Part shown: positions 1-64,000 of the stretch, piece by piece
How positions within the stretch are numbered: position 1 is the first letter of the stretch
How the letters are laid out: the number at the start of each line of letters is the position of its first letter
From: Neolewinella agarilytica
Lineage (GTDB): Bacteria > Bacteroidota > Bacteroidia > Chitinophagales > Saprospiraceae
NCBI RefSeq assembly: GCF_900110645.1
Contig: NZ_FOFB01000032.1
Location: 1-64,000 of the forward strand
DNA length: 64,000 nucleotides
Direction: 5' to 3'
Notes under the pieces: generated by a model
The model's database searches: none
The model's input: the letters and a program-made list of their open reading frames with translations, nothing else
Told to the model about the DNA's origin: nothing
Translations under genes and position numbers: made by a program

Positions 1-62
1 GTTTCTCAAAAGATTTTGATAATCATGTATCGGCAATCCGTTATTTCATATGGAAGCGAAAC

Positions 63-470
63 CTAGCTTCTCACCCTTACATTTGATACACCGCCATGGT
101 CTGAAACGTACAACCCGAGGTGGTCGAGCAACTCACAAACACAAAGAGAATCGGAAAGTACTTTCTGAACGATCAAGCTTTTAATTTTCGAGTGAATACC
201 GTTATCGTACGGCATACGAAAATCTTCACGACGATCATTACCTATAAGATAAATCAATGTATCACATCCTTTCTCGTTGACCACTTCGATCATTCTGAAA
301 GCAAGTGCAGTATCGGAAGCTATTGGGATATTTCTGTACCCTGCGGTATTTTGCTCAGCTCTGAGTTTATAATCCATCGTTTCTTGAGCAAAGACAAGGC
401 TATTACAGTAAGCAGTAATGAAAACCAAAAAAAAGAACCGGATAAGGAAGGGTTGTAAATGTCTTTTCAT
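63..470 (-). CDS. Hypothetical secreted protein, 135 aa
   Basis: I do not recognise this protein. Its first 28 residues form a clear signal peptide (a basic start MKRHLQ, a hydrophobic stretch, and LVFAQ as a likely cleavage point of the A-Q type common in Bacteroidota). The mature part is about 105 residues and has three cysteines, including a C-V-C motif near residue 111. Its ATG overlaps the stop codon of the upstream gene by 4 bases, so the two are probably translationally coupled and share whatever controls the upstream gene. The location is periplasmic or extracellular by inference; function unknown. Confidence 0.65.
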   Translation of the reverse strand: MKRHLQPFLIRFFFLVFITAYCNSLVFAQETMDYKLRAEQNTAGYRNIPIASDTALAFRMIEVVNEKGCDTLIYLIGNDRREDFRMPYDNGIHSKIKSLIVQKVLSDSLCVCELLDHLGLYVSDHGGVSNVRVRS

Positions 471-1024
471 GGTGTTACGAAAATTTGATTATTGGGGAGA
501 ACGGCTTGATTGAACACCAGAAATTGCAAGGGAATATTATTCGGAAAACGATTCCCTCCCCGTTTAATCAAAACTCGTAGATTGTTGGATTGGATTAGCC
601 AAGGCCCTGCTGAAGAGGTATTAGAAACCGCAATAGAATCATACATATAAGGTACACTAGCAAATTTTAGCGTCCAGAAAACATCACCGGTCGAATCTGG
701 CCTTGGAACTATTTCATAAGCATTAACCACCGATGTATCTGCCATACTTAGGGAGTCAATAATGATTTGGCCGTTAGCCCGGTAATTATTACTTTGACCT
801 GCAACAACAGTGTCAATATTATCTACAATAGTATCTCCATCGGTATCGTTCAAATTGGCGACCGTGATCGCTCCCAATGAATATTCATCAGCATCCGGTA
901 CACGATCTCCACCAAACTGCCCATACAAACCATTGTGTATTTGAAGGTCGACTACGCCGCCGCATCCACAGTCTTGGTATTTGAAATCGCCAGATAAATT
1001 CTGTGCGAAACTGTTAACACTCAT
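467..1024 (-). CDS. Hypothetical secreted protein with out-of-register signal peptide
   Basis: I do not recognise the family. The mature part is rich in Asp, Asn and Ser, with a DTDGDTIVDNID stretch like a calcium-binding loop, and suggests a surface or secreted beta-rich protein. The listed start (ATG at 1024) lies inside the signal peptide. Upstream codons in the same frame continue it as RCVIFSLVCLFMSVNSFAQ, but that frame meets a stop at 1091-1093 before any normal start. An ATG at 1094, just behind a good promoter, is one base out of register because of the intervening 7-bp repeats. The gene may therefore be in an OFF state. It overlaps the next gene by 4 bases. Confidence 0.6.
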   Translation of the reverse strand: MSVNSFAQNLSGDFKYQDCGCGGVVDLQIHNGLYGQFGGDRVPDADEYSLGAITVANLNDTDGDTIVDNIDTVVAGQSNNYRANGQIIIDSLSMADTSVVNAYEIVPRPDSTGDVFWTLKFASVPYMYDSIAVSNTSSAGPWLIQSNNLRVLIKRGGNRFPNNIPLQFLVFNQAVLPNNQIFVTP

Positions 1025-1054
1025 AAAGAGGCAAACAAGCGAAAAAATTACGCA

Positions 1055-1094
1055 GCGACTTGCGACTTGCGACTTGCGACTTGCGACTTTTCAT
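1055..1094 (-). repeat. Five GCGACTT heptamers between ATG and signal peptide: probable phase switch
   Basis: Five perfect copies of GCGACTT (1055-1089) lie between an ATG (1094-1092, minus strand) and codons for a hydrophobic signal peptide. From this ATG the present frame reads a 26-residue peptide ending at a TAA in 1014-1016. The signal-peptide frame is offset by one base. Removing one heptamer, or adding two, would join ATG and signal peptide in one frame. This is the arrangement of a slipped-strand contingency locus; switching itself is inference. Confidence 0.7.
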
Positions 1095-1124
1095 AATAGG
1101 AATCTTAGTATTATAATGCTAGAA

Positions 1125-1132
1125 CAAACATA
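1125..1132 (-). promoter_or_regulatory. Putative -7 box (TATGTTTG) for the secreted pair
   Basis: On the minus strand TATGTTTG fits the Bacteroidota -7 consensus TAnnTTTG exactly. It lies about 31 bases before the ATG at 1094, giving a short leader. No clear -33 TTG is visible. Confidence 0.45.
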
Positions 1133-1173
1133 GTGAAATAAACGGGAAATAAAAATCACGACTAAAAGTATTT

Positions 1174-2391
1174 CTATATATTATTTCCAACCAAACCCCC
1201 TACCAACCCCTCCACTTCTTCCACTGTATTAAACCCATGCAAACAAATCCGCAACCGCTCCTCGCCCACGGCCACCGTTGGGGAGCGAATGCCTTTGACG
1301 AGCAGGCCTGCCTCCCGGCAGGCGGCCTCGGCCGCCATCACCCGTTCGTTGCCGGGCAGGTGGAGGATTTGTATCGGGCCGTCGGCCTCCGATAACAGCT
1401 GAGCCAGGCCCGCTTCGGACATCCCCTGGCGGAACTGCTGGATGCGTTCGTTGAGCAAAGCCAGTCGCTCCGCGTGCAACGATGTCATCCGCTCGTACGC
1501 CTGGGCAATGCCTTCCCATTGAGCGGGCGCCGGGCCGGTGGTGTAGATGAAGGGGCGGCAGGTATTGACGAGGTACTCCCGCAAAGCAAGCGAGCCCAGC
1601 ACGGCAGCGCCGTGGGCGCCGAAGGCCTTGCCGTAGGTAATAACGGTAGCAAAAACCTGCTCCTGCAGGCCCAACTCCGCCACCAGGCCGGCACCACCCT
1701 CCCCTTCGATGCCACCAGAATGGGCTTCATCAACTATCAGGTGGGCGCCATGCTGCCGGCACAGCGTCGCCATGTCGGCCAGCGGCGCCAGGTCGCCGTC
1801 CATGCTGAAGCGGCCTTCGGTGAGGACGAAGACTTGTCCGTCGGGCCGGCCGCCTGTCGCCAGCAATTCCCCCAGCGTACGCAGGTCGTTGTGCGGAAAG
1901 CGGATGGCCTTCGCCATCCCCAGCCGGATACCGTCGCGGCAGCTGGCGTGCATGAGCTCGTCGTAATAGATCGTGTCGGTGCGCTTTAGGACGGCGGAGA
2001 GCAGCCCCAGATTCGCCGTATAGCCGGAGTTGAAGACCAGGGCGGCGGGATGGCCGTGGTAATCAGCGATCATTTGCTCGACGGCGTGGTATTCGTCAGC
2101 ATCTCCCGAAATGGACCTTGAGCCGGTGGCACCGGACGGGTTCAAGGACCTCGAAGCGTCCCGGAGCGAAGCGGAGGGACCTTCGAGCGTCCGGGTGGCC
2201 ATCTCAGGGTACTGCGGCGCTCGGGTGGCCATCTCGGACGCTCGAAGGTCCCTACCGGGACGCTTCGAGGTCCTGGCCAGCCCCAGGTAATCATTCGACC
2301 AAAAGTCTACCCCATCGACCGAGCCCGCCAGCTGGCGGTAATTGCCCGCTGACCGAATTTTATCCAGCCTGTCCGCAAGAAATTTCTTCAT
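1174..2391 (-). CDS. BioF/KBL-like pyridoxal-phosphate enzyme with an in-frame palindromic insert
   Basis: A 405-residue fold-type I PLP enzyme of the 8-amino-7-oxononanoate synthase / alpha-oxoamine synthase family, which condenses an amino acid with an acyl-CoA or acyl-ACP. Visible landmarks are NDYLGLA near residue 35, GSRSISGD near 90, FNSGYTAN near 119, VDEAHSGG (cofactor-binding Asp and His) and TYGKAFGAHGA, whose Lys is the likely Schiff-base residue. Residues about 41-88, between NDYLGLA and GSRSISGD, are not family sequence. They are encoded by two palindromic repeat copies in opposite orientation and include RTLEGPSASLRDASRSL (67-83). The exact substrate is unknown; no other biotin genes are nearby. 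Confidence 0.85.
   Translation of the reverse strand: MKKFLADRLDKIRSAGNYRQLAGSVDGVDFWSNDYLGLARTSKRPGRDLRASEMATRAPQYPEMATRTLEGPSASLRDASRSLNPSGATGSRSISGDADEYHAVEQMIADYHGHPAALVFNSGYTANLGLLSAVLKRTDTIYYDELMHASCRDGIRLGMAKAIRFPHNDLRTLGELLATGGRPDGQVFVLTEGRFSMDGDLAPLADMATLCRQHGAHLIVDEAHSGGIEGEGGAGLVAELGLQEQVFATVITYGKAFGAHGAAVLGSLALREYLVNTCRPFIYTTGPAPAQWEGIAQAYERMTSLHAERLALLNERIQQFRQGMSEAGLAQLLSEADGPIQILHLPGNERVMAAEAACREAGLLVKGIRSPTVAVGEERLRICLHGFNTVEEVEGLVGGLVGNNI
2146..2192 (-). repeat. 47-bp palindromic element inside bioF-like gene
   Basis: Two similar 16-base arms, GGACCTCGAAGCGTCC and GGACCTTCGAGCGTCC, flank a short centre. Read on the gene strand it is identical over 47 bases to the copy at 3654-3700 and is translated in the same frame, giving RTLEGPSASLRDASRSL. 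Confidence 0.85.
2236..2273 (+). repeat. Second, shorter copy of the palindromic element, inverted
   Basis: A 38-base copy of the same element with a shorter centre, in the opposite orientation to the copy at 2146-2192. The segment between the two contains a direct repeat (TCGGGTGGCCATCTC type, near 2193 and 2221). The whole insert spans about 2128-2271 of the gene and keeps the reading frame. Confidence 0.75.
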
Positions 2392-2439
2392 CTCTATCCA
2401 TTAAAACCGAAGCCCTGAAAGCCACGCAGCGGCGTCTAA

Positions 2440-2460
2440 AGAAAACGCCCAGCGTTTTCT
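2440..2460 (-). terminator. Possible terminator overlapping the rluA-like stop codon
   Basis: A perfect 9-bp stem (AGAAAACGC / GCGTTTTCT) with a 3-base loop lies at the very end of the pseudouridine synthase gene on the minus strand. The downstream T tract is weak. Confidence 0.4.
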
Positions 2461-3163
2461 ACCACTCCGTCATCTCCGCAAACAGCTGCCACAATTGATC
2501 AATTTCGGGGATCGGTGCCTCGATCTTTACGGCTTCCTTCGTCACCGGATGCTGGAACTCCAGCTTGCGGGCGTGCAGGTTGATGTTGCCGTCCTGATTA
2601 CGCAGGCGGGAACCGTACTTCAGGTCGCCGTGAATCGGTGTTTTGAGCTGATCGGCCAGCTGTACCCGGATCTGGTGCGGCCGACCGGTTTCGGGCTTCA
2701 CTTCCAGCAATATGTTGGTCCCTACGCGACCCAGCAGGCGGTAATCGAGCTTTGCCATTTTAGCCCCTTTATGGCGGTTAGAATCAGCTTTGGGTACGAT
2801 TTTACTACGGTTCTTACTCGTGTCTTTGTAGATGTAGCCCTTCAGGCTTCCTTCAATCGGATCGGGCTGTTCTGTCGTAATGGCCCAGTAGGTTTTGGTC
2901 ACTTTCCGGTCGCGGAAAAGCTCCGTCATCCGCTTCAGGGCTTTACTGGTACGGGCGAAAATGATGACGCCGCTCACCGGCCGGTCGAGGCGATGGATGG
3001 AGCCCAGAAAAACGTCGCCCGGCTTGTTGTAGCGATGTTTGATGTAGGCTTTGACCCAGTCCATGACGGTCCGGTCACCGGTTTCATCCCCCTGACTCAG
3101 CAGGCCGGCGGGTTTGTTGACGGCGATAAGGTGATTGTCTTCGAAAAGGACTTGGAGATGCAT
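2459..3163 (-). CDS. RluA-family RNA pseudouridine synthase
   Basis: Converts uridine to pseudouridine in rRNA or tRNA. The start chosen is MHLQVLFEDN; longer reading runs into the heptamer repeats of the leader. The catalytic aspartate is in the family motif HRLD (GSIHRLDRPVSG, about residue 60 onward). LLEVKPETGRPHQIRVQLA is the second conserved block (KTGRxHQIR type), and the C-terminus has the usual HARKLEFQHPVT. At 234 residues it is a single-domain form without an S4 domain. Which base it modifies cannot be told. A TGACCTTTG promoter-like box lies near 3227-3240, with the heptamers in the leader. Confidence 0.9.
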   Translation of the reverse strand: MHLQVLFEDNHLIAVNKPAGLLSQGDETGDRTVMDWVKAYIKHRYNKPGDVFLGSIHRLDRPVSGVIIFARTSKALKRMTELFRDRKVTKTYWAITTEQPDPIEGSLKGYIYKDTSKNRSKIVPKADSNRHKGAKMAKLDYRLLGRVGTNILLEVKPETGRPHQIRVQLADQLKTPIHGDLKYGSRLRNQDGNINLHARKLEFQHPVTKEAVKIEAPIPEIDQLWQLFAEMTEW

Positions 3164-3171
3164 GGGAAAGG

Positions 3172-3206
3172 GATTCTTGATTCTCGATTCTTGATTCTCG
3201 ATTTTG
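3172..3206 (-). repeat. Heptamer array GATTCTT/GATTCTC, five units
   Basis: Five consecutive 7-bp units of the form GATTYTB lie 8 bases upstream of the rluA-like start codon, in its leader. The unit is the reverse complement (rotated) of the array at 3273-3308, so the two arrays bracket the divergent intergenic space as inverted copies. Confidence 0.8.
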
Positions 3207-3272
3207 GATTTGACTACCGCACGAGAAGGCACAAAGGTCAACATTTAAAACTATGTTTTCTCACTGGGGTTT

Positions 3273-3308
3273 AATCAAGAATCAAGAATCGCCAATCAAG
3301 AATCATGA
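3273..3308 (+). repeat. Heptamer array AATCAAG, containing the mqnD start codon
   Basis: Units AATCAAG, AATCAAG, AATCGCC, AATCAAG, AATCATG follow each other without gaps. The ATG of mqnD is the end of the last unit. Copy-number change here would alter leader length but not the reading frame. Confidence 0.8.
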
Positions 3309-4252
3309 ATCTTTCTCTAGGTTACAGCCCCTGCCCCAACGACACCTTCATTTTTGACGCGCTCGTCCACGGCCGCATCGACACCGAAGGGCTGGAATTT
3401 GACGTCCGCCTGGGCGATGTCGAGGAGCTGAATCAGCTGGCGCTTGCGGGGGAACTGGACGTTACCAAGCTGAGCTATCACGCCTTCGGCTACCTGACCG
3501 GGACCTACGCTTTGCTGAACGCCGGCAGTGCATTGGGGCGGGGCGTTGGGCCATTGTTGGTGACGGCGGATGCGAATTTGGCGCGGACGCTGGTGCAGGG
3601 GGAGGTTCGAGGAGCTGAGGGAGGTCGGACGCTCGAAAATTTTGCGCCAGACCGGACGCTCGAAGGTCCCTCCGCTTCGCTCCGGGACGCTTCGAGGTCC
3701 CTGGCAGTAGCTATTCCTGGTAAGCTGACCACGGCGAACTACCTGCTGGGGCTTGCCTATCCCGAACTGACGGACAAAACCGAGGTATTGTTCTCCGACA
3801 TCGAAGAGCGGGTGCTCTCCGGCGAGTTTGCCGCCGGGCTGCTCATTCACGAAAACCGTTTTACTTACCACGAGCGCGGCCTGCATAAGATCGCCGACCT
3901 CGGTGAATTTTGGGAAGGAAGCACCGGCCTCCCTATCCCGCTGGGCGGGATCGTGATCAAACGCTCCCTGCCGGAGGAGGTGCAGCAGACCTTCGATCGG
4001 GTGCTCGCCCGCTCCGTCCAGTATGCCTTTGACAACCCCGCCGCTTCAGCGGACTACGTCGCCGCCAACGCCCAGGAGATGGACCCCAAGGTGATGCGGC
4101 AGCACATCGCCCTTTACGTCAACGACTATTCGCTCAACCTCGGCCCGCAGGGCCGGGGGGCGGTGCGGGCTTTCCTGAAGCAAGGCCGGGAGCGGGGGGT
4201 GATTCCTCTTACTCCGGAGGTGTTTGTACCGCCGACTTCAGTCGGCGGATGA
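3305..4252 (+). CDS. mqnD: 1,4-dihydroxy-6-naphthoate synthase MqnD, with in-frame insert
   Basis: Enzyme of the futalosine route to menaquinone; it cleaves cyclic dehypoxanthine futalosine to 1,4-dihydroxy-6-naphthoate. The N-terminus LGYSPCPNDTFIFDALVHG and the blocks DVTKLSYHAFGYL, VAIPGKLTTANYLL, GLLIHENRFTY and GLPIPLGGIVIKR are characteristic of the family. At 315 residues it is about 30 longer than usual. Residues about 100-133 are an insertion in the loop before the VAIPG strand, formed mainly by the palindromic element (RTLEGPSASLRDASRSL at 117-133). The last residues (VPPTSVGG) and the stop codon come from another palindromic repeat. No other mqn genes are in the window. Confidence 0.92.
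   Translation: MNLSLGYSPCPNDTFIFDALVHGRIDTEGLEFDVRLGDVEELNQLALAGELDVTKLSYHAFGYLTGTYALLNAGSALGRGVGPLLVTADANLARTLVQGEVRGAEGGRTLENFAPDRTLEGPSASLRDASRSLAVAIPGKLTTANYLLGLAYPELTDKTEVLFSDIEERVLSGEFAAGLLIHENRFTYHERGLHKIADLGEFWEGSTGLPIPLGGIVIKRSLPEEVQQTFDRVLARSVQYAFDNPAASADYVAANAQEMDPKVMRQHIALYVNDYSLNLGPQGRGAVRAFLKQGRERGVIPLTPEVFVPPTSVGG
3654..3700 (+). repeat. 47-bp palindromic element inside mqnD
   Basis: Identical over 47 bases to the copy in the bioF-like gene at 2146-2192 and translated in the same frame. A partial half-element (GGACGCTCGAA, from 3628) precedes it, so the total insert is about 100 bases. Confidence 0.85.
4226..4252. repeat. CCGCCGAC-TTCA-GTCGGCGG palindrome supplying the mqnD stop
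   Basis: A perfect 8-bp stem with a 4-base loop (4229-4248). Related palindromes occur at 36634, 37375, 41635 and 45027. Here it encodes the last residues of MqnD and its TGA. Confidence 0.7.
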
Positions 4253-4287
4253 ACCACCTCTAATAAACAAGTTTGCATCTTCTTCCT

Positions 4288-5067
4288 ATGCGCCTTTTCC
4301 CTATTCTCTTCCTCCTTTTCTTTTTTTCCTGTCATTCCGGCCCGGAATTGAACGGACATTGGCACCTAATCCATAATCGAGATCATTCAATAGAGTCTAC
4401 AATCGATTTTCTTGACGACACCAGTTTCCTTTATCAAAGTCATCCACTCTATTATGGCGGCTGGGGAGGATATATTGACCGGGAGGCGCAGACGATGCAT
4501 TGGGGTGGTGAATGTATGATGGGCAACTGGCGCTATCAACTCGAAGCAGATAATCGCTGGGAGGTTTACTCCCTTAAGGATAACGATAAGCTGGTTGGCA
4601 CAATGCTTCCACACCCAGATTGTAGTGGTGTTGACGACTTATTCCTTGATTCGAAAATGGCTATTCAGCTTCCGATACTTACGGACACCTTGTCGGATCT
4701 TGGTTCTCCCGCCCTTGTTTCTTTCCTTTATGTAGGGCCCGTCAAAGAAGAATATCACGCTATTTATCCTAACGAGTGGTATATCTCACTTGGAGATAAA
4801 ATCATTGACTCAGACCTTTCAAATAATTTCTTGCTGTTTGACGAACAACACCGGGTAAAGCTACCGGAGAGATTACAAGAGAAAATAAAAAAACTAGTAT
4901 TTCTGGATAAAAACACACCGTTGACTGCACTAGAACCGATTATCAGACACTATTGTCAAAAGGGCTATGGCGAACTGTATTTAGCGGGGATTACCGCATC
5001 AGGAAAAGAGGCTCGGCTTGTTTACCGCCGGGAATCGCTCACAGCCTTAGAAGAGCGCCTGGAATAA
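4288..5067 (+). CDS. Hypothetical lipoprotein, 259 aa
   Basis: I do not recognise the family. The start MRLFPILFLLFFFSC gives a short lipoprotein signal with a lipobox-like FFSC, so the mature protein would be membrane-anchored through Cys14 or so. The next region (NGHWHLIH, DDTSFLY, GGECMMGNWRYQLEADNRW) looks like a small beta-barrel lipocalin-type fold. The C-terminal half resembles an ExbD/biopolymer-like domain (KEEYHAIYPNEWYISLGD and LTALEPIIRHYCQKGY), only as a weak impression. It stands alone between repeats. Confidence 0.6.
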   Translation: MRLFPILFLLFFFSCHSGPELNGHWHLIHNRDHSIESTIDFLDDTSFLYQSHPLYYGGWGGYIDREAQTMHWGGECMMGNWRYQLEADNRWEVYSLKDNDKLVGTMLPHPDCSGVDDLFLDSKMAIQLPILTDTLSDLGSPALVSFLYVGPVKEEYHAIYPNEWYISLGDKIIDSDLSNNFLLFDEQHRVKLPERLQEKIKKLVFLDKNTPLTALEPIIRHYCQKGYGELYLAGITASGKEARLVYRRESLTALEERLE

Positions 5068-5081
5068 GAGTGCTTTTCTGG

Positions 5082-5200
5082 CCCGGCGTAGGCGCTCCTC
5101 CGCGCGCGACCGGCCAAAGCCTACTCCGTACGCGATAGAACTAAGTAGCGCGGCTGAAATCCGCTTTGGCCGGGCGCTGCTGGAAGCAGCGTACGCCGGG
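5082..5200. repeat. 119-bp symmetric palindromic element
   Basis: Outer arms CCCGGCGTA (5082-5090) and TACGCCGGG (5192-5200) and inner arms GGCCAAAGC (5112-5120) and GCTTTGGCC (5163-5171) share almost the same centre (5141). The whole intergenic element can therefore fold into one long hairpin. It contains no gene and could be a MITE-like or REP-type element. Confidence 0.65.
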
Positions 5201-5248
5201 TAAGCTTTTCCACTTTAAAGCAATACCTTAGCAAAACGAAGCCCGAAG

Positions 5249-6016
5249 ATGAAAATTCATAACGAAGCTGACAGACAAGCCCTCGATCAACGCATCCAAA
5301 CCGAACTGGGGGTAGACATCAGTAAATACAGGGACCCTGAAGTGACGGAACGCCTCAGCGAACTGATCGTATTTCCGTTGTATGTGCTAAGCTGGACGAT
5401 TCGCCCCGTTTTGCTGGCCTTTGTTCTCTACCTGCTGGGGTTCTTTTTGCTGGACCTGGTGCACGTCCAACATCTGATATATGCCGTGTTGGGGCTGGTT
5501 TTGGCCTTGATCACCGGCTTATTCGCCGGCCTGTTTTACCTGACCATCCGCTTCCGATCAGACATCCGGGCCATCATGACTTATTCGATGGACATACTGA
5601 AGGGCATCGTACAGGATATGGATGCCCTTAATACCAGCACCCACGCGGGTAACCGGAAGGATGTGCTGCAGCTACTATTTCTGGGCACGATGCATCTCAT
5701 CACTATTCCCCTCACGTCGGACATCATTGGCAATAAGGTCCCTTTTATTGGCGGGCTGGTGGCCCGGCTCGTAAGGCGAGTCCTCACCGTGATGACGAAC
5801 CTCTTCCGTTTCGACAAAATCAATTTGGAAGAAGCCAAAATTGAAGCAGGTGGAGAAGGGAAAATTTTGCCCATGTACCTGGCCTCTGTCACTGGCTTTC
5901 ATGGTATTATGGACAAAGTGTTGAAGGTTGGCATCCGGGTTATACAGGCACCGATCGGGCTGCTGTTAGGATTCTTCGGCGTGCTGAGTTATTTGTTTAT
6001 TTATCTGATCAATTGA
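5249..6016 (+). CDS. Hypothetical integral membrane protein, 255 aa
   Basis: Not recognised. Two strong adjacent membrane segments lie at about residues 45-70 and 74-103, and a third at the C-terminus (about 230-255). Between them is a soluble region (about 105-225) with a hydrophobic patch HLITIPLTSDIIG near 150. The first 40 residues are charged (NEADRQALDQRIQTELGVDISKYRDPEV) and probably cytoplasmic. No catalytic motif is visible. The gene is flanked by the 119-bp palindrome upstream and by an acetyltransferase gene downstream on the same strand (about 64 bases). Confidence 0.6.
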   Translation: MKIHNEADRQALDQRIQTELGVDISKYRDPEVTERLSELIVFPLYVLSWTIRPVLLAFVLYLLGFFLLDLVHVQHLIYAVLGLVLALITGLFAGLFYLTIRFRSDIRAIMTYSMDILKGIVQDMDALNTSTHAGNRKDVLQLLFLGTMHLITIPLTSDIIGNKVPFIGGLVARLVRRVLTVMTNLFRFDKINLEEAKIEAGGEGKILPMYLASVTGFHGIMDKVLKVGIRVIQAPIGLLLGFFGVLSYLFIYLIN

Positions 6017-6056
6017 CGGGGCGGGCTTGCTTCACTTTGCTCAGCACCTTATTATT

Positions 6057-6079
6057 GCACCTGCGGTAAGCGCCCAAAA
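6057..6079 (+). repeat. Dispersed repeat, core GCACCTGCGGTAAGCGCCCA
   Basis: Copy of a family with related sequences at 12371, 12510, 22687, 34196, 34346, 41430, 48412, 55580 and 61949 (some inverted). It ends directly before the acetyltransferase ATG. Its upstream reading would encode APAVSAQ, which explains spuriously long start choices. Confidence 0.65.
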
Positions 6080-6080
6080 C

Positions 6081-6608
6081 ATGATCACTACTCCTCGACT
6101 CCTCCTCCGCCCCTGGCAAAAATCTGACCTCAAGGCCATGGCCGAGATCAACGCTGATGCCCGCGTGATGGAATTCTTTCCCTCCACCAAAACCGAAGCG
6201 CAAACCCAGGAATTCATTGATCGCCAGCACCTGCAACAACAGGAGCGAGGCCATTGCTATTTCGCGACGGAACTTCGCGAAAGCGGGCGACTCATCGGTT
6301 TTATCGGTATCTCGTATCAGGATTACGACGCCCACTTCACCCCTTGTGTAGACATCGGCTGGCGGCTGCATCCAGACGTCTGGGGGCAGGGCCTGGCTAC
6401 GGAAGGCGCCAAAGCCTGTCTGGATTTTGCTTTTGAGGAGCTAAAACTACCCGAACTGGTCGCTGTAGCCGTCCAGCAAAATATTGCTTCTACCCGGGTG
6501 ATGGAAAAAATAGGGATGCGTTACGACAGTTCCTTTGATCATCCGGTACTGGCCCACCGGCCAGATCTGCAAACCTGTGTACTCTACTACGCCAGGCCCG
6601 TTAAATAG
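6081..6608 (+). CDS. GNAT family N-acetyltransferase (RimJ/RimL type)
   Basis: Predicted to transfer an acetyl group from acetyl-CoA to an amine, possibly a protein N-terminus or small molecule. The start MITTPRLLLRPWQKSDLKAM is typical of the RimJ/RimL-like branch; a longer reading would only translate the dispersed repeat. The acetyl-CoA site is visible as RLHPDVWGQGLATEGAKA (a Q/RxxGxG/A-type loop), followed by VAVAVQQNIASTRVMEKIGM, the usual C-terminal block. The length of 175 residues is normal. The substrate is unknown. Confidence 0.85.
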   Translation: MITTPRLLLRPWQKSDLKAMAEINADARVMEFFPSTKTEAQTQEFIDRQHLQQQERGHCYFATELRESGRLIGFIGISYQDYDAHFTPCVDIGWRLHPDVWGQGLATEGAKACLDFAFEELKLPELVAVAVQQNIASTRVMEKIGMRYDSSFDHPVLAHRPDLQTCVLYYARPVK

Positions 6609-6625
6609 CTCTCGGCCGGCGCCGT

Positions 6626-7135
6626 TTACCATTCTTCCGCAAAAGCCTTATTGAAGATTTTCTCGTTCAGGTTTTTCGTAATTTCTTCCAGTGCTTCGTC
6701 TTGCACAGAGGCCAGCGTTGCCGTTGATTCAAAGTCGAAGAACTCCGTAAAATTCTGCTTCCAACCTTCTTCATCGGGGTTCCGCAGGTTCTTAAATTCG
6801 ATGGCAACGACGACGGTAAGGCGGTTAAGGGCTGAGAAGGCCGCTGTTTCGTCCCCCGGTCTTGCGCCTTCCGCAGAGACGCGAAAATCGACCAGTGTAC
6901 CGTTGAGTTCCAGATCCGGGGCCGTTTCGGTAATGGTTAGCCGGGCTTCATCCCGAACCTTGTTGCGCAAACTCTCCGTCAGATCGAGGTAGAGCGTAGG
7001 CGGAGCTCCTACCGCATTGTCGGTAAAATTAGGAACATAGGCCGTTTCCACCCCTTCCGGAATAGAGATACCCCGAAAGGAGTAGCAGGAAGTCAACAGA
7101 ATGGCTAACCAACAAACAAGTACAAAACGTGACAT
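6626..7135 (-). CDS. lptE: LptE-family outer membrane lipoprotein
   Basis: Likely the outer membrane lipoprotein that plugs the LptD pore during lipopolysaccharide insertion. The start MSRFVLVCWLAILLTSC gives a lipobox ending LTSC. The mature N-terminus CYSFRGISIPEGVETAYVPNF and the following DLTESLRNKVRDEARLTIT match the Bacteroidota LptE pattern. The C-terminal KNLNEKIFNKAFAEEW is also usual. At 169 residues it is normal. It converges on the acetyltransferase gene; lptD is not in the window. Confidence 0.8.
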   Translation of the reverse strand: MSRFVLVCWLAILLTSCYSFRGISIPEGVETAYVPNFTDNAVGAPPTLYLDLTESLRNKVRDEARLTITETAPDLELNGTLVDFRVSAEGARPGDETAAFSALNRLTVVVAIEFKNLRNPDEEGWKQNFTEFFDFESTATLASVQDEALEEITKNLNEKIFNKAFAEEW

Positions 7136-7212
7136 CAACATAAGCAGTGGAAATGGTAACTGCTAAACGCTATGAGCTTTCATTTTGTGGTCTGATCCTT
7201 CCGGAAGAGGCA

Positions 7213-7244
7213 TAAAAAATGCCCTACGAACTGAATCGTAGGGC
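7213..7244 (-). terminator. Rho-independent terminator for the Crp/Fnr gene
   Basis: A perfect 9-bp stem (GCCCTACGA / TCGTAGGGC, 7221-7244) is followed on the minus strand by ATTTTTTAT. It lies about 100 bases beyond the regulator stop codon. Confidence 0.7.
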
Positions 7245-7348
7245 GTAAAGGACGTACCGTCCTTAATTTCGGTAATTGGGAAAATTTTCAAATATGAGAG
7301 AGACACTAAACAAAAATTACACAATCATCAGCCTTCTAACAAGACATA

Positions 7349-8041
7349 TTATGCTGCGCTGGCGCGCAGCGTTTCCATGTCACGAACGAGGATACGGCCG
7401 CGATTGAAATAAATAAGATTTTCCTTCCGGAGCTCATTCAATACCAAAGTTACTGTCTGCCGACTCGTGCAAGTAATGTTGGCAATATCCTGATGAGTGA
7501 GACTATGCTTAAGTAGCATTTCATAGCCTACCTGGCGGCCACGTTCGGCCACCACCCGGTGTAAGAAGCTAACAATGCGGCTTCTTGCGTCCTTAAAGAT
7601 AAGGTCTTCCAGTTTATTTTCCGCAGCCATCATCCTTTTTCCGAATAAAAGAAGGACTCGCTGGCTCAAAATGGGGTTCTTAGCCATGATTCGCTGAAAA
7701 TCAGCGACACGAATAGTGTAGAACTGAACCTCTTCTTTCAGAGATTGAGCCGTTTCCGACCGACGGGTTTCCCCCACCAGGGCCAGTTCCCCGAAAATAG
7801 CTTCCGGATGAATCAATTGCTTAATCACTTCTTTGCCTTCACTACTGTGGGTACTGATTTTCAGCGATCCCTTGCAGAGCAGGTAAATGTGTTCACTCAC
7901 TTCACCGGGCTGATAAATAATGGTATAGCGGGGCTTTTTTCTGAGCTCCATAGCATCAGCCAGCGCTAACTTTTCGTTTTCGGTAAGCGCATCAAAGAGG
8001 TCAAATTGCTCCAGGAGGGAAATTTTTGCGGCGGTTTGCAT
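7349..8041 (-). CDS. Crp/Fnr-family transcriptional regulator
   Basis: A 230-residue regulator. The start at MQTAAKISLLEQF is preferred to a GTG three codons earlier. Residues about 10-125 are a cyclic-nucleotide-binding-like beta-barrel (IYLLCKGSLKIS, PEAIFGELALVGE). A dimerisation helix follows, then a winged-helix domain with HQDIANITCTSRQTVTLVLNEL as recognition helix. The pocket motif FGELALVGETRRSETAQ resembles the CRP phosphate-binding cassette but lacks the exact RAA signature, so the ligand is uncertain. No N-terminal Fnr-type cysteines are present. It has its own terminator and is apparently monocistronic. Confidence 0.88.
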   Translation of the reverse strand: MQTAAKISLLEQFDLFDALTENEKLALADAMELRKKPRYTIIYQPGEVSEHIYLLCKGSLKISTHSSEGKEVIKQLIHPEAIFGELALVGETRRSETAQSLKEEVQFYTIRVADFQRIMAKNPILSQRVLLLFGKRMMAAENKLEDLIFKDARSRIVSFLHRVVAERGRQVGYEMLLKHSLTHQDIANITCTSRQTVTLVLNELRKENLIYFNRGRILVRDMETLRASAA

Positions 8042-8266
8042 AGTTAACACTTTTGGTTGAGGTCAGGAACGAATAGCATTTGGCAAGGGAGGCAAAAATC
8101 CCCTTTTCAAATGGCGGTTATACCTATAGAACACCAAAAGAAGCCCATACCCCCAAGCAAGCGAAAAAAAATTTTGAAACAATGATTTGTCGCTCAGGAT
8201 ACCCAAAAGCGTGTAAGCCGTTCAGGCTTTGTCGTGCAGCCGCCCGAAACCGGCGGATGGCCAAAG

Positions 8267-8809
8267 TCAATACTTGTCCAAAAGCAAGGCCACCCGCTGT
8301 AAAACCATGATACTCAGGGCGTCTTTGATTTGTCCGTCCAGGGTCATTTCAATGGCTTCCCGAAGGGGAAGCCGGCGCAACTGCAATTCCTCCGTATCCT
8401 CCGGTTCTGCTTCTTCCTGAGACAAGCCCCTGGCCAGATAAGCAACGCCGTACTCGTTGGTAACGGAATTGGACAGATGAAAATCCATCAATCGGGTCCA
8501 TTCCCGGGCTACCAGGCCGGTTTCTTCTTTTAGCTCGCGTCGGGCAGTTTCCAGCGGGTCGGTGTCTACGGGACAGCCACCTTCGGGGATTTCCCACTCG
8601 TAGGAATTCAGTGCATAGCGATACTGCCCGACGAGCCAGGTATAGCCTTCTTCATCCACCGGCACAATGCCGATGGCGTGGTTTTTGAAGTTCACTACGC
8701 CGTAAATCCCCGGGCTTCCGCCGGGGGTGATAACTTCGCTGTGCTCAATGCTGATCCAGGGATTGTCGTAGGCTATTTTTGTCGAGAGTGTTTTCCAGGG
8801 GTTTTTCAT
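8267..8809 (-). CDS. NUDIX hydrolase, ADP-ribose pyrophosphatase-like
   Basis: Hydrolyses a nucleoside diphosphate linked to another group; the overall form (VVNFKNHAIGIVPVDEEGYTWLVGQYRY, then EIPEGG) suggests ADP-ribose or ADP-sugar. The NUDIX box is GGCPVDTDPLETARRELKEETGL. The REUxEExGU metal-binding half is intact. The upstream glutamate expected in Gx5E is Thr here. The length of 180 residues is normal. The 5' side carries the GTAGAC heptamer array; an ATG beyond that array (8939) reads through it but is out of register with this gene. Confidence 0.85.
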   Translation of the reverse strand: MKNPWKTLSTKIAYDNPWISIEHSEVITPGGSPGIYGVVNFKNHAIGIVPVDEEGYTWLVGQYRYALNSYEWEIPEGGCPVDTDPLETARRELKEETGLVAREWTRLMDFHLSNSVTNEYGVAYLARGLSQEEAEPEDTEELQLRRLPLREAIEMTLDGQIKDALSIMVLQRVALLLDKY

Positions 8810-8855
8810 AGCGGTAAGATACCCGATAGGAGGGATTTGTGGCGGTGGCTACTTT

Positions 8856-8925
8856 GTAGACAGTAGACGGTAGACAGTAGACGGTAGAGGGTAGAGGGTA
8901 GACGGTAGAGGGTAGAGGGTAGACG
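8856..8925. repeat. Heptamer array GTAGACR/GTAGAGG, ten units
   Basis: Ten consecutive 7-bp units beginning GTAGA, upstream of the NUDIX gene and downstream of the protease gene. The same unit type recurs at 48997-49085. Confidence 0.85.
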
Positions 8926-9028
8926 GTAAAATGCTCCAAAAATGCGAATTACGGGCTAAATGCCCTCGGTGTAGTTTTACTGAGCGTTTTCACCCCGTAA
9001 TTCGCGTAAACTCACTGTTTACCGTCTA

Positions 9029-12000
9029 TCAATACTTCGCACTTCCCCGCTTCTCAAAGGGTGGTCGTTTGGGCTCAACCACGGGATTAGCTTTCAGTGA
9101 CTTCAGGATTTCAGCGATGGCGCGCTCCAGTTGTGGATCTTTACCCGCCATTACTTCGGCGGGGAACTGCTCCACCTCAATATCCGGCGCTACGCCTTCA
9201 TTTTCCACGCGGTAGCCATCCTTGTCCCAAAAGCCAACGTTGGGCGCCGTCACGGAGCCACCATCAATGAACTCGGGGTAGCCGAGTACACCGACCAGGC
9301 CGCCCCAGGTTCGCTTACCGATGATGGGGCCGAGGTTGTTTTTGCGCCAGAGGTAAGGAAAGAGGTCTCCGCCGGAGCCGGCTGTTTCGTCGGTCAGCAG
9401 CACCTTCGGCCCCTGAATGGAGGCTACGGGAGCATGCTGATCCTTCCCGTAGCGGTACGTCCAGCTGTTTTGGTAAGGGCGCATCAGGTGCTCGATGTAG
9501 TAGTCAGCAATCTGTCCGCCGCCGTTAAAACGCTCATCGACAATGATGGCTTTCTTATTCACCTGCGGGAAGAAGTAGCGCTTAAAGTACTGGAAGCCTC
9601 CACCACCGGTGTTCGGAACGTAGACATAAGCGACCTGCCCGTTAGTCGCTTCGTCAACTTTAGCGATGTTGCCTTCTACCCAATCGCGGTTTCTCAGCCC
9701 GTACTCATTGCTCACGGGCGTAACGGTTACCGTGCGCGCTCCGCTGCCATCCGCGTTGGGGCCTACTTTCAGCTCCACCAGCCGGTTAGCTTTCTCTTCG
9801 AAAAAGCGGTAAAGATTATCGTTTCCACTCACTTCTTCTCCGTCTACGGCCAGGATGTATTCACCGGTTTCCACGTTTACACCGGGTTCAGTGAGTGGAG
9901 AACGGAGGTTACCGTTCCAGTTCAGCCCACCGTAAATTTTGGTGATGCGGTAACGGTTGTTGGCCACCTCAAAGTCTGCTCCCAGCAGACCGCCACCCAC
10001 GCGGGGTGGATTGTTCAGCCGGGTGCCCCGGCTGCCGAAGCGATGGTGGCCAACGCCGAGTTCGGAGCCCATCCACTCCATCACCCGATAGAGGTCAGGA
10101 CGGGTTTTGACGTGCGGCAGGAAGACTTCATACTTCTTTTTCATGGCGTCCCAATCAACGCCGTGCATACCGGGATCGTAGAAGTAGTCCCGGTTGACGC
10201 GCCACATCTCGTTGAAGATGTTAGGGAACTCCTTCAGGGGCTCAATTTTCACTTTCATGCCGTAGGCGTCCGGAGATTTCAGGTCTTTTGGCGAAGGATT
10301 ACCGACCGAGGTAACGCCCCACTGCCCGCGACTTCCAACGAACAGGTGCTTTCCGTCGCCCGTCACCTCAAACCAATTAGCGGGCATCAGTTCTTTGTCC
10401 TCCCGTTCGGAGAGCGAATAGCGGTGCATGGACGTGCCGGCGTCCGTGCGGGAGATGTAGAGTAATTCTCCGTCTTTGGCCGATTCGAGGTTGTAAAAAT
10501 TACCGTTACCAATGGGCAGGTGAACAATACGGGTTTCGAGGCCGTCGAAGTCGATCGTTATCGAGTCGTCATCTTCTTCCTCTTCCTCCCCGGTTTCTTC
10601 CTCGTCTTCTTCTTCAATTTCTTCCAGATCATTGCGGCGGATGAGGGGAGAGACTTCGTCACGCTGCAAGGTCAGCAGGTAGATATCATTGGTAATCCGC
10701 ATATCATTGCTCGACTGCTGAAACCAATTGATCACCGGCCCGGCATCAGTGGAGGCGGAGAGGTACAGGTATTTTCCGGAAGCATCGAAAGTGGGATCAG
10801 TCACGTTAGCCAGTGGGTCGGATACGGTCTTCGATTCTCCCGTAGACAGGTTGTAAATAAATGCCTGCTCGAAGTTGGTTTCCGTAATTTTAGAATAGGC
10901 CAGCCAGCGGCTGTCCTTTGACCAGGAACCGAACAGGTCCCGGAAATCACCCGGAAAATAGAAGGTGTCTTCGTCTACTTTTTTGACCATCCCGCTCTCT
11001 ACGTCCAGTACGTAGAATGCCCGACCATTATCCACAAAAGCAATCTTTTTGCTGTCGGGCGACCAGTGCGGAAAGGCATAGAAACCGGATCCCGATAAGG
11101 GAATGGCCCGGGCTTCTTTACGCAAATTATCGAAAAGGTGAAGCGCATATTCTCCTGAAGCATCCGAGAAGTAGGCAATCGTCTTACCATCCGGGCTCCA
11201 GCGCGGGTGCGTTTCGTGTACGCCGGAAGTATTCGTCAGGTTGTTCACATCACCGTTTTTCACCGGTGCGGTAAGGACTTCGCCACGGAAGTCGGCCACA
11301 ATTCGCTTACCGGACGGAGAAGCGCCGGCATGCCGGACGTTCTCTCCGCCAGACACCCAATAAGGCCGCACGTCAATGATGTCCGTATTAATGGTAACGT
11401 TGATTGGCGTTGATTTACCCGTTGCCGGGTCCAGCTCGTTCAGGTAACCGGCTTGTTCGAAGATGAGCTTTCCGCCGCCGGCCTTCAGGTTCAGCACGGG
11501 GAAGTCCTTGAATTTTGTGATCTGAGTAACGGCTTTGGAAGCAGGGTTAAAGCGGTAGACATTGAACTCCTGGTTGCGGTCACTGAGGAAATAGACTTCG
11601 TCTTTAATCCACTGCGGCTGGCTGTCATTGCTCCCGCCCTCCGGCTTGGGAATTTCGACGACGGATTTGTCTGACTGGTTCATTACCCAGATACGGGAGA
11701 TGGTGCCGCCGCGGTAGTTTTTCCACATGGAGAAGCGATCTCTCAGGGGAGTGTAGGCGAGGTATTTGCCGTCTGGCGAGTAGACGGCGTGATTGATGGT
11801 GGGAATGCCAAGAGGTTCAGCTTTGCCCCCGTCCAGGCCGATGGTGAAGGCGTGGGTGAAGGCCCCGGTGAAAACATCGCGGGTGGAAGCGAAGAGGATC
11901 TTCTTACCGTCGGGGGTGAAGTCGCGGACGATGTCCTGGGCCGGGTGCCAGGTAAGACGTTTGGGGATTCCGCCCTGGGCGGAGACGGTGTAGATATCGA

Positions 12001-12256
12001 AATTACCGTCGTATTGAGCGGTAAAAGCGATCGTTTTTCCGTCGGGGCTGAATACGGGAGCGGCTTCAATGCCTTCGTCGATGGTAAGACGGCGGGGGTT
12101 TTCGCCGTTCCGGTCTGCAATCCATAGATCACCGGCGTAGGTAAAGGCAATGTTGTTTTGGCTGATGGCGGGAGACGACAGGAGGCGGGTCTGGGCCTGC
12201 ATCGTCAGTGACGTTAGGCAGCAAGCCGCGATCAGCAGGCATAATCTGTGTAACAT
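9029..12256 (-). CDS. Tricorn protease-like S41 peptidase
   Basis: A 1075-residue exported protease. Order: signal peptide (about 1-22, ending TMQAQ); a WD40/PD40 beta-propeller region with repeated FSPDGKTIAF / WSPDSKKIAF motifs (about 25-540); an acidic linker of Asp and Glu (about 545-570); a second propeller part; the C1 domain (EMWRVNRDYFYDP); a PDZ domain (about 780-860); and the tail-specific protease domain. DERFNGGGQIADYYIEH and TDETAGSGGDLFPYL hold the core residues, with Ser in AGSGGD the probable nucleophile. It probably degrades peptides in the periplasm, by analogy with archaeal Tricorn. It appears monocistronic. Confidence 0.9.
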   Translation of the reverse strand: MLHRLCLLIAACCLTSLTMQAQTRLLSSPAISQNNIAFTYAGDLWIADRNGENPRRLTIDEGIEAAPVFSPDGKTIAFTAQYDGNFDIYTVSAQGGIPKRLTWHPAQDIVRDFTPDGKKILFASTRDVFTGAFTHAFTIGLDGGKAEPLGIPTINHAVYSPDGKYLAYTPLRDRFSMWKNYRGGTISRIWVMNQSDKSVVEIPKPEGGSNDSQPQWIKDEVYFLSDRNQEFNVYRFNPASKAVTQITKFKDFPVLNLKAGGGKLIFEQAGYLNELDPATGKSTPINVTINTDIIDVRPYWVSGGENVRHAGASPSGKRIVADFRGEVLTAPVKNGDVNNLTNTSGVHETHPRWSPDGKTIAYFSDASGEYALHLFDNLRKEARAIPLSGSGFYAFPHWSPDSKKIAFVDNGRAFYVLDVESGMVKKVDEDTFYFPGDFRDLFGSWSKDSRWLAYSKITETNFEQAFIYNLSTGESKTVSDPLANVTDPTFDASGKYLYLSASTDAGPVINWFQQSSNDMRITNDIYLLTLQRDEVSPLIRRNDLEEIEEEDEEETGEEEEEDDDSITIDFDGLETRIVHLPIGNGNFYNLESAKDGELLYISRTDAGTSMHRYSLSEREDKELMPANWFEVTGDGKHLFVGSRGQWGVTSVGNPSPKDLKSPDAYGMKVKIEPLKEFPNIFNEMWRVNRDYFYDPGMHGVDWDAMKKKYEVFLPHVKTRPDLYRVMEWMGSELGVGHHRFGSRGTRLNNPPRVGGGLLGADFEVANNRYRITKIYGGLNWNGNLRSPLTEPGVNVETGEYILAVDGEEVSGNDNLYRFFEEKANRLVELKVGPNADGSGARTVTVTPVSNEYGLRNRDWVEGNIAKVDEATNGQVAYVYVPNTGGGGFQYFKRYFFPQVNKKAIIVDERFNGGGQIADYYIEHLMRPYQNSWTYRYGKDQHAPVASIQGPKVLLTDETAGSGGDLFPYLWRKNNLGPIIGKRTWGGLVGVLGYPEFIDGGSVTAPNVGFWDKDGYRVENEGVAPDIEVEQFPAEVMAGKDPQLERAIAEILKSLKANPVVEPKRPPFEKRGSAKY

Positions 12257-12370
12257 AGTGGTATGGGCTAAATTTTAAAAGGTTGGAAATTACGCGTAAA
12301 AACGCTGGTCCGGGCCATAGATGTCCATTCTTTCGACGAACGGAGTTGGCGCGGACACTTCGGCAGGCAC

Positions 12371-12532
12371 GGCGCGGGTCCGCAGGTGCAGGGGTAAGGA
12401 CGACAAAGAGCAATGAAGGGTTGCTTTGCCAGCCAACGAAGGGCTTAGCGAAGCCATGCCGCCCCGCCGGAGAGACCGATTAAAATCCTTGCTCATATAT
12501 CCACACCTAGCACCTGCGGTGAGCGCCCAAAA
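12371..12532. repeat. Inverted pair of the ACCTGCGG repeat bounding a 162-bp segment
   Basis: The left copy (12371-12390, GGCGCGGGTCCGCAGGTGCA) and the right copy (12510-12532, GCACCTGCGGTGAGCGCCCA) are inverted, and the segment between them has no gene. A similar pair encloses 34196-34367. This may be a non-autonomous mobile element, but no target-site duplication was recognised. Confidence 0.5.
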
Positions 12533-12557
12533 GCGACAAACAGGTTACATTGCGGAT

Positions 12558-13679
12558 ATGAAGACCACTACCTGCCTCCTTTTCTCCCTGTTTTGCTTTC
12601 CGCTGTTGGCGCAGCAGCACCAACATCACAGCCATGAGCGGGGTATTCACTTCCCGGATACCAGGGATTACCTGACCTTAATCGTCGACCTGCACTCCCA
12701 CAGCGTATTTTCCGATGGCAGCGTCTGGCCCGACATCCGGATTCAGGAAGCCGTCCGGGACAGCCTCGATGCCTTCTCCTTCACCGAGCATCTGGAATAC
12801 CAGCCGCACGCAGCAGACATCCCCCACCCCGACCGCAACCGCGCCCATGACCTGGGCGAAGAACTCGCCCGCCCCTACGACCTGATGGTCATTCGCGGCG
12901 CCGAGATCACCCGCAGCCTGCCGCCCGGACACACCAATGCCGTCTTCATCGAAGACGCCAACAAACTCATCGTTGATGACCCGATGGAAGCCTTTCTGGA
13001 AGCTAACCGCCAGGGCGGCTTTACCTTCTGGAACCACCCCAACTGGGTGGCCCAACGCAAAGATGGCGTAGCCGAACTCACCCCCATGCACCGGGAATTA
13101 ATCGACAAGGGCCTCCTACACGGCATTGAGGTGGTGAACGACCTGACAATCTCGAAGGAAGCACTGCAGGTGGCGTTGGACAACGACCTCACCATCATGG
13201 GCACCTCCGATGTACACGGCTTGGTGGACTGGCAATATCACGTCCATGAGGGTGGTCACCGCCCGGTAACACTCGTCCTTGCTGAAGAAAAAAACCAGGC
13301 CTCCCTGAAGGCAGCCCTGATGGCCGGCCGCACCGTTGCCTGGTTTCAAAACACCTTGGTGGGCAAAGAAGAGCACCTGAAAGCCGTTGTGGAAGCTTCC
13401 CTGTCCGTGGAAGATGCTGCCTATCGCGGACCGTCTTCCGTCATCGACATCACGATCCACAACGAAAGCGACTGCGAGTACATTCTGGAAAACACCAGCG
13501 GATACTCCCTGCAAAGCGATTTAGGTCTCATCGAATTGCACCCTAATGCCAGCACTACCATCCAGGTTATGACCCTGCGGCAACTGGCTTCGGTTGATCT
13601 GAAATTTAAGGTATTGAATGCGGTAACTGCCCCGGAGGAGCGGCTGGAGATTACCCTTTCAGTTAAAGCTGACAATTAG
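12558..13679 (+). CDS. PHP-domain metal-dependent hydrolase, exported
   Basis: A 373-residue protein starting MKTTTCLLFSLFCFPLLAQ, a signal peptide. The PHP domain follows: DLHSHSVFSDG (metal-binding HxH), then FSFTEHLEYQPH, VIRGAEITRS, FWNHPNW and GTSDVHG, which are all PHP metal-site motifs. Such proteins are phosphoesterases. The C-terminal 100 residues are beta-rich (DITIHNESDCEYILENTSGY), possibly an accessory domain. The stretch just after the signal, QQHQHHSHERGIHF, is His-rich. The substrate is unknown. The next gene starts 7 bases after its stop and is probably in the same operon. Confidence 0.85.
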   Translation: MKTTTCLLFSLFCFPLLAQQHQHHSHERGIHFPDTRDYLTLIVDLHSHSVFSDGSVWPDIRIQEAVRDSLDAFSFTEHLEYQPHAADIPHPDRNRAHDLGEELARPYDLMVIRGAEITRSLPPGHTNAVFIEDANKLIVDDPMEAFLEANRQGGFTFWNHPNWVAQRKDGVAELTPMHRELIDKGLLHGIEVVNDLTISKEALQVALDNDLTIMGTSDVHGLVDWQYHVHEGGHRPVTLVLAEEKNQASLKAALMAGRTVAWFQNTLVGKEEHLKAVVEASLSVEDAAYRGPSSVIDITIHNESDCEYILENTSGYSLQSDLGLIELHPNASTTIQVMTLRQLASVDLKFKVLNAVTAPEERLEITLSVKADN

Positions 13680-13686
13680 AAAACCG

Positions 13687-14076
13687 ATGATCAAAATTGA
13701 ACACCTGGCCCTTTGGGTTAATGACCTCGAAGGAATGCGGGCTTTTTACCAGCAATGGTTTTCCGCTACCGCGAACGCGATGTACCACAACGAAAAGAAG
13801 CAGTTCCGGTCCTATTTCATCACCTTCGGAGAAGGAGCCCGGCTCGAGCTGATGCAACGGCCAGACGTTGAGGATACGATAGCTCCGGGGGCAGAGTTTC
13901 GGGGCCTGACGCATTTTGCGATTCAGCTCGGCAGCGAAGCTGCCGTCGACGAAATGACGGGCCGGATGCAAGCTGCCGGTCTGAGCGTAGTCGGCCCTCC
14001 CCGCCGAACGGGAGATGGATATTACGAGAGTGTAGTACTGGACCCGGAGGGAAACCGACTGGAGCTGATGGCTTGA
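13687..14076 (+). CDS. VOC family (glyoxalase/dioxygenase fold) protein
   Basis: A 129-residue protein with two beta-alpha-beta-beta-beta modules. The start IEHLALWVNDLEGMRAFYQQWF and the end GDGYYESVVLDPEGNRLELMA carry the usual metal-site residues (His near position 5, Glu near the C-terminus), with GLTHFAIQLGS in the middle. Members include glyoxalase I, fosfomycin-resistance-type enzymes and dioxygenases; which applies here cannot be told. It follows the PHP gene by 7 bases and converges on the next gene with one base between. Confidence 0.85.
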   Translation: MIKIEHLALWVNDLEGMRAFYQQWFSATANAMYHNEKKQFRSYFITFGEGARLELMQRPDVEDTIAPGAEFRGLTHFAIQLGSEAAVDEMTGRMQAAGLSVVGPPRRTGDGYYESVVLDPEGNRLELMA

Positions 14077-14077
14077 T

Positions 14078-14338
14078 TTAAGCCTGCCGCCGTCCCTTGA
14101 TCCGGTAATAGATCATCAGCACCAGCACCGAACCCGCCGTTGCGATGATGATGGACCAAAGGTCAAGGCCTGTAGCATCTCCCAAACCGAGCAAAGTGCT
14201 GACCGCTCCGCCAAGGGCTGCGCCCGCTACGCCGAGCAGCATAGTCATCAGCCAACCGCCGCCTTCTTCGCCGGGGTGAATCATTTTGCCGAGGTAACCG
14301 GCTACTAGTCCGAGAATAAGCCAGGATAGAATGCCCAT
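14078..14338 (-). CDS. GlsB/YeaQ/YmgE family small membrane protein (copy 1)
   Basis: An 86-residue protein of the transglycosylase-associated (GlsB/YmgE) family, usually linked to stress. Three membrane segments: ILSWLILGLVAGYLG, a Gly/Ala-rich middle (LLGVAGAALGGAVS) and IIIATAGSVLVLMIYYRI. The signature KMIHPGEEGGGWL follows the first helix. It is a paralogue of the gene at 14530-14775. The role is not established for this organism. Confidence 0.88.
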   Translation of the reverse strand: MGILSWLILGLVAGYLGKMIHPGEEGGGWLMTMLLGVAGAALGGAVSTLLGLGDATGLDLWSIIIATAGSVLVLMIYYRIKGRRQA

Positions 14339-14470
14339 GTAAATACTGTTTTGGGTTTGACAAAGAGGAAGCGACTTGAAAAGCTTTCAGTCTGTATTGA
14401 TGTCCTCAATATAAGGTGTCTTCCTAAAACTGAAAGAGTGCCGCCGGGGTGGTGACTAGGGTTTAAAAAC

Positions 14471-14510
14471 AAAAGCAGGCCAGCCGGAAATTTCCGGCTG
14501 GCCTGCTTTT
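14471..14510. terminator. Perfect 40-bp palindrome, terminator
   Basis: Arms of 20 bp (AAAAGCAGGCCAGCCGGAAA) are perfectly complementary with no loop bases beyond the turn. The run of T at each end makes it usable on either strand. It lies 19 bases beyond the stop of the second GlsB gene, so its main role is probably termination on the minus strand. Confidence 0.8.
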
Positions 14511-14529
14511 TATTCGTCAGGTGAGCTAA

Positions 14530-14775
14530 TCAGGCAAACCGGCGGTAAAGCGCCAGGCAGATTACAGCTCCTACGGTAGCCACGATAATTGACCAGAGGT
14601 TAACACCGGAGGCGCCACTCATCCCTACCAGGTTAAAGACAAAACCGCCCACCATTGCGCCCACGACGCCAATAATCAGCGAGGCAAGCCAGCCGCCGGG
14701 GTCTGGTCCGGGGTGAATGTATTTTGCGATAGCGCCGGCGATGAGGCCGAGAATGATCCAGGATAGAATGCCCAT
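14530..14775 (-). CDS. GlsB/YeaQ/YmgE family small membrane protein (copy 2)
   Basis: An 81-residue paralogue of the preceding protein. The start MGILSWIILGLIAGAIAKYIHPG is chosen because it matches copy 1 residue for residue; the extra upstream codons have no counterpart. Features: PGPDPGGWLASLIIGVVGAMVGG in the middle and SIIVATVGAVICLALYRRFA at the end. The two copies are on the same strand but separated by the strong palindrome, so they are probably transcribed separately. Confidence 0.88.
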   Translation of the reverse strand: MGILSWIILGLIAGAIAKYIHPGPDPGGWLASLIIGVVGAMVGGFVFNLVGMSGASGVNLWSIIVATVGAVICLALYRRFA

Positions 14776-14961
14776 AGTATTTTTCTTGTTGGTTGTATCT
14801 TTTAAGCAGAAGCTACGGCCCACTTGTTCACTTCAAGCCGTAAATAAGTCTGTTTAACCACCTTTTCTGCGCTACCGCAGGTTCAATGGGGGTTGGACAG
14901 GCGATGAAAATCTCACTAAATAAGAGAATACCCTAACTTACCTGAAATAATACGCTTGACC

Positions 14962-16143
14962 ATGATCCGCTTTCTTCTTCCCCTTTTATTCATTGGTTCT
15001 TTGCTTGCTGCTCAGGCACCAAGCACTTTTTCTGCCTACTCAACATTTATAGAAGAGCAGATTGCCGGGGAAGAATTTGCCGGAGCCGTTTCTTTGGTCG
15101 TCAAAGACGGCGAAGTGTTACACCGCGGCGCTTTCGGTCATGCTGATCTGGAAGAAGATATTCCCATGGCAGAAGATCAGGTCTTTCACCTGATGTCCAT
15201 GACCAAGCCCATAGTCACCCTTGCCGCCATGTTGCTCTGGGAGGAGGGGAAATTTAAGCTAGACGATAAGGTTAGTTCCTATCTCGATGGGTTCGACAAC
15301 TTACGGGTAGCCAAGAGTGTCACTGAAGGCAAGGATGGCCCGACGGTTCCCGCTGACCATCCGGTTACCATCCGTCAGGTAATGACACATACTGCGGGGT
15401 TTTCTCACGGCCTGAGTGGGTCTAAGCTCGATAATGAGATCGCTATGGCCCTTTATTATGTGCCGCAGGAAAACATTGCCAGCCGGGTTAAAACCCTTAC
15501 GGAACTTCCCCTGATCGGTCAGCCAGGCAAGCAGTGGTCTTACAGCGCCTCGCCTGATATCCTGGCGCTGCTCATTGAGCATTTCTCCGGCATGACCGCC
15601 GCTGAATTCCTGCAGCAACGCATTTTTGCCCTACTCGGAATGTCCTCTACCGGTTACAACCTGCCCGAGGAAAAGGCAGCCCGGATGGCCAAACTGTATA
15701 AACAGGTAGACGGTAAGCTGGTACGCGACCCTATGCAGATGGGCGCCATGGGCAATCAGGTTTTTGGTGGTTCCCACGGTCTGTTGTCCACCATAGACGA
15801 TTATGCAGCCTTCTGCCGGATGCTCGTTAATGACGGAAAATATAAAGGAGGTCGACTACTGAAGAAATCCACCTTAGAAATGATGACTTCCAATCAATTG
15901 GGAGATATCCCCTACCCTGCGGGTAAAGGCTTTGGCCTTGGCTTTGGTATCGACACCGAGATACCAAAAGATGGACTGGGAAGTGCCGGCAACTACTACT
16001 GGAGCGGTGCTTACTCAACGTTCTTTTTTGTGGACCCGGTCAATAATCTTTTTGCCATTCTGATGACACAGCGCAGCCCTTACACGGGATCCATCGGAGA
16101 GAAAATGCGGAAGCAGGTTTATTCTGCGCTGGGGAAGCAGTAG
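14962..16143 (+). CDS. Serine hydrolase of the class C beta-lactamase / penicillin-binding fold
   Basis: A 393-residue exported esterase or peptidase. The start at ATG (MIRFLLPLLFIGSLLAAQ) gives a signal peptide. The nucleophile is in SMTK (HLMSMTKPIVTLAAM). The second motif is Y-S-A in WSYSASPDILALLI, in place of Y-x-N, as in many esterase-type members. GGSHGLLSTIDDYAAFCRML is the usual C-terminal block. True beta-lactamase activity is not implied. It converges on the next gene with 14 bases between. Confidence 0.87.
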   Translation: MIRFLLPLLFIGSLLAAQAPSTFSAYSTFIEEQIAGEEFAGAVSLVVKDGEVLHRGAFGHADLEEDIPMAEDQVFHLMSMTKPIVTLAAMLLWEEGKFKLDDKVSSYLDGFDNLRVAKSVTEGKDGPTVPADHPVTIRQVMTHTAGFSHGLSGSKLDNEIAMALYYVPQENIASRVKTLTELPLIGQPGKQWSYSASPDILALLIEHFSGMTAAEFLQQRIFALLGMSSTGYNLPEEKAARMAKLYKQVDGKLVRDPMQMGAMGNQVFGGSHGLLSTIDDYAAFCRMLVNDGKYKGGRLLKKSTLEMMTSNQLGDIPYPAGKGFGLGFGIDTEIPKDGLGSAGNYYWSGAYSTFFFVDPVNNLFAILMTQRSPYTGSIGEKMRKQVYSALGKQ

Positions 16144-16157
16144 TAAAACACTCTTGC

Positions 16158-17348
16158 CTAAGGCTCAAAATACCCCAGGCTTCCCCCTACCCAGGTTTTC
16201 CCCTTGTTGTAACGTACTCCGATCATTTCTCCTTTGGAGAGGCGCACGAGGTTATTGAGCAGGATGGGCTTTTCTTCTCCATCGGGCCAGACGTACATCA
16301 TGCGGACTTCCGTCCGGGCGGGGCCATCAGGCGTTTGAATAATATCTGCGTAGGTTACTTTTTTCTGCAGGATATAGTGTTCAGGCTGTTCAATGGCCGC
16401 AATCTTCTCCGCCGACGGGTGCAGGTCTACGCCTGCACCGGCAAAGCTGTAGAGTGGTTTGAGGACATATTCCTCCAGGTCCTGCGGGAGTTCTTTGACT
16501 TCGTGCAGGAAGCGGGTGTCCGGCACGTAGGGGCTGTCAATAAACGGAAGGGTAAACTTGCTGAGCAGGAAAAACCAGTTCGGGTGGCCGGCCCACTCTA
16601 CTTCGGCCTCCTCAATCATATTGAAGGTTCGCTTCAGGTCCGGGCGGGCTTTCAACTCATCGAAAATAACCCGGTTAAAGATTCGGTGCACCTGGGTGCG
16701 TTTACCATCTCGCTGGTAGTAGAGTTTACCATCTTCCAGTTCTACTTCGCTGATGCAGGTCTCTGCAATACCTAACTCAGCGCAGCAGACGATGAAGTCG
16801 ATCCGGGTGGTCTGTCCGGCAGGATCGACCTCCAGCAGGATAACGTTCTCCGGCTCGTGTTCTCCCAGAATAGCTCTGCGCAGTAAGGCCAGGTAATTCT
16901 CCTGATCGATGCCGCCGAAGCGGCAGGTAAAGTCTTCGGGAATGGGGAAATGTTTCCGGAAGCTCTGGTCCAGTAAGTACTGAAAAAAATACAGCGAAGG
17001 AAAGCCCTGGGCTTCAATGAGCTGCGGCGTAACCTCTCCCTCTTCGTCAAGGCACATGCCAAAATCAAACTGTAGGAAAAGTGGACGTTCGTTTTGTTTT
17101 GGGACAAACTCCCCCGGAGGGATAGCTGCTCGTGATCGCTCCGCAAAGCCAGGTGACAACACCACCTCCAGGCAATCTTCACAGGCCTGAAAGAGCCGGC
17201 CTCTTACTTTTGCAGGAATAAAAATGGGCGATTCCGCTACGTGAAACTTAGGGGCATGATTGTACTGCTCCTCCAGCCAGGCCATCATTTGCTGATAGGC
17301 CTCTTCGGTAAAAGTGTTATTAAAGTTTTGGCGTACCTGATTAATCAT
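16158..17348 (-). CDS. ATP-grasp-like protein of unknown function
   Basis: A 396-residue cytoplasmic protein. I recognise no named family. The C-terminal third looks like an ATP-grasp nucleotide site: YVLKPLYSFAGAGVDL (lysine strand and glycine-rich loop), EQPEHYILQKKV, then RTEVRMMYVW and ILLNNLVRLSKG (possible metal-binding Asn). The middle (LIEAQGFPSLYFFQYLL, RIFNRVIFDEL) resembles glutathionylspermidine-synthase-like folds. If correct, it ligates a carboxylate to an amine at ATP cost. Single gene, no operon partner visible. Confidence 0.6.
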   Translation of the reverse strand: MINQVRQNFNNTFTEEAYQQMMAWLEEQYNHAPKFHVAESPIFIPAKVRGRLFQACEDCLEVVLSPGFAERSRAAIPPGEFVPKQNERPLFLQFDFGMCLDEEGEVTPQLIEAQGFPSLYFFQYLLDQSFRKHFPIPEDFTCRFGGIDQENYLALLRRAILGEHEPENVILLEVDPAGQTTRIDFIVCCAELGIAETCISEVELEDGKLYYQRDGKRTQVHRIFNRVIFDELKARPDLKRTFNMIEEAEVEWAGHPNWFFLLSKFTLPFIDSPYVPDTRFLHEVKELPQDLEEYVLKPLYSFAGAGVDLHPSAEKIAAIEQPEHYILQKKVTYADIIQTPDGPARTEVRMMYVWPDGEEKPILLNNLVRLSKGEMIGVRYNKGKTWVGGSLGYFEP

Positions 17349-17416
17349 ATGGAAGCGTGTGCGGGTGAAAATCTGTTGGAGGGGGACTCTTAGTCGGAAG
17401 CTTTGTTTGAAAGCCG

Positions 17417-17983
17417 TTAATCAATAATTGTGTCTTTATCCAGCCATTGGAAGTAAACCCAGGCAGTGGAACATGCAATACTACTTCCCAGAACAGCTCC
17501 GGCCAGGATGTCTCCCGGGTAGTGCTTACCAACGTAGACCTGCGCTACCGAAATAGTGGCGGCCCACAGAAAAACGGCCAGCCGCCAGCCAAAGGCTTTT
17601 CCCTTCAGCCAAGTTAAGCTAAGAATTGTTGCCAGCGCAAAATGATTGGTTGCATGGTTAGAGGGAAAGCTGTATTTCCCCCCACAGCCAACTAAAATCC
17701 GGGCATGATCCGCCACTGAGGGTTCTGCGCAGGGGCGCAGCCGCCCGATCCAGGGTTTAAGCAGGCTGGCGGCCAGTTGATCCGCAAGGGCAAGAGTTAC
17801 GGCAATCAGGGCCAGCAACCAGAGGGTGCGCTTTACACCATAGGCGCGCCAGAGCAGAAAAACCATAATCAGGTACAGCGGTATCCAGGTCGTTTTCTCC
17901 CGGTATACCGGCAGGATGGCGTCAAAGAAAGGGTTAGCTAACCCCTGATTGATGAAATCGAAAATGCTTTGGTCTAAACTCAT
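17417..17983 (-). CDS. PAP2-family phosphatase, membrane
   Basis: A 188-residue integral membrane phosphatase, acting on lipid phosphates such as undecaprenyl pyrophosphate or phosphatidic acid. The three catalytic motifs are present: KPWIGRLRP (KxxxxxxRP), SFPSNHA (PSGH form with Asn), and VYVGKHYPGD (SRxxxxxHxxxD form, His and Asp kept). There are about five membrane helices. The start MSLDQSIFDFINQGLANPF is chosen because the longer reading enters the promoter region. It is divergent from the phosphohexomutase gene, with mirrored promoter boxes. Confidence 0.88.
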   Translation of the reverse strand: MSLDQSIFDFINQGLANPFFDAILPVYREKTTWIPLYLIMVFLLWRAYGVKRTLWLLALIAVTLALADQLAASLLKPWIGRLRPCAEPSVADHARILVGCGGKYSFPSNHATNHFALATILSLTWLKGKAFGWRLAVFLWAATISVAQVYVGKHYPGDILAGAVLGSSIACSTAWVYFQWLDKDTIID

Positions 17984-17989
17984 GCTAAA

Positions 17990-18029
17990 GGCAAAGGTAA
18001 AGCAGAAGGTGGTCAGCTTTACCTTTGCC
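17990..18029. promoter_or_regulatory. Mirror-image divergent promoters
   Basis: Perfect 14-bp inverted arms, GGCAAAGGTAAAGC (17990-18003) and GCTTTACCTTTGCC (18016-18029), each contain TACCTTTG, a match to the Bacteroidota -7 box TAnnTTTG. One points to the PAP2 gene and one to the mutase gene. The leader of PAP2 would be very short (start codon 9 bases after the box). Confidence 0.55.
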
Positions 18030-18109
18030 CTCAAATTCGTATTACCTTCGCGACCGCTACGGTCCATCGGCTGTACGTTAAACGAGCATCAAACAAAATA
18101 TCCACTCCC

Positions 18110-19474
18110 TTGCCTCTCAAAAAATCCATCTCCGGCTTTCGTGGCACCATCGGCGGTAAAGCCGGTGACAACCTCACCCCTGAAGACATTGTCACCAACG
18201 TAGCGGGCTACGGTGCCTGGTTGTTGAAAAGCGGGGCAGCGCCCCGCGTGGTGATCGGCCGGGACGGCCGGCCCAGCGGGCCGGTAGTGACCGCCCTCAC
18301 CGCCGCCACCCTCCAGTGCCTGGGCATCGACGTCATTGACTGCGACTTTGCCACAACGCCTACCGTAGAGATGGCCGTCGTTTTTCATCAGGCCGGAGGC
18401 GGCATCATTCTTTCTGCCAGCCACAACCCAAAGGAATACAACGCCCTGAAGCTACTCAACAGCAAGGGGGAATTCATCTCCGCCATCGACGGAGCGGACC
18501 TGATGGCCATGGCTGCCGAAGGAGACATCACCTACGCTCAAGTCGATGACCTGGGCACCATCATCCGTGACACCACCGCCCTGGACCAGCACATCAAGGC
18601 GGTGCTGGAGCATCCTCTCGTTGAGGTGGAAGCCATCCGAAAAGCCGGCTTCACGACGGTTCTCGATGCCGTTAACAGTGTTGGTGCGATCTCCATTCCG
18701 CCCTTATGCGAAGCCCTCGGCGTCAGTTGTGAAGTCATCAACGGAGAGCTGAACGGACAGTTTGCCCACAACCCCGAACCGCAGCCGCAGTACCTCGGTG
18801 AGCTCATGGAGCAGGTAAAAAAGAGCGGCGCAGACCTGGGGATTGCCGTAGACCCGGATGTGGACCGCCTGGCCCTCGTTGGCCCCGGCGGCCGCTGGAT
18901 CGGCGAAGAGTATACTTTGGCAGCAGTAGCGGACTACGTGCTGAGCAAAGACCCTGGCCCGGTTGTCAGCAACCTGAGCAGCAGCCGCGTTGTGGCGGAT
19001 GTAGCCGCCAGCTACGGGCAGGAATACCAGGCTTCCGCCGTAGGGGAAGTTAACGTGGTAGAGAAAATGAAAGCCATCGGCGCCGTCATTGGCGGCGAGG
19101 GTAATGGCGGCATCATTGACCCGAAGCTGCATTACGGGCGCGACTCGCTCATCGGGCTCGCGCTTGTGCTCAGCCACATGGCGACCTCCGGGAAGACCAT
19201 CAACGAACTCCGTGATGGCTACCCCCACTACGAGATGATCAAGGACAAGAAGGAAGTAGACAAAACCTACGACCTGGACGCTGCCTTTGACCGGGTACGG
19301 GCGAAGTTCCCCGACGTAAAGTCCAACGATATCGACGGCTTAAAGCTGGATTTCCCCGACGGCTGGGTACACCTGCGGGCCTCCAATACGGAGCCCATCG
19401 TGCGGGTTTATGCGGAGGCCGGGACGGCGGCCCGGGCGCAGGAATTGGCGGATGGGATTAAGGTAGTACTGTAG
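18110..19474 (+). CDS. glmM: Phosphoglucosamine mutase-like phosphohexomutase
   Basis: A 454-residue alpha-D-phosphohexomutase, probably GlmM (glucosamine-6-phosphate to glucosamine-1-phosphate for cell-wall UDP-GlcNAc), though phosphomannomutase is not excluded. It starts at TTG: the sequence KSISGFRGTIGGKAGDNLTP from residue 5 is the standard N-terminus, and no ATG precedes it. The phosphoserine loop is SASHNPKEYN, the metal site DPDVDRLALV, the sugar loop GEGNGGI, and the phosphate loop RASNTEPIVRVYAEA. Length normal. Confidence 0.88.
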   Translation: MPLKKSISGFRGTIGGKAGDNLTPEDIVTNVAGYGAWLLKSGAAPRVVIGRDGRPSGPVVTALTAATLQCLGIDVIDCDFATTPTVEMAVVFHQAGGGIILSASHNPKEYNALKLLNSKGEFISAIDGADLMAMAAEGDITYAQVDDLGTIIRDTTALDQHIKAVLEHPLVEVEAIRKAGFTTVLDAVNSVGAISIPPLCEALGVSCEVINGELNGQFAHNPEPQPQYLGELMEQVKKSGADLGIAVDPDVDRLALVGPGGRWIGEEYTLAAVADYVLSKDPGPVVSNLSSSRVVADVAASYGQEYQASAVGEVNVVEKMKAIGAVIGGEGNGGIIDPKLHYGRDSLIGLALVLSHMATSGKTINELRDGYPHYEMIKDKKEVDKTYDLDAAFDRVRAKFPDVKSNDIDGLKLDFPDGWVHLRASNTEPIVRVYAEAGTAARAQELADGIKVVL

Positions 19475-19817
19475 TTCGGTAGTAATGTAGGGCTGCCGCG
19501 CGTTGGAGGCGACACTGGTTGATTTGGGATAGGTGTTATGCCCTCATCGCGATGGGATCCCTCTGCGCCCGCGCCACCTCCCACACCTCCAAAATGCGGC
19601 AGCCTGCCAGACGACAAGACTATCCCCACACATCACGATGGGTTCCCTCGTCGGCTTCGCCGACTCGGTCAGCCATCGCTACCAATAGACGCCCTTCCAG
19701 GGCTATACGTACGGGATCGTTAGAGCACACTGCCTTTTCAACCTCCCTCTGCACCCGCGACCGCGCCACCTGTTCTTCCTCCCACGCCTATAAAATGCGG
19801 CAGCCCAAAAGACCAAA
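19475..19817. repeat. Composite repeat region, no gene
   Basis: A 343-base intergenic stretch. It begins with a TAGTACTGTAG-type run (from 19464) and contains two copies of ACCTCCAAAATGCGGCAGCC-like sequence (near 19585 and 19785). It also has diverged copies of the CTGCACCCGCGACCGCGCC repeat. The same start and end modules occur at 49424-49580. No open reading frame here is convincing. Confidence 0.55.
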
Positions 19818-21956
19818 TCACTCCTCCTCCGGATAAGCAATCCGCACATGATAAACACTCTTCAGGATAGTCTTGAAGATATCCCGGCTCGTTTCCAGTT
19901 CCTGAAAAGTAAGCTGACTCTGCTCCAGCTGTCCTGAAGTTAGCTTGCCGCTGATGATGTTATCGATCAAGGCATTCAGTTCTTCTTCGGTGGGTGTTTT
20001 GAGGCTTTTACAGGCTGCTTCCACACTGTCGGCAATCATCAGGATCGTCTGTTCCTTCGTCGTTGGCCTGGGCCCGGGGTAGCGGAAGGCGCCCTCCTCC
20101 CCTTCCCGCTCGGGGTGGTCTTTGACGTAGTTTCGGTAGAAATACTCGACCCGGGTATTGCCATGGTGCGTGCGGATAAAGTCAATAATCACCTCCGGCA
20201 AACCGGCCTGGCGAGCCTCCCGGACGCCGTCCGTCACGTGGCTGATGATAACGGCTGCACTCTCTTTTGGGCTCAATCGTTCGTGCGGGTTAGGGCCCCG
20301 CTGGTTCTCAATAAAGAAAGCAGGGTTTTCGGCTTTACCGATGTCGTGGTAAAGTGCTGCTGTTTTTACCAGCAGGGAATCCGCCCCGATGGCGCGGGCA
20401 GCCTGCTCGGCCATGTTGGCCACATTGAGCGAATGCTGCCAGGTACCCGCTGCCTGTCGGGCCAGTTTTTCCAGCAAGGGCCGGTTCATATCGCTGAGTT
20501 CCATCAGCGTAATGGGCGAAATCAAGCCAAACAAACGTTCCACCAACGGGATGAGTGGATAAGCCAACAGCACCAAAAATACATTGCCGCTGAGCCAACC
20601 AAGCGTTCCGTAATCTACTGTCCGCCAGGTGCCCCCACGCATCAGTTCCAGGCCGATGTAACCAACGGCGTAGAAAGCAAACAGCAGTAACAGACTCCGG
20701 AAGTAACGCCCCCAGTCCCGGGTATCGATATCCATAATGATGACCACCACTCCGGCCATGATGGTCAGGAACGTAAACTGATAATTCAGGTCGGTCAGAA
20801 AACTGGCAATCAGGACCACGCAAACGTGAACAAAAAAAGCAAGCCTTTCCGTGAAGAAGATACGCATCACAATGGGCACGATACAGAAAGGCACCACCCA
20901 GGTGCTGAGGTCCGGGCTCACTTCCACCGTTCGAACGATGATGGCGTACAGAACGGGCCAGATGAGCACCAACACCAGGTTTTTCAAGCGGCCATAAACC
21001 CAGGGGTAGAAAGACCGCAGGTAGAAAAAGAGGAGAAGAATAACCAGGCCAATCTCGGTGGCGTAGCCACCAAACACACTCCAGAAAGTAGTCTTCACAC
21101 TCAGGTTCTGGTTATAAATCCGGCGGTAACTGACGAGCTTTTGATAGGCATCTTTCGTCACCGGATCTCCCTGCCGGATGATAAGCTCCCGTTCCCGAAT
21201 CAGACCGTTATAAGGGCTGACATTCTCCAGTGCCTGTGCTTCCAGTCGCTGCGTAAGGGAGTCCGAATAAAAGAGGTTATGCTTGAATTTATCATCGAGC
21301 AACTCCAGGAGAAACTCCGGCGATTTAAGATCGGTATAGAACAGGCTGTCTTCCAGCCACTCCATCGCATCTCCGGGGCTGAACAGCTGCCCGATGGTTC
21401 GTTGCCTGACCTCCCCTCCGTTAATGGTGGTAATAACGGTAGACATCCCCTCCATCTCATCTTCCTGCCTGGCCCGGATGATTCCCTGATCGTAGAGCTT
21501 ATCCAGCACCCGCAGTCCATAGCGGCGGTGGCGCTCAGGCTGTCGTAACAGGTCGGGGTTTTCCCGCCGGGCCCTGGCGCTATCCAGTTCCATCTGGAAC
21601 TCTTCCAGAAAAGCTGCCCGGGCTTCACGGGCAACATTTTGGTCGTAGCGGTACACCGGGGTGGCGTTACGCTTCACCGCTTCCAGGTCAGCCTGCAAAT
21701 CACTTTCCGGTTTTAGCACGGGCACATCATAGGGTGCCCGCAAGTCAGCATATCGCCAGGTTTGCCCTTCGTCAAAGGCGAAGGGAAACTTCAGATTATT
21801 GGGATATAGCAAACTGATGATTACCACGGCAATCAAGCCAAGCAGAACCCGCAGCAAGCGGCCCGAGGTAGTAAACTTCTGGGTGGTATCAGTTACTTTG
21901 ATGGTTGGACAGGTTACAGGTTGAACAGGTTGCAGGTTGCAGGTTGCAGGTTGCAA
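19818..21956 (-). CDS. PgpH-type 7TM HD-domain phosphodiesterase
   Basis: A 712-residue membrane protein of the 7TMR-HD group, known for hydrolysing cyclic di-AMP. Order: one N-terminal membrane segment (about 33-52); an extracytoplasmic region (about 60-285, 7TMR-HDED-like); seven helices (about 290-490); and a cytoplasmic HD domain with HSLNVANMAEQAAR and ALYHDIGKAENPAFF, NPHERLSPKESA and IRTHHGNTR as metal-site motifs. The start is uncertain: TTG at 21956 lies just before heptamer repeats that would encode the first 16 residues; a TTG at 21857 (residue 34) is an alternative. It follows nth by 12 bases. Confidence 0.88.
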   Translation of the reverse strand: MQPATCNLQPVQPVTCPTIKVTDTTQKFTTSGRLLRVLLGLIAVVIISLLYPNNLKFPFAFDEGQTWRYADLRAPYDVPVLKPESDLQADLEAVKRNATPVYRYDQNVAREARAAFLEEFQMELDSARARRENPDLLRQPERHRRYGLRVLDKLYDQGIIRARQEDEMEGMSTVITTINGGEVRQRTIGQLFSPGDAMEWLEDSLFYTDLKSPEFLLELLDDKFKHNLFYSDSLTQRLEAQALENVSPYNGLIRERELIIRQGDPVTKDAYQKLVSYRRIYNQNLSVKTTFWSVFGGYATEIGLVILLLFFYLRSFYPWVYGRLKNLVLVLIWPVLYAIIVRTVEVSPDLSTWVVPFCIVPIVMRIFFTERLAFFVHVCVVLIASFLTDLNYQFTFLTIMAGVVVIIMDIDTRDWGRYFRSLLLLFAFYAVGYIGLELMRGGTWRTVDYGTLGWLSGNVFLVLLAYPLIPLVERLFGLISPITLMELSDMNRPLLEKLARQAAGTWQHSLNVANMAEQAARAIGADSLLVKTAALYHDIGKAENPAFFIENQRGPNPHERLSPKESAAVIISHVTDGVREARQAGLPEVIIDFIRTHHGNTRVEYFYRNYVKDHPEREGEEGAFRYPGPRPTTKEQTILMIADSVEAACKSLKTPTEEELNALIDNIISGKLTSGQLEQSQLTFQELETSRDIFKTILKSVYHVRIAYPEEE
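21911..21954. repeat. Heptamer array AGGTTGC/AGGTTAC at the pgpH-like start
   Basis: About six 7-bp-type units, four of them perfect AGGTTGC (21927-21954). The reverse complement unit (YAACCTG) recurs at 55611-55675. The array is between the nth stop and the membrane helix of the next protein. Confidence 0.75.
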
Positions 21957-21968
21957 GATAGGGCCTGT

Positions 21969-22616
21969 CTAGCGTTCTTCTTTGCGCAAGAGGGATTTAC
22001 GACCGTAAATACTGCAGATGGGACATTCCAGCATTTTGTGGCCTCTCGCCGGGCAGTATTCCCGTCCAAAAAAAATGATTTGCAGGTGGAGTTTATTCCA
22101 GCTCTCCTCGGGGAAAAGGCGTTTTAGATCCTTCTCTGTTTTCTCAACATTCTTTCCGGTAGAGAGCCCCCATCTGTAGGCCAGGCGGTGGATGTGAGTA
22201 TCCACCGGAAAGGCAGGAACGCCGAAGGCCTGGCTCATCACTACGGCGGCCGTTTTGTGTCCGACTCCGGGCAGGGCTTCCAGCGCCTTCCAGTCTTGCG
22301 GCACCACGCCGCCATAGTCTTCGGTGATAATACGGCTTAGCTCCTTGATGGCCTTACTCTTGCGCGGGCTGAGGCCACAGGGACGAATGATCTCACGAAT
22401 CTCATCAACATCAATGTGCATCATCTCTTCCGGCTTATCGGTCAGGGCCCAGAGATGAGGCGTTACCTGATTGACCCGCACGTCAGTACACTGAGCGGAG
22501 AGGAGGACAGCCACCAGCAGTGTGTAAGGGTCCGTATGGTCCAACGGAATGGGCACCGTCGGATACAACTCATCAAGGATACGGTGGATGTTGGCGGCTT
22601 TTTCGGCTTTTAGCAT
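21969..22616 (-). CDS. nth: Endonuclease III
   Basis: Base-excision repair DNA glycosylase/AP lyase removing oxidised pyrimidines. The start MLKAEKAANIHRIL is an ATG two codons after a TTG. The helix-hairpin-helix is LEALPGVGHKTAAVV, with catalytic Lys in GHKTA, and catalytic Asp in FPVDTHIHRL. The C-terminal cluster region reads YCPARGHKMLECPICSIYG: three cysteines with C-x9-C-x2-C spacing and no fourth cysteine. The usual 4Fe-4S cluster (C-x6-C-x2-C-x5-C) is therefore probably absent or altered. Length (215) normal; cotranscribed with the phosphodiesterase gene downstream. Confidence 0.93.
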   Translation of the reverse strand: MLKAEKAANIHRILDELYPTVPIPLDHTDPYTLLVAVLLSAQCTDVRVNQVTPHLWALTDKPEEMMHIDVDEIREIIRPCGLSPRKSKAIKELSRIITEDYGGVVPQDWKALEALPGVGHKTAAVVMSQAFGVPAFPVDTHIHRLAYRWGLSTGKNVEKTEKDLKRLFPEESWNKLHLQIIFFGREYCPARGHKMLECPICSIYGRKSLLRKEER

Positions 22617-22686
22617 GGGCAAGTGACAGTATCGTAACCAATCAAGCCTTTAAGAAGGTGTTTGGTTGAATAGCGCTGGCTTTTTT

Positions 22687-22710
22687 GGGCGCGGACGCAG
22701 GTGCAAGGGA
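22687..22710 (-). repeat. Dispersed repeat copy (GGGCGCGGACGCAGGTGCAA)
   Basis: Inverted copy of the ACCTGCGG family, followed by GAAGCAATGCTT. The same extended pattern (CATTGCTTC to GCACCTGCG) is seen near 55552-55592. Confidence 0.55.
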
Positions 22711-22793
22711 AGACCGTGAGGAAGCAATGCTTTACCCAAAGTAAATTATCTTTAGAGCAACACTCATTATTCACCGCAACAAACCAGCTAATC

Positions 22794-23468
22794 GTGAAAC
22801 TCCATTTTGTAGTACTCTTACTCTTCACCCTCCTGATTTCCTGTTCACCAACAAGCAACACCGAGGAAAATTCCATCTCTGTAGCTGTGGAGGCAGATGA
22901 CTCGGCCACCGAACCAGTCCCGGAGGAAAAAAACACCGTAGCCATTGACTCCGACGAAGCCCTGATCGCCACCGCCCTCATGGCTGCCCCGGAGGCCAGT
23001 CGGGCAGATTGTAAAGTCATCGGTTACAATATGGCCGGAGAGTTCGTCACCCTCAGGGAAGGTACCAACGAATTCATTTGCCTGGCGGACGACCCGAAGA
23101 AAGAAGGTTTCAGCGCCGCCTGCTACCACAAAAGTCTTGATCCCTTCATGGCCCGGGGCCGGGAGCTGAAGGCCGAGGGAAAAAACCATAACGAGATATT
23201 TGACATCCGCGAAAAAGAGGCCAAAGCAGGAACCCTCGACATGGGTAAAACTGGTGCGACCCTACACATCTATTACGGCAAAGAGTCTACCTATGATCCC
23301 GAAACGAACTTGGTGGATGGAGCGAAGTATCGCTACGTCGTCTACATGCCCTTCGCTACAGCGGCATCCACGGGCTTACCCGAATCTCCCATTGCCCCCA
23401 ACCACCCCTGGATTATGAACCCGGGTACGCACCGGGCGCACATCATGATTTCGCCGATTAATGAATAA
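22794..23468 (+). CDS. Hypothetical lipoprotein, 224 aa
   Basis: Not a family I can name. It starts at GTG (VKLHFVVLLLFTLLISC), a lipoprotein signal with lipobox LISC. After an acidic spacer rich in Glu and Asp, the mature domain has ADCKVIGYNMAGEFVTLREGTNEFICLADDP and CYHKSLDPFMARGREL. Near the C-terminus MNPGTHRAHIMI contains two histidines that could bind metal. Similar exported proteins in Bacteroidota are usually annotated as hypothetical. A TATCTTTA box near 22747 may be the promoter. Confidence 0.7.
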   Translation: MKLHFVVLLLFTLLISCSPTSNTEENSISVAVEADDSATEPVPEEKNTVAIDSDEALIATALMAAPEASRADCKVIGYNMAGEFVTLREGTNEFICLADDPKKEGFSAACYHKSLDPFMARGRELKAEGKNHNEIFDIREKEAKAGTLDMGKTGATLHIYYGKESTYDPETNLVDGAKYRYVVYMPFATAASTGLPESPIAPNHPWIMNPGTHRAHIMISPINE

Positions 23469-23475
23469 GGCCTGT

Positions 23476-23601
23476 TTATTCAGCCCCTTCCTCTTTTTTT
23501 GCTTCTTTCTTCCGGGGAGCAAGCATATAGATCAGCCAACCAAAGCCCACTAACAGATGAAGAACAATAATGACCAGAATTATTTTTGTGACAACACTCA
23601 T
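23476..23601 (-). CDS. Small single-pass membrane protein, 41 aa
   Basis: A 42-codon frame starting at ATG: MSVVTKIILVIIVLHLLV, then GFGWLIYMLAPRKKEAKKEEGAE. One membrane helix (about residues 6-27) is followed by a basic then acidic cytoplasmic tail, giving an N-out/C-in orientation. It lies between a lipoprotein gene ending 8 bases away on the other strand and the HAD gene. Coding status is inferred from the perfect helix-plus-charged-tail layout only; no family recognised. Confidence 0.55.
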   Translation of the reverse strand: MSVVTKIILVIIVLHLLVGFGWLIYMLAPRKKEAKKEEGAE

Positions 23602-23681
23602 GATTTACCCGCTTGGTTACGGAGGTAAAAGTATTCGGCACCAGACTTTTTAATGATGACTAATGTCTTGCTGATAAATGA

Positions 23682-24368
23682 TTAATCACTCAACAGAATT
23701 CCCCGCAATTCCCGAATATCCCGAATCCGGTACGTTTCTCCCAGCTTCGGCCGGTCCGCTACGCCGGGATGGCGGAGCCAGCAGGCATCGAAACCGTAAC
23801 TGAGAGCACCGCCCACATCTGCGTTCGGGTTATCGCCAACGACGAGGCACTTGCTTTTGTCCGGGTGGCCAATCTGTTCCATGGTGTAATCAAAGAAGCC
23901 GGCATTGGGCTTAGCCACACCAATTTCGTCGGAGATCACAATGGCGGCAAAGTAATGCTCCAACTCCGTCGCTTTCAGGCGCGGGCGTTGGACTTCCTTC
24001 AGGCCATTGGTGATGAGCACCAGAGTGTAGCGCGCTTTAAGCTCCTGTAACAGCTCGACTGCACCGTCGAGCATATGGGTACTTTCGGAGAGGTAGGTCC
24101 GGTAGTCAAAGCTCAACTCCTCTGCCGGATGGTCCAGGCGATAATGATCCAACAGCCGCTGGAAGCGGATGGTACGAAGCTGTTCTTTAGGCAAAAGGCC
24201 CTTTTCGTAGTCTGACCAGGCCCGATGGTTAATCTGTCGGTATTCACCGAGTACCTCCTCGGACCAATCGATGTCCCGTGTGCGCAATGTCCGCTCCAGC
24301 GCAGAAGCTTCAGCGGCGGAAAAATCCCAAAGGGTATTATCGGCATCCAGGAGGAGGTGACTGTACAT
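23682..24368 (-). CDS. HAD hydrolase, YjjG-like nucleotidase
   Basis: A 228-residue HAD phosphatase, resembling YjjG, the 5'-nucleotidase that removes non-canonical pyrimidine nucleotides. Motif I is LDADNTLWDF (DxD nucleophile), motif II LVLITNG, motif III Lys in GVAKPNAGFFDY, and motif IV VVGDNPNADVGGA. The helical cap contains INHRAWSDYEKG. The substrate is assigned by resemblance only. The gene is followed upstream on the same strand by the methyltransferase (42 bases), possibly one transcript. Confidence 0.85.
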   Translation of the reverse strand: MYSHLLLDADNTLWDFSAAEASALERTLRTRDIDWSEEVLGEYRQINHRAWSDYEKGLLPKEQLRTIRFQRLLDHYRLDHPAEELSFDYRTYLSESTHMLDGAVELLQELKARYTLVLITNGLKEVQRPRLKATELEHYFAAIVISDEIGVAKPNAGFFDYTMEQIGHPDKSKCLVVGDNPNADVGGALSYGFDACWLRHPGVADRPKLGETYRIRDIRELRGILLSD

Positions 24369-24410
24369 ATCAGGTAGCGTTAGGCAGAGTACTTAGTTTC
24401 AATCAGCTTT

Positions 24411-25199
24411 CTAAGCTTTACGAATCAAAGCATAGCAACAGGTCGTATAAAAATCTCTCAGCCAGGGAATCCCCTTCAAAACCGGAGGTACTGCCCGGGG
24501 CGTAAGGTTAAACTTAATTTCGTAGTTAGGATTGATGAGCCAAAGGTCTTTTTGCTCAAAGGAGAAACCATTTTCCTTTACAAGACGCGAGAATCGATCA
24601 ATGCTAATCCCCGTTTCTTTTACCTCCAGCAAATTATCCATGGTCGCTTCAGATTCACCAAAACCCTTCAACATTGCCCGATATAATGGGGCAGGCAGCA
24701 GGTGGAACCAGGGGAGCTTACTCAGAAAAGAACTCCTGCAGACTTGCTGGTGCCCACCAAAGGGCATTCGCCAGGGCGGAAAGCCAAAGAAAATCCGTCC
24801 TGCTGGTTTAAGAAACCGGTGCACCATACTGAGGAATTTCCCCTGATCATGAATATGCTCGATCACGTCCCGAAGAATAATCAGGTCAAAAGTTCCCAGC
24901 CGGTCCGCCGAACTATCGTATATATCCTGTACGAGCATTTCAATGTTAGCACCGGGTAGTTCATCCGCTATGAACTCAAGGCCCAAATTGATCTTCACCT
25001 GGTTAAGGTCTACTCCGACACATTCACACCCCAACTCCAGAAAAGGCAGCAGATTTCCGCCTTCTCCACAGCCGATTTCAAATACCCGGGTGGCGGAGGA
25101 AATCTCCATACTACCCTTTATATAGGGGATGACGTGTTGACGGGTGGTGAGAACCTGTTCGTTGAAATATCGACGCTTATTACTGTGCCTGTCGTGCAT
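24411..25199 (-). CDS. Class I SAM-dependent methyltransferase
   Basis: A 262-residue methyltransferase. The AdoMet site is VFEIGCGEGGNLLPFLELGCECVGVDLN (motif I with the acidic end of the second strand), then DLIILRDVIEHIHDQGKFL (motif IV-like) and LKPAGRIFFGFPPW. The N-terminus MHDRHSNKRRYFNEQVLTTRQHVIPYI suggests a small-molecule or lipid-linked substrate, as in the UbiE/Methyltransf_11 type. Substrate unknown. It lies upstream of the HAD gene on the same strand. Confidence 0.85.
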   Translation of the reverse strand: MHDRHSNKRRYFNEQVLTTRQHVIPYIKGSMEISSATRVFEIGCGEGGNLLPFLELGCECVGVDLNQVKINLGLEFIADELPGANIEMLVQDIYDSSADRLGTFDLIILRDVIEHIHDQGKFLSMVHRFLKPAGRIFFGFPPWRMPFGGHQQVCRSSFLSKLPWFHLLPAPLYRAMLKGFGESEATMDNLLEVKETGISIDRFSRLVKENGFSFEQKDLWLINPNYEIKFNLTPRAVPPVLKGIPWLRDFYTTCCYALIRKA

Positions 25200-25274
25200 G
25201 GCGGCGAAGGTACTACGGGTTTTGAATTTTAATTCAAAAAGCCTTGGGGTTTGATCGGCTGATCGCCTCTATTG

Positions 25275-26732
25275 TTAGTCTGAAAAAGCCTCTTTCCCTG
25301 ATCCTGTCAAGCGAAGCCCTTCGGATTTCTCCTGCTGAATCTTTGCGGCTTTGTTTTCCGTCCGAAGACGAAAAAGCTGATCTTCGAGTAATACTCTTGT
25401 CTCGTTGAAATAATCGTCCCAGTCGTCAATTGCGTTAATCGTTTTACTATTAGGCTGCCGCAGGAGTTCCTCCAGCTGGTTGTTCCATTCTGCCAGCTTG
25501 TCAATCAATCCTTTACGGGTACTCTCAAGTTTTTTCCGTTCGGTCAGCACCTCTGACTTATCAGCCATTCGGTTATTATTGAGTTGTTCCGTGATGGCCC
25601 TTAGCTGCTCCAGATCATTGTTTTTATAAGCTTCGGTAAGCTCCAAAAAAATGGCCTGTGCCTGATCGTGCAATTCATCAACGACCCGGTCCGGATGACA
25701 TTTCATGGATGCCTTCCGGTAGAGTCGCTTAAGTTCTTTTTGCTCCCGTGCATCCAGGGCACGCGTTTTGTTTTTTCGTACAGCTTCCTGACTACTGGTA
25801 TACTTTTCGTGGTCACTGGCAGCCTCCTCGTATATCTCCTGCTTACCGGGGTCAGCTTCGGCTAGTCTTTTCGCCTTTATTTTAGTTTCAAAGAGAATCC
25901 CCTCTAAAAGATCTCCAAGTTTTTCACCGTGCAGTTTGCTGAAAGCTGACATTCGTTTTTGAGTATCAGCGACCTCCTGACTAACCTCAGAGATTTGCCT
26001 TTCCAATTGCTGAATCTCGTGTAAAAGATTATCAATAGGTGGGTTAATACAAGCAAGGGCCAACCGATGATTCTCAATAAAGGCAGTTACCTCATCGTAA
26101 GCAGACGCAAACTCCTCCTCTTCAATTTTATCGACGATGAAAGCGATGTCCGGGTCTTCAGAAAATTCACGCAGACCATCGAGCCGAAAAGCAAGGTAGT
26201 CCGTGTCTTCCATTTTAAACAAGGTCTGCATCACCTCCAGTCGCTTTATCAGGTCCGGCAGCCCAAAAGTTGGCTTAGATGCTCCGGAAGCCATCTCTCC
26301 ATGATGGAAGAGGTAATTAAATTCCTGTCGATAAGCGGTGGCTAGAGTATGTGCATCAGAAGACAAGATGATCTCACGCCCTGCACCTGCGGTTCCCGCC
26401 CGCCACCGATAATCTCCTTCAATAACTATTTCCCCTCCGTCAATGAGTCCGAACTTAGCATCAATCAACTGCTCTTTCAGTGATTCGCCTACCCTCACCA
26501 GGCGTACACTTTCCGAGGAGGTCTGCCCATTAAAGAGGGTATTCTGACTATCTCCGTCCTGGAAAAGGATGATTTCCACCTCAATGCCAGCCAAAGCTTT
26601 TTTTTGCAACAGGCCGAGAATACCGGGTTCAGAAATCCAACCAATGGCCAGCTGGATAGAGCACTTCGCACTGGTTAGTGCAGCCACTAAAGCGGGATGA
26701 ATTTCAGCCTCCTGATACTTTGTTCGCCTCAT
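25275..26732 (-). CDS. PLD-like domain / coiled coil / J-domain fusion
   Basis: A 485-residue cytoplasmic protein of unusual architecture. Residues 1-150 look like one phospholipase D/nuclease repeat: IHPALVAALTSAKCSIQLAIGWIS, then QLIDAKFGLIDGGEIVIEGDYRW and YRQEFNYLF. The HxK(x4)D motif reads DAKFGLID, so the catalytic histidine is missing and the domain may only bind. Coiled coils follow (about 233-290). A J-domain-like segment (about 326-382) has HPD at 346-348 in LYRKASMKCHPDRV, the DnaK-contacting motif. A second coiled coil ends the protein. It probably brings an Hsp70 to some target. The upstream TPR gene is 17 bases away on the same strand. Confidence 0.7.
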   Translation of the reverse strand: MRRTKYQEAEIHPALVAALTSAKCSIQLAIGWISEPGILGLLQKKALAGIEVEIILFQDGDSQNTLFNGQTSSESVRLVRVGESLKEQLIDAKFGLIDGGEIVIEGDYRWRAGTAGAGREIILSSDAHTLATAYRQEFNYLFHHGEMASGASKPTFGLPDLIKRLEVMQTLFKMEDTDYLAFRLDGLREFSEDPDIAFIVDKIEEEEFASAYDEVTAFIENHRLALACINPPIDNLLHEIQQLERQISEVSQEVADTQKRMSAFSKLHGEKLGDLLEGILFETKIKAKRLAEADPGKQEIYEEAASDHEKYTSSQEAVRKNKTRALDAREQKELKRLYRKASMKCHPDRVVDELHDQAQAIFLELTEAYKNNDLEQLRAITEQLNNNRMADKSEVLTERKKLESTRKGLIDKLAEWNNQLEELLRQPNSKTINAIDDWDDYFNETRVLLEDQLFRLRTENKAAKIQQEKSEGLRLTGSGKEAFSD

Positions 26733-26748
26733 GCTTTTTTCATAATGG

Positions 26749-27654
26749 TTAGGAAGTCAAAGCTTCAATCTTTTCAATGGCATATGCTGCTGCTGGGTGG
26801 CCAAGTTCGAGTGCTTTACGAAGATCACTCAGTGCACTATTGAAATCCAGGAGATCAGAATAGGCTACCCCACGGTTATACCAGGCGTTGGCGGCCATGG
26901 AGTTTCCCCTGATAACCGTTGTGAAGTCCGCTATCGCTCCACGGTGACGTTGAAGTTGGTAGCGGGCCTCTCCCCGGCTGGCGTATGCTTTGAGGTGATT
27001 AGGCTGCTGGCGAATAGCCTCCGTAAAATCCGTGACGGCACCTCTGAAGTCTTCGATGTCCATTCTGGCAAAGCCCCGGTTGTACCAGGCTTCCGCATGT
27101 TCCGGCTTTACATCAATACAGGCTGAAAAGTCAGCAATTGCCCGTTCATGCTCTTTAAGTTCATGATAAGCAAAACCCCGGCAAAACAAAGCTTCTGCAT
27201 GCTGCGGGTCTAAATTCAACAACTGGTTAAAATCAGCAACTGCTTCTTTAGTACGCTCTTCCTCAAAAAGGAGACAACCGCGCTCAAAATAACTTTCTAC
27301 CTTCTTCGGATCCAGTTTGATGGCCATGCTGAAATCATCAAGAGCGTCTGCAACATCTTCCAGCAGGTGTCTGGCCAGGCCACTACAGTGGTAAGCTTCT
27401 GCATCTTCCGGAATCAACGCTATCGCTCTCTCACAAGCGTCAATGGCTGAGGCGTATTGCCCTTCTTCCAGCAAATCGTATGCTCTTGCCACCCAGTTTA
27501 TCGCATCGCGGCGTATCACCTTCGCGGTAAGGCCTAGTTGCAAAGAAGTAAATTCCATTAAGGCACGGTTCTGCGTAACCAGTGCCCGACGATCCCGATC
27601 CGTGTTATCCTTGTTCATAGATTCTCTTTGGGATGACGTTTGGGGAAGTTTCAT
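26749..27654 (-). CDS. TPR repeat protein
   Basis: A 301-residue protein with about seven 34-residue tetratricopeptide repeats from residue 48 to the end (for example GQYASAIDACERAIALIPEDAEAYHCSGLARHL and HAEAWYNRGFARMDIEDFRGAVTDFTEAI). No signal peptide, so cytoplasmic. The N-terminal 45 residues are charged; a later ATG (MNKDNTD, residue 13) is an alternative start. It is probably a protein-interaction scaffold. It shares an operon with the PLD/J-domain gene and is divergent from the VPV-repeat gene. Confidence 0.85.
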   Translation of the reverse strand: MKLPQTSSQRESMNKDNTDRDRRALVTQNRALMEFTSLQLGLTAKVIRRDAINWVARAYDLLEEGQYASAIDACERAIALIPEDAEAYHCSGLARHLLEDVADALDDFSMAIKLDPKKVESYFERGCLLFEEERTKEAVADFNQLLNLDPQHAEALFCRGFAYHELKEHERAIADFSACIDVKPEHAEAWYNRGFARMDIEDFRGAVTDFTEAIRQQPNHLKAYASRGEARYQLQRHRGAIADFTTVIRGNSMAANAWYNRGVAYSDLLDFNSALSDLRKALELGHPAAAYAIEKIEALTS

Positions 27655-27795
27655 TTCAGGTTTGAAAACATATTCAAACTGACTTCCACTTGGTCTTTAG
27701 ACAATTAGGCGAAATTTAATTAGCTCTTTGCCTTCTATCCTGCTTCTTTCCCCCAGAAGTCGCCCCCAAAAAGCAAATTTTAATCGCGAATAAAT

Positions 27796-27816
27796 GTGAC
27801 AAATTGTGGTTGTCAC
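27796..27816. promoter_or_regulatory. Inverted repeat GTGACAA-N7-TTGTCAC
   Basis: Perfect 7-bp arms in the 472-base space between the divergent TPR and VPV-repeat genes, a likely operator. Its TGACAAATTGT part resembles TGACAGATTGTCA before groES. The rest of the space (27655-28126) is AT-rich and has no gene; I see only a second inverted repeat, ATTGCC-TTTAC-GGCAAT, at 27928-27944. Confidence 0.45.
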
Positions 27817-28126
27817 GTCCAACCAATTGCAGCTCAAAAGTAGATTGTTATTACGAAGGTACGTCAGTAAAGTTGGAGTCCCGCAGCAATTAGCAACAAA
27901 ATTTAGCTTCCCTGAAATTAACAAACAATTGCCTTTACGGCAATAGCACAGTAGATTTCATATTCAAAATACTATTGAGTTCATAAGGAACCATTCTACC
28001 GAATGAGATCCTGGCATTTAAACCATTAAGCCTGCTAAACTGGCTCAACAGTGCCATTTAGCCTGGCTTCTTTCCTACTTCAGCGACGGATATAATTTTT
28101 CGTCAACAAAACATTCATTTTCCCAC

Positions 28127-30730
28127 ATGCAACTAACTAAACAGAAATTTATTAATCGTCTCCATCAGGTTGTCGGCCTGTCAGCGAAGCAAGCAGAGAA
28201 GGTTTTCGAGATGATGTCCAATGACCGGATGCTCCCCTCTCGGGAAATCGCCCGAACAGTAGAGGTTACCAAAGAGGTTCCGGTTGAAGTCTTGAAAACC
28301 GTAGAGGTCATCAAAGAGGTGGAAGTCATTCGGGAAGTCCCCGTGGAAGTCATTAAGGAGGTCACTAACTTTAAGGAGGTAGAGGTGATTCGTGAAGTAC
28401 CCGTAGAAGTGGTTCGCGAGGTAAAAGTCTTCCAGCCAATAAATGTTACCCGTGAAGTTGCCGTTGAAGCCGTAAAAGAACTTACGACCGTACAGGAAGT
28501 AGAGGTAATTAAAGAGGTATCCGTTCCACTGACCAATGAGGTGGAAATCTTCAAAGAGGTTTCCGTTGTTAAGGAAGTTCCCGTAACGGTGAACAGTGAA
28601 ACGGAAACGATTAAGGAAATTCAAGTCATTAAAGAAGTCCCCGTACCCGTTTACCGTGACCGCGAAGTAATCAAAAAGGTCGAGGTGATCAAGGAAGTTC
28701 CCGTCGAAGTCGTCAAAGAAGTCGAAGTCATCAAGGAAATCGAGGTCATCAAAGAGGTTCCCGTCGAAGTCATCAAAGAAGTCGAAGTCATCAAAGAGGT
28801 GATCGTCCGGGAAGAAGTTCCGGTAGAAGTCATCAAAGAGATCGAAACGATTAAAACCGTCGAAGTCATTAAAGAGGTTCCGGTACAGATGATCAAGGAA
28901 GTTCAGGTCATCAAGGAAGTAGAAGTGATTAAGGAAGTACCCGTCGAAGTTTTCGTTGAGGTGCCCAAGATCAAAGAAATCGAGGTTATTCGGGAAGTAC
29001 CCGTAGCCGTCGAGAAGATTCTCCATAAGGTAGACATCGTACATCTGACGAAGGAAGTCACTACGCCGGTCACTGAGTCCATCGAGAAGCTCAAGCCAGT
29101 AGAGATGTTCCGCGATAAGACCGTTCCCGTGGAAACCGTCTTCGAGAAGGTCAAAGAGGTTGAGGTCTTCAAGGAAGTACCGATTCCCGTAGAAACCCGC
29201 GTCGAAAAGATCAAGGAAGTTGAGGTAACCCGCGAATTGCCGGTAGTAACCAACAACACCGTTGAGACCGTAAAAGAGGTTACGCTTAAGGTCGAAGTTC
29301 CCGTTATCCTGAACACTACCAAGGAAGTAATTAAGGAAGTGGAAGTAGCCCGTGAAAAAGCGGTACTGGCCACTAACGAAGTGGAAGTCATCAAAGAGAT
29401 TGAGGTTATTCAGGAGGTACCCGTAGAGGTAACCAACGTAGAAACCCGCTTCCAGGAAGTGGAAGTGGTTAAGGAAAAGCCCGTTGCCGTAGTTGAGGAA
29501 ACGGAGGTCATCAAGACCGTTCCGATGATGCAGGAAGTGCCCGTTACGCTGGTGAACACCATTGAGGTACTCAAGCCAGTTGACATTGTCCGCGAAATCC
29601 CCGTAGAAGTATCCCGGGAAGTTCAAACGACCCGCGACGTCGTCCGCGAAGTGCCCGTTGAAGTGATCAAAGAAGTCGAAGTCGTACGCGAAGTCGAGGT
29701 CGAAGTCATTAAGGAAGTCGAAGTTATCAAGGAGGTCATCAAAGAAGTTGAAGTCATCCGTGAGGTCCCCGTCGACCGGATCAAGGAAGTCGAGGTAATC
29801 CGTGAGATTGAAGTCATCAAAGAAGTGCCCGTCGAGGTCATCAAAGAGGTTCAGGTCACAAAGAAAGGCGAGGAGATCAGCCGCGCAGTTGTTAATCGCC
29901 CCAACCTAAAGACTTACCGCTCCGGGAAAGAACGCGTTATCCGTACCGGCCGCCGCTACGAAGAGATGGACCGCAAAGCCGGGGAAGCCATTCCCGCCGT
30001 GGCCAACCTCGAAGATCGCTACCTTCCCTGTGGTGGTTATGAAGGTCGGACCGTCAACGACAAGGCCAATAACGCAGCCCTGTTCAAGGAAGCTGACAAA
30101 TACTACTTTGCCCTCTACTACCCCGAAGGAGGCGTTTACCTCCGCGGTGAAGGTTTTGAAAAAGCCAAAGACCGCGATGATCGCCTGAAGCATGTACTAC
30201 GCCTGAAGGATGACACTATCTTCTTCGACCGTATTGAGAAGGGTGAGTACTTCATGGAGATTCTCAACAATGAGGACGACAAGGAAATCGCCCGTGGTTG
30301 CCTCAAAATGGCAGAAGCAAAAGCGAAGCCCGCCCCGAAAGAGAAAGCGAAGCCAACTGCTAAAGCCAAAGCAACCGACGAGGTCTACAAAGACGAGCTG
30401 TATGGCTTCAAGTCTGACAATCTCCAGCTGGTGGAAGGCATTGGCCCAAAGATCAATCAGTTGCTCAATGCTGATGGCATTGTAACCTGGCGACAACTTT
30501 CTCAGGTAAAGGCAGATCGACTGAAGAGAATCCTTACCGATGCCGGGCCACGCTTCCAGATGCATGATCCTTCTTCCTGGCCAGCCCAGGCAGGCTTTGC
30601 CGCTGACGGCAAGTGGGAGGAAATGATCGAATTCCAGAAGTACCACGATGTTGACGAAGACCACGACGGAGCGACAGACTCCAAGCTGGAAAAGATTCTT
30701 ATCAAGAAAGGTAAGCGCAAAGCGAACTAA
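28127..30730 (+). CDS. 867-aa VEVIKEVPVEV-repeat protein with DUF1508-like and helix-hairpin-helix ends
   Basis: Four parts can be seen. Residues 1-36 (LTKQKFINRLHQVVGLSAKQAEKVFEMM) resemble the first helices of HU/IHF proteins. Residues about 46-580 are a low-complexity array of 6- and 8-residue units such as VEVIKE and VPVEVIKE, alternating acidic and basic with valine. About 630-725 resembles DUF1508/YegP (YYFALYYPEGGVYLRGEGF). About 762-830 is a helix-hairpin-helix region (LVEGIGPKINQLLNADGI, then AGPRFQMHDPSSWPAQA) of the type fused to some Bacteroidota L21 proteins. No signal peptide. The repeats recall the VPV repeats of alveolins, so a filament or scaffold role is possible. Confidence 0.85.
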   Translation: MQLTKQKFINRLHQVVGLSAKQAEKVFEMMSNDRMLPSREIARTVEVTKEVPVEVLKTVEVIKEVEVIREVPVEVIKEVTNFKEVEVIREVPVEVVREVKVFQPINVTREVAVEAVKELTTVQEVEVIKEVSVPLTNEVEIFKEVSVVKEVPVTVNSETETIKEIQVIKEVPVPVYRDREVIKKVEVIKEVPVEVVKEVEVIKEIEVIKEVPVEVIKEVEVIKEVIVREEVPVEVIKEIETIKTVEVIKEVPVQMIKEVQVIKEVEVIKEVPVEVFVEVPKIKEIEVIREVPVAVEKILHKVDIVHLTKEVTTPVTESIEKLKPVEMFRDKTVPVETVFEKVKEVEVFKEVPIPVETRVEKIKEVEVTRELPVVTNNTVETVKEVTLKVEVPVILNTTKEVIKEVEVAREKAVLATNEVEVIKEIEVIQEVPVEVTNVETRFQEVEVVKEKPVAVVEETEVIKTVPMMQEVPVTLVNTIEVLKPVDIVREIPVEVSREVQTTRDVVREVPVEVIKEVEVVREVEVEVIKEVEVIKEVIKEVEVIREVPVDRIKEVEVIREIEVIKEVPVEVIKEVQVTKKGEEISRAVVNRPNLKTYRSGKERVIRTGRRYEEMDRKAGEAIPAVANLEDRYLPCGGYEGRTVNDKANNAALFKEADKYYFALYYPEGGVYLRGEGFEKAKDRDDRLKHVLRLKDDTIFFDRIEKGEYFMEILNNEDDKEIARGCLKMAEAKAKPAPKEKAKPTAKAKATDEVYKDELYGFKSDNLQLVEGIGPKINQLLNADGIVTWRQLSQVKADRLKRILTDAGPRFQMHDPSSWPAQAGFAADGKWEEMIEFQKYHDVDEDHDGATDSKLEKILIKKGKRKAN

Positions 30731-30753
30731 AAGTTCTAACTTTCACTGTATAC

Positions 30754-30790
30754 GGGGAGAGTGGGTTTCGGCCTGCTCTCCCTTTTTTTA
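30754..30790 (+). terminator. Rho-independent terminator of the VPV-repeat gene
   Basis: GGGAGAG (from 30755) pairs with CTCTCCC (30776-30782), followed by TTTTTTTA. It lies 24 bases after the stop codon. Confidence 0.8.
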
Positions 30791-30936
30791 TTTAAAAAGT
30801 CATAAGACCATCAGGTAGTGGATTTTTCCCTTAGCCCGCAGCCCGTCTTCTACCTCTCTCGACCGCTACCACCGCAAATCTGTCATACCCCTTCCCCTCA
30901 GCCGCTTGCGGCGCTCCCTGCTCCCAGCGTCAGCTA

Positions 30937-32391
30937 CTATCTGACTACTTGCCCCCCTGAGTCTTTGACTCCCAATATCTCCAGCGCCCGCTCCATCCTT
31001 ACATCCTCACCCGCCCGCAAGCTTTCCGGGTCTAACAGTACAATCTCATCTGGCGTAAAGGTTCCCTCTCCAGAGCGATATTGCTCAAAGCGCCAGTTAG
31101 GAATCGTCACCCGGAATTTGATACGTTCCCCGATGAGGTACCCTCTTATCTTACCACCGTAGGTGTATTTCCGTGAGCCACCCGTCTTCGCTCCAATAAC
31201 CGTTGCGGATCCCGTTTCTTTCAGCACGTGGGCTAACATAACCGTTGCGGAGAAGCTTTGCTCGTTAACGATAATAACCAGGTCTCCCCCAAAAGCATTT
31301 TTCCGGGGAGAAAACACGCGCGTTTTACGTGGCTGCTCAAAATGATCTCCTTTTTTTCGGACACCGCCCACAAGGTAATATCCCATTTTGTTGAACAGAC
31401 CAATACCGGGAGCCGTAGGCGTTTGGGAGTACATATCCTCCGTAAACTGATAGTCTTGCCTGGCCAGATAACGACAGAATTTGTTAGCCAGCTCCAGACT
31501 GCCACCTCCGTTTCCTCTCAGGTCCAGGATTAGTTTATCAATGCCACTTTCCTGGATGGTCCTGAATGTCTCCCTGAATAGTTTAGCCTCGTTGACGTGC
31601 TCAAAAGCATTCCCGGAAAAAGACCGTACCGCCAGAATCCAGGCAGAGCTGTCCTCACTTTTCCTCAGATTGAAGTAAGCTTTGTAACGCTCTTTTTTAG
31701 GCAAAGGCTTAGACTGCTTGAACTTGACTCTGGTGTCCATCCACACCATTCTCTGTTCTTTCGTATCCGGATCAACGATGGTGAACTGCAGGCTATCCCT
31801 ATAGCCATAGTAATTCTGATAATAAGCCCACAGACTTGTACCTAACTTATAGTGCGTTGCTCGGTCGTACCCAAGATCATTGAGTCCCTGAAAGGCGGAC
31901 AACCGGCTAACCAACGATCGGATCGGCTCTTTTTCGAATAAAACAACCTCCGTCCCCCTCCCCAATAGTTCGTTTGCCGTTGTCCGTACAGAATCCGCTA
32001 ACACGTACCGGCTTCCGTCTCCCACGGGGTAAACCCCCATCCGGCGAAAATGCCGGCGTTGCGCCGCCAGGGTAGCCGTATCCAATACCGGCCGCAGCTG
32101 AAGATGCCCACAGCCCGAAACTGTCTGTAAAGCCGATGCGTGGTAAATGAAGTCCGGCACGGCCATTGAATCTCCCCTCTGATTGGCGAACTGAGCCCGC
32201 AACTCCGTTTTCACCCGCTCCAGCGCTGATTTCATTTTCTCCCGGGTCCCGGCTTCATACCCGATGGGGTGATGGTAAACAATGGTGTCATGCAATTGCG
32301 TCAGCAGGGAAAATGCTTCATGCTGCGCAAGAGAGTCTTGTCCGGCCAGCAGCAAGGGAAACGTGAAAAGAAGCAGGAATAAAGCCTTCAA
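30937..32391 (-). CDS. S41-family peptidase, exported
   Basis: A 484-residue protein with a signal peptide (MKALFLLLFTFPLLLAGQ). The C-terminal domain belongs to the tail-specific protease family: KLILDLRGNGGGSLELANKF, then DLVIIVNEQSFSATVMLAHVLKETGSATVIGAKTGG, in which the Ser in QSFSA is the probable nucleophile. The N-terminal half is helical, and a degenerate PDZ may lie near 110-190. It is probably periplasmic. Family members in Bacteroidota with this layout are usually unnamed. Monocistronic by appearance. Confidence 0.85.
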   Translation of the reverse strand: MKALFLLLFTFPLLLAGQDSLAQHEAFSLLTQLHDTIVYHHPIGYEAGTREKMKSALERVKTELRAQFANQRGDSMAVPDFIYHASALQTVSGCGHLQLRPVLDTATLAAQRRHFRRMGVYPVGDGSRYVLADSVRTTANELLGRGTEVVLFEKEPIRSLVSRLSAFQGLNDLGYDRATHYKLGTSLWAYYQNYYGYRDSLQFTIVDPDTKEQRMVWMDTRVKFKQSKPLPKKERYKAYFNLRKSEDSSAWILAVRSFSGNAFEHVNEAKLFRETFRTIQESGIDKLILDLRGNGGGSLELANKFCRYLARQDYQFTEDMYSQTPTAPGIGLFNKMGYYLVGGVRKKGDHFEQPRKTRVFSPRKNAFGGDLVIIVNEQSFSATVMLAHVLKETGSATVIGAKTGGSRKYTYGGKIRGYLIGERIKFRVTIPNWRFEQYRSGEGTFTPDEIVLLDPESLRAGEDVRMERALEILGVKDSGGQVVR

Positions 32392-32477
32392 GTTTGGGGA
32401 GTTTAGTGTTCAGGATTTCAAAGTAGCCACTACCTTCGCAAAAAGCCAAGGTCGGGCGGTAAATTAACGCAGCCTTA

Positions 32478-32639
32478 AGAGCGTGTCTAAAATTGGCTTT
32501 TGTGGCGACTGCTGACAATTTTTTTTCTGATCAAGGCGCAATGAGGGAGCTTGGCCAAAGCCAAGTGACCGAAGAAGCAACGTAGATCAGGATAAAATTT
32601 GGCGCAGGTAGCCCGAAGTGTTAAATTTAGACACGCTCT
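32478..32639. mobile_element. MITE-like 162-bp hairpin element
   Basis: Terminal inverted repeats AGAGCGTGTCTAAA (32478-32491) and TTTAGACACGCTCT (32626-32639) are perfect. Inner pairs CTGATC (32527) / GATCAG (32585) share exactly the same centre (32558.5), and CTTGGC / GCCAAG sit at the middle, so the whole unit folds on itself. There is no coding content. It occupies the intergenic space before the glycosyltransferase gene. Confidence 0.65.
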
Positions 32640-32717
32640 AAGTTTGTCCGCTTAAACCGCCTGAAAGGAAGAGCACTGCAATGATGTCCTCTTTCTGCCA
32701 ATACCTCCAACCCTTCT

Positions 32718-34193
32718 ATGCCAGCAATGATGCCCGTAAAGTACCTGATAGTTGCCTCCTTCCTGCTCATCCTCTGCTGCTGGAACGCCGTAGGCTTTTT
32801 ACAGGGAGACGAACACTTCCAGATTCTGGAGTTCGCTGCTTACAAACAAGGAATCGTCGCCGCAGCAGACTTACCCTGGGAATTCGCAGAACGAATGCGG
32901 CCAGCTGCGCAACCAGCCATTGCCTGGTCTGCTTACAGTCTCTTTGAGCTTTTCGGCACCCCACACCCCTACTGGCTGGCTTTCTTTCTGCGCCTCCTTT
33001 CTGCTGGTTTGTTCACAGTTCTGGCGGTTTGCTTATTTCGCCGCTATTCGCCGCAGCTGTCTTCGGATCGCTTAATCAAATGGTTTGCCTTACTGCTACT
33101 ATTCAACTGGGCATCAATCTATAGCGGCATTCGGTTTTCAGGAGAAAACTGGTCAGGAATGGCGCTGGCAGCAGGTTTCTTATTGTACCCGATGGCCCCA
33201 TCAAAGAATACGGAGCACTACTTTACACCAGGCAAAAAAGCGGGACCTTCCATTTTCGCCTTCTACGCCGGTCTCTTGTTTGGCCTGTCCTTCCTCTTCC
33301 GTTACCAGATGGGATTAATGGTAGTAGGCTTCGGCGCCTGGCTACTCTTTTTGGCGCGGGAAAAATGGCAGCGGGTGGGCTTACTAATCCTGGGCGGACT
33401 CACGACACTAGCCATTGGTACGCTATTGGATTACTGGCTCTACGGCGAGTGGGTCATTGCCCCCTGGCATTACCTGGAGCAAAACCTGGTGGCCGGTAAA
33501 GCCGCTGAGTTTGGCACCCTACCCTGGTACGGTTATTTCCAGAAGGTCTTCGAGCGGGGCGTGCCCCCGCTGAGTCTGATTTACCTCGGCGCCTCTCTAT
33601 GGTTTTTATGGCGCTACCGACGGGATCCCATTAGCTGGATGATCATCCCCTTTTTTGTCGTGCACTGTTTCCTTTCCCGTAAGGACGTCCGCTTCCTCTT
33701 TCCCCTCCTACCCTTCCTGCCGGTGATGATCATTGCGGCGGCGCAGGAGTTACAAAAGGCCTACGGAGCGCACTTCTTTGATCGTAAATGGGTCAGGGGA
33801 ACAATCGGGCTTTGTGTCCTGCTGAACGGGCTGCTGCTCGCCTCAATCGCCTTGCGGCCCGCTACGACGGAGGTGCTCGTCAACCGCTACATCTACAATC
33901 ACTACGATGAGCCGATAACCCTCTTTGCTGATGGCAAGCACGCTTTCTCCTATGCCAACCTCATCATCCGGTTTTACCAGCGGCCGGGTGGCGTTCGCAT
34001 TATCAATGGTGAACGATCAAATTGGCCGGCATGCCAAACGGCACATTGCCTCTATTCGGAGCAGACAAAGACCCCCAATCCTCCGCCGGGAGCCAAACAG
34101 GTATACACCAACCGCCCAGCCTGGGCCGAACCCTTCAATTTCGGGGGATGGCTCGACGGGATGAGATGGTGGTACATCTACGAGTTGGAATAG
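32718..34193 (+). CDS. GT22-like (PIG-B/ALG9 type) membrane glycosyltransferase
   Basis: A 491-residue polytopic membrane protein. The lumenal-side motif GDEHFQILEFAAYK near residue 30 has the acidic pair expected of a GT-C catalytic loop. RYQMGLMVVGF near 200 and FLSRKDVRFLFPLLPFLPV near 325 match the GT22 pattern (H-K-E-x-RF-x-x-P in ALG9 and PIG-B, here SRKDVRF). About ten membrane helices. It would use a lipid-phosphate mannose or similar donor; the acceptor is unknown. The start could be either of two ATGs up to 12 bases further in. No partner genes. Confidence 0.75.
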   Translation: MPAMMPVKYLIVASFLLILCCWNAVGFLQGDEHFQILEFAAYKQGIVAAADLPWEFAERMRPAAQPAIAWSAYSLFELFGTPHPYWLAFFLRLLSAGLFTVLAVCLFRRYSPQLSSDRLIKWFALLLLFNWASIYSGIRFSGENWSGMALAAGFLLYPMAPSKNTEHYFTPGKKAGPSIFAFYAGLLFGLSFLFRYQMGLMVVGFGAWLLFLAREKWQRVGLLILGGLTTLAIGTLLDYWLYGEWVIAPWHYLEQNLVAGKAAEFGTLPWYGYFQKVFERGVPPLSLIYLGASLWFLWRYRRDPISWMIIPFFVVHCFLSRKDVRFLFPLLPFLPVMIIAAAQELQKAYGAHFFDRKWVRGTIGLCVLLNGLLLASIALRPATTEVLVNRYIYNHYDEPITLFADGKHAFSYANLIIRFYQRPGGVRIINGERSNWPACQTAHCLYSEQTKTPNPPPGAKQVYTNRPAWAEPFNFGGWLDGMRWWYIYELE

Positions 34194-34195
34194 TA

Positions 34196-34367
34196 GGGCG
34201 CGGGACCGCAGGTGCAGGGGAGGTTAAGGGCGCAGTGGTGGCGATAGAGATTGGTTGAGACGCTGTGCATCTCAACCCTCATTTCACTCTGCCTTGCTCC
34301 TTCCTCCTCCCCCATTTGGGGCCGGGCCGAAGGCCCGACCGGGGTCCTTGCACCTGCGGCCGCGCCC
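34196..34367. repeat. Inverted pair of the ACCTGCGG repeat before groES
   Basis: The left copy (34196-34220) and right copy (34346-34367) are inverted and enclose a 172-base stretch without a gene. The interior has a hairpin GGTTGAGA (34253) / TCTCAACC (34270) and a GC-rich one near 34320-34343. The layout matches 12371-12532. Confidence 0.5.
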
Positions 34368-34417
34368 CCTGCTGAGCTTACCGGAGCACCAAAATTGTCA
34401 GAATTGCCATCAATGAC

Positions 34418-34458
34418 TGACAGATTGTCAATCTCCCTTTACTGGCACGACCTATGCA
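34418..34458 (+). promoter_or_regulatory. Putative sigma-54 promoter with upstream operator for groES
   Basis: TGGCACGACCTATGCA (34443-34458) has GG and GC separated by 10 bases, as in the -24/-12 elements of sigma-54 promoters. Just upstream is a perfect inverted repeat, TGACA-GAT-TGTCA (34418-34430), preceded by a related TTGTCA half-site at 34395. Transcription would start near 34469, leaving a leader of about 70 bases. Confidence 0.55.
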
Positions 34459-34539
34459 GGGTAATCGCGTGCGCGAAAGTCAGTTTGTCTGGCGGCGCAT
34501 GAATTGCACTAAATTTTTTACGAACCAAACCATAGACAC

Positions 34540-34803
34540 ATGAAGCCGATCAATGATCGTGTAGTGGTAAAACCCGCTCCCGCTGAAGAAAAAACCAGTG
34601 GCGGAATTATCATCCCCGACACCGCAAAAGAGAAGCCCCAACGTGGCGAAGTTATCGCGGTTGGCCCCGGTAAGGATGGCAACAAGATGACCGTTTCAAA
34701 AGGAGACATCGTCCTCTACGGTAAGTACGCTGGCCAGGAAGTTAACCTGGAAGGCAATGACTACCTGATTATGCGGGAAGATGACATTCTGGTCATCGTC
34801 TAA
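34540..34803 (+). CDS. groES: Co-chaperonin GroES
   Basis: An 87-residue heptameric lid of the GroEL chamber. The start [34 protein letters not shown] includes the mobile loop ([11 protein letters not shown]) that contacts Gro[14 protein letters not shown] and [13 protein letters not shown] are the usual core blocks, and the C-terminus [13 protein letters not shown] is typical. It is slightly shorter than E. coli GroES (97). It precedes groEL by 170 bases, an unusually long gap holding a tandem repeat and an inverted repeat. Confidence 0.97.
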
Positions 34804-34808
34804 GGATT

Positions 34809-34856
34809 GAATGGGGGAATGAGTGAATGGGGGAATGAGTGAATAAAGGAATGGCT
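34809..34856. repeat. Octamer tandem repeat between groES and groEL
   Basis: Six 8-bp units beginning GAAT (GAATGGGG and GAATGAGT alternate twice, then GAATAAAG and GAATGGCT). It lies in the leader between the two chaperonin genes. Confidence 0.8.
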
Positions 34857-34909
34857 ACCGCAAGGACCATTCAAACTCTACGCTTACTCCTCTAACTGCA
34901 CTCAGTAGT

Positions 34910-34922
34910 TGTCACAATGACA
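34910..34922. promoter_or_regulatory. Inverted repeat TGTCA-CAA-TGACA before groEL
   Basis: A perfect 5-bp inverted repeat 51 bases upstream of the groEL start. It has the same half-sites as the groES operator-like site but in the reversed order. A degenerate TGGCCAC follows, without a matching -12 GC, so no second sigma-54 promoter is claimed. Confidence 0.35.
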
Positions 34923-34970
34923 CACTGGCCACATTCCATCATTTTATTTATTCAACAACTCAAACATTAA

Positions 34971-36617
<1,647 letters not shown>

Positions 36618-36633
36618 AATCCCCGTTTCACGG

Positions 36634-36685
36634 TTTTCCGACTGAAGTCGGGGCTGTGTTACGAAGCTCTTCGAGCTTGCCAGAC
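36634..36685 (+). repeat. 52-bp palindrome-containing repeat, left copy
   Basis: Begins TTTTCCGACTGAAGTCGGGG and contains a second palindrome, GAAGCTCTTCGAGCTTG. It matches 37375-37426 at 49 of 52 positions in direct orientation; the two copies flank the Uma2 gene. Confidence 0.8.
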
Positions 36686-36695
36686 ATGCTTAGAG

Positions 36696-36726
36696 AAACC
36701 CGGTCAGCAAACTGCTGGCCGGGTTT
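36696..36726 (+). terminator. Terminator after groEL
   Basis: AAACCCGGTCAGCA pairs with TGCTGGCCGGGTTT (one G-U pair), loop AAC, followed by CTTCGTT. The T tract is short. Confidence 0.55.
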
Positions 36727-36762
36727 CTTCGTTATATCCGTACCTTGTTTAAAATTAATACC

Positions 36763-37365
36763 ATGGGCCAACCGCAATTGAAAAACGAGAAGTACACCAT
36801 TGAAGAATGGCAGAAGCTGGAGCAGTCCGGAGACATTCGCTATGAGTTTCATTTCGGAGAAGTTTTTGCGATGGCGGGGGGGACGATTAATCATGGAAGA
36901 ATCAGCCGAAACGCAACTACCATTCTGGATAATCACTTCAACGAAAATGATAAAAACTGCGAAGCATTTAACTCTGAATTGAAAATCGAAGTAAAGCCAA
37001 ATGGACAGTATGTCTACCCCGACACCTTAGCTGTCTGCGGCGAGATCAAAGAATCGGACACCGTAAAGGGCTCCATCATTAACCCGGTACTCGTCATTGA
37101 GGTGCTGTCAGAGAGTTCAGAAGCTTACGACAACGGCGTTAAATTCCGCTACTACAAAAAGCTCCCTTCCCTGAAAGAATACTTTCTGATCGACCAGGAG
37201 AAGGCCATCGCTATTCTTTACCGACGTAATGGCACTGGGGACATCTTCTCCCGAATCGATTTTGAAGGTCTGGATGCTGTCATTGAACTCGAAAGTGTCG
37301 ACCTCACGCTCCCATTGTCGGCCTTTTACCGGGGGGTGGAACTTACGGAGGAATCGATAGGTTAG
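36763..37365 (+). CDS. Uma2 family (DUF820) PD-(D/E)XK endonuclease
   Basis: A 200-residue putative restriction-endonuclease-fold protein. The start MGQPQLKNEKYTIEEWQKLEQ is chosen over an ATG six codons earlier. The N-terminal RYEFHFGEVFAMAGGTINHGRI, YVYPDTLAV (active-site Asp), PVLVIEVLSESSEAYDNGVKFRYYKKLPSLKEYFLID (E-x-hydrophobic strand and following Lys) are the family blocks. Uma2 proteins are expanded in cyanobacteria and some Bacteroidota; their biological role is unclear. The gene is enclosed by 52-bp direct repeats. TACCTTG at 36741-36747 may be part of its promoter. Confidence 0.85.
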   Translation: MGQPQLKNEKYTIEEWQKLEQSGDIRYEFHFGEVFAMAGGTINHGRISRNATTILDNHFNENDKNCEAFNSELKIEVKPNGQYVYPDTLAVCGEIKESDTVKGSIINPVLVIEVLSESSEAYDNGVKFRYYKKLPSLKEYFLIDQEKAIAILYRRNGTGDIFSRIDFEGLDAVIELESVDLTLPLSAFYRGVELTEESIG

Positions 37366-37374
37366 ATGCTATAG

Positions 37375-37426
37375 TTTTCCGACTAAAGTCGGGGCTGTGT
37401 TACAAAGCTCCTCGAGCTTGCCAGAC
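37375..37426 (+). repeat. 52-bp palindrome-containing repeat, right copy
   Basis: Begins TTTTCCGACTAAAGTCGGGG; direct copy of 36634-36685 with three differences. It lies just after the Uma2 stop and just before the phytase stop on the other strand. Confidence 0.8.
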
Positions 37427-37434
37427 ACAGCAGC

Positions 37435-38634
37435 CTATTCCATTATTTCACTAAGGCTTAGTGCGCTAATTACTTCCCGCCAGTCAACCAGTTTAAAGTT
37501 CTGCGGGCGAAGGGTTTGATCATCATAGTTAAACCCGTCTTGCACCACTAACATTCCCTCCGGGAAGTCGGGACCAAAGTTACCGGCGACGACTTCCAGC
37601 CCATCGGTTTCTTCCACGCCGTCAATGCCGGGTCCATCCACTATTTTGAAGCTCCCGAGGAAGGCATTGTCTCCGGCGCGGTCGAAGACCGCGTAAGAGA
37701 AGTTACCCTGGGAGCTAAGCACGAGGTAGCCCGTTCCCGCTCCGGTGCTGAGGAGAGAGAGGCCTTCCACATCGGCTACGAGTTGATCGTTGGTAGCGAT
37801 CTCTGCGCCCTCAACGATCCATTGCACCTGCGCTTCGGCGCCCAAAACTTCTTCCTCTCCTGGTACGAGAGGCAATTTCCAAAGACCTCTGTTTTCTTCT
37901 CCGATGTATAACCATCCCAGCTCATTGTCCGCCACCATCCCTTCTGTTTGAGAGGGGATGGCAATTTCACGGACCAACTTTAGCGACAAGCGACCTTCGG
38001 ACTCTTCCAGTAAAAACTGTTGCACGCGACCGTTTTTGCCGTTAATGATGGCATAAACGTCTTCATTCTTCACATTTCTGGCCAGACAAAAGCCGTAGAC
38101 ATCATCAATCTTCGTGGAATCAACCGGCAGGCTTCCGGAAGCCACATCCGTAAGCTTTCCCGTTTCCGGATCAATGCTAAAGAGATCCACCGACTGATCC
38201 GTCCGGTTACTACAGCCGAGTAAACTAACGGTCGCTCCCCCCAGCCTGACTCCCTCCAGAATATCTACGTTATTGATTTTTCCGATTGGATAATAATCGA
38301 CCTCACGCCCTTCAAGATCATAGGCCGCTAATCCTCCCGTTTTATTAGAGCCAAAAATGAGGCTCTTTTTCCCATCGGTTGGGTGCCTCCATACTGCAGG
38401 ATCATCAGCAGCATCGGCTAAAGAACCTGCGCGAGCCTGGTCCGTTTCTGTTTTTGCGCTTACCGCCGGAATAATCAGATCCTGCGCCGCATAGGCTGCC
38501 CGTAAAGCAAGGCTGTCTTCTCTGGCTTCTGCGCTTTCCGCATCCATAACCGGCGGAAGAGTTTCATCGGCCATTGACGGTGGTTCACAGCTCATTAAAA
38601 GTAGCAGTGGGAGTAAGATCAGGTACTTGATAAT
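37435..38634 (-). CDS. Beta-propeller phytase, probable lipoprotein
   Basis: Releases phosphate from phytate using calcium in a six-bladed propeller. Family motifs: DDPAVWRHPTDGKKSLIFGSNKTGGLAAYDLEG, INNVDILEGV, DDVYGFCLAR, QTEGMVADNELGWLYIGEE and GIDGVEETDGLEV. Reading from the ATG at 38595 starts at MSCEPP. Upstream codons in frame read IIKYLILLPLLLL before it, so MSC is the lipobox of a lipoprotein signal. An in-frame TGA at 38635-38637 leaves only ATT or ATC as starts there, so a rare start is proposed (38634). Near 38446-38481 a stretch LIIPAVSAK resembles a dispersed repeat. It follows a TonB receptor gene. Confidence 0.85.
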   Translation of the reverse strand: MIKYLILLPLLLLMSCEPPSMADETLPPVMDAESAEAREDSLALRAAYAAQDLIIPAVSAKTETDQARAGSLADAADDPAVWRHPTDGKKSLIFGSNKTGGLAAYDLEGREVDYYPIGKINNVDILEGVRLGGATVSLLGCSNRTDQSVDLFSIDPETGKLTDVASGSLPVDSTKIDDVYGFCLARNVKNEDVYAIINGKNGRVQQFLLEESEGRLSLKLVREIAIPSQTEGMVADNELGWLYIGEENRGLWKLPLVPGEEEVLGAEAQVQWIVEGAEIATNDQLVADVEGLSLLSTGAGTGYLVLSSQGNFSYAVFDRAGDNAFLGSFKIVDGPGIDGVEETDGLEVVAGNFGPDFPEGMLVVQDGFNYDDQTLRPQNFKLVDWREVISALSLSEIME

Positions 38635-38657
38635 TCAGCGATTTACAATAAAAAATA

Positions 38658-38691
38658 GCACTCCACGCAGAAACAATCATACGTGGAGTGC
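38658..38691 (-). terminator. Hairpin between TonB receptor and phytase
   Basis: Perfect 10-bp stem GCACTCCACG / CGTGGAGTGC, followed on the minus strand by TATTTTTTATT. It lies after the receptor stop and before the phytase start, so it is a terminator or an attenuator that lowers phytase expression. Confidence 0.7.
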
Positions 38692-38722
38692 AGGAAGTAT
38701 GGACTAATGGGACAGCAGTTTT

Positions 38723-41491
38723 CTATTTAGCCAGGTCAAACTTCACGCCCAGATCAAAACGGACATTGTAGTATTCTGCCTGAAAAGTGCGTTCGCTGCT
38801 TCCCTGGAAGTAGCGCAGCGGCTGGTTCAACAGATTATTGGCATTACCATAGAGTGTAAAGCGGGGGCTTAGACTGTAATTGAAATTAAAGTCGAGGTAA
38901 GTAACCGCATTATAGTTGACATCCGTAAAGGCTTCGTCACCTACCTCATCGATGAAGGAAGAGGCGTAGTTTAAAGATAGGCGGGTCGTTAAATTACCCG
39001 TATCGTAGGCAAGGGAAGCATTCAGGGTATGCTTTGGTGCGCCAGGCAACGAGAGGTCTTCGTTTTCGCGGCCTTCGAAGTTGAACTCCGTGACCTTTGA
39101 GTCAATGAAAGTATAGTTGAAGTAAAGACCAAAATTACGCAGGGCCGGAGCGATAAAGTCCAGCTGTCGCTGAAAGGCAACTTCGAGCCCTAAGAGATTC
39201 GCATTTCCGCCATTGATGGGCTGGGTAAAGCTGCCGTACTCCGTGCCCTCGAAGGTAAAATCATCCAGGCTCTGGTTTACGATGAAATCACTGATATCCT
39301 TAAAGAAAACACCACCAGACACAAGACCGATATTACCAAAGTAGTGCTCTACCATCAGGTCCAGGTTAAGGCTGCGGGTAGGGTCAATATCGGGGTTACC
39401 AATACTGAGGTCTTCCCCGTCTTCTATTTGACGATAAGGTACCAGGTCGAAGTAGTTAGGCCGCGCCAACGTGTTGGTGTACGCAAAGCGGAGAATGGTA
39501 TTCTTTTTCAGGTTGTACTTCAGATGTAAGCCGGGCAGCAGGTTGGTATAGTCCGAGGTAGCCTTCCCGGTTGCGGTCAGTGTTTCCTCTTCATCGTCAT
39601 AGCGGAAGCCGGAGTACTCCAGGCTTGTGCGCTCCAGGCGCAGACCAGCTACGGCCAGCAGCTTAGGGCCTAGTTGTTGCTCCAGCATAGCGTAGGCACC
39701 AATGATGTTTTCGTCAGCATCGAAGTTGCCCGCCAGCTCACTCAGGGCTTGTTCGCCTTCGAAGTCCGCACCCCTCAGGTTCAAATCTCCTACGTATTCC
39801 CGGCTGATGAAAGAGCCGGCCTGATAGTCGCCAGCCAGGAAGTTGTCCCGGCTCTGGTCCTCCAGATTATTGAGTCCCTGATTGAATACATTGTCTCCAA
39901 CGGGTTCGTACTCGTAGAAATCATTATCGCGAACTTTGTTCTTCGTCCGCAAGCGAGCACCGAATTTGAGGGCATTGCGGCTTGGTCCGGTAGTGGCTAG
40001 GGGCAGCTCAAAATCAAGCCGGCCGTTCACATCCACATCTTCGGTAAACTGCGTTTCTTCGGTAATTTCACTGAGCTCCCATGCAGAAGAAGGGTTTTGA
40101 AAAGCGGATTCCGTAGCATTAATCAGTGGCTCTTCGGGATTGTCAAAATCAACGTTTACCGGCACTACATCATCCGTGGCAATTTCGTAGTACCGCTCAT
40201 TGGGGCGGTCTTCAGAAGCACGGGCGTAGTTGGCACTCCAGGTAGTTTTCAGCTTACCGAAAAGGTGCTCGCCGCTAAGGCTGAAGTTCATCATTTTCTG
40301 ATCTTCCAGACGGGCGTACTTTTCGTCTTCGGTGCCAGACTTCGTCTGCCGCTCTAACTCAGCCACCCATTGGCCGTCCTCCTCTTCAATATCTTTATAA
40401 ACTGCCCGGTAGCGGTTTTCCCAATCGTTGCGATGGTTGTAGATGCCCCGGAAGAAAATGGTGTTTTTGGGATCAAATTTATAGTCAAGGCTCAGGGAAT
40501 AACTCTGGCGAATACGCTGCAGGTAGTATTGGCGAATCTGAATTTCTTCGGGATAGTTGTTCTCGCCTTCGTCAAAGCGATCATTGTCGTTTTCGTCGTC
40601 ATAGGTCCATTCGGCTTCCACATTATCGGAGCCCAACTGGTTATTGAAGTAAGAGCCGCTGAAGATGACACCAAGTTTGCCATCAGCGTACCGATCCCCA
40701 TAGATAAGCCCGCCGTTAAAAGTAGGTTGCTCGGCCAGCAGGTTGTAGCCCCCACCTAAGGTTCCGCTAATCCGACGTTCGTAGGGCGCTGCGCGGGTAA
40801 CGAGGTTGGCGGCTCCACCAATGGCGTCGGCGTCCATATCAGGCGTAACGGCTTTGCTAACCTCTACGGCCTGGACCATGTCAGATGGGATGAGGTCCAG
40901 CTGGATGGAGCGTACTTCCGCCTCCGCAGAAGGAATACGCTCTCCGTTGATCATGACCGAGCTTAGCTGCGGAGCCGTACCCCTGATGTTCCCGAAGCGC
41001 GCTTCTCCCTGATCATACTGAACGTTGATACCGGGAACCCGCTTAAGGGCATCCCCGATGTTCTGGTCGGGGAAGCGTCCGATCTGATCAGCGGCAATCA
41101 CGTTGGTGATATTTACGGCCGCCTGCTGAGTACTCAGGGCGCGGGCCTGCCCGCGCAGTTGGCTCACAATGGCCACCTCGGCCAGCAAAACGCCCGGCTT
41201 CATCAGCACATCCATTTCCGTCGTTTCACCAGCCGTGATGGTGATAGGCTGATCGAAATCCGTAAAACCAATATAGGTTACTTTCAGGGCGTGCTCTCCT
41301 GTGGGAAGGCTCCGCACGTTGAAAAAGCCATTGGCATCCGCAACAGTAATCGCTTCGGTATTGACAATAACCGTGGCTCCCGCCAGGGGTAGATTACTTT
41401 CATCAACAACCCGTCCGGTAAGCGTGCCCGTTTGGGCGCAGACGCAGGTGCAAAGAAGGGTTAAAAAGCAAAGGAGTAGTAAGTTTCTCAT
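38723..41491 (-). CDS. TonB-dependent receptor with CarboxypepD_reg domain (phytase-linked)
   Basis: A 922-residue outer membrane transporter. Signal peptide (about 1-20, ending CVCAQ); carboxypeptidase-regulatory beta-sandwich (GTLTGRVVDESNLPLAGATVIV, about 21-105); plug (about 125-230, RFPDQNIGDALKRVPGINVQ, DMDADAIGGAANLVTRA); then a large beta-barrel ending VRFDLGVKFDLAK. The plug pattern is that of the TIGR01782-like receptors for polymers or siderophores. It sits directly upstream of the phytase gene, so uptake of phytate or its products is a plausible role. Its promoter shares a motif with the T9SS gene at 45180-48260. Confidence 0.9.
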   Translation of the reverse strand: MRNLLLLCFLTLLCTCVCAQTGTLTGRVVDESNLPLAGATVIVNTEAITVADANGFFNVRSLPTGEHALKVTYIGFTDFDQPITITAGETTEMDVLMKPGVLLAEVAIVSQLRGQARALSTQQAAVNITNVIAADQIGRFPDQNIGDALKRVPGINVQYDQGEARFGNIRGTAPQLSSVMINGERIPSAEAEVRSIQLDLIPSDMVQAVEVSKAVTPDMDADAIGGAANLVTRAAPYERRISGTLGGGYNLLAEQPTFNGGLIYGDRYADGKLGVIFSGSYFNNQLGSDNVEAEWTYDDENDNDRFDEGENNYPEEIQIRQYYLQRIRQSYSLSLDYKFDPKNTIFFRGIYNHRNDWENRYRAVYKDIEEEDGQWVAELERQTKSGTEDEKYARLEDQKMMNFSLSGEHLFGKLKTTWSANYARASEDRPNERYYEIATDDVVPVNVDFDNPEEPLINATESAFQNPSSAWELSEITEETQFTEDVDVNGRLDFELPLATTGPSRNALKFGARLRTKNKVRDNDFYEYEPVGDNVFNQGLNNLEDQSRDNFLAGDYQAGSFISREYVGDLNLRGADFEGEQALSELAGNFDADENIIGAYAMLEQQLGPKLLAVAGLRLERTSLEYSGFRYDDEEETLTATGKATSDYTNLLPGLHLKYNLKKNTILRFAYTNTLARPNYFDLVPYRQIEDGEDLSIGNPDIDPTRSLNLDLMVEHYFGNIGLVSGGVFFKDISDFIVNQSLDDFTFEGTEYGSFTQPINGGNANLLGLEVAFQRQLDFIAPALRNFGLYFNYTFIDSKVTEFNFEGRENEDLSLPGAPKHTLNASLAYDTGNLTTRLSLNYASSFIDEVGDEAFTDVNYNAVTYLDFNFNYSLSPRFTLYGNANNLLNQPLRYFQGSSERTFQAEYYNVRFDLGVKFDLAK

Positions 41492-41505
41492 AGTGTGTTA
41501 ATATT

Positions 41506-41553
41506 CCGCAAAGGTCAGCGGGTTCCATTAACGAGAGACTACCTGTCCGTAAA
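41506..41553 (-). promoter_or_regulatory. Shared promoter motif, TonB receptor copy
   Basis: On the minus strand, TTTACGG (41547-41553 region), TTAATGG (41525-41531) and TGACCTTTGCGG (41506-41517) occur in this order with the same spacing as at 48281-48328. The last contains TTTGC at the -7 position; the TTAAYGG elements lie 19 bases upstream and 22 bases apart, like direct-repeat activator sites. Confidence 0.6.
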
Positions 41554-41634
41554 GGCTGAGTGAATAAGTTGGGAGGGTTTATTAAATGTTTGTGAAGGGG
41601 TGGTGGGCTTCCCAGTTGAGCGGTTTTGGACCTT

Positions 41635-41658
41635 TACCGCCGACTAAAGTCGGCGGTA
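41635..41658. repeat. TACCGCCGAC-TAAA-GTCGGCGGTA palindrome
   Basis: Perfect 10-bp stem with a 4-base loop, same family as 4226-4252. The remaining space 41492-41734 contains nothing else recognised. Confidence 0.7.
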
Positions 41659-41734
41659 CAAAAGCGCCCCCCACAATCCGTGAGAGGCGCCTGATGATTA
41701 CAAAGTAATCTAGTGCAAATTCTTAAACCGCTAA

Positions 41735-42037
41735 GGACCTTTGAGCGTCCGGCAGGACCTCGAAGCGTCCGGGCCTGGCAAGAGCCTCGAGCGTCCAAGC
41801 GTGGCACGACCTTCGAGCGTCCGGCAGGACCTCGAAGCGTCCGGGCCTGGCAAGAGCTTCGAAGCATCCGAACGTGGCAAGAGCGTCCGAGCGTGGCACG
41901 ACCTTCGAGCGTCCGGCAGGACCTCGAAGCGTCCGGGCCTGGCAAGAGCATCGAATCGTCCGAGCCCGGCAGAGCGTCCGAGCCCCGGCTGCGCGGACGC
42001 TGGCAGGTCCCGCAATACTGCGGGACGCAGCAAGGTC
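41735..42037. repeat. Array of GACCTTCGAGCGTCC palindromic modules
   Basis: Three units start at about 41736, 41808 and 41900. Each carries GACCTTCGAGCGTCC followed by GGACCTCGAAGCGTCC and a spacer GGCCTGGCAAGAGC. The two modules are the arms of the element inserted in the bioF-like gene and mqnD. The array ends 3 bases from the next receptor stop codon and is largely free of stop codons in several frames. Confidence 0.8.
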
Positions 42038-42040
42038 CGC

Positions 42041-44956
42041 TTACAGACTGTAGCTTACCCCAAGGGAAATATCCCGTCCCCGCGTATACTGGCTGAAGAT
42101 GTACTCTTCCCCCTGGAAGTCGCTGAAGGTCTTGTAGTCCGGGTTAATCAGGTTCCGGGCCCGGAAGCTGAACTTGAAGTTATTGATCGTCTTGGAAACG
42201 GAGAGGTCCAGCTGGCTGCGGCCCTGCTCGAAGATATCGGGGGAGCCAACGGCACCGATGCTCTGCAGGCGGTCGCTGAAGTAGTTGTAAGCGATGATGG
42301 CATCCCAGCCCGTTTCCGGAGTGCGGAAAGACAGGTTGGCGTTTCCGACAAAGTCCGACTGGCCGTTGAAGACGCGCTCTGCGCTAAAGTCAGGGTCCAC
42401 CTCACGGCCAAGCACCACTTCACGGGCGTCAATTTCCTGACTGGACTGAATAAAGGCCAGGTTACTGCTGAAGGTGAAGTTCTGAAGCTTCTCCCCCAGG
42501 AAGGCGAGTGACTTGCGGAATTCCAGCTCCAGACCGTAGAGATCAGCGCTCTCCGAGTTCGTCCAGGTAAATTGCTGCTCACCGGAGAGACGGAAAGTTG
42601 TCACGATCGGGTTCGTGAACTGCTTGTAGAAAGCACTGACGGCGATTACTTCTCCCGCATTCGGGAAGATCTCGTAGCGGAGGTCGTAGTTGTCGATGTT
42701 CGTCAGCTGAAGGTCGGGATTACCAAAAACCGTTGGCTCACCGAGGAAGCCGAAGCTACCGAAGGGCGCTACTTCCCGCATGTTCGGACGGGCAATTGTC
42801 TGAGAGAAACCAAGACGAAGGTTAGAAGACTCTGTTGCCTTGAAGATCAGGTTCAGCGCGGGCATGAAGTTCGTCTCATCGATATTGGCCGTGTTGTCAT
42901 CAATGCGGTCCTGATCAATTTCACGCTCATTCTCTGCGGCCATCATGATTTCGTTGGGAACAACCGCACTCTCGACCAGGATAGTCGTCTGCTCCGCCCG
43001 CAGGCCAGCCACTGCTTTCAGCCGAGGCGTAAACTCATAGGTAAACATACCGTAGGCAGCAGCTACGTCAAATGTGCCTGTGTAGCTGTTTGCCAGGTTA
43101 GAATTGTCAAAGAGAAATACTCCGATAACATTGCTTCCTGGCTCACCACCAATTACCCCGAGATTATCAGGGCCGAGCCAGGTGTTGAAGTCTCCTCCAG
43201 CCTCGCTGAAGGAAATACCGGAACGGTTGTCGTAGGCGAAGATGTTCTCGTTGAACTCCCGCTCTTTAGTTTGGTACTGTCCACCAAACTTGAAGTTGTT
43301 AGCGCGACTCTTCTTCTGTAGGAAAGGTACAGTAATGTCCAGTTTCCCCTGGTAAGACTGGTCATCCAACTCCCGGAAGAAGCGACTCGGACGACTAAAC
43401 TGAGAAGGGTCAATGATGAAGTTTTCGCCCTGCTGGATATATTCGGCGAAGCGTAGATCTGGCTCGTTTTGCTCACTATCAACATAGTTAGCCGTCCACT
43501 CGATCTTTGTCCCACCAAGGCCCGTCAGCACGTGCTCTCCCTGAGCGACGTAGTTAATCAGCTCCCGTTCAAGGAAGGTAGAAGCCTGTGAGCGGTAGAA
43601 GTTATCGGCCTCGCCGCTGGCACCTTTATTTTCGTTAGATCCCTGAAGAATACGTCCTTCGGTGAACCCCTGATGGCTGTACAGACTGTAAAGGGTAATC
43701 TCATTGGAAGGGCTGGGCTTGAAACTCAAACCAAGCATGCCGCCAACCTTACCGGCCTGGGTACTCTTGTTATCCTGAACATTGTAGATTTCCTGTAGCG
43801 GACCTCCATCTCCGGGGTTAACGTAGTTACCACGGATACCGTCGTTGTACTGGCTAAAGTCCTGGCTTACGCTTACTGTTCCAAATACACCTATGGGCAT
43901 AGAGCCCAACTGAAACTGGTTGCCAATGTTGGCACTCAGGCTGTAGTCAAGCCCGGAGTCCTTATTGTATAGATTGAAGCCGTTACCCAATTCGTTGGCT
44001 ACTTCATCTACAGCACCGGCGAGTTCATCATCCCGGCGGGCGCGTCGTCCGGCGTTGCTCGTCAGTACACTCAATTCACTGTCAGCATATTGTACCAGGC
44101 TGGCCGGCCGGTCCAACGTCCCATCATTATACCCCAGGCCAATACCATCACCAGCATCGTAGGTCAGGAAGTTGTCCTGAAAGTTAGACTGACCGTTGTA
44201 GCCACCAGAAGCGGATACGCCCCAGGTAAACCGCTCGGGCAGCGCCTTGATCTTGATGTCCACGCTACCGCCGGTGAAGTCACCGGGCAGGTCGGGCGTA
44301 AAGGTCTTGGAAGCAGAGATGTTGTCGAGGATGCTCGTCGGGATGAGGTCCAGCTGAGCACTGTTGCGATAGGGGTCGATACTCGGCAGGCGCAGACCGT
44401 TGATGGTCGTAGCGGAGTAACGGTCACCGAGGCCGCGAACGTAGACATACTTACCGTCCACGACGGTGGTACCGGTCACTTTCGTCAGGGCCGCGGCGGC
44501 CGTTCCGGCACCGAGGCTCTTGATCTCCTGGGAGGAAATCATGTCCTTAGCGTTGATATCGTTTTGGCGGAGTTTCATCACGGCAACTTCGCCGCGCTCC
44601 AGGGCTTTGGCCGTCACCGTTACGTCGAGCTCCAGCTCGACACCGGAATCTGCTTTGAAGTTGACGTCAAGGATCGTTGTTTCATTGGCTACCACTTCCA
44701 CGCCTTCAATGATCTGATCACCGTAGCCGACGTAAGAGGCTACCAGGGTGTAAGTGCCGGCATCGGCCTTAAACTGATACTTGCCTTCGATATAATCCGT
44801 TTGGGCACCCGTAGTAGTGCCTTGGATGACGACATTAGCCCCCAACATCGGGAAGCCATCTTCATCATAAATAGTGCCCGAGATGGCACCTTGTTGCCCG
44901 TAGGCGGTTCCGGCGAAAAGGATCATCGCCAGGAAGAAGAAAAATTGCTTAAACAT
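42041..44956 (-). CDS. TonB-dependent receptor with CarboxypepD_reg domain (second)
   Basis: A 971-residue outer membrane transporter. The start MFKQFFFFLAMILFAGTAYGQ gives a signal peptide; reading further upstream only translates palindromic repeats. GAISGTIYDEDGFPMLGANVVIQGT is the regulatory beta-sandwich. The plug contains SQEIKSLGAGTAAAALTKVTGTTVVDGKYVYVRGLGDRY and SKTFTPDLPGDFTGGSVDIK. The barrel ends SQYTRGRDISLGVSYSL. Such receptors in Bacteroidota often pair with a secreted protein gene, here the T9SS protein upstream on the same strand, which may supply or bind its substrate. The substrate is unknown. Confidence 0.9.
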   Translation of the reverse strand: MFKQFFFFLAMILFAGTAYGQQGAISGTIYDEDGFPMLGANVVIQGTTTGAQTDYIEGKYQFKADAGTYTLVASYVGYGDQIIEGVEVVANETTILDVNFKADSGVELELDVTVTAKALERGEVAVMKLRQNDINAKDMISSQEIKSLGAGTAAAALTKVTGTTVVDGKYVYVRGLGDRYSATTINGLRLPSIDPYRNSAQLDLIPTSILDNISASKTFTPDLPGDFTGGSVDIKIKALPERFTWGVSASGGYNGQSNFQDNFLTYDAGDGIGLGYNDGTLDRPASLVQYADSELSVLTSNAGRRARRDDELAGAVDEVANELGNGFNLYNKDSGLDYSLSANIGNQFQLGSMPIGVFGTVSVSQDFSQYNDGIRGNYVNPGDGGPLQEIYNVQDNKSTQAGKVGGMLGLSFKPSPSNEITLYSLYSHQGFTEGRILQGSNENKGASGEADNFYRSQASTFLERELINYVAQGEHVLTGLGGTKIEWTANYVDSEQNEPDLRFAEYIQQGENFIIDPSQFSRPSRFFRELDDQSYQGKLDITVPFLQKKSRANNFKFGGQYQTKEREFNENIFAYDNRSGISFSEAGGDFNTWLGPDNLGVIGGEPGSNVIGVFLFDNSNLANSYTGTFDVAAAYGMFTYEFTPRLKAVAGLRAEQTTILVESAVVPNEIMMAAENEREIDQDRIDDNTANIDETNFMPALNLIFKATESSNLRLGFSQTIARPNMREVAPFGSFGFLGEPTVFGNPDLQLTNIDNYDLRYEIFPNAGEVIAVSAFYKQFTNPIVTTFRLSGEQQFTWTNSESADLYGLELEFRKSLAFLGEKLQNFTFSSNLAFIQSSQEIDAREVVLGREVDPDFSAERVFNGQSDFVGNANLSFRTPETGWDAIIAYNYFSDRLQSIGAVGSPDIFEQGRSQLDLSVSKTINNFKFSFRARNLINPDYKTFSDFQGEEYIFSQYTRGRDISLGVSYSL

Positions 44957-45026
44957 TGTTATTCTATTTTGCACTAGAATGGAAAAGTAATCGTGGTTCG
45001 CGGGGAACCTTAAAGTTTTTGGGTTT

Positions 45027-45072
45027 GTACCGCCGGCTTCAGCCGGCGAGTGCCGACTGAAGTCGGCACTAC
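45027..45072. repeat. Two adjacent palindromes CCGCCGGC-TTCA-GCCGGCG and GTGCCGAC-TGAA-GTCGGCAC
   Basis: Both have 7-8 bp stems around a TTCA or TGAA loop, and belong to the family at 4226 and 41635. They lie in the leader of the second TonB receptor. A perfect inverted repeat CTTAGTGT-N7-ACACTAAG lies near 45088-45110. Confidence 0.65.
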
Positions 45073-45119
45073 AAACTGCACTCACGCCTTAGTGTGACGT
45101 TTACACTAAGTATAAGTCA

Positions 45120-45174
45120 CGGTCGGGGAGTTGCACTCCGAGTAAAAAGAACTCAAAGTGCAACTCCCCGACCG
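45120..45174 (-). terminator. Long hairpin after the T9SS gene
   Basis: Perfect 18-bp arms CGGTCGGGGAGTTGCACT and AGTGCAACTCCCCGACCG with a 19-base loop, 5 bases beyond the T9SS gene stop. No clear T run follows, so it may stabilise the upstream mRNA rather than terminate. Confidence 0.6.
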
Positions 45175-45179
45175 AAACA

Positions 45180-48100
45180 CTATTTCTGCACCACCATCTT
45201 CTGCAGCAAACGAGCACCTTGCGCGTCGAGAACGACGAGGTAAGTACCGTTCGCCAGGCGGCTGGCGTCAAAGTTTTCGGTCTGCTCGCCGGCTCCGTAA
45301 GTCCGCGTCTGGCGGGCAACGGGGCGGCCGAGCATGTCAGTGATCGTGATCGTCACGTCGGAAGTCGTTGGCAGTTCGAAGCGGATCTGCGTCAGGCCGT
45401 TCGTTGGGTTAGGCACGGGTGCATCAAGCAGCATACCGCTCTCCACTACCCCGTTTACGCTCGTCGTACCGTTCTGTACGATGTCCGTTGTTTCCAGGGC
45501 CGTCCAGCCGGTCAGCCAGTTAGGATTGCTGTTGCCGTTATCACCTGCTGGTTCGAAAGCGCCATAGTACTCAACACTTGCAAACCCATCTACTGCTGCG
45601 GGAGCACCGTAGCCAGCGATAGCGAACTCGTTAGGGCGAGGGTCAAGGCTACCGCCATCAGCGTCTCGCTCCATATCCAGCAGTACCGGATCAACGATTT
45701 GGTTGTTGGCCGTTAGCATTGCAGCGGACAGGATTGCCGTAGAAGTTGGAACGATGTTTTCTCCCTGATCAACAGCCACGAAGAGGGTGGCTGCATCCGT
45801 ACCGGCTCCGAAGGAGAAGAAGATATTGTCTTTCAGCTCCAGGTCACCAGCTTCAAAGCGGGCAAAAGCGTCAACGTCTGTATCATCCCGGTCTTCGATG
45901 GCAATGGCCGCACCGTTGAAATCGGTGAAGATGGAGTTGCGGTAGAAACCACCGGCATTGTCGCGGAAGAGGACAGAAAGTGGAAGCGCGCGGTTAGCGT
46001 CACCACCCGTAGCCGTCTGGCCGTTACCGATACCTACGTAGGTAGCGTTGTAGATGGTTGGCTGGCTGAAGGGTGCCTGACCGTCGGGGTTAGCGCCATC
46101 GTGCTCACCGGAGCGGCCCGTGCCGGTGCCGGGGCCCTGCAGGGCGTACCAGAACTGACCACCACCGCGCCAGCCGAAGTCGTAGTCAAAGCCATCGTCT
46201 CCGCAGAAGGAAACGGCCGCGTGGTCTACCCGGACCGTACCTCCGAAGAACTCGATGCCATCGTCTTCGTTAGCGAATACCTCGACGTAGTCGATGGAAG
46301 TACCGGAGCCTACGCCACCGAGGGTAAGGCCGTTGATTTCGTTGTCCGTTGACAGCTGTGCTCCACCGTGGCGGATGGAGACGTACTTCAGGATACCGGA
46401 GTTGTCAGCATCATCCGGGTTATCACCGCCGCCGAAGCGGGCGCGGGCTTCGTCGGCGTCAATGCCTTCGATGCCGTCTTCGCCGCCGGGGCGGGCGATG
46501 GTGGCATTACCGAGGATGATCAGGCCACCCCATTCGCCGCGGTCGGCGCTGGTGAAGTCCCCGTCGTCTTCCAGGTCGTCGTCTTCAGCGGTGAAGATGA
46601 CCGGGTTGTCCGCCGTACCGACGGCATTGATCGTAGCGCCACGGGTAATGATGAGGGCGGAAGTATTGTCTCCCGTGCTGATGTCAGCACCACCGCGTAC
46701 CACAGTACCAGCAGCGATGTTGAGTGTACCTCCTTCTTCGAGGTAAACCAGTCCGTCAAGGATGTAGCAGCCACCGTTCCAGTTGTAAGTTTCGCCGCCA
46801 ATCAGATCGTTGTCCGTAATGGTCACACACACTTCGGTGTTGATGGGGGTAACGAGGTCACCAAGGTAGCCGTTTTGGCTCAGGGCCGTCCAACCGGAGA
46901 GCCAGAGAGCAGAGTTACCGAAAGCTCCACGGTAGGTGACAGCCGTAAAGAAGTCATCATCAGACGGTGTGGCACCGCCAAGTACGGCGGAGCTTGCGTT
47001 CAGGCGTGGGTCGAGGCCTCCGTCGTTCGTCCGGCTGATGCCGGCGATGCCCGTGGCTCCGATGGTGTTATTGGCAGCGAAATCAGCCGCAAGCGTGGTG
47101 GTAGAGGCCGCAACGATTTCTTCGCCCTGGTCAACGGCCAGGAAGAGGTCACTGGCGTCGGTACCGGCACCAAAGTCTTCGAACACATTGCCAGAGAAAC
47201 CAAGGTCTCCTGCCTGGAAGCGGGCGAAGGCGTCAACGTCCGTGTCGTCGCGGTCTTCGACTGCGACAGCAGCACCGTTGAAGCCCGTGAAGATGGAGTT
47301 ATTGTAGTAGCCGCCGGCGTTGTCGCGCAGCATAATAGACAGTGGGATGGCGCGGTTAGCGTCACCACCGGAAGCAGTAGCACCGTTGCCGATACCAATG
47401 TAAGTCGCGTTGTAGATCGTTGGCTGGCTGAAAGGAGCTTGGCCGTCAGGGTTAGCACCATCGTGCTCGCCAGAGCGGCCAGTACCCGTGCCGGGCTCCT
47501 GAATGGCGAACCAGAACTGGCCCTTGCCGCGCCAGCCGAAGTCGTAGTCAAAGCCATCATCCCCACAGAAAGCGACGGAAGCGTGCTTTACGGAAACGGT
47601 GCCACCAAACCACTCGATGCCGTCGTCTTCGTTAGCGAATACCTCAACGTAGTCAATCTCCGTACCGGAACCTACACCACCGAGGGTAAGTCCGTTGATT
47701 TCGTTATCAGTTGACAGTTGTGCACCACCGTGACGGATGGAGACGTAAGTAAGAACGCCGGAGCTCTCCGTATCATTTGGGGTGTCGCCACCACCGAAGC
47801 GGGCACGGGTTTCATCGGCGTCGATACCTTCGATACCGTCTTCGCCGCCGGGGCGGGCAACGGTGGCGTTACCTAGAATGATGAGGCCACCCCACTCGCC
47901 GCGGTCAGCACTCGTAAAGTCACCATCGTCGGTCAGGTCATCTTCACGAGCGGTGAAGATGATCGGGTTGTTTGCAGTTCCACGGGCAAAAATCTGGGCA
48001 CCGCGGGCAATGATGAGGGCGGAGGTGTTATCTCCGGTAGAAATTTGGTCATTCTGAATGCCGCGGATCACGGTGCCGGCTTCGATGTTAAGTACGCCGC

Positions 48101-48260
48101 CTTCTTCAAGAAATACAAGACCGTCGAGAATATACTCGGTGTCGTTTGTCCATTCATAGGTTTGTCCGCCAACCAGGTCAGCGTCGGTGATTATAGTCTG
48201 GGCAGTAGCCAAAAAGCCACAACACAGTAAAGAGAATAAAAGGGTAAATTTGGTTGTCAT
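45180..48260 (-). CDS. Duplicated beta-helix-like protein with T9SS sorting domain
   Basis: A 1026-residue exported protein. The start MTTKFTLLFSLLCCGFLATAQ gives the signal peptide. Two copies of about 460 residues follow (about 20-480 and 490-950). They share long identical stretches, such as TSADRGEWGGLIILGNAT and GGAQLSTDNEINGLTLGGV; the repeated glycine/asparagine pattern suggests a parallel beta-helix. The end VPNPTNGLTQIRFELPTTS to LLQKMVVQK is a type A T9SS C-terminal sorting domain, so it is surface-attached or released. It precedes the second TonB receptor gene and probably works with it. Binding target unknown. Confidence 0.88.
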   Translation of the reverse strand: MTTKFTLLFSLLCCGFLATAQTIITDADLVGGQTYEWTNDTEYILDGLVFLEEGGVLNIEAGTVIRGIQNDQISTGDNTSALIIARGAQIFARGTANNPIIFTAREDDLTDDGDFTSADRGEWGGLIILGNATVARPGGEDGIEGIDADETRARFGGGDTPNDTESSGVLTYVSIRHGGAQLSTDNEINGLTLGGVGSGTEIDYVEVFANEDDGIEWFGGTVSVKHASVAFCGDDGFDYDFGWRGKGQFWFAIQEPGTGTGRSGEHDGANPDGQAPFSQPTIYNATYIGIGNGATASGGDANRAIPLSIMLRDNAGGYYNNSIFTGFNGAAVAVEDRDDTDVDAFARFQAGDLGFSGNVFEDFGAGTDASDLFLAVDQGEEIVAASTTTLAADFAANNTIGATGIAGISRTNDGGLDPRLNASSAVLGGATPSDDDFFTAVTYRGAFGNSALWLSGWTALSQNGYLGDLVTPINTEVCVTITDNDLIGGETYNWNGGCYILDGLVYLEEGGTLNIAAGTVVRGGADISTGDNTSALIITRGATINAVGTADNPVIFTAEDDDLEDDGDFTSADRGEWGGLIILGNATIARPGGEDGIEGIDADEARARFGGGDNPDDADNSGILKYVSIRHGGAQLSTDNEINGLTLGGVGSGTSIDYVEVFANEDDGIEFFGGTVRVDHAAVSFCGDDGFDYDFGWRGGGQFWYALQGPGTGTGRSGEHDGANPDGQAPFSQPTIYNATYVGIGNGQTATGGDANRALPLSVLFRDNAGGFYRNSIFTDFNGAAIAIEDRDDTDVDAFARFEAGDLELKDNIFFSFGAGTDAATLFVAVDQGENIVPTSTAILSAAMLTANNQIVDPVLLDMERDADGGSLDPRPNEFAIAGYGAPAAVDGFASVEYYGAFEPAGDNGNSNPNWLTGWTALETTDIVQNGTTSVNGVVESGMLLDAPVPNPTNGLTQIRFELPTTSDVTITITDMLGRPVARQTRTYGAGEQTENFDASRLANGTYLVVLDAQGARLLQKMVVQK

Positions 48261-48280
48261 TCTATGCGAGTTGATTTCTG

Positions 48281-48342
48281 CCGCAAAGGTCACCTCATCC
48301 CGTTAAGCCGTCTTTACGGCTGTGTTAACTTATTGTAAGTTA
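48281..48342 (-). promoter_or_regulatory. Shared promoter motif, T9SS gene copy
   Basis: Minus-strand TGACCTTTGCGG (48281-48292), TTAACGG (48300-48306) and TTAACAC (48322-48328) have the same order and spacing as at 41506-41553. Units recur every 11 bases (CTTACA, TTAACA, GTAAAG, TTAACG). This is the pattern of direct-repeat activator sites of the PhoB/OmpR type. Also present: TAACTTA-TTG-TAAGTTA at 48326-48342. Confidence 0.6.
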
Positions 48343-48557
48343 GACACGAACTAATGTTATCTCTTTGGTTTTTGACGTTCTGCATCCCACCATTGCTCTT
48401 ACGGGAGACACCTTGCACCGGCGGTCCCCCGCCCAAATGACGCTCCACTTCTCCCGGCAATAACTCCTGGTCGGTTTCTTCCCAAAAAATAACAGACGCC
48501 TAAATAAGAAACCTTGTTTGAAAACCGTTATCTTACCAACATACCAATATACACTGA

Positions 48558-48995
48558 ATGGCTAAACGCTACTTCCTCCTCTTTTTCATCGCGGTTTTCA
48601 CTTTAGGTATCCAGGCGCAGAGCATGGACGCCCCAACCGGCCGTTGGAAAACGACCGATGACGAAACCGGTGAAACCAAATCCATCATCGAGATCTATGA
48701 AGAAGGCGGCTCTTATGCTGGCCGTATCGCCCAGATCCTGACCGGCAACGATGATGCCATCTGCGACAAATGCTCCGGCAAGCAAAAGAACAAACCGATG
48801 CTTGGCCTGGTCATCATTAATAATCTAAAGCCCGAAGCCAAAGGCGAATGGAGCGGAGGAACCATCCTCGACCCTCAGAAGGGCTCGGAATACCGGCTCT
48901 CCGCCTGGTTTGAAGATGGAGACGCTAATAAACTTTACATCCGTGGCAAACACTGGACCGGACTATACCGGACGCAGGTTTGGACGCGGGAGTGA
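48558..48995 (+). CDS. DUF2147 domain protein, exported
   Basis: A 145-residue protein with a signal peptide (MAKRYFLLFFIAVFTLGIQAQ). The mature part has the DUF2147 pattern: PTGRWKTTDDETGETKSIIEIYEEGGSYAGRIAQIL, a C-x-x-C pair (CDKCSGKQKNKPMLGLVII), and WSGGTILDPQKGSEYRL. The fold is a lipocalin-like barrel; biochemical role unknown. A heptamer array of 12 units starts 2 bases beyond the stop. Confidence 0.88.
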   Translation: MAKRYFLLFFIAVFTLGIQAQSMDAPTGRWKTTDDETGETKSIIEIYEEGGSYAGRIAQILTGNDDAICDKCSGKQKNKPMLGLVIINNLKPEAKGEWSGGTILDPQKGSEYRLSAWFEDGDANKLYIRGKHWTGLYRTQVWTRE

Positions 48996-48996
48996 G

Positions 48997-49085
48997 GTAG
49001 ACTGTAGACTGTAGACTGTAGACTGTAGACTGTAGACTGTAGACTGTAGACTGTAGACTGTAGACTGTAGACTGTAGACTGTAGA
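48997..49085. repeat. Heptamer array GTAGACT, about 12.7 perfect units
   Basis: Uninterrupted GTAGACT repeats, the longest and purest array in the window, which suggests recent expansion. Same unit type as 8856-8925. It lies between the DUF2147 stop and the next gene. Confidence 0.95.
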
Positions 49086-49186
49086 TAACCTACCTGAGAC
49101 GAAAACGAAGCCCTCGGGCCACGAAATATTGACTTTTCCCATCAACTAAATATTCACCTTATTCTCTCACTCTTCAAGTGTTTATC

Positions 49187-49423
49187 ATGCACAAAACCTT
49201 TACTCAAGATGACATGATCGCCTATTTGTACGGCGAAAGCACCCCAGCCGAGATGGAGGCGACGGAGGCAGCTCTTGCTGCTGACCCGGTCCTCCGCGGT
49301 GAGCTGGCGGAGCTAACCCAGGCACAGGCCAGCCTCCCTCGCGTGCGTTTCAACGCCCGTCGTCGGTTGATGGACGTGATCCGTAGCTATGCTATGGGGC
49401 CTGATTTGCAGCTGTCTGTTTAG
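49187..49423 (+). CDS. Small anti-sigma-factor-like protein, 78 aa
   Basis: The start MHKTFTQDDMIAYLYGESTPAEMEATEAAL has the helical pattern of the cytoplasmic N-terminus of anti-sigma factors (a D-x-x-hydrophobic-AYLYGE stretch). There is no HxxxCxxC zinc site. The rest is short (LPRVRFNARRRLMDVIRSYAMG) with no membrane helix. It may bind a sigma factor, but no sigma factor gene is adjacent. An upstream GTG three codons earlier was not preferred. Confidence 0.6.
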   Translation: MHKTFTQDDMIAYLYGESTPAEMEATEAALAADPVLRGELAELTQAQASLPRVRFNARRRLMDVIRSYAMGPDLQLSV

Positions 49424-49580
49424 TACTGTAGTCGGTAGTATTGTAGTATTGTAATACTGTAGTGCTACCGTACGAGGCAGACGCGATTGGCGTTACAGGA
49501 GTGATCGCATCACTTTTGTAACGCTTTTTTATTGCACCTTGCCACCTCCAAGATGCGGCAGCCCAAAAGACTAAAGAACC
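49424..49580. repeat. Composite repeat, related to 19475-19817
   Basis: Starts with TAGTACTGTAG/TATTGTAGT-type units and ends with CACCTCCAAGATGCGGCAGC plus CCAAAAGAC, as does 19464-19815. The end module lies just before the phosphoesterase start. No gene. Confidence 0.55.
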
Positions 49581-49594
49581 AAAATACCACCCCC

Positions 49595-50095
49595 TTGAAA
49601 ATAGGCCTCCTATCCGACACCCACTCCTTCCTCGACCCTAAAGTTTTTGTGCACTTTAAAGACTGCGATGAGGTCTGGCACGCAGGAGACGTTGGGGATT
49701 CTTCCTTAATTGATGAATTAGAAGCCTTTAAGCCATTTCGCGGGGTATACGGTAATATTGACGACCCCACCGTTCGGCAGCGGCTGCCGCTGAATCAGTT
49801 TTTCACCGTAGCAGGCTTACCCGTGCTGATCACCCACATTGGCGGGTATCCCGGTCGGTATACCTCCAGAGTCCGGCAGTTGATTGACGAGACGAAGCCA
49901 GGGCTTTACATCTGCGGCCATAGTCACATCCTTAAGGTAATGATGGACAAAAAACGAGGCGTCCTGCATATGAATCCGGGAGCCTGCGGAAAGCAAGGTT
50001 TCCATAAAATCAGAACCGTTCTCCGTTTTGACATAAATGCCGGTCGGGTAGAAAATTTAGAAGTAATTGAATTGGGCCTTAAAGGGGCCATTTAG
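49595..50095 (+). CDS. YfcE/MJ0936-type metallophosphoesterase
   Basis: A 166-residue calcineurin-like phosphodiesterase. The chosen start is TTG (LKIGLLSDTHSF); earlier codons translate the repeat. Metal motifs: SDTH, HAGDVGD, GNIDD (GNxD form), THIGGYPGRY (GH-type) and ICGHSHIL (GHTH-type). Usual roles are cyclic-nucleotide or phosphodiester hydrolysis; substrate not known here. It is followed by the pyrophosphatase gene, which has its own promoter. Confidence 0.87.
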   Translation: MKIGLLSDTHSFLDPKVFVHFKDCDEVWHAGDVGDSSLIDELEAFKPFRGVYGNIDDPTVRQRLPLNQFFTVAGLPVLITHIGGYPGRYTSRVRQLIDETKPGLYICGHSHILKVMMDKKRGVLHMNPGACGKQGFHKIRTVLRFDINAGRVENLEVIELGLKGAI

Positions 50096-50118
50096 TCTTT
50101 AGGAAAAATCATTAACCG

Positions 50119-50126
50119 TACCTTTG
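50119..50126 (+). promoter_or_regulatory. Putative -7 box TACCTTTG for the pyrophosphatase
   Basis: An exact TAnnTTTG match, 66 bases before the start codon. No convincing -33 element is seen. Confidence 0.45.
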
Positions 50127-50192
50127 TGCCTCTTTTCGATAAACGGCGTCTCAAGGTCGTCTCCCCTCTCTCTTATATAATCCCCAAATGAC

Positions 50193-50918
50193 ATGGCTCA
50201 GGAAGCTTACGACAAACTCTGGAAACTTATTGGTCTCCGTTACACCTCTCACCCCTGGCACGGAATCGACATCGGCAGCCGCGCACCGGAATACGTCTCT
50301 ACCTTCATCGAGGTAATCCCTTCGGACACCGTCAAATACGAAGTAGATAAAAAATCCGGCTATCTGAAAATTGACCGCCCTCAGAAATTTTCCAACATTG
50401 TTCCGGCGCTCTACGGTTTCATTCCACGCACACACTGCAAAGAAGAAGTAGCCGCTTACTGTATGGAGAAGACCGGACGGACGGACATCGTCGGTGACGA
50501 TGACCCGCTGGACATTTGTGTCCTCACCGAACGGGAAGTAACCCATGGAAACATCATCGTGAAGGCCCGCCCCATTGGCGGGTTCCGGATGCTGGACGGC
50601 GGCGAAGCCGACGATAAGATCATCGCTGTCCTCGAAAACGATGAGGTTTACGGCAAGTGGGAAGATGTCTCCGAACTACCTCCTTCTATCGTTAATCGAC
50701 TACAGCACTACTTCCTCACCTACAAACAACTTCCGGAAGAAGACCCCAAGTGTGAGATAACCCACATTTACGGACGGGAAGAAGCTCATGACGTAATCCG
50801 CGCCAGCCAGCGCGACTATAAAGCCGTCTACGGAGACCTGGAAAGCGTTATGTCCGCCACGCTCATGGAAGCACTCACCTTCGGGAAGCAGAAGCAGGAC
50901 ATTTTGAATGACTTGTAG
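50193..50918 (+). CDS. ppa: Inorganic pyrophosphatase (family I)
   Basis: Hydrolyses pyrophosphate, driving biosynthesis. At 241 residues it is longer than the bacterial form (about 175) but normal for the Bacteroidota type. Metal-binding signature DDDPLDICVLTE (DxDPxD). VIPSDTVKYEVDKKSGYLKIDR is the N-terminal substrate block with a Lys. GGFRMLDGGEADDKIIAVLENDEVYG is the second acidic block. No signal peptide. Confidence 0.92.
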   Translation: MAQEAYDKLWKLIGLRYTSHPWHGIDIGSRAPEYVSTFIEVIPSDTVKYEVDKKSGYLKIDRPQKFSNIVPALYGFIPRTHCKEEVAAYCMEKTGRTDIVGDDDPLDICVLTEREVTHGNIIVKARPIGGFRMLDGGEADDKIIAVLENDEVYGKWEDVSELPPSIVNRLQHYFLTYKQLPEEDPKCEITHIYGREEAHDVIRASQRDYKAVYGDLESVMSATLMEALTFGKQKQDILNDL

Positions 50919-51333
50919 GCTGGAAGCGGAGGGCTGTTCCTCCTCCTGTCTGCTACGGTTCCGGAGGGATCGGGGCCGCGCAATCATTAGTACAGCGTAA
51001 CATAAGTTGCCGAATACTCTATTGGCCCTCGGTGCGCGCCCACTGAGCTTGTCGAAGTGTACCTCGGCTCGCTGCGCTCGCTCGGCACTTACTCTGTGGA
51101 CCGGCGGGCTGTTTCAGGGCCATCGGCGCGCTACGCGCCGACGGTTCGCCCCCCTAAAGCCCGGTCCCCGATCAAAACCCTGAGCCCATTCGGCAAGCTC
51201 AGGGACCACGGCACTTTGACCGGAGGGAAAAGAGAGCCAAAGGGTGCGCCGAAGGGGCACCCCAATGACCGATAATTTAGAGTACCGTGTAGTAGTGCTC
51301 TTGTTAACCCAGAGATGGCTTGTGCTTTTCATT
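50919..51333. repeat. GC-rich intergenic region with REP-like palindromes
   Basis: 415 bases with no convincing gene. It contains CTGAGCTTGTCGAAG-type palindromes (near 51041 and 51179), GGCTCGCTGCGCTCGCTCGG and CGCGCTACGCGCCG stems, and a GGTGCGCCGAAGGGGCACC stem near 51243. They look like repetitive extragenic palindromes. Confidence 0.5.
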
Positions 51334-52491
51334 CTAGCCCTTCGGCTCCGTCGGAGAATCCGGCAGCACGTCTACGCCCTGGTTTCTTTCCAGTTCGGCC
51401 AGGTCGATACCCATCGACTCTGCACGCTTACGCCAGCGCTTACGGGCCAGGTCTTGCATGTCCTGGCTGGTATCCATCTCATCCATGATTTCCAGCCCGA
51501 GCAGGGTTTCCATCGCGTCTTCCATCGTTACGAGTCCTTCCAGTCCGCCAAATTCATCCACCACCATGGCAATCGGCTCCCGGCGCTCCAGCATCAGATC
51601 GATCAGCTTGTGCAGTGACGTCGTATCCGGCACCGGTAGCAATTCCCGAACGAGGGTACGAATGGATTCTTTTTCTTTTTTCTCAATGATGGCCTTATAA
51701 ACCATATCCTTCAACACATAGCCTTCCACCTGATCTCGCGTTTCTCCGAAAACGGGGTACCGGCTGAAGGGGCTGTTATCGAATTTCTCGTAGAAGTCTT
51801 GTATGGTCATCGTTGCCTTGGCACCGACGACTACGGTACGAGGTGTCATCACATCGTGCACGCTGAGGGATTCAAAAGCCAGCAGGTTTTTCAGGATGCG
51901 GCCTTCCTCTTCCTTCAGTTCTCCCTTTTCGGTCTGAGACTCCGCCATCGCAATGAACTCCGTACGGGTAAGCGCCGTACCGTGTGGGTCCTCCCCGCGG
52001 AGTAAAAGCTTTTTGATCTGGTCAGAAATCCAGATGAAGCCCGTCCAGGTAAAGATGGTCACCATCACGTTGAGGGATTTCACCGTAAAGGGTGCCAGTT
52101 GCTTCCAGTAGGTCGCGCCCAGGTTCTTCGGGATAATCTCCGAAAGAACAAGGATAGCAATCGTCATAACTACCGAGACGATCACTTCATAGCTCACATC
52201 AATGGGGTAAGAAGGAATCGGGATGGTAAAGGCGTTTCCGTCACCAAAAGCTGCTCCCGTGCTGGCGCCAACCAGGATAGCGCCCACCGTGTGGGCCACC
52301 GTGTTCAGAGAAAGAATAGCCGTTAGCGGAGCGTTGACATCGTTCTTAAACTTCTGTAAAAGCTCACCGGTCTTGCCGCCTTCCTTGACTTTGATCTGGA
52401 CGTAAGAAGGGGTAACGGAAAGCAAGACGGCCTCCCAAATCGAACAGAGGAAAGAGAAGGCAATGGAAATGAACGCGTAGATAAAAATCAT
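51334..52491 (-). CDS. CNNM/DUF21 and CBS-domain transporter-like protein
   Basis: A 385-residue membrane protein. The start MIFIYAFISIAFSFLCSIWEAVLL is an N-terminal membrane helix of the CNNM (DUF21) domain. Four helices run to about residue 150; FKNDVNAPLTAILSLNTVAHTVGAILVG is the family block. Two CBS domains follow (about 195-325; VHDVMTPRTVVVGAK and GLVTMEDAMETLLGLEI). There is no C-terminal CorC/HlyC domain. Family members are linked to Mg2+ or Co2+ export; which ion is not known. It is separated from the LysM gene by a terminator. Confidence 0.88.
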   Translation of the reverse strand: MIFIYAFISIAFSFLCSIWEAVLLSVTPSYVQIKVKEGGKTGELLQKFKNDVNAPLTAILSLNTVAHTVGAILVGASTGAAFGDGNAFTIPIPSYPIDVSYEVIVSVVMTIAILVLSEIIPKNLGATYWKQLAPFTVKSLNVMVTIFTWTGFIWISDQIKKLLLRGEDPHGTALTRTEFIAMAESQTEKGELKEEEGRILKNLLAFESLSVHDVMTPRTVVVGAKATMTIQDFYEKFDNSPFSRYPVFGETRDQVEGYVLKDMVYKAIIEKKEKESIRTLVRELLPVPDTTSLHKLIDLMLERREPIAMVVDEFGGLEGLVTMEDAMETLLGLEIMDEMDTSQDMQDLARKRWRKRAESMGIDLAELERNQGVDVLPDSPTEPKG

Positions 52492-52534
52492 GTGGGGGGG
52501 AAACGGGGTTCCTGTTTTAGTCAGTGGCAAAGAT

Positions 52535-52578
52535 AAAAAAGCGCGGCCAAGACGGTACTATCCGTCTTCGCCGCGCTT
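52535..52578 (-). terminator. Terminator after the LysM-protein gene
   Basis: GCGCGGC-AAGACGG pairs with CCGTCTT-GCCGCGC (one bulge), followed on the minus strand by TTTTTTATC. Confidence 0.85.
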
Positions 52579-52606
52579 GCAAAGATAATCGTTTTATAAC
52601 CTTTGC

Positions 52607-54613
52607 TTAGTTTACGTACAGTTTCTGGAACGGCACGATGACATCCGTGGTTTTCAGATTATTGAGCCGGCGGATTTCGTCGGTCGTAATGCCATAACGA
52701 CGGGAGATCGAGTAGAGGCTCTCTCCTTCCTGCACGAGGTGGAAGGCCCGGTTAGAGGGAGCCGTTGCGGGAGCGGAGTAATTCACGTTGGCGCCTACCG
52801 GAGTTCCGTATGCACTGGGGGTAGCTGCCGGTGTGCTGTAAGTAGAGGGCGCATACGCAGGTGCAGTGGTCGTTTGTTGAGGAGCAGGGTAAGAACCGTA
52901 AGTGGACGGGTTCGTAGCCGGAGCAGCCGTTGAAGGTCCGCGGCTCTCTAATGTCCCCATACTGGAAGACGAAGGAACGTTCGCATCAGGTACCACCTGC
53001 CCGAAGTTCGGGTTGTTATTAATCTGGGTAGACGGAGCCTGAGTAGCTGGCTGCTGATACCCCTGTGGCGCCCGGTAAGTAGGAGTGGTCGTTCCTACCG
53101 GCGTACCGGTTTGCTGTTGCTGCACCTGCGGAGCGGGTTGCCCGTACGCCTGCGGAGTCGCTGGCTGCTGACCGTAAGCCTGTGGTGCTGCTGTCTGGCC
53201 GTAGGGCTGCGGTGTGGCCGGGGCCTGCTGCCCATAGGCCGCCGGAGCCGCCAGGCTTGCTGCCGCAGTAGGAGCCGGGCAGTTGCAGTCCGAGGTTTTC
53301 AGCCGCTCCCCAACCCGTGGAACCGTGTTAGCGCCCAGGTCATTGATCTCCCGGAATTTAGCGGAGGTGTAGCCATACTTCAACGCGATGCTGGCCACCG
53401 TTTCGCCCGGCTGAACGGTATGAAGATCTTCTCCGTATACCGCCTGACCACCACGGCTGGTCTGATCCTGGCCATAGGCCTGGGGCTGTGCTACCGTACC
53501 GTAAGGAGTCGGTTGGGCAGATCCGGTGTTAGCGTTGGCAACCTGACCGCCACCGTAAACAGGTACCGTAGGCTGGTTTTGCGCAACAGCCGCCTGGGCG
53601 GTCGTCGTGGAAACAGCCAGTTGCTGGCCGGGGAAAAGGTCGTTACTCGTCAGGCCATTGTTGGCGCGGATGGCATCTGGCGTGGTACCGTATTTACGGC
53701 TGATGGCGTAGAGCGTTTCTCCCTTAACCACGGTGTGAACAACGCTGTTGGTGACTGGGGTGGTTGACGATGACTGCCCGCCATACCCACTGGATTCCGG
53801 CTGGCGCACGATCGGCGCCTGTATATTCGGTGGAGTGTATACGGGTTGGGTACCGTAAGCAGCAGGAGCTGGAGTAGCACTGGCCACGGCGTTAGCGTTG
53901 GCGCACACGTTACTCAGGTAGTTCGCTACGGGGAGGCCGTTTACCTGCTTGGCGAGAATAACGCCGCCGGTAGTGGAAACACCGTCACTACCCAACCGGC
54001 GTTCAAAGACGCCGATCTCTGGTGAAATCCGGTAATCAATAACCGGGTAGGAAGAGTTAGGCTTGAGTTGGCGGAAGAGGAAGTAGCCTTTACAGGGGCT
54101 GGTTTCGCGGCCCTCAAAGTAGACTTTAGCCCCCGGGTTGTTGTAGGCCAGGTTCTCTCCAATAATACCGTTCTCGGTATCGAACTGAAAGCCCGTAAGT
54201 GGAGAGTTGTAGCTAAAGTTATTGCCTCTCCGCTGGAAAACGGCGCCCATCACGACGGGCTGAATGAGGTACTGATTGTTAGCCGTCGGCAGCAAAATAA
54301 ATACGCGGTCAACACCAGCATTAACGCGGTCAGCCAGGTCAAGGCTCAGTCTGGGGTCGTTGCAGTAAACATAGCCCTGCGGAAGGTAGCTTTGAACGGT
54401 GGCACCTTCAGCGCCTGTTTCCAGAATCAGACGATCACCGCCCGCCAACGGGAAGTGGTAAGCGTAATATTCCATGCGGGGCTGAGTGGCAATGGCCTGC
54501 TCATACAGCACACGGTCACCACAGGAACCGTCAAATAAGACAAATATCTGTTCGGCCTGTAAAGAGGCTGTTGCCACCAGCAACGCGGCGACAAAAGAGG
54601 TTAAGAACTTCAT
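52607..54613 (-). CDS. LysM-domain protein with low-complexity AYGQ linkers
   Basis: A 668-residue exported protein with a signal peptide (MKFLTSFVAALLVATASLQA). The N-terminal 240 residues are an unrecognised domain with scattered cysteines (for example FDGSCGDRVLY and SNVCANANA). LysM domains follow at about 290-333, 394-440 and 624-668 (C-terminus), each with a YxxxxGETLYAIS-like start. Between them are Gln/Pro/Ala/Tyr-rich spacers with AYGQ motifs. It probably binds peptidoglycan and acts as an envelope anchor. A -7 box lies 45-52 bases upstream. Confidence 0.87.
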   Translation of the reverse strand: MKFLTSFVAALLVATASLQAEQIFVLFDGSCGDRVLYEQAIATQPRMEYYAYHFPLAGGDRLILETGAEGATVQSYLPQGYVYCNDPRLSLDLADRVNAGVDRVFILLPTANNQYLIQPVVMGAVFQRRGNNFSYNSPLTGFQFDTENGIIGENLAYNNPGAKVYFEGRETSPCKGYFLFRQLKPNSSYPVIDYRISPEIGVFERRLGSDGVSTTGGVILAKQVNGLPVANYLSNVCANANAVASATPAPAAYGTQPVYTPPNIQAPIVRQPESSGYGGQSSSTTPVTNSVVHTVVKGETLYAISRKYGTTPDAIRANNGLTSNDLFPGQQLAVSTTTAQAAVAQNQPTVPVYGGGQVANANTGSAQPTPYGTVAQPQAYGQDQTSRGGQAVYGEDLHTVQPGETVASIALKYGYTSAKFREINDLGANTVPRVGERLKTSDCNCPAPTAAASLAAPAAYGQQAPATPQPYGQTAAPQAYGQQPATPQAYGQPAPQVQQQQTGTPVGTTTPTYRAPQGYQQPATQAPSTQINNNPNFGQVVPDANVPSSSSMGTLESRGPSTAAPATNPSTYGSYPAPQQTTTAPAYAPSTYSTPAATPSAYGTPVGANVNYSAPATAPSNRAFHLVQEGESLYSISRRYGITTDEIRRLNNLKTTDVIVPFQKLYVN

Positions 54614-54657
54614 TAATTGGGACGTTTTGGTACAGTAAGTTTTAATATAACACCCTA

Positions 54658-54665
54658 CAAATATA
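54658..54665 (-). promoter_or_regulatory. Putative -7 box TATATTTG for the LysM gene
   Basis: An exact TAnnTTTG match on the minus strand. Next to it is a near-palindrome, ATAGAT-N7-ATCTAT (54663-54681), that could be an operator in the divergent region. Confidence 0.45.
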
Positions 54666-54788
54666 GATGTTTCCTATCTATAGGGTCAGGATTTAACTTT
54701 AGTGGCTGGGTATTTCAGACGTTCAGGTATGGAGAAGGACACCCCAAACCTGACGCCAGTAAGCCTCTTAAGAGAGTATATTAACGCC

Positions 54789-55532
54789 ATGAATCTCCGC
54801 CAACGTCTGCAACAACCCACTCCTCTGCACAATCTTTTTCTTGTCACTCCCGCCAACTGGGAAGCTGAATGGATCGCTGATAGCTGGGAAAGCCTCACCC
54901 TTGACTTACAACACGGCATGATTGAAGGCCCCCACCTGCTTCCCATGCTACAAGCCATCAGAGCGGGAGGGAGCATCCCGCTGGCGCGGCTGGCCTGGAA
55001 CCGGCCCGAAGGGGTTATGAAAGCTTTGGACTATGGCGTAGAGGGCCTGATCTGCCCGATGATAGACACGGCAGCAGACGCCGCGGCCTTCGTTCGCGCA
55101 ACCAAATACCCGCCACTGGGGAATCGCAGCTTCGGCCCCTTCCGGGCCGGATCCCTGAACTGGGACAATTATTTTGATACCGCCAATGAAGAAACCCTTT
55201 GCTTTGCCATGATCGAAACTGCCGCCGCTGCCGATAATCTGGAAGCTATTGCCGCTACTCCCGGCCTGGATGGGCTCTACGTCGGCCCTTTCGACCTTAG
55301 TGTAAGCATGGGGCTGGAAAAGAAAGCGGATTTCTCCGATCCAGGCTTGCTGGCGATCATCGATCGCGTGTTAGCCGCCACCAAGCGGCATGGCTTGTTC
55401 TCCGCCGTATTCACCATCGACCCTGACGATGCTAAATTGATGGCGGGCAAGGGCTTCGATCTGATTACCTGCGGAACAGAGGATTTGATTTTTCGAGGGG
55501 CAATGCGTCGATGGCAAAAAAAGGTTTTCTGA
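54789..55532 (+). CDS. HpcH/HpaI aldolase family protein
   Basis: A 247-residue class II aldolase-type protein of the HpcH/HpaI (2,4-dihydroxyhept-2-enedioate aldolase) fold. The start MNLRQRLQQPTPLHNLFLVTP is selected because the first strand begins here. DSWESLTLDLQHGMIE, ARLAWNRPEGVMKALDYGVEGLICPMID and RSFGPFRAG are family blocks. FAMIETAAAADNLEAIAATPGLDGLYVGPFDLSVSMG carries the metal-binding Glu and Asp. The C-terminus (FDLITCGTEDLIF) is usual. It splits or condenses a pyruvate-type substrate; identity unknown. Confidence 0.88.
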   Translation: MNLRQRLQQPTPLHNLFLVTPANWEAEWIADSWESLTLDLQHGMIEGPHLLPMLQAIRAGGSIPLARLAWNRPEGVMKALDYGVEGLICPMIDTAADAAAFVRATKYPPLGNRSFGPFRAGSLNWDNYFDTANEETLCFAMIETAAAADNLEAIAATPGLDGLYVGPFDLSVSMGLEKKADFSDPGLLAIIDRVLAATKRHGLFSAVFTIDPDDAKLMAGKGFDLITCGTEDLIFRGAMRRWQKKVF

Positions 55533-55571
55533 TAGTCCCGAAGGATACCATTGCTTCATTAGCTACAAACA

Positions 55572-55592
55572 ACCTCCCCCTGCACCTGCGAC
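55572..55592 (+). repeat. Dispersed repeat copy (CCTGCACCTGCGACCGCGCC)
   Basis: Member of the ACCTGCGG family, preceded by ATTGCTTC at 55551-55558 as in the extended form near 22687-22730. Confidence 0.55.
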
Positions 55593-55610
55593 CGCGCCCA
55601 ATAACATCAG

Positions 55611-55675
55611 CAACCTGTAACCTGCAACCTGTTAACTTGCAACCCGTAACCTGCAACCTGTTAACAACCTGCAAC
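55611..55675. repeat. Heptamer array YAACCTG, about eight units
   Basis: Units CAACCTG, TAACCTG and variants occur with small interruptions (one TTAACTTG). It is the reverse complement of the unit at 21911-21954. It covers the region where the -33 element of the M23 peptidase promoter would be. Confidence 0.75.
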
Positions 55676-55682
55676 TTTTTCC

Positions 55683-55690
55683 TATATTTG
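55683..55690 (+). promoter_or_regulatory. Putative -7 box TATATTTG for the M23 peptidase gene
   Basis: An exact TAnnTTTG match 13 bases before the ATG, immediately after the heptamer array. The leader would be about 7 bases. Confidence 0.5.
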
Positions 55691-55703
55691 CCCCAGAACC
55701 CCC

Positions 55704-57134
55704 ATGGTTCGAAAAAAGAGCAAAAGCGGCGTCGACGAGAAAGCGCCCGAACGAAACAACTCAAACGTGAATTTACCGCATCGACTGCGGAAACTCCACC
55801 TTCCCCGGGTGGCTCTTGTTTCCGCGTTTTGCCTGTTAATCTGTGGTGGTATCCTCTACTCTTTAGTAGCGCTATCTCCTGCTCCACCGGCTCCCCAACT
55901 ATCTGAGACCTCGTTCCCGATGACGTCGCCAACCGTTCGGTATGGCCTCGCACTGGATACTATGAACCTGCGGATAGACACCATCCAAAATGGTCAAACG
56001 CTTTCTGACATTTTGCTGGCGCAGGGCCTGGACAATCAGCAAACCTTCGACGCTGCCAACACTTTCAACGAGCTGCTGGACGTCAGGAACCTTCGGGCCG
56101 GACGTTTATTCAGCATTCTGGACGACCCCGACACGGAAGGGGCAGACTATCTCGTTTATCAACCCTCCATCTACGAATACGTACGTCTTGATCTTCGGGG
56201 AGAAGAAAAATCCGAGCGTGTACGGCTGCCCGTAAGAACGGAAACCGCGCTTGCCGCCGGTCGTATTGAAAGCAACCTCTGGAATGCAATGACGGGGGCC
56301 GGACTCAGTTATGCGCTCACGGACCGGATGGAAGACGCCCTGCAATGGTCCATCGATTTTTACCACGTACAGCCCAACGATGCTTTTCAGCTCGTTTACG
56401 AAAAGAAATTCGTGGAAGGGGAAGAAGCAGCCCCGGGCATGGTTCTCGGTGCCCGCTACAGCACTGACGGTGAAGATATTTATGCTTTCTGGTATGAGAG
56501 CCCCGACAGTACCTACTCTGGTTACTTCGGCCTGAACGGGGAACCGATGAAGTCTACCTTCCTGAAGTCCCCCGTCCGTTTTAGCCGGATGAGCAGCGCC
56601 TTTAACATGACCCGCTTTCACCCGGTACTCAAGCGGGTGCGCCCTCACCTGGGAACGGATTATGCTGCGCCTTACGGCACGCCCATTCTCGCCGTCGCTG
56701 ATGGCGTCATCGTAGAGCGTGGACGCCGTGGTGGCAACGGAAACTTCGTTAAAGTTCGCCACAGCAAACAGTACACTACCCAATATCTGCACATGCAGAA
56801 GTTTGCCGATGGCCATAAAGTTGGCAGCCGCGTCAAGCAGGGAGAAACCATCGGCTACGTTGGCAGCACGGGTCTGGCTACCGGTCCGCACGTTTGTTTC
56901 AGGTTCTGGAAAGACGGTCGCCAGATCGACCATACCAAACTCCGCTTCCCGCCGGCCAAGGCGATGCCCGATAGCCTGCTGCCTGAATTCATCGTCCAGC
57001 GGGATGCATTTCTCGAACAGCTCAATTCAATCGGGCAGCCCGTTCAGGATACGGAGCAACAAATTCTTGATGGCGCCCAACTGCTAAAGGAAATGGCTGA
57101 AATCAAGAAAGAAAACCAACCGGAAGCAAAGTAA
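55704..57134 (+). CDS. M23 family (lysostaphin-fold) peptidase with His-to-Cys variation
   Basis: A 476-residue cell-wall peptidase anchored by one N-terminal membrane helix (about 35-60). A LysM/OapA-like region follows (IQNGQTLSDILLAQGLDNQQ, about 93-150). The catalytic M23 domain is about 310-420: HLGTDYAAPYGTPILAVADG provides His and Asp zinc ligands, and YLHM a further His. The final motif is GPHVCFRFWKDG, where the family norm is GPHLHFE: the second zinc-binding His is Cys. The protease may use Cys as ligand or be inactive. A glutamate-rich tail ends the protein. Target: peptidoglycan cross-links, by family. Confidence 0.87.
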   Translation: MVRKKSKSGVDEKAPERNNSNVNLPHRLRKLHLPRVALVSAFCLLICGGILYSLVALSPAPPAPQLSETSFPMTSPTVRYGLALDTMNLRIDTIQNGQTLSDILLAQGLDNQQTFDAANTFNELLDVRNLRAGRLFSILDDPDTEGADYLVYQPSIYEYVRLDLRGEEKSERVRLPVRTETALAAGRIESNLWNAMTGAGLSYALTDRMEDALQWSIDFYHVQPNDAFQLVYEKKFVEGEEAAPGMVLGARYSTDGEDIYAFWYESPDSTYSGYFGLNGEPMKSTFLKSPVRFSRMSSAFNMTRFHPVLKRVRPHLGTDYAAPYGTPILAVADGVIVERGRRGGNGNFVKVRHSKQYTTQYLHMQKFADGHKVGSRVKQGETIGYVGSTGLATGPHVCFRFWKDGRQIDHTKLRFPPAKAMPDSLLPEFIVQRDAFLEQLNSIGQPVQDTEQQILDGAQLLKEMAEIKKENQPEAK

Positions 57135-57366
57135 CTTTCACCGAAGGTTTTTTCACTTCATTTTCATGACGTAGCCGCTGGCCGGAACACTTTGTCAGGC
57201 TTAGCGCTGCCCGCAGGTGCCCGCTTAAGTTGAAGGGCAGAGAAAGGCTGACGCCAACCCTCCGATTGCCTCCTTAGAGTAGCGGAAAAAGGTTGTTTAT
57301 CAACCAAAAAAAGGTCCGCCCCAAAATCCCGGCGATCTCCGCCGGGGATTGCGTAAATTGCCCTCC

Positions 57367-59766
57367 ATGGCAACAAGCGAACTTCTTATCAACAGTCAGG
57401 AAGCCTTTACGGAGACCGTCAGTATGGCCATCGAGCAGGTGGCTTCGCCTGACAGTAGTTTCCACGACGACATCAACCACCTGGCCGATCGGACGCGCCA
57501 ACTGGCCAGTCGGATCATCGAGCAGGGGGATGCCTGTCCTGTTGGAGCAGCTGAAACCGAAACGGACATCAACTGCCGCATTACCCATTTTGAATGGGCG
57601 GATCAGGCCAAGCATTTCCTTCTCCTTTACCGAAACATCCAGCTACAACTACAAACGGCCTCCTTGCTCGTACACGACGGGCAGGCCGAACCCGGCCTGG
57701 TTAATGAGCTCCACCAACGCTCCACTAAAGTGCTCCGCGAGGCACTGCAGGAGTGGGAAGAAACGGACAGCCAACGCCGGAAAGTCTTGATGGCCAACCC
57801 TAAGCGACGGGCGCAGGAACTGGAACGCTGGGCCTTGCTGCACAACCCATGGCCGGAATACCGGCAACAGTTTGAAACGATAAAGAAACAGGCTGATGAC
57901 CTGGCTCAGGAGCATGAAATGCTTCAGGCTCAGACCGTCATTTTCAAGGATCTGCGGCAGTTGCTGCTCGAATCGATTAGCACCGCCGATAATGCGATGC
58001 ATCAGGCGGATGAGCGTGCGAGGGAGATCGTCAGGTTCCTGGAAGCCACGGAAGGGGAAGAATCCAAAGCCCGGCCCGGCCAGATTGCCACCAAGTTGGA
58101 TGAAGGCCTCAGTGAATCAGACGCCGTCCCCCGCCTGTCAGAAATGACAAATCAGCTCTCTACCCTCATTTCCCGGCTGGCCGAGACCAGCCGGGTGACC
58201 GTTGGCGCCGATTATGGCGTTATGAGCTACAAAGACATCAACTTCCGCAAAGCCACCGATCAATGGATCTCAGCCGAAGTGATGCCTCAACTCTATGAGC
58301 TGTGGGAACTGAGTGAACAGGTAACCAATGGCCTTAGTGTGGCCACGGCTAATGCCCGAAACCGCGCCCTGCTGATGGCCAGCGAATCGGCGGAAGCCGT
58401 TCCTTACGACCTCAGCCAACTCCGGCAGCCCTTCGAAGCTTTCCTGAAACGCTCCGGGAATACCCACGAAAGTTTCGATGAAATTGCCGCCATGACGAAG
58501 GAGTTGGTGGAAAAAGATCTTCGCCTTTCGGCCGTTTACCGCCCTACCCCGGGTTTCCTGCCCTTACCGTTGCAGTCGGGCATTAACGAATTTACCCGCC
58601 GACAGGGCCGGCTACTAACGGATGTCCGTGAGTGGTTTGGCTCCACCTTCGCAGGATTTGACCGCCTGCGCGGCAAAGCCGCACGGGAAGATAAAATGAG
58701 CGTATCTGAAAAAACGGTCCGCGTTATTCGCCAGCGTTCAGCCCCTTCGAACAACTCGGCCTACACCAACATCCTGATGACAAAGGGATACATCGGTGAA
58801 TCCTTTCTCGTTGGCCGGGAAGAAGAAACAGCTCATATTCAACGACTTATCAACAACTGGAAAAATGGGTTCCGCGGCGCGGTTATCTTAACCGGACAAC
58901 GGCTCTCCGGGCGGACACTGTTCGGAGAACTGGTCACTAATCGCTTTTTCCCGTCCAATGGCATCCGCCTGCTCCCCAACAGTACAATTAACATTCAGGG
59001 GCGGCGCTTCCAGACGACTGGCAACCTTTGTGATGCCCTTGACTTCATCGTCAAATATGGTATACAGTCTCGCCCCCTTGTCTGGATCGATGACCTGGAG
59101 ACCTGGTGGGACAACGACACCTCACTGTCAGAGAACATTCGTAAGCTCAGCGCTCACATCGACAACAACTCCGGGAAAATCTTTTATCTGGTTTCCACTA
59201 CCAATGCGGTATATGACCACCTGAATCGCTTCCGGGAGCTAAACCGGATTTTCCAATCGGAAGTAAACCTCGATGATTTCAGCCTTGCCGATATGCAGCG
59301 GGCGGTACTGATCCGCCACGGCGCTACGCATAAGATGATGGTCGATGCGGAGGGCGAGCCATTGACGGAGACGGCCTTCGCCAAATTGATCAAAAAGCTA
59401 CACCGCTCCAGCAACGGCGTCATTGGGGATACGCTCAACAAATGGGCCTACCTGACCGAGCGGGTTGACGAGGAAAGGGTTACCCCCTGCCAGGACCGGC
59501 AGTATTATCTGCCGGATTTTCTGACGGCAGATACCGGCATCCTGCTATCAACCATCTTCCTCGAGAAACGAACCAATGAATACCGTCTGCGTAAGCTCAT
59601 GGGGCCCGCTTTTCAGTCCCACTACCGCAGCGTTTTGCTGCGTCTTCAGCGGGTCGGTCTGGTGACCAGGCACAATGATGGCTGGTTGGAAATCCCCGAA
59701 AGCGTAGTCAATGAAGTAGCCCGACTGCTGAAAAGAAACGAATACCTTAAAACCACTATCCGATGA
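57367..59766 (+). CDS. Large coiled-coil ATPase with modified Walker A (unknown)
   Basis: A 799-residue cytoplasmic protein I cannot assign. Residues about 1-450 are helical (LRQLLLESISTADNAMHQADERAREIVRF and similar). A nucleotide-binding region follows: VGREEETAHIQRL, Walker-A-like GQRLSGRT (about 510-517) with Arg in place of the invariant Lys, and Walker-B-like LVWIDDLE (about 571-578). LVSTTNA near 600 may be sensor 1. The C-terminal 90 residues look like a winged helix (RSVLLRLQRVGLVTRHNDGWLEIPES). It overlaps the next gene by 4 bases (ATGA), so the two products likely act together. Confidence 0.75.
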   Translation: MATSELLINSQEAFTETVSMAIEQVASPDSSFHDDINHLADRTRQLASRIIEQGDACPVGAAETETDINCRITHFEWADQAKHFLLLYRNIQLQLQTASLLVHDGQAEPGLVNELHQRSTKVLREALQEWEETDSQRRKVLMANPKRRAQELERWALLHNPWPEYRQQFETIKKQADDLAQEHEMLQAQTVIFKDLRQLLLESISTADNAMHQADERAREIVRFLEATEGEESKARPGQIATKLDEGLSESDAVPRLSEMTNQLSTLISRLAETSRVTVGADYGVMSYKDINFRKATDQWISAEVMPQLYELWELSEQVTNGLSVATANARNRALLMASESAEAVPYDLSQLRQPFEAFLKRSGNTHESFDEIAAMTKELVEKDLRLSAVYRPTPGFLPLPLQSGINEFTRRQGRLLTDVREWFGSTFAGFDRLRGKAAREDKMSVSEKTVRVIRQRSAPSNNSAYTNILMTKGYIGESFLVGREEETAHIQRLINNWKNGFRGAVILTGQRLSGRTLFGELVTNRFFPSNGIRLLPNSTINIQGRRFQTTGNLCDALDFIVKYGIQSRPLVWIDDLETWWDNDTSLSENIRKLSAHIDNNSGKIFYLVSTTNAVYDHLNRFRELNRIFQSEVNLDDFSLADMQRAVLIRHGATHKMMVDAEGEPLTETAFAKLIKKLHRSSNGVIGDTLNKWAYLTERVDEERVTPCQDRQYYLPDFLTADTGILLSTIFLEKRTNEYRLRKLMGPAFQSHYRSVLLRLQRVGLVTRHNDGWLEIPESVVNEVARLLKRNEYLKTTIR

Positions 59767-60494
59767 GTGAATTCTTACAGGTCCGCTTTGACTGGACGGA
59801 TTTGCTTTTTGCCGCTATCCTGCTTTTCGTGGGCTACCTGCTGCTGCAATTTATGAGTCAACGGCTCAGGCGCAAGCCGTTACTGGGCCGTTTTACCAGG
59901 CAGGTGGAAGAGACACTCTCCGCCATACTCTTGCTGTATGAGCCCATCAGCATCTTACTGCTGGGCATCATTCTGCTCTTTATCAGCCCTTTACCCCATG
60001 GTATACTTTTGCTGCTCATCGTTACGGCAGGGTTCTCCCGGCTTCGGGATTACTTCAGCGGTCGGGTGCTGCTCTTTAAGCCGCTGGTGAAAGAGGGTAA
60101 AAGGATGAAGACTGGTAAATCCACCGGTGTCATTACCCAGATCAATCGCCTGGGGCTTTACCTGCAAACCAGCGAAGGATTACACTTTGTGAACTATTCC
60201 AGCCTGCTGACTGAAGGCTACTCGCTGGTAACCGGTAAGGAATATGGTGGGTATTACCAGTTGAATATCACACCACCAGCGGCGGAGAAAGAGGCACACC
60301 CCTTTCGGTTTCTGCAGGACAAGTTCCTCACGACGCCTTACCTCGACCGCTCCTTCCGCCCGGAACTCTTCCCCGGAGACAGCTCAGAACATAAAATAAA
60401 AGCCCGGATCTCCGTCCGGGAAGAAAAACATCTGCGCGAGTTACTCTCGCTTATGGCAGAATGGGGCTACCCGGCAACGGTTGCTAAAAAATAA
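59763..60494 (+). CDS. Membrane protein with MscS-like beta domain
   Basis: A 243-residue protein with three membrane segments (about 12-30, 55-78, 82-98). The next segment GKRMKTGKSTGVITQINRLGLYLQTSEGLHFVNYSSLLTEG (about 115-155) has the length and pattern of the MscS beta domain (G-x-V-x-x-I, with the usual PN loop replaced by VNYSSL). The C-terminal 70 residues are a mixed soluble domain. Without the pore-lining helix of MscS, channel function is uncertain. Translationally coupled to the ATPase gene by a 4-base overlap; the antiporter follows 54 bases on. Confidence 0.7.
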   Translation: MSEFLQVRFDWTDLLFAAILLFVGYLLLQFMSQRLRRKPLLGRFTRQVEETLSAILLLYEPISILLLGIILLFISPLPHGILLLLIVTAGFSRLRDYFSGRVLLFKPLVKEGKRMKTGKSTGVITQINRLGLYLQTSEGLHFVNYSSLLTEGYSLVTGKEYGGYYQLNITPPAAEKEAHPFRFLQDKFLTTPYLDRSFRPELFPGDSSEHKIKARISVREEKHLRELLSLMAEWGYPATVAKK

Positions 60495-60548
60495 GACCGC
60501 CTTTCTCTTTCTACTCTTCTACCTTTTTATCTATTATTTTCTAGACTT

Positions 60549-61883
60549 ATGGAACACATTGATCCGTATACCCTCCTCATCGAGGCGTCTTTAATAATCA
60601 TCCTCTCCTTCTTTTTTGGAATCCTTTCCAAAAAGACGAATATCCCGTCCGTTCTGATGCTGATCGTTTTGGGTATCGTCCTGAAATTTGGCCTGGATGC
60701 CATGGGGATGGGCAACATCAATTTCTTTCCAGTTCTCGAAATTCTGGGAATTGTCGGGTTGATAATGATCGTACTTGAAGCAGCCCTTGAGCTAAAACTG
60801 GAACGTGATAAATATCTGGACATCGGGAAATCGTTGTTGATTGCCTTGATTGGCCTGGTGCTGTCAACCTGGGTGGCCGCCATGATCCTTGAGTACTTCG
60901 TGGAAGGTATGGACACCGGAACGGCCTGGCTCTACGCTACGCCACTGTCCATTTTGTCGAGCGCCATCATAATCCCCAGTGTTACCGGGCTGAAGGCCAG
61001 CAAAAAGGAATTCCACATCTATGAAAGTACTTTTTCCGACATCCTCGGCATCATGCTTTTCTATTTCCTGGAATCACAGATGCATGGAGGAGCGGACGCC
61101 CTTGGCGGTCATGGAATCGAAGTCGCAGAGCACAGTAGCCAGCTGGTCGAGGTTTTACTATATCTGGGCATGATCCTGGTCACCATCCTCGTCTCTTTGA
61201 TTGCCAGTTACCTCATCGTGCTGATTTTCCAGAACATCAAGTCGCACGTCAAGCTTTTCCTGCTCATTGCCGTTCTCCTGTTTCTCTATGCATTAGGTAA
61301 GAAAGCCCACCTCTCTTCTCTTATCATCATTCTTGTTTTCGGCCTGTTGATCGCAAATATGAAACTGTTTTTCCGTGGTCGGCTTAAGCAATGGCTCAAC
61401 TACAAGCAAGCCATGCACATCTATGAAGACCTGCACGTTGTGACGATCGAGACGGCCTTCGTCGTCCGTACTTTTTTCTTCGTCATCTTCGGTATCACGA
61501 TCTCGCTGGCTTCGCTGGTAAGCGTCGACGTGGCCATCGTCAGCCTGCTGATTATCCTGAGCATCTATCTGATCCGGTTTGCGATCCTGCGTATTTTCAT
61601 TGGCAAGGATATCCTGCCACAACTGTTTATCGCTCCGCGTGGCCTGATCACCATCCTGCTCTTCTACGCTATTCCGGAGGAGTTCATCGTTCCCGGCTTT
61701 GAGCCCGGCATCCTGCTGTTTATCATCATCGGCACGAGCCTCGTGATGACGCTGGCAATGATTCGTGACAAGAAAAGAACGGGTGCCGCCCTGCGTAAAG
61801 CAGGTGAAACACCCATTGGTTACGAACGCTGGCGGGCGCCTACACTGGCGGAAACGATTGTAGAAAAAGAGCCGGAGGGGTAA
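60549..61883 (+). CDS. Cation:proton antiporter (CPA family)
   Basis: A 444-residue polytopic membrane protein with about 12 helices. Core features: LLIEASLIIILSFFFGILSKKTNIPSVLMLIVLGIVL at the start; LEAALELKLERDKYLDIGKSLLIALIGLVLSTWVAAMIL; TPLSILSSAIIIPSVTGL (unwound helix with Ser/Pro); HIYESTFSDILGIMLFYFLES (the ion-binding Asp lies in TFSDI); and the Arg in IAPRGLITILLFYAI. It is closest to the Na+/H+ or K+/H+ exchanger group. No regulatory TrkA domain. It may form one transcript with the two preceding genes. Confidence 0.88.
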   Translation: MEHIDPYTLLIEASLIIILSFFFGILSKKTNIPSVLMLIVLGIVLKFGLDAMGMGNINFFPVLEILGIVGLIMIVLEAALELKLERDKYLDIGKSLLIALIGLVLSTWVAAMILEYFVEGMDTGTAWLYATPLSILSSAIIIPSVTGLKASKKEFHIYESTFSDILGIMLFYFLESQMHGGADALGGHGIEVAEHSSQLVEVLLYLGMILVTILVSLIASYLIVLIFQNIKSHVKLFLLIAVLLFLYALGKKAHLSSLIIILVFGLLIANMKLFFRGRLKQWLNYKQAMHIYEDLHVVTIETAFVVRTFFFVIFGITISLASLVSVDVAIVSLLIILSIYLIRFAILRIFIGKDILPQLFIAPRGLITILLFYAIPEEFIVPGFEPGILLFIIIGTSLVMTLAMIRDKKRTGAALRKAGETPIGYERWRAPTLAETIVEKEPEG

Positions 61884-61948
61884 GGAAGTAAGGGGGATAA
61901 AGGAGTAAGGGGGCATGGGTCAAGGCAGTGCTCCTGCACGATTATTTT

Positions 61949-61970
61949 GGGCGCGGACGCAGGTGCAGGG
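61949..61970 (-). repeat. Dispersed repeat copy (GGGCGCGGACGCAGGTGCAG)
   Basis: Inverted copy of the ACCTGCGG family, 85 bases upstream of the phosphoesterase start. The preceding stretch 61884-61915 is a loose GGGGATAAAGGAGTAAGG tandem run. Confidence 0.55.
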
Positions 61971-62053
61971 GAGGTTGGAGGAGCCGTGTTGCCTGCTTAC
62001 CTCTGCAACTTATCGTCATCAGGGACTGTTTAGCCCCGATGACCCATTCTGAT

Positions 62054-62608
62054 ATGAACTACTGGTTTACTGCCGACACTCACTTCGGCCACAAAAACAT
62101 CATCAAATTCACCGACCGCCCTTTCCACTCTGCAGAAGAGATGGACGAAGCGCTCATCGCAAACTGGAACGCCCGGGTTGCCCCAGATGACGAAGTCTAC
62201 CACCTCGGCGACTTTGCCCTCAACAGCCCCGCCCGGTGCCGCAGGATCATAGCCCGGCTCAATGGAAAGATCCACCTCATTCGTGGTAACCACGACAAGA
62301 CGGCAGATGCCTGCGCGGACCAATTCGTCTGGATAAAAGACTACCACGAACTTCAAATCCCCGACTCCGATGCTCACCGTGGCACCCGTCACCTGATGTT
62401 ACTGCACTACGCCATGCGTGTCTGGAACGGCAGCCACCACGGCACCTACCATCTCTTCGGGCACAGCCATGGCACACTGGAGGACGACCCCACTTCCCGA
62501 TCCATTGACGTAGGCGTAGACGTGCATGGCTTTGCACCGATAAGCTACGCAGAGGTAAAAACTTTATTGGAGGCAAAAAGCTGGGTTTCCCCCTTAAGCC
62601 AAAGCTGA
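62054..62608 (+). CDS. Calcineurin-like metallophosphoesterase
   Basis: A 184-residue phosphoesterase. The start MNYWFTADTHFGHKNIIKFTDRPF (D-x-H motif) is preferred to an ATG five codons earlier. Further metal motifs: YHLGDFAL, LIRGNHDK (GNHD), MLLHYAMRVW and HLFGHSHG (GHxH). The size and RPFHSAEEMDEALIANWN segment match small single-domain members often encoded near tRNA or repair genes, with unknown substrate. The moaA gene follows 30 bases on. Confidence 0.88.
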   Translation: MNYWFTADTHFGHKNIIKFTDRPFHSAEEMDEALIANWNARVAPDDEVYHLGDFALNSPARCRRIIARLNGKIHLIRGNHDKTADACADQFVWIKDYHELQIPDSDAHRGTRHLMLLHYAMRVWNGSHHGTYHLFGHSHGTLEDDPTSRSIDVGVDVHGFAPISYAEVKTLLEAKSWVSPLSQS

Positions 62609-62638
62609 AGTCCTTACCTTGCCAACTAATTCAAGCCT

Positions 62639-63619
62639 ATGCTTTTCGACAATCACGGCCGGCAAACCACTTACCTCCGCCTGGCGGTAACGGATCGCTG
62701 TAACCTGCGTTGCCGCTATTGCATGCCAGCCGAAGGCATTGACTTCTCCCCAAAAGATGAACTGCTCACTTACGAGGAGATCCTTCATCTCTGCGGCGTA
62801 CTGGCTGACCTGGGCGTCAATAAAGTACGCCTGACGGGAGGCGAGCCCCTGGCTCGCCGCAACATCACTTCACTCGTCGCCGGGCTTAGCGAACAGTTCG
62901 AAAAACTGGCCATAACCACCAACGGCATTCTCCTGCCACCGATGCTGGATGAGCTAATCGGCTACGGACTCACCAACTACAACCTAAGCCTGGACACGCT
63001 GAACGCCGAAAAATTTGCCCTGGTCACCCGCCGGGATGATTTCGGGGGCACCTGGGCCGCACTTGAGGCGCTGCTGGCTCGTGGCGTCCGTACCAAGATC
63101 AACGTGGTGGTGCTCAAAGGCACTAACGATGAAGAACTGGCCGACTTTGTCGCCCTGACTGAAGACCGCGCTCTCGATGTCCGCTTTATCGAAGCCATGC
63201 CCTTTAATGATGATGACGGCAACCATCACCTTTACTTATCGGCCCGGCAGATTCTGGACAATCTAAGGGAGACCTACCCTACCCTGGCCTCCGAGGCCGG
63301 AGACGATGCGCACGCCAGTTCACTCGCATACCGGGTGCCTGGTTTTCGGGGCAGCGTTGGCATAATCCCGGCCTACAGCCGGAGTCTCTGCGGCAGCTGC
63401 AACCGGCTCCGGCTAACGCCGAAGGGTACACTGCTGAATTGCCTCTACTCCACCAAAGGGCTGGAACTCAGGCCCCTGCTCCGCGCCGGCATTGGTGCGG
63501 CGGACCTTTCCGACCTCATCGTCGAATTCGTAAAAGGAAAACACGCTACCGGGCAGGATACTGAACGGCTGGAGCAGGCGGGCGGTATTTTTGCCAGTAT
63601 GACTAGTATTGGGGGGTAA
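62639..63619 (+). CDS. moaA: GTP 3',8-cyclase MoaA
   Basis: Radical SAM enzyme that starts molybdenum cofactor synthesis by cyclising GTP. The N-terminal cluster motif is CNLRCRYC (C-x3-C-x2-C) in VTDRCNLRCRYCMPAEGI. Further blocks: VRLTGGEPLARRNI, YNLSLDTLNAEKF and FIEAMPF. The second 4Fe-4S site is CGSCNRLRLTPKGTLLNC (C-x2-C-x13-C). The C-terminus ends GG (TSIGG), needed for activity in known MoaA. Length (326) normal. moaC follows after two hairpins. Confidence 0.96.
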   Translation: MLFDNHGRQTTYLRLAVTDRCNLRCRYCMPAEGIDFSPKDELLTYEEILHLCGVLADLGVNKVRLTGGEPLARRNITSLVAGLSEQFEKLAITTNGILLPPMLDELIGYGLTNYNLSLDTLNAEKFALVTRRDDFGGTWAALEALLARGVRTKINVVVLKGTNDEELADFVALTEDRALDVRFIEAMPFNDDDGNHHLYLSARQILDNLRETYPTLASEAGDDAHASSLAYRVPGFRGSVGIIPAYSRSLCGSCNRLRLTPKGTLLNCLYSTKGLELRPLLRAGIGAADLSDLIVEFVKGKHATGQDTERLEQAGGIFASMTSIGG

Positions 63620-63625
63620 GTTCAT

Positions 63626-63700
63626 TTTCGGGTATAACTGTACTTGTACCCGAAACACCTCAGCCAGGTTCTCCGGTATAACTGTACTTATACCCGAAAA
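63626..63700. repeat. Two similar hairpins between moaA and moaC
   Basis: The first is TTTCGGGTA-N12-TACCCGAAA (63626-63655). The second is GGTATAA-CTGTAC-TTATACC (63675-63694), with flanking CCGAAA. Both share GGTATAACTGTACTT. This could be duplicated operator sites, an RNA structure, or a weak terminator; a molybdenum-related regulator is speculation. Confidence 0.55.
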
Positions 63701-63741
63701 GTCTGCACAACCGTACCTTCACCCCCAGTAAATCTTCCCTT

Positions 63742-64000
63742 ATGCCCTTCACTCACCTCAATAAAGACGGAAAACCTGAAATGGTCGACGTTGGCGACAA
63801 AGCCGTCACCACCCGTGTAGCGGTAGCCGAATGCCGGGTGGTTTTGGGAGAAGAAATCATGGCCACCCTTTCTGCTAACGACTTCAACAGCAAGAAAGGC
63901 TCCATCATTCAGACGGCGGTCATCGCCGGCACGATGGCCGTCAAACAGACCTGGTCCGTCATTCCACTCTGCCACGCCATCCCGATTATGGGGTGCTCGG
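63742..64000 (+). CDS. moaC: Cyclic pyranopterin monophosphate synthase MoaC, partial
   Basis: The 5' 86 codons are in the window; the gene runs past the right edge. The translation MPFTHLNKDGKPEMVDVGDK, AVTTRVAVAE, then GSIIQTAVIAGTMAVKQTWSVIPLCHAIPIMGCS matches the start of MoaC, which converts the MoaA product to cyclic pyranopterin monophosphate. The conserved FTHL, MVDVxDK and PLCHxIP motifs are present. It belongs to the same pathway and probably the same transcript as moaA. Confidence 0.92.
   Translation, partial: MPFTHLNKDGKPEMVDVGDKAVTTRVAVAECRVVLGEEIMATLSANDFNSKKGSIIQTAVIAGTMAVKQTWSVIPLCHAIPIMGCS

Follow-up and report, generated by a model that had tools for sequence, protein, structure and literature searches.

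A palindromic repeat family of Neolewinella agarilytica with in-frame copies inside conserved enzymes

How does one palindromic sequence come to be translated, in the same frame, inside two unrelated enzymes? The question is raised by a 64,000-nucleotide stretch of the Neolewinella agarilytica genome, referred to here as the window, in which a bioF-like gene and mqnD lie close together.

The repeat shared by bioF and mqnD

A sequence-only reading of the window had claimed that a 47-bp sequence is identical in the two genes and yields one peptide in both. A search of the window bears this out exactly: the 47-mer is found at 2146-2192 (minus strand) and 3654-3700 (plus strand), and all of its frames are open. 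Comparison of the two coding strands extends the identity to a maximal exact match of 49 bp (2146-2194 and 3652-3700), which has the same codon phase in both genes. Both reading frames run uninterrupted over the repeat, and both encode RTLEGPSASLRDASRSL. Two matches to the 47-mer at up to 3 mismatches were obtained in 0 of 100 shuffles. The two near-palindromic 16-bp arms that had been described were recovered as GGACGCTCGAAGGTCC and GGACGCTTCGAGGTCC, and a core with these arms is predicted to fold into a single bulged hairpin (-26.4 kcal/mol). The relevant features of the window are as follows.

1174-2391, minus strand: bioF-like gene containing two core hairpins; family of PLP-dependent aminotransferases (ORF; Pfam PF00155, E 1.9e-42)
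2146-2194, minus strand: core hairpin of the 47-mer subvariant, arms 2177-2192 and 2146-2161, encodes RTLEGPSASLRDASRS (49-bp match to mqnD)
2192-2235, no strand: spacer separating the bioF hairpins; contains CGGGTGGCCATCTC twice in direct repeat, 14 bp each (2192-2205 and 2222-2235)
2236-2273, plus strand: second core hairpin of bioF, loop CTACCG, opposite orientation, encodes RTSKRPGRDLRAS
3305-4252, plus strand: mqnD, menaquinone biosynthesis, host gene (Pfam PF02621, E 5.8e-72)
3581-3597, plus strand: copy of the family B motif, in the mqnD loop with the insert, encodes ARTLVQ
3627-3637, plus strand: partial arm GGACGCTCGAA in mqnD
3652-3700, plus strand: core hairpin of the 47-mer subvariant, encodes RTLEGPSASLRDASRS (49-bp match to bioF)
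41735-42038, minus strand: intergenic array of family C, arms in tandem

The top PDB matches of the bioF-like product are 8-amino-7-oxononanoate synthases, and the mqnD product matches PDB 2czl both by sequence and by fold. The 14-bp direct repeat in the bioF spacer is a local duplication, and the partial arm in mqnD is a remnant or local copy. Four of the features go beyond the earlier reading: the second core in bioF, which is read in another frame, the direct repeat, the partial arm, and the intergenic array, a third location of the repeat in the window.

Alignments with congeners place both inserts between conserved blocks, in agreement with the loop position proposed for them, and in the three genes aligned (mqnD, bioF and murG) the insertion site is a hypervariable loop. 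At the murG site the alignment indicates a replacement at about equal length, not a clean insertion. The structural model of MqnD retains the fold (pLDDT 88.9), with the lowest confidence at residues 102-118; the insert (117-133) partly overlaps this stretch, and the model has a helix at 124-131.

Family C across the genome

The core, which consists of two near-palindromic 16-bp arms with a variable loop between them, defines a repeat family that we call family C. At up to 2 mismatches the genome gives 152 counts for one arm and 115 for the other (one site can be counted for both arms), against 4 and 8 for reversed controls. At up to 1 mismatch there are 148 places, which group into 79 clusters; at up to 2 mismatches there are 86 clusters in the 886,554 bases scanned, and these are the places referred to below. 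The arm is present in 12 of 20 congeners; elsewhere in the order 2 of 39 genomes have it. No publication dealing with a repeat of this kind in Lewinella or Neolewinella was listed in the literature searches.

Some copies are flanked by inverted ends (AGGGCAATCGCAAGCTC, by eye one base longer), which at up to 4 mismatches are found on both sides at 21 of the 86 places, on one side at 18 and on neither at 47. The 21 places with both ends constitute a long form of 73-210 bp. Target-site duplications were identified at 16 of these (flank match of at least 8 out of 9), with 5 below this threshold, compared to a mean of 1.2 and a maximum of 5 when the flanks were matched with shuffled partners. Judged by its sequence features, the long form is a MITE. 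End-like sites number 82 in the genome, against 23 for the reversed control. Three inward-facing pairs of them, 2.6-4.6 kb apart, were considered as a possible autonomous element with family C ends, and the scan gave this candidate no support: none of the 9 proteins scanned between them is a transposase, the span of one pair (C24) being covered partly.

Copies of family C are depleted in genes. Only 8 of the 86 places are genic, compared to 320 of 600 random placements, and the other 78 are intergenic. The genic count comprises seven places from the gene test together with bioF, which the test missed because too little sequence precedes the insert, and which was added on the basis of its alignment and Pfam match; the DAG-kinase of the related genome G009 was likewise counted as genic from its alignment. 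The element thus occurs in genes other than the original pair, as the sequence-only reading would expect. All 8 host genes have Pfam matches, and all 8 genic places lack inverted ends, with cores 37-53 bp long and no target duplication discernible by eye. Of the copies between genes, 46 lie in tandem, 16 in divergent and 12 in convergent arrangements, with 4 of unknown arrangement.

The number of open frames does not distinguish the genic cores, since 4-6 frames are open in 48 of 54 non-genic cores as well. Nor do open frames account for the exclusion of the long form from genes, apart from the effect of its length: long forms have a mean of 1.9 open frames, against 1.8 for random 130-mers.

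Copies without inverted ends are the most common kind (47 of 86) and the genome has five Y1_Tnp genes, which raises the question of whether core-only copies are mobile in their own right, as REP-like units moved by a Y1 (RAYT) transposase and separate from the MITE form. We consider this unlikely. An arm or end was found at none of the five Y1_Tnp loci (3.2-3.3 kb each), so that these genes were rejected as drivers of family C, and a constant tetranucleotide adjoining the core was not seen by eye.

Frames, motif B and the role of the translated peptide

A second possibility is that the hairpin works in genes at the level of DNA or mRNA, for example as an RNase III site, in pausing, or as a recombination or uptake signal, with its translation incidental. 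Three cores are predicted to form strong hairpins (-23 to -33 kcal/mol), and at 5 of the 8 genic places a copy of motif B is found no more than 100 bp away, compared to 5.4% of random places. However, the non-genic copies in this genome have no such link (6 of 78 within 100 bp, against the same 5.4%), genes are avoided and not favoured, and the intergenic copies occur in every arrangement. Such a role therefore seems improbable.

Slightly less probable still is selection for the peptide itself, in which the 47-mer subvariant would spread among genes with RTLEGPSASLRDASRS as a useful tag, for instance for localisation or interaction. In its favour, the subvariant has 4 copies in 21 genomes of the genus, all 4 of them genic and all in one frame. 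For three hosts the chance of this is roughly 1 in 36, calculated post hoc, and simple tolerance does not predict it. In addition, two species retain the copy in the DAG-kinase gene, which in one of them has become nine tandem units, a lineage-specific expansion. Against this, other host genes read the same DNA in other frames, giving DARRS, DLEASRS and TSKRP, and in another congener (G004) the core found in the corresponding mqnD loop is in a different frame, encoding VDAQRSLRDASRS. At least 4 of the 6 frames and both orientations are in use among the genic copies, and therefore the frame is not fixed: the constant frame suspected earlier holds for the 47-mer subvariant but fails for family C as a whole. 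A search of six frames, allowing up to 5 substitutions, did not find the peptide at the 80 loci that surround MqnD homologues in named genomes, as had been anticipated for distant homologues; for BioF the search covered the genus.

Comparison with the closest relative, G009, also bears on this. Among five host genes, the insert is common to both genomes in metH, the FAD-oxidoreductase and the DAG-kinase, whereas bioF and mqnD of G009 have none. The dN/dS ratio against G009 is 0.04-0.20 in all five genes compared, and by annotation the host genes share no common pathway. That the repeat is a product of chance or of assembly can practically be dismissed, even for a genome in 74 contigs, given a match of 49 bp where the longest chance repeat expected in the window is about 15 bp, and the recurrence of three insertions in a second genome.

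We return to the reading that we regard as probable, namely that family C is a new palindromic element resembling RPE and Correia elements, and that its copies in genes have survived because permissive loops tolerate them. On this reading family C is a palindromic, non-autonomous repeat belonging to Lewinella-like bacteria. The long form is a MITE that inserted with target duplications of about 10 bp, as the flanking sequences show, and the inner hairpin of two 16-bp arms and loop also stands alone. Core hairpins may land in, or be copied into, hypervariable surface loops, and would survive where they bring no stop in the host frame and change the net length by a multiple of three. Cores elsewhere in genes would be removed by selection, as the genic depletion and the conserved cores of the host proteins suggest, and the translated peptide is presumably a tolerated by-product. 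The copies in bioF and mqnD are identical, lie 1.5 kb apart and have opposite orientations; one of them was probably copied locally into the other gene, and this would account for the common frame with no need for the peptide to have a function.

Related repeats and implications

The parallel drawn earlier with the Rickettsia palindromic element (RPE) is partly upheld. According to the available sections of the cited papers, RPEs are palindromic, partly intergenic, and in frame within genes of unrelated conserved proteins (PMC10969869, PMC2229807). Family C is likewise intergenic and in frame in 8 unrelated host genes, a likeness of arrangement. It differs in belonging to another phylum, Bacteroidota, in being mainly intergenic (a genic share of 8 of 86, against nearly half in what is reported for RPE), in having a long MITE form, and in using several frames. 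Its genic cores are also shorter, at 37-53 bp, than the 105-146 bp given for RPEs in the part of that account available (PMC2229807), although RPE-4 and RPE-6 are described, in the available text, as smaller and as corresponding to short REPs (PMC3733652).

The Correia/NEMIS elements of Neisseria are described, in the portion consulted, as having a longer form that is intergenic, being barred from genes by stops, and a shorter form found in genes (PMC2229807). The long form of family C is similarly outside genes, and a short form occurs in them, but here the long form is just longer, with open frames as in random DNA, and the short form is the inner hairpin minus the ends. GTAG- and CGTC-REPs are, in the sections available, short hairpins, mostly intergenic with some genic, the CGTC type occurring also in Bacteroidetes and having an unpaired CGTC tag, a stem of 8-9 bp, a loop of 4-5 bases and a CCA tail (PMC3733652). 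Family C resembles them as a short, mostly intergenic hairpin with some genic copies. However, neither an unpaired CGTC tag nor a CCA tail was seen in the folds of three cores, in which the arms pair over about 15 bp with bulges and GTCC lies within the stem, as against the 8-9 bp described there, and no RAYT is linked to the family. The long form is like other bacterial MITEs in being short and non-coding, with inverted ends and target-site duplications, but 65 of the 86 places do not show both ends, and 47, including the 8 genic ones, have none.

Motif B, of which the genome has 549 exact copies, occurs throughout the genus. The aligned hypervariable loops of mqnD, bioF and murG often hold it; it is also present at the mqnD insert loop of congeners; several species retain it at the same bioF and mqnD loops, and two at the same metH loop. 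In G004, 6 of 15 family C places lie within 60 bp of it, as a plain count. Its close pairs face each other in 11 of 11 cases; as a transposon inverted end it was rejected, since the sequences enclosed by these pairs are unrelated and inspection by eye showed no target duplication. Motif B resembles an uptake sequence, and may be a putative uptake signal. To our knowledge, signals of this kind, if motif B is one, are known only from other phyla.

The loop peptides could then be by-products of selection on DNA, which keeps motif B, with C hairpins entering beside it or replacing it; we advance this only tentatively, and think it rather doubtful. If true, the loops of these enzymes would be partly written by selection on DNA and not by protein function. 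Motif B is a more novel lead than family C. Family C itself is a further case, from Bacteroidota, of palindromic repeats contributing peptide to conserved enzymes. With loops that have and lack the insert in a near relative, another frame in a second species and a ninefold expansion, tolerance, as opposed to peptide function, becomes directly testable.

Core copies of family C in genes

The core of the palindromic family C has an arm-loop-arm layout, and its 47-mer subvariant is predicted to fold as a bulged hairpin (-26.4 kcal/mol). The sequence-only reading had claimed that this 47-mer is identical in bioF and mqnD, and the match is indeed exact at both places.

2146-2192, minus strand: 47-mer in bioF
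3654-3700, plus strand: 47-mer in mqnD
3581-3597: copy of motif B, a second repeated motif, in the mqnD loop

The longest exact match between the two genes extends over 49 bp, at 2146-2194 in bioF and 3652-3700 in mqnD, where the longest chance repeat would be about 15 bp. Both open reading frames traverse it in identical codon phase. Pfam and sequence matches in the PDB identify the hosts as a BioF-like enzyme and MqnD. There is an additional C arm fragment in mqnD, while bioF carries a second C hairpin, separated from the first by a 14-bp direct repeat. Because this second hairpin is in the opposite orientation and is translated as RTSKRPGRDLRAS, the claim of a common frame is true of the 47-mer pair, and not of C copies in general.

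The N. agarilytica genome (6.22 Mb in 74 contigs) contains 152 and 115 occurrences of the C arms at up to 2 mismatches, compared with 4 and 8 for reversed controls. At up to 1 mismatch, 148 arm places group into 79 clusters, all of which fall in the window or the other stretches of this genome that were analysed. At up to 2 mismatches there are at least 86 clusters, counted in 886,554 bases, with weaker clusters elsewhere in the genome lying outside this count. The commonest loops among 64 same-strand cores are TTTCA (15), TTCCA (10), CGCAATACTGCG (10) and CTCCG (6); the loop of the bioF and mqnD copies, CTCCGCTTCGCTCCG, occurs twice, with one variant.

A cluster was taken as genic if one open frame with coding signal continues on either side of the repeat. 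Seven of the 86 clusters pass, and bioF, which fails with just 42 codons before the insert, was added on the basis of its alignment and Pfam match, giving 8/86. The same test marked 320 of 600 random placements, and thus genes are strongly avoided by C. The element does nevertheless occur in genes besides bioF and mqnD, and four of the six frames are in use, so that the frame of the insert is not constant.

Genic C hosts in N. agarilytica and the frames read through the repeat
bioF: forward TLEGPS; reverse TSKRP
mqnD: forward TLEGPS
metH: forward DARRS/DAQRS
PMT_2-type membrane protein: reverse DLEASRS
murG: forward DARRS/DAQRS
YegS-type diacylglycerol kinase: forward TLEGPS; reverse DLEASRS
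FAD-dependent oxidoreductase: forward TLEGPS; reverse TSKRP
OmpA/PD40 protein (one arm only): forward DARRS/DAQRS

The 47-mer has no stop in any of its six frames, and 4-6 frames are open in all ten genic cores. Open frames allow genic cores, but alone do not account for which copies are genic, since non-genic cores are equally open (48/54) and the long forms of C resemble random DNA (19/21 with at most three open frames; mean 1.9, against 1.8 for random 130-mers). All ten genic cores have lengths that are not multiples of three, and therefore there must have been gain or loss of adjoining bases. Presumably only the in-frame outcomes of core entry into genes would persist.

Another palindrome, ACCGCCGACT(T/A)(C/A)AGTCGGCGG, encodes the final residues of mqnD (PPTSVGG) at window 4228-4248, and recurs between predicted genes at 41636-41656.

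Insertion loops, relatives and the shared frame

Alignments bear out the proposed loop placement of the bioF and mqnD inserts and put the murG insert in a loop too; at all three sites congeners differ from one another in both length and sequence. The other hosts were aligned with G009, the closest relative, at most. The MqnD site has 5 residues in the Thermus enzyme 2czl, which is also the best fold match of the MqnD model, and 41 in the N. agarilytica protein. The AlphaFold model (36 sequences) has a pLDDT of 88.9, with a minimum at 102-118 and middling values at 121-130; the insert is residues 117-133, with a short helix modelled at 124-131. In murG, the C stretch takes the place of a linker that has roughly the same length in G014, and longer insertions are found at this linker in G004 (L291, inverted-repeat-like by eye) and G002 (L307).

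G009 is closest by identity (MqnD 87%, BioF 82%), its genome is 55% complete, and the comparison covers five of the eight hosts, murG not being found there. Its mqnD and bioF loops are without C, and it has C at the orthologous places in metH, the oxidoreductase and the kinase. The kinase holds nine tandem units of the type KRTLEDPSGSN in N. agarilytica (C48:41240-41597, L267) and one palindrome unit in G009. The five hosts are under purifying selection, with dN/dS of 0.106 (mqnD), 0.198 (bioF), 0.037 (metH, partial gene), 0.157 (oxidoreductase) and 0.160 (kinase), computed on stop-to-stop frames that include a few pre-start codons. In the mqnD loop of G004 a C core is read in a different frame, as VDAQRSLRDASRS, and we read this as an independent event.

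The arm (up to 1 mismatch) is present in 12 of 20 congeners; of 39 genomes from elsewhere in the order, 2 have it, in a single copy each. Forty stretches from five of the 12 arm-bearing congeners (sites in G002 and G009 being sampled partly) hold 45 clusters, three of them genic by test and the G009 kinase a fourth by alignment. The nearest named MqnD matches, at 57-62% identity, include Lewinella and Neolewinella. The 80 loci that surround MqnD homologues in named genomes contain no C arms and no copy of the peptide.

Across 21 genomes of the genus, the 36-bp middle of the 47-mer (up to 3 mismatches) has four copies: three in N. agarilytica, in bioF, mqnD and the kinase, and one in the kinase of G009. 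All four are genic and read RTLEGPSA-LRDASRS. The simplest account of the frame shared by bioF and mqnD is the copying of one genic 47-mer, perhaps that of the kinase, which would have entered both genes, 1.5 kb apart. The rival explanation is that the peptide is useful in itself; three hosts would share one of six frames by chance about 1 time in 36, a post hoc estimate.

The long form of C

In 21 of the 86 clusters the core is enclosed in a long form of 73-210 bp (median 129) with inverted ends AGGGCAATCGCAAGCTC, matched at up to 4 mismatches; a single end is present in 18 and none in 47. All eight genic places are without these ends. The flanks match at 8/9 or better in 16 of the 21 long forms, the other five being under threshold, against a mean of 1.2 and maximum of 5 with shuffled partners; the target-site duplication is about 10 bp by eye. 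Judged from the sequence, the flank duplications are the signature of insertion by a putative transposase. There are 82 end-like sites (reversed control 23), including three inward-facing pairs 2.6-4.6 kb apart, and no transposase was found in nine proteins scanned between these pairs (the C24 span covered partly).

Other repeats include a CRISPR-like GTCTTAATCCTTCTTGTGATGGATGAGGCTCCGGAGG repeat located approximately in the first 400 kb of contig C27 (overlapping 14-mers, 56-60 copies each), and short tandem GTAGA-rich and CTGTAGA units at about 8855-8928 and 48997-49084 of the window.

Motif B and known intragenic repeats

Motif B (GGCGCGGACGCAGGTGCAAGG plus a soft, purine-rich tail) is frequent in the same loops as C. 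Intact or altered, it is found in the bioF loop of G009, G002, G004, G005 and G014, and in the mqnD loop of N. agarilytica, G009, G002, G004, G007 and G014. It lies within 100 bp of C at 5/8 genic and 6/78 non-genic places, and at 5.4% of random places. GCGCNGNCGCAGGTGCA has 549 exact copies in N. agarilytica (289 on one strand and 260 on the other; reversed control 1). Of 20 congeners, 19 contain it, with as many as 609 copies, and outside the genus it occurs once, in 1/39 genomes of the order. At up to 2 mismatches, 37 of 90 copies in 464 kb lie within predicted genes although 81% of that sequence is coding, and thus motif B, like C, is under-represented in genes. Genic copies spread over five of six strand/frame classes, and all 11 close pairs are convergent. 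Antisense, the motif forms the end of signal-peptide-like N-termini (..LLCTCVSAQ) in several predicted genes (window 41436-41452; C27:160595, 185544, 275410).

In copy number, even distribution over the strands, confinement to the genus and convergence of close pairs, motif B resembles uptake sequences. By this analogy it looks like a DNA uptake-type signal, which is a lead and not a result. ComEC is found in N. agarilytica, but as it is also found in 10/14 control genomes, its presence says little about such a role.

According to the papers cited, Rickettsia palindromic elements (RPEs) insert in frame in genes (PMC10969869; PMC2229807), REPs occur within genes in several species, with CGTC REPs in Bacteroidetes (PMC3733652), and the open-frame 107-bp form of the Neisseria Correia element is intragenic while the 155-bp form, which has stops, is not, with one exception (PMC2229807). 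No repeat of the C type was found for Lewinella or Neolewinella in the literature searched, which was mostly open-access. C is therefore new, though of a kind already known, and the family provides a clear comparative setting for a palindromic repeat in genes.
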